IMG/VR virus record: IMGVR_UViG_3300048694_000505 | Coordinates: 1-22,305 of that record | Strand: one strand, 5' to 3' | From: a virus | DNA: 22,305 bases | In this document: piece after piece, positions 1 to 22,305 of the stretch | How the letters are laid out: each line of letters opens with the position of its first letter | Position numbering within the stretch: position 1 is the first letter of the stretch | Notes under the pieces: generated by a model | Database searches by the model: none | What the model was told of the DNA's origin: nothing | Seen by the model: only the letters and a program-made list of their open reading frames with translations | Made by a program: the position numbers and the translations under genes

Positions 1-66
1 GGCGCGGCCCGCATAAATTGAGCCGCTTACCGTTGCTTCGCCGCTTTTAACGTCGGTTTGCATCAT
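1..66 (-). CDS. N-terminal fragment of a phage structural-region protein
   Basis: Only the first 22 codons are present; the frame is open to the left edge. The protein begins MMQTDVKSGEATVSG. The start is supported by an AAGGAGT Shine-Dalgarno seven bases upstream on the minus strand, which overlaps the stop of the previous gene (80-577), so the two are probably translationally coupled. Small proteins beginning MQTDVK occur in many phages near head genes, but I know of no assigned function. Too little is visible for a domain call. Confidence 0.7.
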   Translation of the reverse strand, partial: MMQTDVKSGEATVSGSIYAGRA

Positions 67-79
67 GGAGATTTACTCC

Positions 80-577
80 TTAGACGACTTGTTGTCCGCC
101 GTTGGGATCGACCACGAAATATGTGATGAATCCGGTAACAGCGCCGCTGGTAGCAGCAGAAGCACCAACGCCGCCGGTAATGTAGACAAGCTCAGACGAA
201 GACATCACCTGACCCAACGAGGTTCCTTTGGTGGAAGTGCTCAAGTTGGCGGTGGCCAATGCATTTGACGGTTGCTCATTTAACAAAGCCTGACCGCTGG
301 TGGTGCCAGTGGTGTACAAAGTGAAGCCCATGTCAATCGTTGGGCTAGTGCCACCAGTAGATGTGGTAGCAGAAATGCTGATAGAGGTGATAACTGCATT
401 AACAGGCAGGATCACATTTGAGGTATTGGTCGAAGAAACCGTAACCTTAGTGGTGTTTGCAGCGGTAATGTCAGCAATATAAAACTGAGCGACCATCAGG
501 CCGGTACCGCAATAGGCTGTGCGAGTTTGATCGCCGCCGCCCGAACGCCAAATTGATTGGGTGGTAGAGACTGCCAT
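80..577 (-). CDS. Probable virion surface or decoration-type protein
   Basis: A 165-residue protein, very rich in Thr, Ser, Ala and Gly with alternating small and hydrophobic residues, the composition of a beta-sandwich virion protein. There is no signal peptide and no membrane segment. The start has an AAGGAC Shine-Dalgarno. It is the first gene after the terminator that follows the major capsid gene, so it may be expressed at a different level from the head genes. Its place just beyond the capsid gene suggests a head decoration, completion or neck protein. That role is inferred from composition and position; no family was recognised. Confidence 0.75.
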   Translation of the reverse strand: MAVSTTQSIWRSGGGDQTRTAYCGTGLMVAQFYIADITAANTTKVTVSSTNTSNVILPVNAVITSISISATTSTGGTSPTIDMGFTLYTTGTTSGQALLNEQPSNALATANLSTSTKGTSLGQVMSSSELVYITGGVGASAATSGAVTGFITYFVVDPNGGQQVV

Positions 578-603
578 TTGAATTGTCCTTCGTACAAAGA
601 TCA

Positions 604-646
604 GTCTGTCAATTGTGTACGCATTCGCCGGGTCGATTTGACAGAC
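604..646. repeat. Perfect 9-bp inverted repeat between capsid terminator and next gene
   Basis: GTCTGTCAA at 604-612 is mirrored by TTGACAGAC at 638-646, with 25 bases between. In the minus-strand transcript this is a stem-loop just upstream of the ribosome-binding site of the 80-577 gene. It could be an operator, a processing site or an mRNA-stabilising hairpin. The right arm includes TTGACA, but no matching -10 was found at a proper distance in either direction. Confidence 0.5.
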
Positions 647-681
647 CGGGAACCCCGGTTTGAGGCAATATACCCCAAAAG

Positions 682-706
682 AAAAAGGGGCGCAAGGCCC
701 CTTTTT
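682..706 (-). terminator. Rho-independent terminator after the major capsid gene
   Basis: A GC stem GGGGC/GCCCC with a five-base loop, extended by A5/T5, gives a near-symmetrical hairpin. On the minus strand it is followed by a T-rich tract. It lies about 9 bases after the stop of the capsid gene. The flanking A and T runs would let it work in both directions, but only the minus direction has an upstream gene. Partial termination here would keep capsid mRNA more abundant than the genes to the left. Confidence 0.85.
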
Positions 707-714
707 CTACATCA

Positions 715-1626
715 TCAGGACGAACCTGACGAGCCCCACATTCCGAGGGGATCGGACCAGCCGAAGCTATAACGCTCACGGGCCTTGTAACGGACGTTGC
801 CGGTATCGAAATCGCCGTCCATGCTGTTTTGCAGGGGGGTGCGAACGAAATGCTTCATACCGTTGGGAACGTCAGTGGTCAGGAACCAAGCGTTGGGGTC
901 GGTCAAGAAGTGGTTGACGGTGTAGCCTTCCGGTACAGCGCCCATGTTCTTGATGGCGTTGATGTCGTTGTCGTTGGTTCCAACGCGCAGCTCGGTTTCG
1001 AGCAAACGGTCGGCGACGAACATCAGAGCCGGGGGAACAATCATCTTCTTGGGACGAGCCGCAATCAGCAGACTGCGTTCATCCGTCCAAGCGGCGATCT
1101 GAATAACGGCGGCTTCCAAGGAAGTCTCGTTCAGGTCCACTTGAACAGCGGGGGTGTTGCTGTTGGTTCCACCAGACACCAGGGGGTGACTAGCAGAGAA
1201 CAGGGCTTGACCGTCGCCACCAGCGTAGGTAGCAGAGAAGCCGTTGTTCAACACCGCAGCAGCTTTTACCTGCTTGGTATATGCCATGGCACGGGCCAGA
1301 GCCTTGGTGTAACGAGCAGACAGGCTGTCGTACAGGTTATCTTCAATCGCCTCTTCGGTGATCGAGAAACCCAAAGCGATGGTTTCGTGCGTATAGCGGG
1401 TGGTCCAGGCTTCCTGCGCATTGTCATATGCAATCGCAGCGCCTTCGTTCTTCACCGGAGCGGCGGAGAAGCCAGACAGCTTGGTTTCTTCTTCGAAGGA
1501 ACGCTCGGAAGTCTCAGTTTCGTAGATTTCCTTGTGTTCTTCACCGTAGCGTGCGTACTCTAGACCGAACAGGGCGTTCAGACCAGGGAGCAGCTCTTTC
1601 AGCAGTTGTGCGCGTGAAATGGCCAT
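715..1626 (-). CDS. Major capsid protein, Mu gpT-like family
   Basis: A 303-residue protein that I recognise as a phage major head subunit of the Mu gpT-like (HK97-fold) group. Characteristic stretches are the N-terminal ARYGEEHKEIYETETSERSF, a central segment TRYTHETIALGFSITEEAIE, DSLSARYTKALARAMAYTKQ, and the ASHPLVSGGT motif near residue 145. It forms the icosahedral shell. The start follows a strong AAGGAGT site, and the gene lies 13 bases after the 1640-2299 gene. It sits downstream of scaffold and GroES-like genes, as expected for a head-assembly operon, and is followed by a terminator. Family assignment is by recall of these motifs, not a search. Confidence 0.9.
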   Translation of the reverse strand: MAISRAQLLKELLPGLNALFGLEYARYGEEHKEIYETETSERSFEEETKLSGFSAAPVKNEGAAIAYDNAQEAWTTRYTHETIALGFSITEEAIEDNLYDSLSARYTKALARAMAYTKQVKAAAVLNNGFSATYAGGDGQALFSASHPLVSGGTNSNTPAVQVDLNETSLEAAVIQIAAWTDERSLLIAARPKKMIVPPALMFVADRLLETELRVGTNDNDINAIKNMGAVPEGYTVNHFLTDPNAWFLTTDVPNGMKHFVRTPLQNSMDGDFDTGNVRYKARERYSFGWSDPLGMWGSSGSS

Positions 1627-1639
1627 TTTTTACTCCTTA

Positions 1640-2299
1640 TCAGACGCCAGTCGGGTTGAGATACTGATGACCACCAGCAACGGTCTGACCGGTAACGTTA
1701 GGTGCGTTCCACTTAACGATCACTTCGCAGAAGTTGCCAGATGAGTTGGCAGTATCGGGGACCACATCAATGATGCGGATCGGGAGGGTTGCGGTCGTGG
1801 TAGCACCAGCAGCGGTATAGATAGCAACTTTAGAGTCGCCAGTAACCGTAGAACCAGTGTTTTGGACCAACTGAGCGTTGGAACCAATCATCGTACGACC
1901 AAGGTACGCAGGGGTAAGACCGTTGCCGTCAACAGTAGTACCAGCTACCAAAACAACCTTGAACAGCTGGTCCGGATCATCAGCCACGTAAGCGGTGATG
2001 GTCGTGCCAGTTGGCGCGGTGGTGTTGGCAGGGAAGTACTGCGTAAAGATCGTTTGACCTTGTGCGTTGACGTAAGAACAGCCGAGGAACACGCCCACAG
2101 GGTTAGCGGTTGTGTTACCGGTGTCTTTTACGATAGTGCCTGAACCAGCGGTGTCAATCTGAACAACATCGCCATAGAAAATCGAAGTGGCATAACCACT
2201 TGCAATATTCAACAGACGAGTCGCACCAGCAAACACCTGCCCGCCGATCAAATTGATCGGCTTTAGCCCGTAGGGGGCTGAGACGGTTGGGTATGCCAT
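1640..2299 (-). CDS. Probable head decoration / capsid-associated protein
   Basis: A 219-residue protein starting MAYPTVSAPYGLKPINLIGG, a beginning I recognise from uncultured aquatic phage genomes immediately upstream of the major capsid gene. The sequence is Thr-, Val-, Gly- and Ala-rich with regular beta-strand periodicity and no signal peptide, consistent with a capsid-binding beta-barrel protein. The ATG has a GGAG site. It is the immediate upstream neighbour of the capsid gene in the same operon. A decoration role is inferred from position and composition; a minor head protein is the main alternative. Confidence 0.8.
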   Translation of the reverse strand: MAYPTVSAPYGLKPINLIGGQVFAGATRLLNIASGYATSIFYGDVVQIDTAGSGTIVKDTGNTTANPVGVFLGCSYVNAQGQTIFTQYFPANTTAPTGTTITAYVADDPDQLFKVVLVAGTTVDGNGLTPAYLGRTMIGSNAQLVQNTGSTVTGDSKVAIYTAAGATTTATLPIRIIDVVPDTANSSGNFCEVIVKWNAPNVTGQTVAGGHQYLNPTGV

Positions 2300-2317
2300 T
2301 TAAGGACTCCAAAAGAT

Positions 2318-2797
2318 TTATGAACCAGAACCAAAGGACACCTTGGTGGATTTCTCTGCGAACAGAGGCATCCGGGCATCACTTTGACGAAGGAAACTGT
2401 TGTCCACCGATTCCACCTGCGCTTTGTTCTGGCTGTCGTAGTGCTGGGCACGTTGATCCATGAACTCTTTGGGAATACGGCAGAGCAACAAACCACCTAC
2501 CTCGATGTTCCCTTTGAAACGACCTTCGGTAGAGGCGTGCAACATGAGTTCGGGATAGTCCTCTGCCTTGCAGGGCTCATATCCTTCACGCAATTTGGAA
2601 GAAATATTCGATGGATCAGCGTTACCCAAAACGCTAGTGCGCACCCAACGGTGAGCATAACCTGGACGGGGATCGGGAGTAGGTAGGACATCGGGAGCAC
2701 GCCATGCCGTGGGGCGATGGGTAGTGGTCCGCGTTTCCAATTCACGAGCCAGTCGGTTTTGACGGCCTTGCGGCTGAGTTTGAGTTTCGTTTTCCAT
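2318..2797 (-). CDS. Conserved phage head-region protein, function unknown
   Basis: A 159-residue protein with a basic, Arg/Thr/Gln-rich N-terminus (about 1-45), then a more ordered centre containing RPGYAHRWVRTSVLGNADPSN (split here: RPGYAHRWVRTS, then VLGNADPSN) and SSKLREGYEPCKAEDYPEL (about 65-90), and a polar C-terminus. I recognise the central pattern from other phage genomes, where it lies between scaffold and capsid genes, but I know of no assigned function. Start codon follows an AGGAAT site. It is two bases from the scaffold stop, so it belongs to the same transcript and is probably part of the prohead or its assembly. Confidence 0.75.
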   Translation of the reverse strand: MENETQTQPQGRQNRLARELETRTTTHRPTAWRAPDVLPTPDPRPGYAHRWVRTSVLGNADPSNISSKLREGYEPCKAEDYPELMLHASTEGRFKGNIEVGGLLLCRIPKEFMDQRAQHYDSQNKAQVESVDNSFLRQSDARMPLFAEKSTKVSFGSGS

Positions 2798-2799
2798 GA

Positions 2800-3798
2800 T
2801 TAATTCCTATCCAATTTAGCAACCTGTTTTGCGTACTGTTCCGGAGTGATCCCGAGTTTGCGGGCTAACGCAACTTGAGACTGCTTCAGTTTTATACGAC
2901 TAGGCGACGAACTACGGGAGGCCGGGGCCACAACCGTAGACGGCTTTGATGCACGGCGTGGAGGTTCATCCTCATCTGCCGGAGTTGACCTCTTTTGTTG
3001 AGGCTGGTCATCATCCTCTGCGCTCTGAGTTTCAAAGTACTCAGGAAACCTTTTGCGCATGGTTTTATCAACCACGCTGAAGTACTCTTCAGTACCTATA
3101 TAGTCTGCACCATACTCTCGTTGCAATTTCTTGTCAACACCCATTGCAGCCATTGTCATTTCATCATCCACACCGAACCAATCACTGTTGGTTTCAAGCC
3201 AACGTTTGGTCCTGGGGCTGATCTTGGGCTGAGTGTCTTCAACCTTCATCGGCCTATATTCGCCTTTGTCCTCCACCTCAATAGGTCTGAGGGTTTCGGC
3301 CCGATCAAGTTTGACGGTTGCCTTGGCAATTTGCGTTTGGGCTTCAACTACAGCATCCGCATCACCGGCTTCATAAGCCTTACGATATTTCTCTTTGGCG
3401 GCGTCCAATTCGGCTTGAGCGGCGGTTTTGCTAGTAGCAATGTACTCTTTACTACCGTTTGAAAGTTGTTGCTGTAAACGTTTGTTTTCTTCAAACACTT
3501 TACGGGCAAAATCTTCAGCGGCCTCACGTTCACGCACTGCCTGTTCTTTGGCACGGCGTTCGTCGTGATAACCGCGTGTGAACTTTTTAATACGTTGTTG
3601 AACCTTCTCGTCATATGACGCGAGTTCATCTTCAGTGGGATCGTCAGGCGGAGGAGCGGCTTTTCGATCACGATCCGCAGGTGGCGTATCGTCTTCGATC
3701 TCTATTTCAACCTTCTCTTGCGCCTCATCTTCCCTAAATTTGGTGTTGGTTTCCTCTTCATCAGGAAATTTATATTCAGGTTCTTTGAACGTTGCCAT
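2800..3798 (-). CDS. Probable head scaffolding protein
   Basis: A 332-residue, highly charged protein. Residues 1-70 are acidic and proline-rich; about 75-185 is a long Ala/Glu/Lys/Arg helix predicted to form coiled coil; the middle holds a small conserved block around RTKRWLETNSDWFGVDD; the C-terminal 35 residues are basic and helical (SRIKLKQSQVALARKLGITP). This design, an acidic helical rod ending in a basic helix-turn-helix that binds the capsid shell, is typical of scaffolds such as that of P22. Position between portal and capsid genes agrees. A good AAGGAG site precedes the ATG. No protease gene is visible, so scaffold removal would not need one in this window. Confidence 0.8.
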   Translation of the reverse strand: MATFKEPEYKFPDEEETNTKFREDEAQEKVEIEIEDDTPPADRDRKAAPPPDDPTEDELASYDEKVQQRIKKFTRGYHDERRAKEQAVREREAAEDFARKVFEENKRLQQQLSNGSKEYIATSKTAAQAELDAAKEKYRKAYEAGDADAVVEAQTQIAKATVKLDRAETLRPIEVEDKGEYRPMKVEDTQPKISPRTKRWLETNSDWFGVDDEMTMAAMGVDKKLQREYGADYIGTEEYFSVVDKTMRKRFPEYFETQSAEDDDQPQQKRSTPADEDEPPRRASKPSTVVAPASRSSSPSRIKLKQSQVALARKLGITPEQYAKQVAKLDRN

Positions 3799-3808
3799 CT
3801 TCTACTCC

Positions 3809-4225
3809 TTAAGCAGCGCGGGTGATACCACGCGGGTCTTCCACAACAGCCTCGACCGAATCATCGTTGATGATGCGGAATTCCCGGCCATGAATCTTCA
3901 GGCGGGTGCCTGAATTGGGGCGCACGATGACAAAGTCACCGACTTTGCATGACGGTCCATTGGGGAAGCGAGTCTTATCTGCGTATGCGTCGGGGCCTAT
4001 TTTGACCACGAACAACACAGGGGTAAGAAGCTCCTCTTTCCAAACCTCATTGGCGGATTTCACCAGACCAACATCACTGTCAGCGTACTCTTCCATCGCC
4101 TCGGGGACGACGCAGAGCAGGTGAAATGTCTTGGGATCAGGCAGTTGTTTTGCCTTTTGCTCGGCTTCCTTATTCAGGATTTTTGACAGGTCAACTGCCA
4201 ATGCCGGATTAAACACTTCGCTCAT
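3809..4225 (-). CDS. Phage GroES-like co-chaperonin
   Basis: A 138-residue protein. Residues about 73-130 match the GroES fold closely: VVKIGPDAYADK, then GDFVIVRPNSGTRLKIHGRE, then FRIINDDSVEAVVEDP, which parallels the GroES stretch ending in EEYLILREDDILAVIE. Residues about 45-66, between the first strands, correspond in place to the mobile loop that binds GroEL. There is an extra N-terminal helical segment of about 30 residues. Co-chaperonins such as T4 gp31 work with host GroEL to fold the phage capsid protein. Location between portal and scaffold fits that role. The gene overlaps its upstream neighbour by four bases (ATGA) and has a GGAG site. I did not see a GroEL gene. Confidence 0.8.
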   Translation of the reverse strand: MSEVFNPALAVDLSKILNKEAEQKAKQLPDPKTFHLLCVVPEAMEEYADSDVGLVKSANEVWKEELLTPVLFVVKIGPDAYADKTRFPNGPSCKVGDFVIVRPNSGTRLKIHGREFRIINDDSVEAVVEDPRGITRAA

Positions 4226-4416
4226 TCGCGCTCCAATCTTTGCACGAGGTCGTTGATGATTGAGTCTGCAAGGTTTAGACCTCGGATTACCCCACAGACT
4301 TTTTTGTATTCATCAAATGTGTCAGCGCGAGACGCGGCAAGGAACGCGGTTTGCTCTTGCACCATCTTCTCAATCTCTTTTTGCACGAGCGCTAACGCCC
4401 GGATTGAATCACTCAT
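4222..4416 (-). CDS. Small conserved helical protein of the head operon
   Basis: A 64-residue, fully helical-looking protein (SDSIRALALVQKEIEKMVQE, then SFDEYKK-like FDEYKKVCGVIRGLNLADSI). It overlaps both neighbours by four bases and has an AAGGGG site inside the end of the portal gene, so it is translationally coupled. Similar small proteins occur right after portal genes in other phages, but I know no function. A role in head assembly or as a minor component is inferred from place only. Confidence 0.75.
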   Translation of the reverse strand: MSDSIRALALVQKEIEKMVQEQTAFLAASRADTFDEYKKVCGVIRGLNLADSIINDLVQRLERE

Positions 4417-6938
4417 TCATTCCCCTTCTTTGGTTTAGATTGTTGTGCCGTTCGTTGTGCGTGTTGCACAGCCATTTGAGCTCGATGTTTGGCGGCATCA
4501 AGCCCCAGTTTTACACCCTCGGCTTGCATCTGTTGATTGAGTTTGTCTTTAGCCGCAGCGGATGTAGCGGCAACTTGCATAGCTGCAATCTCTTTCTGGG
4601 CTGCAATGCGGGCCTGCTCAATCTTCAAACGGTCGGCTTTTTCTGCCGCCTCAATCTGTTGTTTCTGGGCCTTGAGTTGAATCTCTTGCTGTTTGAGCTG
4701 GAGTTCTTGCATCTGCATTTGAACCACCGGGTCCTGCATCTGTTGTTGAGCCTGCTGTTGTGCGGCAGCCTGTTTGTCCTGCATAAGGATTTGTTGTGTA
4801 GCCTGTGCGCCCATAATGGCAATCTGGTCTGCCATTTCTTTGGGAATCTCAGGCACATCCGTGCCTTCTTTATTGTATTTATCGTAGTCAGGCAACGACA
4901 TCCCAGTCATCTGTTCAACCTGTAGGCGGTACTTGAACGCCATGTGTTGATTGATGTGAGCGACCATGGCAGACATCATCATTTGAGACTGCGGGTTAGG
5001 CTGACCCATCACAGGCTGCATGAGCATCTGCTGAATCATCGGGTCTTGCAGGAACGCTTGGTGTGCGGCCATGTGAGCGTCGTGGTTTTGTTCAACAAAT
5101 GCTTTTAGCGGTTTGCCGTTAAGCAAATTTTGGTTCTCCGTCACAGGGTCTACCGGAGTCATGTCATCTTCAATCGGCACAAGTTTGGCTGCGTTCTTGA
5201 TACCCAACACCTCGATCATCTGACGATGTAACAGAGGTAAGTCATACAGCTGAGGCGCAGTTTGAGCCAGTTGAAGAGCGGCCTGATAAGTCACAATCTT
5301 CTGTGCCATCGTGGCAGCGTTGGGATCAGACACGGGGATCACGTCCACCATGTCATAGTCGGCCTTCTTCGCTTTACGTGAGCCATCAACTGGCTCATAG
5401 TCGTATTCTTCGGGCGTGTAGTCAGCAATGATGACTTTGAGGAGCTTGAACTCCTGCTTCATGCTAAAGTGCATGCGTGCCTGAACGGCACCCATAACCT
5501 TCAACGTACGCTCCAAAATAGCCAGTGTGGTACCCACGGGCGCTTGAGCCGACATGTCGCTGACCTTCATGTCACCAGAAGATGCAAACGCACGGCCCTC
5601 AGTAACGATCTGGTTGAACAGCGTGTAGAGCGTTTGACTTGGCTCTTTGTACGGCAGTGGGAGTATGTTGTCGCGGATTGAACCGCTGGGGACATCTACG
5701 TCCCTGAATTCTCCTGGGGCAATCGGCGTGTCATCACCCTTAATGCGAAGTCCGCGCGATTTAAGCCCTCCGGGGAGATTGGAGAGGGTGCCCGCATCGA
5801 CAAGCTGACGGATAAGCATTGTGGCTGACTTGGCGTACCCACCGATGAGGTGGATGAGTCCGTAGCCATAGAACCCGAATCCGGGGATGTACTGGTAATG
5901 CACGAAGTGTTGACGCTTGAGGTGGAGTTTATCGCCTTCATACCAATTCCTTCTGATGGCCAAAATTTTACTGGTGCCTTTCTCCACCGTCACCACGTAC
6001 GGCAGAGCGATACCGGTCTGTTCGCCCTTCTTATTCTTGTGTTCATATCCAGCCAAGTCAAGGTTGACGTGCATCTCCAGTATGCGGTAACGGTCATCAC
6101 TGATAGCAGAGAGGCCCATCTCATTGGCTTTTTGTTTCTCGATATCGTCTAAATCATGGGTTGGTTCACCCAAATTAACGTCTCGATAGAACCCAGCCTC
6201 AATTAGTTTTGTGACTTCATTTTCGGTTTTACGCATGACGTGAGTAACACGTTCAGCACGTTCAATAGACGACGCACCGTATGGCACAACGATGTCTTCA
6301 GCCGGAATAAACATAGCCACTTGACGGCCAAGACTGGGGTCAAAATACACCTTCTTAAACGCTGAACCCGCAATTGGCAGGTTCCACAACAACTTCTCAT
6401 GCTCCGGACGATACTCCACCATGACGTCTGTCAACTGGTAGTTCATGTCATCACGAACACGAGCGGCTGCCTCTTCTTTATCAGGTGTGTCCCTACCAAT
6501 GATGGCGGTCTTCACAGGGCCAGCAGCTGGAAATGTCTCAGTGATACCTTCAGACTGAAACCGCACAACGGACTCAGTCAACATCGGATGGAACACACCA
6601 CATGCACCGTTCCACGGCTCAGTGCGTTCCTCATACTTAAGACCCAACAGTTTCAGACCTTCAACGTAGGTCATCATCCATTCTTTACGGTCCATGATGT
6701 CTTTGTTGAAGTCCTCAACCAGCTCATGCCCCAAAGAGTCAAGGGCTGACTCATCCATTTCATCGGCAAGGTTGGCGTCAAAGTCACCGCCATAATCTTT
6801 CTTTGGCTCTAGATCAATTTCTAAATCACCAATGCCGATATGTACCGACTCAGGGTCTTCAATCTCAATCTCGATTGGTTCGGCCTCTACAGCCCCCATG
6901 CCAGCAGGTGCCCCATACAACGCTTTATCGATTGCCAT
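4413..6938 (-). CDS. Portal protein
   Basis: An 841-residue protein, the size of podovirus-type (P22-like) portals. After an acidic N-terminus, residues about 80-160 contain WMMTYVEGLKLLGLKYEERT and WNGACGVFHPMLTESVVRFQ, and the middle holds RNWYEGDKLHLKRQHFVHYQ, a pattern I associate with this portal group. The last about 150 residues are Gln/Ala/Met-rich and predicted to be long helix, resembling the C-terminal barrel of P22-type portals. The dodecameric portal forms the DNA entry vertex and binds the terminase. It lies downstream of the terminase genes, with only the 6948-7628 gene between. The ATG has an AAGGAAA site. Confidence 0.88.
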   Translation of the reverse strand: MAIDKALYGAPAGMGAVEAEPIEIEIEDPESVHIGIGDLEIDLEPKKDYGGDFDANLADEMDESALDSLGHELVEDFNKDIMDRKEWMMTYVEGLKLLGLKYEERTEPWNGACGVFHPMLTESVVRFQSEGITETFPAAGPVKTAIIGRDTPDKEEAAARVRDDMNYQLTDVMVEYRPEHEKLLWNLPIAGSAFKKVYFDPSLGRQVAMFIPAEDIVVPYGASSIERAERVTHVMRKTENEVTKLIEAGFYRDVNLGEPTHDLDDIEKQKANEMGLSAISDDRYRILEMHVNLDLAGYEHKNKKGEQTGIALPYVVTVEKGTSKILAIRRNWYEGDKLHLKRQHFVHYQYIPGFGFYGYGLIHLIGGYAKSATMLIRQLVDAGTLSNLPGGLKSRGLRIKGDDTPIAPGEFRDVDVPSGSIRDNILPLPYKEPSQTLYTLFNQIVTEGRAFASSGDMKVSDMSAQAPVGTTLAILERTLKVMGAVQARMHFSMKQEFKLLKVIIADYTPEEYDYEPVDGSRKAKKADYDMVDVIPVSDPNAATMAQKIVTYQAALQLAQTAPQLYDLPLLHRQMIEVLGIKNAAKLVPIEDDMTPVDPVTENQNLLNGKPLKAFVEQNHDAHMAAHQAFLQDPMIQQMLMQPVMGQPNPQSQMMMSAMVAHINQHMAFKYRLQVEQMTGMSLPDYDKYNKEGTDVPEIPKEMADQIAIMGAQATQQILMQDKQAAAQQQAQQQMQDPVVQMQMQELQLKQQEIQLKAQKQQIEAAEKADRLKIEQARIAAQKEIAAMQVAATSAAAKDKLNQQMQAEGVKLGLDAAKHRAQMAVQHAQRTAQQSKPKKGNE

Positions 6939-6947
6939 GATGTTTCC

Positions 6948-7628
6948 TTAAATCATCTTTGTGATACGCGCACCTTCTGGTTTGAACAGATTTGGCAACG
7001 CAACGGTTTCTTCATCGTATAAATGCGGCAACACTAGCCGCATACGCATTTTGTGCAGTGTGGTTTTGCTCAAGACCTGACGGTACGAACCCCACTCAAT
7101 GTCGTATTGTGCATCTTTAGGCAGATTTGCCAAATCAAATAACTTGTCCTCAACCTGCTCCCGTGTGGCGTAAGTAACACCCCACCTGATGTCGTCGTGG
7201 GAGGCAAACTGTGGTGCCACACGCCACACCAATTGACCTGTCGGCAGTTTTGAAAACTCATCATAAAAATGTTTAGCCAATCGAGCCTCGGCTTCTTTGG
7301 CGTCCCCGCCCTCGATTGCGCAAGCGTAAGTCTCGTAACGGTACCGTGTTGCATCAGCAGTCGGTTCAGCAAACTCTTCAACAGTTATGTTTGTGTGAAC
7401 GGGATGTTTTTTCTCAACCATCGGTACGGCTGTGGCCACACCAGCCACCATGTCCACAATCGGAGCCGCAGGTCCGGTTTGGCAGACAAACATTCTCTCC
7501 AACTCCGCCGTCAAAGTTGCCGCGTTCCAAACAACTGGGCTCGGTGCTGGAGTCAGAAGTTCTGCGCTGGCTAACGAAGGGGCAGCCAGTGCTGCTAGGG
7601 CGGCTTGAATAAATGTGCGTCGTTGCAT
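6948..7628 (-). CDS. Protein with Tat-like signal peptide, function unknown
   Basis: A 226-residue protein starting MQRRTFIQAALAALAAPSLA: a twin arginine, a short hydrophobic stretch and an A-S-A cleavage site near residue 22. This matches a Tat signal (RRxF-hydrophobic), although Sec export is also possible. The mature part is mixed alpha/beta, with WRVAPQFASHDDIRWGVTYA and a basic segment near the end (TTLHKMRMRLVLP). No family was recognised. It lies between terminase and portal genes, ten bases from each, with an AAGGT site. An exported protein is unusual in a packaging operon. Alternatively the N-terminus is a membrane or assembly anchor mistaken for a signal. Confidence 0.75.
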   Translation of the reverse strand: MQRRTFIQAALAALAAPSLASAELLTPAPSPVVWNAATLTAELERMFVCQTGPAAPIVDMVAGVATAVPMVEKKHPVHTNITVEEFAEPTADATRYRYETYACAIEGGDAKEAEARLAKHFYDEFSKLPTGQLVWRVAPQFASHDDIRWGVTYATREQVEDKLFDLANLPKDAQYDIEWGSYRQVLSKTTLHKMRMRLVLPHLYDEETVALPNLFKPEGARITKMI

Positions 7629-7639
7629 CTGCTTACCTT

Positions 7640-9217
7640 TTACACTGTGTAGTACCGGTCACGCCGATACCCTTTGAACCACTTAATATCCTCGGGCTCA
7701 TCCGATGGGAGCCTGAGATACCCACCCTGCCTGAACCGCAAGAGCGCAAGCGTCGTTGAGTCCACCAAGTCATCGTGTTCACCCGATGGAAACGCCGCAA
7801 TTTCGTCAACCAACTCTTCTGCCCAGCGTGTAGCCGGTGCCCACACTTTACCCGATGCAAATAAATCTGCAACTGCATTGAGACGTGTGATCTTATCTGC
7901 CCCCCTGCTGGGAGTGAACTCCTGCACGGGTATGCCCATGGCCCGAAACTCCTGAATGAGGGGCGCACCAGACGCCTTTTTCTCAACCAGGAACGCATCA
8001 GGCTCCCATTCTTTCCAATCCTCAAACGCCTTCTTCTTCAACTCCGGAAACTCAAGGCGTTCTTTGTACGCGTTCAACAGGATGATATTGGCGTTGCCCC
8101 TATCTTCATCAAGATAAAACACACCCCACGTTGTACATGCGCTGTAGTCAGCACTTGTCTTGGCTTCGAACGCCGTATCCCACGCCTGAATGATGAACTC
8201 ACACGGAGGCGGGTTCTCGTGCTCCCATATCTGCCACCAGTCGCGCTTAACTATCGCGTTTGTGTCCGAGGTAGGCTGCTGCTGGTACTGCGCCATCCAT
8301 TTGCCAGTGGGCAACTCCTCCCGAAGCGACAACAACTCCTGCTGGCTCCAGAATTCTGGCCACAACGGCTTGTCATCATCAAAGAGTGCAGGGAACTCAA
8401 TCACCGTCCACTCTTCACCGCCTCTTTGCGCCGCCGCTTTCAACACTTGTGCAGTCAAATCACGCAGTGACCAGCGTGTCATCACAATAACGATGGCTCC
8501 ACCCGGCTGTAGACGCTGACGAGGACCCGATGTGTACCATTCATACACTTTGTCGTACACCTCTGGGTTGTACGCACCGATGGCGGCCTCTTGTTCCGAG
8601 TGCGGATCGTCAATAATGAGCACATCCGCGCCTTTTCCTGTCACTGCGCCGCCCACACCGATAGCAAAATAGTCGCCACCAAAGTTTGTGTTCCATCTTC
8701 CCGCTGCCGCAGAGTCCGTTTGCAGCCCAACTTGCGGAAAAATGCGTTTATAGACCTGCGAATCGACCAAATTACGCACTTTACGACCAAAACCCACCGC
8801 CAGCTCGGCCGTATGGGACGTCTGAATCACCTTTTTATGCGGAAATCTGCCCAAAAACCAAGCCGGGAGCAGGTATGACGCGAATTCTGACTTCGTATGA
8901 CGGGGTGGCATGTTAATAATGAGGCGTTTTATGTCCCCGTTGGCCACATCCTCGAACGCTTTAGCCATTCTCTTGTGATGTCGCCCCCCAATGAATGTGG
9001 GCCACACCTCTTTGACGAACGCCATGAAGTCAATCTGAGCCACATCACGCATGGTACGAGTGCGCAACTCCTCCAAAATCTCACTTACTGACTCTTGCTC
9101 GTCCTTTGGGAACCTCTTGACCAACGCCAACAACTGTTCTGGCGTCAACATGCGAATCTTTTCGCGTGTCTCAGGGTTATCGAAGAACCTTTTGAGTGAA
9201 TCAGATATCGGTTTCAT
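7640..9217 (-). CDS. terL: Terminase large subunit
   Basis: A 525-residue packaging motor protein. The ATPase domain shows a Walker A-like MPPRHTKS at 103-110, Walker B VLIIDDPH at 199-206 and a coupling-type VMTRWS at 245-250. The C-terminal RNase H-like nuclease shows acidic residues at D347 (QAWDTAF), E412 (LVEKKASG) and D482/D483 (HDDLVDS). Length and domain order are normal and complete. It translocates DNA into the prohead through the portal and cuts the concatemer. The start overlaps the small-subunit gene by 17 bases with a GAGG site inside it. Confidence 0.95.
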   Translation of the reverse strand: MKPISDSLKRFFDNPETREKIRMLTPEQLLALVKRFPKDEQESVSEILEELRTRTMRDVAQIDFMAFVKEVWPTFIGGRHHKRMAKAFEDVANGDIKRLIINMPPRHTKSEFASYLLPAWFLGRFPHKKVIQTSHTAELAVGFGRKVRNLVDSQVYKRIFPQVGLQTDSAAAGRWNTNFGGDYFAIGVGGAVTGKGADVLIIDDPHSEQEAAIGAYNPEVYDKVYEWYTSGPRQRLQPGGAIVIVMTRWSLRDLTAQVLKAAAQRGGEEWTVIEFPALFDDDKPLWPEFWSQQELLSLREELPTGKWMAQYQQQPTSDTNAIVKRDWWQIWEHENPPPCEFIIQAWDTAFEAKTSADYSACTTWGVFYLDEDRGNANIILLNAYKERLEFPELKKKAFEDWKEWEPDAFLVEKKASGAPLIQEFRAMGIPVQEFTPSRGADKITRLNAVADLFASGKVWAPATRWAEELVDEIAAFPSGEHDDLVDSTTLALLRFRQGGYLRLPSDEPEDIKWFKGYRRDRYYTV

Positions 9218-9860
9218 TCACCGCATCCTCATCATCATTTAACTCACCACCCACAAGACCGAGTTCATCATCAACATTGATCACTTGCACAGCGGGTGCC
9301 ATCGGCAGTGGGTCGTAATTTAGTGGCGGCGCTTCTTTTGCATCGACATCAATGATGTCAGAGAGGTACGAAGAGAGCTTCCTGGCCAAATCAGCTTCAA
9401 GTTCTTCAGTGGTTCGGTGCGTGACATTGATGTCAATGCGCTCCGCGAAGGCCCCAACATCAGATAGTTTGCCCAGCATCTCAAGTGCTTTGAGTTCAAT
9501 CTTTGCATTCCCACTGTTGGATAGTTCAAGGTACTTCAACTTAATGTAGTTACGCAGCTGCTGTGCGTTACGAACTACATCGAAGTCGTATTCATTTAAA
9601 AGAGCCGAGAGTATCAGCGCTTTTGCTGGTGTATTGATTGCCTCTGGAGGCGTGGTTGGGCTATCCATGAAGACCGCTCTGGCATCTTTGCGGTCGACTT
9701 CCGTAACCTCAACATCGTCAAGACCATTTTCGCGCAAAAACTCCACGGTATTGAACGCCCGTTGAGCTCGCTCCCTGATATCAGATATCTGATCTGCCGT
9801 CCAATCGAATGGAGGTGGTACATCTAATTCAGGTGTTACAAGGATCATTTCGTCAGACAT
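9201..9860 (-). CDS. terS: Probable terminase small subunit
   Basis: A 219-residue protein from the ATG at 9860; an in-frame TTG at 9908 would add 16 residues. It lies directly upstream of, and overlaps, the large subunit. Features of the group are an N-terminal helical region, the segment LKALEMLGKLSDVGAFAERI (about 140-160), and an acidic tail ending DDEDAVNETDI. Small subunits bind the packaging-initiation site and regulate the large subunit. There is no strong Shine-Dalgarno before 9860, so the start is uncertain. The call rests on position, size and the central motif. Confidence 0.72.
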   Translation of the reverse strand: MSDEMILVTPELDVPPPFDWTADQISDIRERAQRAFNTVEFLRENGLDDVEVTEVDRKDARAVFMDSPTTPPEAINTPAKALILSALLNEYDFDVVRNAQQLRNYIKLKYLELSNSGNAKIELKALEMLGKLSDVGAFAERIDINVTHRTTEELEADLARKLSSYLSDIIDVDAKEAPPLNYDPLPMAPAVQVINVDDELGLVGGELNDDEDAVNETDI

Positions 9861-9887
9861 GGCACCGTTGGTTACGGGAATGCGCGA

Positions 9888-9916
9888 AATATAACAGAGG
9901 AGATACAAAAAGAAAA
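9888..9916 (-). promoter_or_regulatory. Weak candidate promoter for the late operon
   Basis: On the minus strand TATATT at 9893-9888 (five of six to the -10 consensus) lies 17 bases after TTTTCT (three of six to -35). It would start transcription about 20 bases before the terminase small-subunit ATG, just downstream of a terminator hairpin. The -35 match is poor, so an activator or another start site is possible. Confidence 0.3.
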
Positions 9917-9940
9917 GGGCCCCAGTTGCCGCTGGGGCCC
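9906..9940 (-). terminator. Strong rho-independent terminator immediately upstream of the late operon
   Basis: GGGCCCCAG (9917-9925) pairs perfectly with CTGGGGCCC (9932-9940) around a six-base loop. On the minus strand the hairpin is followed by TTTTCTTTTTG (9916-9906). It has no T tract on the plus side. It would stop leftward transcripts arriving from the control region before they enter the packaging genes, so it acts as an insulator or as the target of a late antiterminator. Confidence 0.85.
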
Positions 9941-10320
9941 AAACCCTCTATCAGGAGAATGGGGGGAAAATCAACAAAACCCCCGTACATATATTACCGA
10001 TTCCTTTGGGTCCCTTCAAGGGGGGTGTTTCTGGGATAAGTTTACAACTGCGGTTTTTAAGTTTTCAATAGGGGTAGGGGGGGACAAGTAAAAATAAATG
10101 TAGTCTGGGGAGGAAAAAATAATGTTACGTGCAGAGTAATGTTTGGCTACATAACACACAAAGATGTTTTGGTGTGTCATAACTTCGTGGTCACAGCTGT
10201 AGATGACCTTATACTCCGGTAATCTCGTTATACTTTTTTGTGTGGATTGGATGTGCAAAATAGGGTATGGCAAGGCGCGTATGGAACCAGTCTACAAATC
10301 TGGGGGGTGGGGGTCGCCTA
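9941..10320. other. Non-coding stretch between the divergent operons
   Basis: About 380 bases with no convincing gene. It holds G-runs at about 10072-10082 and 10301-10314, an ACACAC/GTGTGT inverted pair at 10154-10177, and a GGGGG/CCCCC pair near 9962-9983. A minus-strand frame (10016-10273) exists but has no ribosome-binding site and unusual composition. Confidence 0.5.
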
Positions 10321-10321
10321 G

Positions 10322-10338
10322 TTTCATACTGTATGAAA
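10322..10338. repeat. Palindrome TTTCATACNGTATGAAA, copy 1
   Basis: Perfect copy with central T, upstream of the 10446 gene. It is the leftmost of twelve copies and lies just upstream of the weak promoter region of that gene, where a bound protein could act on it. Confidence 0.95.
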
Positions 10339-10343
10339 TGATG

Positions 10344-10399
10344 CTATCTCGTGCAAATTGATACGATTCAGGCATAATACAGCCATGGATTCGAGATAG
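10344..10399 (+). promoter_or_regulatory. Candidate regulatory region of the 10446 gene
   Basis: An 8-bp inverted repeat, CTATCTCG at 10344-10351 and CGAGATAG at 10392-10399, brackets a possible -10 (CATAAT, 10373-10378). No good -35 is present at 16-18 bases, so any promoter here is weak or activated. The palindrome copy at 10322 ends five bases before it. Confidence 0.4.
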
Positions 10400-10445
10400 G
10401 GCATAGATTCCATATTCCATTCACTGCCCGTTGAAAGGTTTTCTT

Positions 10446-10988
10446 ATGAAAACAAATCTCTCTCTTGTGGCGCAAGCCTCTGGCGTTGACCTTGCATCTA
10501 AAGCAAATGCTGTAGGTGTTGCATTAGGTGAATTGAAGAAAGTGGAAGCAACTGCTGAAACTCTCAAGGGTGCTATCAACAAACTGATAGCAGAATTGCA
10601 CAATGCAAAGGCAACAGTTGGCATTTACAAGAAAGACGGCTCTGGATGCGCTATCGCTACATCATTCATTGATGGATGCGTGACTGGTGGCATCGCACAA
10701 GGCACGGCTCAGAAAGTGTATTTACCTACATTCAAGAAAGCCGTGGCATCGGGCAAACCAGTCTCAGACTGGAATAGCCAGAGAGCCAAAAACAAGCCAA
10801 AGGCAAATGGCAAAGGTAAGAGTGAATTGTCTGAATTACTGGTTAAGGCATTTAACCATGGTGAGGGTGAATCATTTAAGGCACTTTGCGAGAATGTAGG
10901 CAAATTATGGGATGACGGAAAAATCGATACAGTCTATGCAGGCTTTGTCGACTACCTAAAATCTGAAGGGTATGAAATAAAAGACTGA
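10446..10988 (+). CDS. Hypothetical protein, lone gene of the control region
   Basis: A 180-residue protein starting MKTNLSLVAQASGVDLASKA, using the ATG at 10446 after GAAAGG. Residues 1-60 are Ala/Leu/Lys-rich helix; the middle contains GCAIATSFIDGCVTGGIAQG, then a YLPTFKKAVASG helix, a basic linker (about 112-128, NSQRAKNKPKANGKGK), and a C-terminal helical region. It is monocistronic, with its own control region and a strong terminator, and is flanked by palindrome copies on both sides. The basic, helical character allows a DNA-binding role, and it is the best positional candidate in this window for the protein that reads the palindrome. That is inference; no family was recognised. Confidence 0.82.
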   Translation: MKTNLSLVAQASGVDLASKANAVGVALGELKKVEATAETLKGAINKLIAELHNAKATVGIYKKDGSGCAIATSFIDGCVTGGIAQGTAQKVYLPTFKKAVASGKPVSDWNSQRAKNKPKANGKGKSELSELLVKAFNHGEGESFKALCENVGKLWDDGKIDTVYAGFVDYLKSEGYEIKD

Positions 10989-11005
10989 TTTCATACAGTA
11001 TGAAA
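10989..11005. repeat. Palindrome TTTCATACNGTATGAAA, copy 2
   Basis: Perfect copy with central A. It starts just after the stop codon of the 10446 gene and abuts the terminator stem. Confidence 0.95.
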
Positions 11006-11029
11006 CCCCGCTTCGGCGGGGTTTTTTTT
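11006..11029 (+). terminator. Rho-independent terminator of the 10446 gene
   Basis: CCCCGC and GCGGGG close a stable TTCG tetraloop, followed by eight T residues (11022-11029). It is a textbook intrinsic terminator, fused to palindrome copy 2 on its 5' side. Confidence 0.95.
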
Positions 11030-11043
11030 CGCCCAAAATTTTT

Positions 11044-11333
11044 GAGACCTGTTCCCACGCCTGCCGTTCAAATTATCACCACGCATAACGCCCTGTATCT
11101 ACAATGTGTTGCACATCGTTACCATCTACCCCCTGAGACCTGTTCCCTCCCCGCTGGCTGTCCATCACTAACTTATGTTACAGACAATACTACTTATGCC
11201 AACAACTTTCATACCGTATGAAACCCCACGCCACAGCGTCACGCATAGCGTAGTTGCGTTACAGACAATACTACTTACAACACACATGATGTAGTTTACA
11301 AAGGGAGACCTGTTCCCTCCCCGCTGGCTGTCC
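11044..11333. repeat. Cluster of short direct repeats in the control region
   Basis: GAGACCTGTTCCC occurs at 11044, 11135 and 11305; the last two copies extend to 29 identical bases (11135-11163 and 11305-11333). A second unit, GTTACAGACAATACTACTTA, occurs at 11177-11196 and 11258-11277. Palindrome copies 3 and 4 are interleaved. Repeats of this kind are common at replication origins, but no function is shown here. Confidence 0.85.
11207..11223. repeat. Palindrome TTTCATACNGTATGAAA, copy 3
   Basis: Perfect copy with central C, between the two copies of the 20-bp direct repeat. Confidence 0.95.
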
Positions 11334-11344
11334 TCGCATAGGGC

Positions 11345-11361
11345 TTTCATACCGTATGAAA
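11345..11361. repeat. Palindrome TTTCATACNGTATGAAA, copy 4
   Basis: Perfect copy with central C, between the second 29-bp direct repeat and the AT-rich dyad island. Confidence 0.95.
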
Positions 11362-11382
11362 GTGTAAAGGCAGTGCTGTTTG

Positions 11383-11726
11383 GTGTTTTATCTCAAACCT
11401 CTCAAATATTCCAGACACACGGAATAATATAAAACCATTTTAAATCAAGCACTTGCACGGGGAAAATTCCCTATTATTACATTATTCCATAAAAATAATA
11501 TATACACCCCCTACCAAATCTGCAAATTTTTAATCATCTATCCAACATCTTTATGTGTGTTCATAAAAATATGATTTTTCTCGCTCTTTTGTTTTTGCTG
11601 GCTCATTTCCCAAAATTCACGGAATATTGTAATAATACCCCTTTTCTCGCTCGTAACCCGTTGATTTTAAAGGCTTTCCTTTTATTCCCGCCTCCAGAAT
11701 AATATAAGAGGTTTGAGACAAAACAC
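11383..11726. other. AT-rich island with nested dyad symmetry, candidate replication origin
   Basis: The outer arms GTGTTTTATCTCAAACCTCT (11383-11402) and its partner at 11707-11726 match at 19 of 20 positions. Inner arms at 11470-11488 and 11621-11639 match at 17 of 19. Both pairs share exactly the same centre (between 11554 and 11555), and the bases between them still match at roughly half of positions without gaps, so the island looks like one decayed large inverted duplication. The central 130 bases are AT-rich and unpaired. No gene is seen. Dyads with AT-rich DNA next to repeats and a strong promoter fit an origin; a cruciform or a former mobile element are alternatives. Confidence 0.6.
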
Positions 11727-11760
11727 GATTTAACACCCTCTACAACCCAAAAGTAACAAC

Positions 11761-11789
11761 TTGACAAGCCCCCCTTTTTGGGGTATAAT
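11761..11789 (+). promoter_or_regulatory. Perfect sigma-70 promoter for the rightward operon
   Basis: TTGACA at 11761-11766 and TATAAT at 11784-11789 with a 17-base spacer match the consensus at all twelve positions. The spacer contains CCCC-TTTTT-GGGG symmetry. The expected start of transcription is near 11796. It faces the long leader and the tiny-gene operon. Such a strong, ungated promoter is likely an early promoter repressed later through the dyads that overlap it. Confidence 0.93.
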
Positions 11790-11813
11790 GAACGCAGTTC
11801 ATTTAAAAATGAA
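11788..11813. promoter_or_regulatory. Tandem dyad operators over the transcription start
   Basis: ATGAAC-GCA-GTTCAT (11788-11802) overlaps the -10 end and the predicted start; TTCATTT-AA-AAATGAA (11798-11813) overlaps it in turn. Palindrome copy 5 follows ten bases later. All share a TTCAT/ATGAA half-motif, suggesting related proteins or graded sites for one protein. Confidence 0.65.
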
Positions 11814-11822
11814 TGTTCGGGC

Positions 11823-11839
11823 TTTCATACAGTATGAAA
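11823..11839. repeat. Palindrome TTTCATACNGTATGAAA, copy 5
   Basis: Perfect copy with central A at about +27 to +43 of the perfect promoter. GGG and CCC flanks extend the stem with one mismatch on each side, so it may also form a hairpin in the RNA. Confidence 0.95.
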
Positions 11840-11878
11840 CCCCAAGGGCAACCGCCATCGTGCCAAGCCCCATGACCA

Positions 11879-11931
11879 TGTTCTTTAACAATCAATCAGG
11901 CATACACATAGCAACATCTTTATAGGTGTTG
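11879..11931 (+). promoter_or_regulatory. boxA plus stem-loop, nut-like antitermination site
   Basis: TGTTCTTTAACA at 11879-11890 differs from the rRNA-operon boxA (TGCTCTTTAACA) at one of twelve bases. It is followed 21 bases later by a stem-loop, CAACATC-TTTATA-GGTGTTG (11912-11931, one G-U pair), in the place of boxB. The site is about 80 bases downstream of the predicted start. boxA recruits NusB/NusE so that RNA polymerase resists termination. A phage N-like protein or the host complex alone could use it. Confidence 0.6.
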
Positions 11932-12093
11932 TCGTGTGTTACTCAAACCGCCGCTCGGAACTAATGTTAATACGAGAACCATGTAGGTAGAAGCAAGCGT
12001 AGAAGAAGGGACGGAACTGCGAGGATTTGGTTTGACTTTGATGTGCACGACAGACTGATGCACACGGGCTTACATATACAGCGTATTGAATCA

Positions 12094-12111
12094 GGCACAG
12101 GCAACTGTGCC
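12094..12111 (+). ncRNA. Stable GNRA-capped hairpin in the leader
   Basis: A perfect 7-bp stem closed by GCAA, a loop preferred in structured RNAs. No T tract follows, so it is not an intrinsic terminator. Its role is unknown; it may be part of a longer folded RNA. Confidence 0.35.
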
Positions 12112-12366
12112 ATGACCTACAAAGTAATTTCTGTTCGACACGAACCCAATCTAGACTATCCAAGATACCCCACAACGATGTGTGACACCTCCCCATGCGA
12201 ATAGGCGTCCAGTAGCCAGTCTGGTGTAAATGTGGTGTAGGTCAGTAGTGTGCGTCAACTGTGGCACCGAACACGACCGATAGCATTTACAAAGTGCAAT
12301 ACAAGGCACATGGTGACAAACCACCAGTGCCAACCCACTTAACTGTGCGGGGCTGGGCTTCATCAG

Positions 12367-12383
12367 TTTCATACTGTATGAAA
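12367..12383. repeat. Palindrome TTTCATACNGTATGAAA, copy 6
   Basis: Perfect copy with central T in the leader region, 240 bases before the first gene of the operon, inside a doubtful GTG-started frame. Confidence 0.95.
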
Positions 12384-12621
12384 GCCTTGGGCGAATCACC
12401 CAAACCCCTAATGTGGCGAAATGCAATGCGTGTAGAAAGAGTCAATAAGTCACGCAACGATGACACGCCACTAGGAACACGAACCAGTAATACGGGATAT
12501 GCGTGAACAACGAGCACTATCGTGGGACAAGACCAAACATCAACAACATACAACGAGGAAACTCTCCAAGCACATCACACTGGTGTGCTTGTGGGGCAAT
12601 CCTGCCCGTATGGAGAAAACC

Positions 12622-12816
12622 ATGAACCTGCTAACCAAAACCGACAAAGAGAACCTGCTTGCCGCCATCATCCGTATGGAGCACAAATGCACGGGGTCGA
12701 TGAACATGGAGGAATACGCATCGGCTGTGCGTCTGTGCCAAGAGGTGCAAGCACCGCAATTCATCACCGAGTATTTCGCTCGTAAGTTTGTCAATGGCAA
12801 CACGGAGGAAGCATGA
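12622..12816 (+). CDS. Small hypothetical protein, first gene of the rightward operon
   Basis: A 64-residue protein from the ATG at 12622, chosen because GGAG lies six bases before it; earlier in-frame starts lack a site. The sequence (MNLLTKTDKENLLAAIIRME...) is helical and mildly acidic, with two cysteines. Its stop overlaps the next start as ATGA. No family was recognised; it may be a host-takeover protein, as is common for tiny early phage genes. Confidence 0.7.
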   Translation: MNLLTKTDKENLLAAIIRMEHKCTGSMNMEEYASAVRLCQEVQAPQFITEYFARKFVNGNTEEA

Positions 12817-13058
12817 GACCAATCAACATCACCATTACAGAAACAACCGCAGAAGCAATTCTGTGGGCGTTGCGTGAATTCAGGAACACTCGCACCCCTG
12901 TGCGTGAGTATGTGGACAAGCGATATGCCCACATGGATGAATCGTTCCGCAACTGCAAGATTGGCGATGTGCAGACCAGACTTGACCGCTTGCAGTCTTT
13001 CATCGACCGAACCCAAACACAACTAACCATGGAGAGGGAATATGAAAAAGCCAAGTAA
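12813..13058 (+). CDS. Small hypothetical protein
   Basis: An 81-residue protein (MRPINITITETTAEAILWAL...) with a helical N-terminal half and a C-terminal Arg/Gln/Glu-rich helix (QTRLDRLQSFIDRTQTQL) likely to form coiled coil. GGAGG precedes the ATG, which overlaps the previous stop. It overlaps the next gene by 17 bases. No family recognised. Confidence 0.75.
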   Translation: MRPINITITETTAEAILWALREFRNTRTPVREYVDKRYAHMDESFRNCKIGDVQTRLDRLQSFIDRTQTQLTMEREYEKAK

Positions 13059-13245
13059 GAGACAGTGGGTTTCATACGGTATGAAACAGACTGATTTGTT
13101 CTCGCCTGGTGCGGAACAGATAAAACAACTACACCTCAACAAATTGAGGGTGTTGCGGGAGGAATTTGTGGCAAAGATTGAGGGTAGACCCATGTCGTTT
13201 ATCCCGCCACGCTCACTTGAAAGGGGAATGAAATGGAAAAAGTAA
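13042..13245 (+). CDS. Small basic protein carrying an in-frame palindrome copy
   Basis: A 67-residue basic protein (MKKPSKRQWVSYGMKQTDLF...). Palindrome copy 7 encodes VSYGMK at residues 10-15. The rest contains a helix EQIKQLHLNKLRVLREEFVA and a basic end. GAGAGGG precedes the ATG. It overlaps both neighbours, which supports real translation. Function unknown; the basic charge allows nucleic-acid binding. Confidence 0.7.
   Translation: MKKPSKRQWVSYGMKQTDLFSPGAEQIKQLHLNKLRVLREEFVAKIEGRPMSFIPPRSLERGMKWKK
13070..13086. repeat. Palindrome TTTCATACNGTATGAAA, copy 7, in coding sequence
   Basis: Perfect copy with central G, read as V-S-Y-G-M-K in the 13042 gene. Confidence 0.95.
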
Positions 13246-13538
13246 TTCGTGATGGGAAGGTCGCCGTGTTGTCCACCTCTGCCCATGGTGCGGGGTGGCA
13301 CACATGGGGTGCGCCTATCGAAGCCGTGTTTGACCCTGAGATGGTCGAAGCGGTATTGGCTAACAACCACAAGTTGGCAGAGGAAATTGCCAAGCGCAAG
13401 TGGTCTGATGTGTATGAAGGGGGAGTGAAGAACTTGGAGGTTGAGTGGATACCACAGGGAATGCCATTCCGCATCAGAGAGTATGACGGATTGGAGAGCA
13501 TTGAGTGTTTGGGTGACATTGACTTTATCGTTGCATGA
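13233..13538 (+). CDS. Conserved phage protein of unknown function
   Basis: A 101-residue protein (MEKVIRDGKVAVLSTSAHGA...). The pattern KVAVL...GAGW.TW near residue 20, a central helix, then LEVEWIPQGMPFRIREYDG and a final DIDFIVA is one I recognise from many phage genomes, always annotated as hypothetical. It looks like a compact alpha/beta domain. AAAGGGG precedes the ATG. It is part of the early operon; no function is known to me. Confidence 0.82.
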   Translation: MEKVIRDGKVAVLSTSAHGAGWHTWGAPIEAVFDPEMVEAVLANNHKLAEEIAKRKWSDVYEGGVKNLEVEWIPQGMPFRIREYDGLESIECLGDIDFIVA

Positions 13539-13551
13539 AAGGGGAAACCAA

Positions 13552-13728
13552 ATGAATAAACTGGAACGCAAACAACTAAACGACAAACACACCCACAAAC
13601 ATTTTGATGGGTGGACACACTTCAACAACGCGGGGCAGCGACCCGTAACTCAGCACAAGCCAGTTTCATACTGTATGAAACAGCGCCATCGTGACGATTT
13701 GAAACTTGAAAGAGAGGGATGGAAATGA
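13552..13728 (+). CDS. Small basic protein carrying an in-frame palindrome copy
   Basis: A 58-residue, His/Lys/Arg-rich protein (MNKLERKQLNDKHTHKHFDG...). Palindrome copy 8 encodes VSYCMK at about residues 38-43, the same frame as in the 13042 gene. An AAAGGGG site lies before the ATG at 13552. The stop overlaps the next start. The two palindrome-bearing genes share little else, so this is not a simple gene duplication. Confidence 0.65.
   Translation: MNKLERKQLNDKHTHKHFDGWTHFNNAGQRPVTQHKPVSYCMKQRHRDDLKLEREGWK
13664..13680. repeat. Palindrome TTTCATACNGTATGAAA, copy 8, in coding sequence
   Basis: Perfect copy with central T, read as V-S-Y-C-M-K in the 13552 gene. Confidence 0.95.
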
Positions 13729-14135
13729 GAACTACAAACATTGCAAACCGTGATGCACGGGGGTATGTCGAACGGCGTTCGTCGTTCAAGGGGTCTAATT
13801 TGTTTGCGGAGAGGCGCAACGATGGGACGCTCTATGTTGTCTATTCATTTGGCACACACCACCCGTTGTTTGTGTTTGATGAGAACGCAGGGCAATGGTA
13901 TGAGAACATGACCTACGCAAGCCGAACCACATCCAAGCACCGTAGCCAATGCCGACCCAATGGCGTGGACATTATCCCGCTACACCTCAGCGACATGAAG
14001 TATGTGGAACGGCGTGGTGCGGTGGGGTTGATTGAAGCGGCAGAGGCACACAGTAGAAGGGAGTCGCTATTTGAATCGGCATTCTCGAAACTGGCGCAGG
14101 GAATCAACGGGACTTTTATGGGAGGTGTGAAATGA
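13725..14135 (+). CDS. Hypothetical protein
   Basis: A 136-residue protein. The ATG at 13725 is preferred over the one at 13719 because GAGAGGG is then six bases upstream and the start overlaps the previous stop as ATGA. The first half contains NLFAERRNDGTLYVVYSFGT and HHPLFVFDENAGQWYENMTY, a beta-rich pattern; the second half has RTTSKHRSQCRP and a helical tail. The first half resembles small phage proteins that I know only as hypothetical. It overlaps the zinc-finger gene that follows. Confidence 0.78.
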   Translation: MRTTNIANRDARGYVERRSSFKGSNLFAERRNDGTLYVVYSFGTHHPLFVFDENAGQWYENMTYASRTTSKHRSQCRPNGVDIIPLHLSDMKYVERRGAVGLIEAAEAHSRRESLFESAFSKLAQGINGTFMGGVK

Positions 14136-14353
14136 CTATGTTTTGTATTGTTTGTTCTGATGAAATCGACCCGCCCAAACGGGCGCAACTTGGTTACAAG
14201 ACCTGCCTATTCTGTGGTGAGGACATGGCGAAAGCCGAGCGCAAGTCATGGACTGTGGTGCAAGAGTTTGGCAAGGGCGGGTATATGTTTGTGACTGCGA
14301 ATGCGGCACACACTACCCTGAGAGAAACCAACCAGAAATCGGTAAGAACCTAA
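14132..14353 (+). CDS. Small zinc-finger protein, DksA/TraR-like
   Basis: A 73-residue protein with CIVC at 5-8 and CLFC at 26-29, spaced like the zinc finger of DksA/TraR proteins (CxxC, I, R, C..C), followed by a polar tail. Full-length DksA and TraR bind the RNA polymerase secondary channel through a coiled coil; this protein lacks that part, so only the finger is shared. Many phages carry similar short proteins of unknown role. GGGAGG precedes the overlapping ATG. Confidence 0.75.
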   Translation: MTMFCIVCSDEIDPPKRAQLGYKTCLFCGEDMAKAERKSWTVVQEFGKGGYMFVTANAAHTTLRETNQKSVRT

Positions 14354-14366
14354 ATGGAGGAATGAA

Positions 14367-14606
14367 ATGAAAAAGAGCGTGTGGAAAGTAACTGGATACA
14401 TCATAGACGATGGTATGGAAAACCTTTTTGAAGCGTATTTCACCGACCGAGATGTTGCCCATGAGGTGTATCACAAGGGTGAGCGTGAGTATGGGATAGC
14501 CGCAGGTTATACCAAAATGAACTGGACATTGGAGGGGTTCTACCTCGATGACAACCCACACATTGACCAGATGTTCAACGATGTAAGAGAAGCAATGGAG
14601 GAATGA
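14367..14606 (+). CDS. Small acidic hypothetical protein
   Basis: A 79-residue acidic protein (MKKSVWKVTGYIIDDGMENL...), with an alpha/beta pattern and several aromatic residues. GGAGGAATGAAATG is the start context, repeated almost exactly at the next gene. Function unknown. Small acidic phage proteins can act as DNA mimics, but nothing specific shows that here. Confidence 0.78.
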   Translation: MKKSVWKVTGYIIDDGMENLFEAYFTDRDVAHEVYHKGEREYGIAAGYTKMNWTLEGFYLDDNPHIDQMFNDVREAMEE

Positions 14607-14607
14607 A

Positions 14608-14862
14608 ATGAAACGAATGCCATACAGTAAACCATTCAACGATTGGGAAGTGGGCAATCGCAGGCAACTGCAAGGCGCACTAAGGGATTGCCTGTTCAAA
14701 GGCAAATACCCTACAACATCATCCAGTATGTTGGCGTTGAAGTTTGACAGGGACTCATGGCGTTACGGGCGCAGACTGAACCGACTATCGGTTGGACTCA
14801 TCCGTGCGTTTGGGGTAAAGCATTTTTTCCGTGGTGCGTATGTGGGGGCAGAGAATGACTGA
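14608..14862 (+). CDS. Small basic hypothetical protein
   Basis: An 84-residue basic protein (MKRMPYSKPFNDWEVGNRRQ...), with a polar helical N-terminal half and an Arg-rich segment SWRYGRRLNRLSVGLIRAFG. It starts after GGAGGAATGAA, one base past the previous stop. No family recognised. Confidence 0.75.
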   Translation: MKRMPYSKPFNDWEVGNRRQLQGALRDCLFKGKYPTTSSSMLALKFDRDSWRYGRRLNRLSVGLIRAFGVKHFFRGAYVGAEND

Positions 14863-15040
14863 CGCACCCAACATGATGATTCGCAAGCCGTGTCCGACTT
14901 GTCTGAATCCAGACAACGAAATACTGAGGTTCAGAAGGGGAGCCAACAAATCCCGCACAACATACAGATGCACATACTGTAAGCGTGTGTTCTCGGAGTC
15001 TGTGCCTAACAAATACCAACCCAAGGGGCTAATCAAATGA
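14855..15040 (+). CDS. Small zinc-ribbon protein
   Basis: A 61-residue protein from the ATG at 14855 (GGGGGC site upstream, eight-base overlap with the previous gene). CPTC at about 12-15 and CTYC at about 39-42 form a two-knuckle zinc ribbon with basic residues between, of the kind found in transcription factors and transposase N-termini. The middle (LRFRRGANKSRTTYRCTYCK) resembles DNA- or RNA-binding ribbons. The stop overlaps the next start as ATGA. Confidence 0.78.
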   Translation: MTDAPNMMIRKPCPTCLNPDNEILRFRRGANKSRTTYRCTYCKRVFSESVPNKYQPKGLIK

Positions 15041-15258
15041 AACAACCAGAGGACAACAAGACCATCGACTTCATCGGGGGCGGGGGCAAGACACCCAAAC
15101 TTGTTGAGCGTTGCGTATTTTGGATTGAGTGTGCAGACAATGGCGAGGTCATCGAGTGGCGACCGCTGACCAAAACCCAAGCCGTGCGTATGCACAAATG
15201 CACCGAGCGTAATCTCCCGCCTAATGTGTCAAGACATGGGTGGGCAGTGATAGATTGA
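15037..15258 (+). CDS. Small hypothetical protein, last of the tiny-gene cluster
   Basis: A 73-residue protein (MKQPEDNKTIDFIGGGGKTP...) with CVFWIECADNGEVIEWRPLT, a beta-hairpin-like core, and a basic C-terminal half. AAGGGG precedes the overlapping ATG. Its last codons overlap the -35 of the promoter at 15255. No family recognised. Confidence 0.72.
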   Translation: MKQPEDNKTIDFIGGGGKTPKLVERCVFWIECADNGEVIEWRPLTKTQAVRMHKCTERNLPPNVSRHGWAVID

Positions 15259-15283
15259 CATACCCATGACAATCTGTTATAAT
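15255..15283 (+). promoter_or_regulatory. Perfect sigma-70 promoter with extended -10, drives the ATPase/VWA set
   Basis: TTGACA (15255-15260), a 17-base spacer and TATAAT (15278-15283) match consensus fully, and TG at 15275-15276 adds the extended -10. Predicted start is near 15290. Palindrome copy 9 is at about +37 to +53, matching the arrangement at the 11761 promoter, which implies shared control. Confidence 0.93.
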
Positions 15284-15326
15284 GTAGTTTGTGTTAGTAA
15301 ATTTGTGTGTTAGTCAACCAACACGG

Positions 15327-15343
15327 TTTCATACCGTATGAAA
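15327..15343. repeat. Palindrome TTTCATACNGTATGAAA, copy 9
   Basis: Perfect copy with central C. Its right half runs into the AAAGG ribosome-binding site of the 15353 gene, so a bound protein or an RNA hairpin would cover it. It also supplies an in-frame upstream ATG at 15338. Confidence 0.95.
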
Positions 15344-15352
15344 GGAAATGAA

Positions 15353-16234
15353 ATGACAATCGAAGTAAGCAAACTCTCGGGTTCGGCACTCATCGTCAAC
15401 CTGAATCTGTCCGTATGGACTGCACGAAAGATGGACAAGGGCGTGTCTCAAGAGATTGACCAAGCCAAGGCAACCAAGACCCGTGCAGGGAACTACCACA
15501 AGAACCTATTGGCGGGTTCGGGTAAGTTGGATGAAATCACCAAACTGGCAAACGCCATCCGCACATGGCACTACACCCACACGCAACCGTGGGGGGACAA
15601 TGGGGACAGGGTGTTACCCATGACCATGTTCGTGGACTATCGTGGGCAACTGACCAACTACGAGAATCAGTTTGCAACACTGGTAAACAGTTTCCTGAGT
15701 GAATACGACACGCTGGTGACGGCGGCGGCGTTCCAACTGGGTAACTTGTTTAATCGTGAGGACTATCCCGCCCGTGAGCAAATCGTGAGTAAGTTTGGGT
15801 TTAGGTATGCGTTCACGCCACTACCTACTGCGGGTGACTTCCGTGTGGACATTGGTGAGCAGGGGCTGTCCGAGTTGCGTGACCACTACGAGGGCGTGTT
15901 GACTGAGCGCACCACGACCATGATGCAGGATGCGTGGGACAGACTGTATGACGCACTGTCGAAAATGTCCGAGCGTTTGTCTGACGATGTTGACCCAAGC
16001 ACGGGTGAAACCAAACGCAAGATATTCCGTGACAGTCTGGTGGATAACGCCATAGATGTTTGTAAGTTACTCAAACATTTCAACACGACCAATGACACTA
16101 AGTTGGAAGCCATGCGTCAACAACTTGAGGATGCCATGCGTGGTGTAGATGCACAGTCATTGCGTGAGTCTGACTTACTGCGTGAGCAGACCAAATCCAA
16201 AGTCGATGCGTTGCTCGACAAATTTTCCCTGTGA
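15353..16234 (+). CDS. Helical partner protein of the MoxR/VWA set (DUF3150-like)
   Basis: A 293-residue protein from the ATG at 15353; AAAGGAAA sits six bases before it, while an alternative ATG at 15338 lies inside the palindrome. It is mostly alpha-helical, with SALIVNLNLSVWTARKMDKG at the N-terminus, WHYTHTQPWGDNGDRVLPMT near 75-95 and a helical C-terminal third rich in Glu, Arg and Leu. I associate this pattern and this gene order with DUF3150-type proteins next to MoxR ATPases and VWA proteins in phages and integrative elements; that link is from memory. It may be the substrate, scaffold or adaptor of the ATPase. Followed by a palindrome and the ATPase gene. Confidence 0.72.
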   Translation: MTIEVSKLSGSALIVNLNLSVWTARKMDKGVSQEIDQAKATKTRAGNYHKNLLAGSGKLDEITKLANAIRTWHYTHTQPWGDNGDRVLPMTMFVDYRGQLTNYENQFATLVNSFLSEYDTLVTAAAFQLGNLFNREDYPAREQIVSKFGFRYAFTPLPTAGDFRVDIGEQGLSELRDHYEGVLTERTTTMMQDAWDRLYDALSKMSERLSDDVDPSTGETKRKIFRDSLVDNAIDVCKLLKHFNTTNDTKLEAMRQQLEDAMRGVDAQSLRESDLLREQTKSKVDALLDKFSL

Positions 16235-16248
16235 GAACAGGTATCTGC

Positions 16249-16279
16249 GGGGCGGTTTCATACAGTATGAAACTTCCCC
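16249..16279 (+). repeat. Extended hairpin around palindrome copy 10
   Basis: The core TTTCATACAGTATGAAA is at 16256-16272. Flanks extend it: GGGG-CG before and TT-CCCC after, giving a 15-position stem with an internal mismatch pair. It is followed by ATTTTGTGTTT, so it could act as a weak terminator or mRNA end-protector between the 15353 and 16329 genes. Confidence 0.8.
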
Positions 16280-16328
16280 ATTTTGTGTTTGTGTGTTAGT
16301 TTGTTCAACCCTTTGAAAGGAAATGAAA

Positions 16329-17408
16329 ATGTCACTTTACAAATCAATCTCTCTGCAACAGACCGCTGACCTCATCGCCGCAGTCGGTGATGTTCAAACC
16401 ATACTAGCGCAAGGCGAAATGGGCATTGGCAAATCATCCATCCTAAAGATGTTGCGTGAAAAGCCTGAATTCAAAGACCACTACTTCTGCTATGTCGACA
16501 TTACAACCAAAGATGTTGGCGACTTCATGGTTCCGAAAATCAAAGACATTGATGGCAACGAGGTGTGTCGCTTTGTTCCGAATGAGGAATTCGGTTTGCA
16601 CTTCAAAGACCGCAAGGTGGTGATGATGCTCGATGAGTTGGGCAAGGCAAAGGGTGGCGTGATGAATGCCTGTCTGCGCCTGATGCAAGAGCGTTCGTTG
16701 GGTGTGTATGACTTGCAGGGTATTGTGTTTGCCACAACAAATTTGGCTGTGGAGGGTATTGGTGACAATGTTCCGCCCCACGCCAGAAATCGTGTGACTC
16801 AGGTGCGTGTCGCTAAACCTACGGCAGAGGAATGGATGACCTATGCAATCAGCAAGGGTGTCAATCACACAGTCATTGCTACTGTGCGTGAGTATCCCGA
16901 CATGATGGCATCGTTTGAGGACTACGAATCGCCAACACAAAACACCTATGTGTATGACCCCCGTGATGTTCGCCTGTCGTTTGTCACGCCCCGTTCGTTG
17001 GAGAAAGCAGGTCACATCGTTGACCGTTGCTCTATCTTGGGTAAAGATGTTTTGGCTCATGCGTTGAAAGGCACAGTCGGTGACAAGGCAATGCTCAACA
17101 TCCTGACGATGGTGGACATGGATGCACAACTCGCTGATTGGGATGACATTATCAAATCGCCAACAACTGTGCCTGTGCCAAACAATGGTGCGGCATCGTG
17201 TATGTTGGTTGCCAAAGCGGTTCAGCGTATCCGTAAGGACAACATCGGTTCATGGATGGACTTCTTACCCCGTATGTCCAAAGAAGCGCAGGGCTTGTTT
17301 GCCCGTAGCGTTATGCAAGAGCGTTGCCCCAACCGTGAAGTGGCGGCGACCAATATGAAGTTTGCGAAGTGGGCGGCAGACAACAACTATATGTTTGCCC
17401 GTCGTTGA
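16329..17408 (+). CDS. MoxR/CobS-type AAA+ ATPase
   Basis: A 359-residue ATPase. Walker A GEMGIGKS at 29-36, Walker B VVMMLDE at 97-103, sensor-1 FATTN at 134-138 and an arginine-finger segment PPHARNR at 149-155. The order and size match MoxR-type AAA+ proteins such as CobS, which form hexameric rings that remodel protein partners together with a VWA protein. The ATG at 16329 is eight bases after AAAGG; one at 16323 is too close. The VWA-metallopeptidase gene follows. T4-like cyanophages also carry CobS-like ATPases with unclear roles. Target unknown. Confidence 0.88.
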   Translation: MSLYKSISLQQTADLIAAVGDVQTILAQGEMGIGKSSILKMLREKPEFKDHYFCYVDITTKDVGDFMVPKIKDIDGNEVCRFVPNEEFGLHFKDRKVVMMLDELGKAKGGVMNACLRLMQERSLGVYDLQGIVFATTNLAVEGIGDNVPPHARNRVTQVRVAKPTAEEWMTYAISKGVNHTVIATVREYPDMMASFEDYESPTQNTYVYDPRDVRLSFVTPRSLEKAGHIVDRCSILGKDVLAHALKGTVGDKAMLNILTMVDMDAQLADWDDIIKSPTTVPVPNNGAASCMLVAKAVQRIRKDNIGSWMDFLPRMSKEAQGLFARSVMQERCPNREVAATNMKFAKWAADNNYMFARR

Positions 17409-17422
17409 TTTTTTGGCGGGGG

Positions 17423-17439
17423 TTTCATACAGTATGAAC
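17423..17439. repeat. Palindrome copy 11, imperfect (last base changed)
   Basis: TTTCATACAGTATGAAC, differing from the consensus only at the final base. It is flanked by GGGGG and CCCCC, making a hairpin 17418-17443 with one unpaired T. No T tract follows. It lies between the ATPase and VWA genes, 33 bases before the VWA start. Confidence 0.92.
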
Positions 17440-17472
17440 CCCCATTCGTTAACCAGAGAAAGAGAGGAAATC

Positions 17473-18642
17473 ATGTTTGTTACACAACTTAATCAGATGA
17501 CTGCATTGCAGAAAATTGAGCGTGCTCATGTGGAACTCATGGCGCACCAAGATACTATGGAGTATGCGGGTGTCATCATGGTCGGCAAATATTTTGTCGA
17601 TGAGAATGTCCCTACTGCTTGCACCAATGGCATCGACTGTAAGTATGGCAAGGCGTTCATTGAGGGACTGTCTGATAGCGACTTGCGTGGTCTTATCTTG
17701 CATGAGAATCTGCACAAGGCGTTCCAACATACTTTCCTGTGGCGTCACTTGTATGAGCAGAACCCCAAGGTTGCAAACATGGCTTGCGACTATGTAATCA
17801 ATCTCATCATCAAAGATATTGATAGGGCATCGGATGGGTTCGTGACTCTGCCCAAACAGGGTTTGATTGACGAGCGTTTTCGTGGCATGGACTCACAGGA
17901 AGTGTTTGACATTCTCATGGATGAGGGTGGGGATGGTGGCGATGAGGGTGAACCGCTTGACGAACACGACTGGGAGAGTGGCGAACAACTGACTGACCAA
18001 GAGAAGGAACAACTTCAGAAAGAGATTGACCAAGCCCTGCGTCAAGGTCAGATGTTGGCTGGCAAGATGGGTGGGCGCATAACCCGTGAGTTGGGTGAGT
18101 TGCTTGAACCCAAGGTGCGTTGGCAAGATAAGTTACGGGAGTATCTGTCTAGCCTTGCAGATGGTAAGGATGTTTCTACATGGCAGAAAGTCAATCGTCG
18201 TTGGCTACAACACGATATGTATATGCCCTCTACTGTGTCCGAGAGCATGGGGCGTATCGTGATTGGCGTGGACACATCGGGTTCGATTGGTGGGCGTGAG
18301 CTGAATGCGTTTCTCTCTGAGGTCAAGGCAATCTGTGAGAATGTGTCTCCCGAGTTGGTGGACTTACTGTATTGGGACACCTCAGTAGCGGCACACGAAG
18401 TGTATGCCCGAGACAGTCTGGACAAACTGGTGAGTAGCACCAAACCCGCAGGTGGCGGGGGGACAGACGCATCATGCGTTCCCATTTACATCAAAGAGCG
18501 TGGCATCAAACCCGAGTGCGTTGTCATGCTGACTGATGGATATGTAAGTGATTGGGGCACATGGCAACAGCCTGTGCTGTGGTGCATCGTCAATGGTTCG
18601 AGTAGCAATGCGCCTGTCGGTCAAACCATTCATGTGGATTGA
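17473..18642 (+). CDS. VWA domain protein with N-terminal HExxH metallopeptidase-like domain
   Basis: A 389-residue protein. The N-terminal part holds HENLH at 77-81 followed by H86, a zincin zinc-binding motif, and ANMACDYVIN at 101-110, as in DUF2201-type predicted metallopeptidases. An acidic linker spans about 147-175. The C-terminal VWA domain has a complete MIDAS: DTSGS at 267-271, T331 in GGGGTD and D355 in MLTDG. VWA proteins act as adaptors of MoxR ATPases, so this and the 16329 gene product likely form one machine, possibly with proteolytic output. Start ATG follows GAGAGGAAA; a longer frame from 17362 only reads through the palindrome. Confidence 0.88.
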   Translation: MFVTQLNQMTALQKIERAHVELMAHQDTMEYAGVIMVGKYFVDENVPTACTNGIDCKYGKAFIEGLSDSDLRGLILHENLHKAFQHTFLWRHLYEQNPKVANMACDYVINLIIKDIDRASDGFVTLPKQGLIDERFRGMDSQEVFDILMDEGGDGGDEGEPLDEHDWESGEQLTDQEKEQLQKEIDQALRQGQMLAGKMGGRITRELGELLEPKVRWQDKLREYLSSLADGKDVSTWQKVNRRWLQHDMYMPSTVSESMGRIVIGVDTSGSIGGRELNAFLSEVKAICENVSPELVDLLYWDTSVAAHEVYARDSLDKLVSSTKPAGGGGTDASCVPIYIKERGIKPECVVMLTDGYVSDWGTWQQPVLWCIVNGSSSNAPVGQTIHVD

Positions 18643-18643
18643 T

Positions 18644-18657
18644 GGAAACAGGTCTCA
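18644..18657. repeat. Inverted copy of the control-region repeat GAGACCTGTTCCC
   Basis: GGAAACAGGTCTCA is the reverse complement of TGAGACCTGTTCCC with one change. It sits in the 30-base gap after the VWA gene, about 7.3 kb from the direct copies at 11044-11333. Confidence 0.6.
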
Positions 18658-18672
18658 AGAGAGGAGGTCGAT

Positions 18673-18870
18673 ATGACATTTACAGAGTTGGAATTTGTTT
18701 TGGGCGTTGCGTTCATCGTGGTTGTGTTCATGTATTTTCGTGAGCGTGACCACAGGCGTGACCAGCGCAGGGAATTCACCGCAGTCTTGATGGGCTTGCA
18801 CCGCAAAGAACTGGACTTGAAAGACCACGGTGATTACATTGAAATCATCAAAACAGAAGGGGGTAAATAA
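18673..18870 (+). CDS. Small membrane protein
   Basis: A 65-residue protein with one hydrophobic segment (about 6-22, LEFVLGVAFIVVVFMYF) followed by a strongly charged helix (RERDHRRDQRREF) and a polar tail. N-out/C-in topology is expected from the positive charges after the segment. GAGGAGG precedes the ATG. It could anchor something from the ATPase/VWA set or act alone; it lacks the lipobox or heptad pattern of spanin genes. Function unknown. Confidence 0.75.
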   Translation: MTFTELEFVLGVAFIVVVFMYFRERDHRRDQRREFTAVLMGLHRKELDLKDHGDYIEIIKTEGGK

Positions 18871-19874
18871 TGAATCAGCGAATCTTGCGCAATGGTGGTG
18901 TGGTGTATGAAACCATGTGGTATCGTGGTTGTAACATCCGCTTAAATAACTACGAGCAAGCCAAGGCTCGGTATGAGTCTGTCACACCAATCGGTGGTCT
19001 GCGTAAGAAGTTGGGAGGTGACTTCCGACCCATTACTGACCGCTATCGCACATGGGAAGTGTTCATGCGAAACGGGGATGACTATGGGTTTGGGTTTAGT
19101 TCGTCTTACATAACATACACCCATGAAAAAGATGAGGATGGCAAAAATGTTGCCAAACCTATCAAACTAAATGGGACTGTATATCCCGTAGTGATGTTCT
19201 CACCTGATGGTGTGGTGACATACACCGCAAACTGGGCGAGTTCATACACGACATGGGATATTCTGGCGGCGGTGTTGCCCGATGGGATGCGGTTCGCAAA
19301 GTTTGGTTCAAAACAATACATGGAGTTGGCGCAACCTGATGGGTCATACGAATATTTCTTGTTATCGAAGGATGGACTAGCCATGCGTTTCATACCGTAT
19401 GAAAGTGATGGTAAACAGTTCTTCCGTGTCCACCCTGATGACATTACCAGAGAATCCAAAATTGTCGTTGACCGTGACAAATCCAAGCGTATGGATGAGG
19501 AATTTAAAGCGTTCATTGAGTATCACAAAATGATGGGAGACCTGATTACAAGTGGTATGGATGTTAAAGACCATTGGCGTGAACGAAAGGGTTTAGCATT
19601 TTTATCATCCAACGACTGGTTGTTTCGTGAGAAAGGCGAGGACTATGGGAGTAAATGGGCTGATGCAATCGTGGCGTTCTTTCAAATCAACAACAGGGTA
19701 ACGCAGAGATGGAATTCAAATACACAGACTTTTGAGATAACCGATACACATCGTGGCAACTTAGAGGATATTTTGAAGATGCCACGAAGCAAGTTGGTGA
19801 GAATGACTAAACCATACAAGCGTGTGGATGTTCCGATTGGCGTTGGCTTTAGACCAAATGGGAGGACTCTATGA
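18870..19874 (+). CDS. Hypothetical protein
   Basis: A 334-residue protein (MNQRILRNGGVVYETMWYRG...). The first 200 residues are rich in Tyr, Phe, Gly and Asp with beta-strand periodicity; the rest is mixed with a helical segment around MDEEFKAFIEYHKMMGDLIT. Palindrome copy 12 encodes RFIPYES near residue 174. GGGGG precedes the ATG, which overlaps the previous stop by one base. No family or catalytic motif was recognised. The neighbouring 19981 gene has a somewhat similar overall style but no clear homology by eye. Confidence 0.8.
   Translation: MNQRILRNGGVVYETMWYRGCNIRLNNYEQAKARYESVTPIGGLRKKLGGDFRPITDRYRTWEVFMRNGDDYGFGFSSSYITYTHEKDEDGKNVAKPIKLNGTVYPVVMFSPDGVVTYTANWASSYTTWDILAAVLPDGMRFAKFGSKQYMELAQPDGSYEYFLLSKDGLAMRFIPYESDGKQFFRVHPDDITRESKIVVDRDKSKRMDEEFKAFIEYHKMMGDLITSGMDVKDHWRERKGLAFLSSNDWLFREKGEDYGSKWADAIVAFFQINNRVTQRWNSNTQTFEITDTHRGNLEDILKMPRSKLVRMTKPYKRVDVPIGVGFRPNGRTL
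19388..19404. repeat. Palindrome TTTCATACNGTATGAAA, copy 12, in coding sequence
   Basis: Perfect copy with central C inside the 18870 gene, read in a different frame from copies 7 and 8 (F-I-P-Y-E). It is the rightmost copy. Confidence 0.95.
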
Positions 19875-19978
19875 GAGATGAATGGGATGGGTTTACACGA
19901 TACGAACGGATTGAGCGTGTCGTGTTTTTGGTGGCACTCATTGTGCTGATTCTTGATATTTTTGTTTGGAGGGCTTGA
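19871..19978 (+). CDS. Very small membrane protein (35 residues)
   Basis: MRDEWDGFTRYERIERVVFL continues as a hydrophobic helix VALIVLILDIFVWRA and stops. The ATG overlaps the previous stop as ATGA, GGGAGGA lies just before it, and its last bases contain the GGAGGG site of the next gene, so it fits the operon exactly. Single-span phage miniproteins can act in lysis timing or superinfection exclusion, but nothing here assigns a role. Confidence 0.6.
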   Translation: MRDEWDGFTRYERIERVVFLVALIVLILDIFVWRA

Positions 19979-19980
19979 AA

Positions 19981-20916
19981 ATGAATAACAGCAAAACACC
20001 TTTGGAGTTGATTCAGGAATTACCTGACACCAGCTTTGCATCACCTAACTATCGCAGACAAGCGATAGGTGTGTTGAGCGCATTGAAAATTGAAACGGGT
20101 GAGTATCAACATGATTCGTTCATCGATGGCATCATCCCCGTGCCGTTGGGTCTCAAGAAACTCTACGATGAGGTTAAACATAAACAACCTCACATGACAT
20201 TCGTCATTTACAGAAACCCTCGGTGGCGTATACCGTGTTGTGAGGACGAGGTGCAAATCTACAACCATATTGGCATTGCCTACACCGATGCGCCTGAAAT
20301 CATGGTGGGCAAACTCATTTACGATAGGAACAAAAATGGTGAGCCAGTGTTTACTGTATGGGCAGACGATATAAAGAACGATAGGTATGCCACTTACAAC
20401 GATGACTATCACAGTAAACACACTAAAAAATTCGCCAATGCAGTCAAGACTGCCAACCAGTATCTCAAGCCAAAGACGGTTCAGGCGTTGAAGGTTAACT
20501 TTGAGTCTGACCTTGAACACGCTCAATCGCAGATTACAGCCCCCGCCCAACACAAACTGTACGAGGCTTGTAACATAAATTGGCATCAGATAAAGACAGA
20601 GATTGAGGGCATGATTTCATTTGGCTACACACCCAAAACCACGGAGTTTCTCAATGCGTTTAACCTAATCAAACAGGAGGGTGATGAACTAAAACGCCTG
20701 TCGAAATACAAACCCAAGGCAACATTCGTATGGCTTAAGACAGATTCAGCACACCTACTGGACTCTGATGGGACAGAGACAATAGCGACCTCTACCGATG
20801 CCATACCAGAAGATATTCGTAACAAGATTGCCGTGTTGCAGATTGGCGCAGATAGGTCTGCGGTCATCAATGTCGGTATGAAAATCGACAACACCAAATA
20901 CTGGGTGTTCCAATGA
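19981..20916 (+). CDS. Hypothetical protein
   Basis: A 311-residue protein (MNNSKTPLELIQELPDTSFA...) from the ATG at 19981, seven bases after GGAGGG. Notable segments are MTFVIYRNPRWRIPCCEDEV, a helical basic region around HSKHTKKFANAVKTANQYLK and a C-terminal beta-rich part ending [10 protein letters not shown]. No known domain recognised. The next start overlaps its stop. Confidence 0.78.
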   Translation: MNNSKTPLELIQELPDTSFASPNYRRQAIGVLSALKIETGEYQHDSFIDGIIPVPLGLKKLYDEVKHKQPHMTFVIYRNPRWRIPCCEDEVQIYNHIGIAYTDAPEIMVGKLIYDRNKNGEPVFTVWADDIKNDRYATYNDDYHSKHTKKFANAVKTANQYLKPKTVQALKVNFESDLEHAQSQITAPAQHKLYEACNINWHQIKTEIEGMISFGYTPKTTEFLNAFNLIKQEGDELKRLSKYKPKATFVWLKTDSAHLLDSDGTETIATSTDAIPEDIRNKIAVLQIGADRSAVINVGMKIDNTKYWVFQ

Positions 20917-21338
20917 TTGACTACGGCACATGGCATGGGCTGACCAGATGCGTGAATGGTTTGGTTGGCATGAACAAACCTGACCCCGTAACAGGGGAAC
21001 CCCGTGAAACAGCCATACACATCATGGAGGAGATACGCACCATTGAAATGTGTTGGGTAGCCATGGCACAGGATGACACGAACTCAGAACCCGAGTTACT
21101 CAGGGTGCAGGTAAACCCTGATAATAAATTTGACATTGTAGACTTTACAACTGCTCGGAGAAGTGGTAGATTGCTATTTCACAATGTCCCACAAGAGGAC
21201 ATACCGACTTGGGTAATTGAAGCCATATCCATTCTCCGCATAGCAGACGAAAGGTCTCCTGTGCATGGCGTTGGTTTCAAAGTGTCTGACAAGTTGTATT
21301 ACATCGTTGATAAGAGAGGTGAAAATGAACAATCGTAA
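20913..21338 (+). CDS. Hypothetical protein
   Basis: A 141-residue acidic protein ([20 protein letters not shown]...). Its C-terminal end, [17 protein letters not shown], resembles in style the end of the 19981 protein ([15 protein letters not shown]): both have a hydrophobic core, then AD.S/R, then a V-G-hydrophobic-K-x-D/S-lysine-rich strand ending in a Y-Y/W-V core. The two adjacent genes may therefore share a small C-terminal domain. Start overlaps the previous stop. Function unknown. Confidence 0.75.
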
Positions 21339-21501
21339 ACTGAAGTCGGTTGACAACCAACCGCAACCCGTGCCCGAACCTCGGTCAATTCTTGACCCTG
21401 ATTTTAAATACTACCCTGCCGCCGCAACGGATGTGCAAAGAACTTGGCGCAAGTTTGGGTGGGTTCCCCCAAGTGAGCGGTTCAATGAAAGCCGTTCTTG
21501 A
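21325..21501 (+). CDS. Small conserved phage protein
   Basis: A 58-residue protein from the ATG at 21325 (GAGAGGTG upstream). A proline-rich start leads to [20 protein letters not shown] and PPSER. The pattern Y-x-P-A/S-x-x-T-D/N-V-x-x-x-W-x-K-F-G-W is one I recognise from other phage genomes, without known function. It overlaps both neighbours. Confidence 0.75.
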
Positions 21502-21691
21502 ATTCAACTACCCCGAAGATGAAGACCGCTTACGATGGGCTTTACACGGGGGTAAAGCCATTGGTGCGCTGAATGTGATTCGCATGAAAATCAGTACATG
21601 GGAGAAACATGACGGGGCGAACCATGAAGAACTGATTGAACAAATCAGAGCAATGACAATTGAAACATTAACTGAATGTGGAGAGGAGTAA
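21485..21691 (+). CDS. Conserved small phage protein (MKAVLEF family)
   Basis: A 68-residue acidic protein, [20 protein letters not shown], then [20 protein letters not shown]. This N-terminal pattern (MKA-I/V-LEF-x-x-PE) is widespread in phages near replication genes and has no assigned role. The ATG at 21485 overlaps the previous gene by 17 bases with GAGCGG upstream. Confidence 0.78.
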
Positions 21692-21695
21692 ACAA

Positions 21696-21887
21696 ATGAG
21701 CAAAACAGGTGGGTCAGCTTTTGGTATCGGTGGTATGAGTTTGCGTGACTACTTTGCCGCACAAGCGATGCAGGGGTGGTTAGCGACATTTCCTACCAAC
21801 ATGGGTTCAGATGATGTGCAAGTTGAAAAGGTGGCACAGTTTGCATACGAGATGGCAGACGCATTGATAAGAGCGAGGAACACATGA
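21696..21887 (+). CDS. Conserved small phage protein (SLRDYFAAQAMQG)
   Basis: A 63-residue protein with GMSLRDYFAAQAMQGWLATF at about 14-33, a motif common in phage and prophage genes that are annotated only as hypothetical, then a helix YEMADALIRARN. GAGAGGAG precedes the ATG at 21696. The stop overlaps the next start. Confidence 0.8.
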   Translation: MSKTGGSAFGIGGMSLRDYFAAQAMQGWLATFPTNMGSDDVQVEKVAQFAYEMADALIRARNT

Positions 21888-22081
21888 CCTGCCCTGACTG
21901 CGAATACCACAAGAACCGAGCCGCAAGGTGGAGGGCTGAAGCCTACAAACTAACAGGGCATGAGGTTGAACTGCCTTGGGTTGGTCTGACAACTGAAGAC
22001 ATGGCAACCTGTATTGATGAACCTGCATGGGATTTAATTTTGCGTAAGGCAGAGCAAATATTGAAGGAGAAGAACACATGA
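21884..22081 (+). CDS. Small hypothetical protein with CPDC motif
   Basis: A 65-residue protein starting MTCPDCEYHKNRAARWRAEA; one CxxC pair only, followed by a basic helix and an acidic C-terminal half. A second cysteine (TCIDE) is near residue 43, so a full zinc site is not evident. Coupled by ATGA overlaps at both ends. Confidence 0.72.
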   Translation: MTCPDCEYHKNRAARWRAEAYKLTGHEVELPWVGLTTEDMATCIDEPAWDLILRKAEQILKEKNT

Positions 22082-22305
22082 GCATTGAAGAAATGAAACA
22101 GGCGCTGGAGGCGTTGGAATACATCCATACCGAAACAAGCCAAGACGAAGATGAGTTAATTCATCCAGCCATCACCGCCCTACGCCAAGCCATAGCAGAA
22201 GCAGAGAAGGAAAAGCCTGTGATGTGGGCGATGCCTGATGGCAAAACTGTAGACAAATGGGGCTTGCAGTTTTATGGAGGACAAACGGGTACACCCCTCT
22301 ACACC
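22078..22305 (+). CDS. N-terminal fragment of a conserved small phage protein
   Basis: 76 codons are visible, open at the right edge. MSIEEMKQALEALEYIHTET, then IHPAITALRQAIAEAEKEKP, then a W-x-M...TPLYT ending. The helical EEMKQALEALE / AITALRQAI pattern and a C-terminal TPLYT(HP) are frequent in phage hypothetical proteins. Only the last few residues are likely missing. Start overlaps the previous stop. Confidence 0.78.
   Translation, partial: MSIEEMKQALEALEYIHTETSQDEDELIHPAITALRQAIAEAEKEKPVMWAMPDGKTVDKWGLQFYGGQTGTPLYT

Follow-up and report, generated by a model that had tools for sequence, protein, structure and literature searches.

Genomic context of the Tat-signal gene

The window analysed here is the whole of a 22,305-base virus record, and it carries, once, a gene for a protein with a predicted twin-arginine (Tat) signal (6948..7628, minus strand), called the Tat gene below. 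The open reading frame, defined together with the family alignment, starts with ATG and encodes 226 amino acids. Both flanking genes lie on the same strand, with the terminase large subunit upstream (7640..9217; Pfam Terminase_6C; PHROG 38, E 1.4e-104) and the portal protein downstream (4413..6938; PHROG 1216, E 3.8e-23), which bears out the initial annotation of a twin-arginine protein between these two genes. By direct reading of the DNA, a possible ribosome-binding site, AAAAGGT (7635..7641, minus strand), overlaps the terminase stop codon. The same minus-strand operon also holds a GroES-like co-chaperonin gene (3809..4225), which relatives keep inside the head operon and whose counterpart in four of them is directly followed by the Tat gene, and a scaffold-like gene (2800..3798; phrog_28737, function unknown), named "scaffold" from its position before the capsid gene. 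The major capsid protein is encoded at 715..1626 on that strand. Scans of the window for Rfam families and tRNAs gave no matches.

The product begins with MQRRTFIQAALAALAAPSLASAELL, and the RRTF motif, the hydrophobic stretch and the ASA site that had been read from the sequence at the outset are all present within residues 3-22. RRTF occupies residues 3-6, with the two arginines R3 and R4 (CGA CGC, 7617..7622, minus strand) unchanged in 36/36 distinct relatives; it is followed by a charge-free hydrophobic stretch with a mean hydropathy of 1.60 and then by A20-S21-A22, an A20-x-A22 arrangement. The predicted signal peptide therefore comprises residues 1-22 (7563..7628, minus strand; Pfam TAT_signal E 0.026, below the cut-off), with a cut after A22 placed by the -3/-1 rule (MQRRTFIQAALAALAAPSLASA|E), and leaves a mature domain of residues 23-226 (6951..7562, minus strand) that an AlphaFold2 model built from 24 sequences predicts as a helix plus long beta strands.

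Conservation of the twin-arginine signal

Relatives were gathered stepwise. The first search contained an N-terminal pattern, and most later ones relied solely on patterns of the mature part, so that those searches were unbiased toward the twin arginine. The final mature-pattern search yielded 60 contigs, 61 with the window; four of these start within the gene, and from the remaining 57 come 36 distinct proteins with an N-terminus, a few of them cut at the C-terminal end by the end of the contig. R3 and R4 are each present in 36/36 of these proteins, F6 in 35/36 (the remaining one has L), and position 7 is L, I or V in all 36. Within the first 30 columns of an alignment that reaches members of about 30% identity, M1, R3, R4 and F6 are the only invariant positions, and the invariant N-terminal columns of a second alignment of 24 sequences (A5) are M1, R3 and R4. 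Across these 24 sequences the arginine pair is written by 8 different codon pairs, which places the constraint on the protein. Remote members carry textbook signals, for example MDRREFLQLTAAALGMVLIPESFA and MERRNFLKAISVGAASLAMPSIVLSA; a loose -3/-1 site occurs in 24/24 members and a strict AxA-type site in 11/24.

Homologues without the twin arginine, which the initial annotation had named beforehand as evidence against its reading, were sought and none was found. A copy of the domain devoid of the signal was also sought, with a mature-only profile against 19,660 ORF products of the collected loci; it returned 64 rows, 57 of them strong (E below 1e-15) and the other 7 at E 0.79 or worse. Judged by this conservation, the twin-arginine signal is real.

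Two kinds of control bear on whether such a start could be a chance likeness in a cytoplasmic protein. Of 1451 distinct ORF products of the loci collected by then, 20 passed a filter that demanded a twin arginine and, after it, an uncharged hydrophobic stretch; 19 of the 20 belong to this family. The filter skips some family members and measures specificity only. Pfam TAT_signal (PF10518) matched 13/24 family members at E<=1, all weakly (best E 0.0056), but none of 36 further late proteins drawn from the window and one relative, and NCBIfam TIGR01409 matched 9/24 members, again weakly. The point in favour of chance is that the window protein, at 14.9 bits, falls below the curated TAT_signal cut-off of 22.7; because the profile is merely 21 residues long, this score lowers the certainty without excluding a Tat substrate. 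Set against a pair conserved throughout the family, written with several codon choices, and a single non-family match among the 1451 products, a fortuitous resemblance is extremely improbable. On these sequence grounds we consider that the protein is very probably exported via Tat.

Fold and relatives of the mature domain

Confidence in the AlphaFold2 model rose from pLDDT 63 with 10 sequences to 82 with 24 sequences, and in the latter model the block means run from 83 to 94 between residues 31 and 200. Foldseek against the PDB and viral models gave no match at E below 0.001. In structural comparison, capsid and encapsulin chains gave a middling best Z of 6.5 over 110 residues with an rmsd of 9.7, and other matches reached Z 5.6-6.0 with an rmsd of about 3 over 100 residues. 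Two fold assignments were considered. A tail-terminator or neck fold came from the poor pLDDT 63 model and a strand-helix-strand order, and it was dropped because those chains lost their top rank with the pLDDT 82 model. An HK97-type capsid fold, for which the profile comparison with the phage's own capsid family gave a 17-column likeness at a probability of 4.7%, is treated as unproven.

The mature part belongs to no convincing family in Pfam, PHROGs, NCBIfam or PADLOC, the matches in the last three being weak and inconsistent; phrog_22510, of no known function, was matched by 5/24 members (best E 0.0072). A profile search of PDB sequences gave nothing at E below 0.04. Three different queries against named phages returned no relatives, one of them giving just two records, both from the same virus, at E of about 9, and no relative of the mature part was found on plasmids. 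Bacterial and archaeal genomes, one per species, were scanned twice, which gave 38 and 269 pattern stretches, none of them confirmed.

Residues C49, W135, R136, E160 and D161 are invariant in the mature part (24/24, alignment A5). Tat commonly carries folded enzymes, and both points would suit an enzyme or binding protein that alters the nutrient or envelope chemistry of the host periplasm and has nothing to do with other phages. No enzyme family was matched, however, and no conserved histidines or cofactor motif were seen by eye in alignment A5; this explanation is somewhat unlikely.

Accessory distribution and genomic locations

Loci were also fetched by the capsid protein alone, and of at least 600 the 80 highest-ranking were taken. 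Many of the 80 are short fragments; when all were searched with a profile, 3 of them carried the Tat gene. Terminase and portal were both measurable in 38, and with a gap below 60 counted as no insert, the slot between them was empty in 25, held another insert in 10 and held the Tat gene in 3. The named relatives likewise have other, unrelated genes in this slot. The terminase/portal junction is thus an insertion slot for accessory genes in this phage group. Among its other occupants are proteins of 149 and 248 aa and a family of 87-88 aa proteins; the four inserts compared with Pfam (149, 88, 93 and 248 aa) had no match at its cut-off. Small genes of this kind lie in the slot at 4385-4834 of L031, 4323-4772 of L037 and 4139-4654 of L054; at 2195-2458 of L058, 1810-2073 of L072, 4541-4807 of L084 and 170-433 of L099; and at 3894-4640 of L063.

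Among the 61 contigs with the Tat gene, 38 have it between terminase and portal (some with one flank only on the contig), 10 just upstream of the terminase and 4 between GroES and scaffold, so that 52 have it within or adjoining the packaging/head block; in the remaining 9 it stands in a recombination-gene block beside a PD-(D/E)XK exonuclease, most of these also with an ERF-type protein. One of these nine is contig G001, in which nothing separates terminase from portal and the Tat gene lies elsewhere on the opposite strand, followed by a gene for a RecA-dependent nuclease. A gene of the RecA-dependent nuclease family follows the Tat gene outside the head block in L109 (9921-10232, plus strand; E 5e-16).

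These distributions bear directly on a second proposal of the initial annotation, that the N-terminus works in assembly. The protein would then be a virion or assembly component whose conserved N-terminus functions uncleaved, for instance as a membrane-seeking or ejected part, and the position of most copies in or beside the head block, together with the weak structural likeness to phage capsid-fold chains (and, in the pLDDT 63 model, to chains of necks and tail terminators), would agree with this. A head or neck structural protein is expected in all phages with the same head genes, but the slot held the gene in 3 of the 38 measured loci. Most relatives with those head genes do without it, and in nine contigs it lies away from them. 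Moreover, the fold matches are not significant, and no reason is known for an assembly peptide to imitate a consensus Tat motif, arginine pair included, in every member. Working in assembly is therefore disfavoured, and we regard a virion role as quite improbable. The Tat gene is an accessory ("moron"-type) gene and not a head component.

Gene order also bears on a late periplasmic lysis regulator or effector, which might delay lysis or act on the wall as T4 antiholin RI does. Most copies of the Tat gene are co-directional with the packaging genes, and, according to the excerpted text of PMC8385771, there are periplasmic regulators of lysis whose signals are cleavable. Yet the Tat gene has no recognised holin, endolysin or spanin gene beside it, nine contigs have it in the recombination block, and no likeness to wall-acting families was found in Pfam, NCBIfam or PHROGs; such a function is unlikely.

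Mosaic inheritance

Pairwise identities point to exchange of the gene between phage backgrounds. The window and L013 share 73% identity in the Tat protein and 53% in the terminase, and L115 and L108 share 85% in the Tat protein and 52% in the portal; conversely, L103 and L109 have terminases of 78% identity and Tat proteins of 29%. Mantel tests on 12-14 loci gave r of 0.55, 0.59 and 0.71 between Tat protein distances and those of terminase, portal and capsid (0/2000 permutations each), and r of 0.40 for GroES (5/2000 permutations). As far as such sequence comparisons indicate, the gene shows mosaic exchange, but the exchange is partial, since its distances track those of terminase, portal and capsid.

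A proposed role in the periplasm

Conserved signal, sporadic presence, shifting location and a packaging or recombination setting together fit a folded, Tat-exported protein that acts on the envelope. The best overall explanation, which we hold to be reasonably likely, is a Tat-exported periplasmic accessory protein, and a role directed at the host or at rivals in the envelope, rather than one in the virion, is probable. The initial annotation had suggested an envelope or periplasmic role expressed late. Its first part is well supported by the arginine pair kept in all 36 distinct proteins, while late expression suits the sites in the packaging block and does not suit the nine contigs with the gene in the recombination block.

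As we picture it, an accessory gene of "moron" type would have inserted into the packaging block, and its product would be made and folded in the cytoplasm. The host Tat translocase would recognise M-x-R-R-x-F-[LIV]; a host Tat system is assumed here. The protein would then be exported, shed about 22 residues and act as a soluble periplasmic protein, where it might exclude superinfecting related phages by interfering with the receptor or with DNA ejection. Sporadic envelope proteins of phages commonly serve superinfection exclusion, and on that account we favour it as the specific action; interference at the receptor or DNA-ejection steps is a tentative suggestion. No similar protein was found among known exclusion and defence proteins in Pfam, NCBIfam, PHROGs and PADLOC, such proteins being very diverse. 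On an equally speculative footing, the host Tat system might place in the periplasm a folded protein of a phage-only family, possibly with a new fold and encoded in a late or recombination block, which would serve to attack competing phages or to shield against them; the terminase/portal junction would be one insertion slot of the family.

Phage proteins destined for export usually carry signals of the Sec, SAR or lipoprotein kind. In the titles and abstract openings of the papers retrieved on phages and Tat or twin arginine, we found no description of a phage-encoded Tat substrate family. A family that keeps its twin arginines even at about 30% identity would clearly exemplify phages that depend on the Tat system of the host, and Tat would join the routes by which phages remodel the envelope; if the role in conflict is true, phages send proteins for conflict with other phages through Tat. 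The junction between terminase and portal has also been shown to take up accessory genes in these phages.

Phage group and comparison with known systems

The head genes of the window are closest to those of DSL-LC04, 023Pt_psg01 and the pelagiphages HTVC027P and HTVC023P. The related contig G002 encodes adaptor-type and very large proteins, and no long-tail genes were recognised in its ORF list; two proteins in the control set of 36 matched SU10_adaptor. Elsewhere in the window (15338-18642, plus strand) lie three adjoining genes, for a DUF3150-like protein (E 0.00025), an AAA-type ATPase (weak matches) and a DUF2201 metallopeptidase/VWA-like protein, a set that we take to resemble the MoxR-VWA type. 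A related phage contig, L140, encodes a Rap1a immunity-family protein with a Sec-like start that is predicted to be exported (6649-6966, minus strand; E 3.7e-16).

In the excerpts of PMC9599517, HTVC023P-type phages are described with the Podoviridae and the GroES-like co-chaperonin is one of their core genes. These pelagiphages and DSL-LC04 (PMC9599517, PMC10611076) share with the window related terminase, portal, GroES-like and capsid genes; they differ from it in the other, unrelated genes of their terminase/portal slot, where no relative of the Tat gene was found.

With Tat substrates as defined by PF10518 and TIGR01409, the window protein has in common the M-x-R-R-x-F-[LIV] motif, a charge-free, alanine-rich stretch and small residues at -3 and -1, whereas its score lies below the curated cut-off, its mature part falls in no family found and it is encoded by a phage. 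The signal of T4 antiholin RI is of a different kind from Tat. RI resembles the window protein as a phage protein sent to the periplasm and, according to the same excerpts of PMC8385771, has a cleavable signal, but its gene neighbourhood is another. Phage moron genes and envelope superinfection-exclusion proteins offer the remaining comparison: like them, the Tat gene is an extra gene, sporadic among close relatives, with a predicted envelope product, and, with no sequence similarity found to them, it differs in lying between packaging genes and in a signal for Tat instead of Sec or lipoprotein export.
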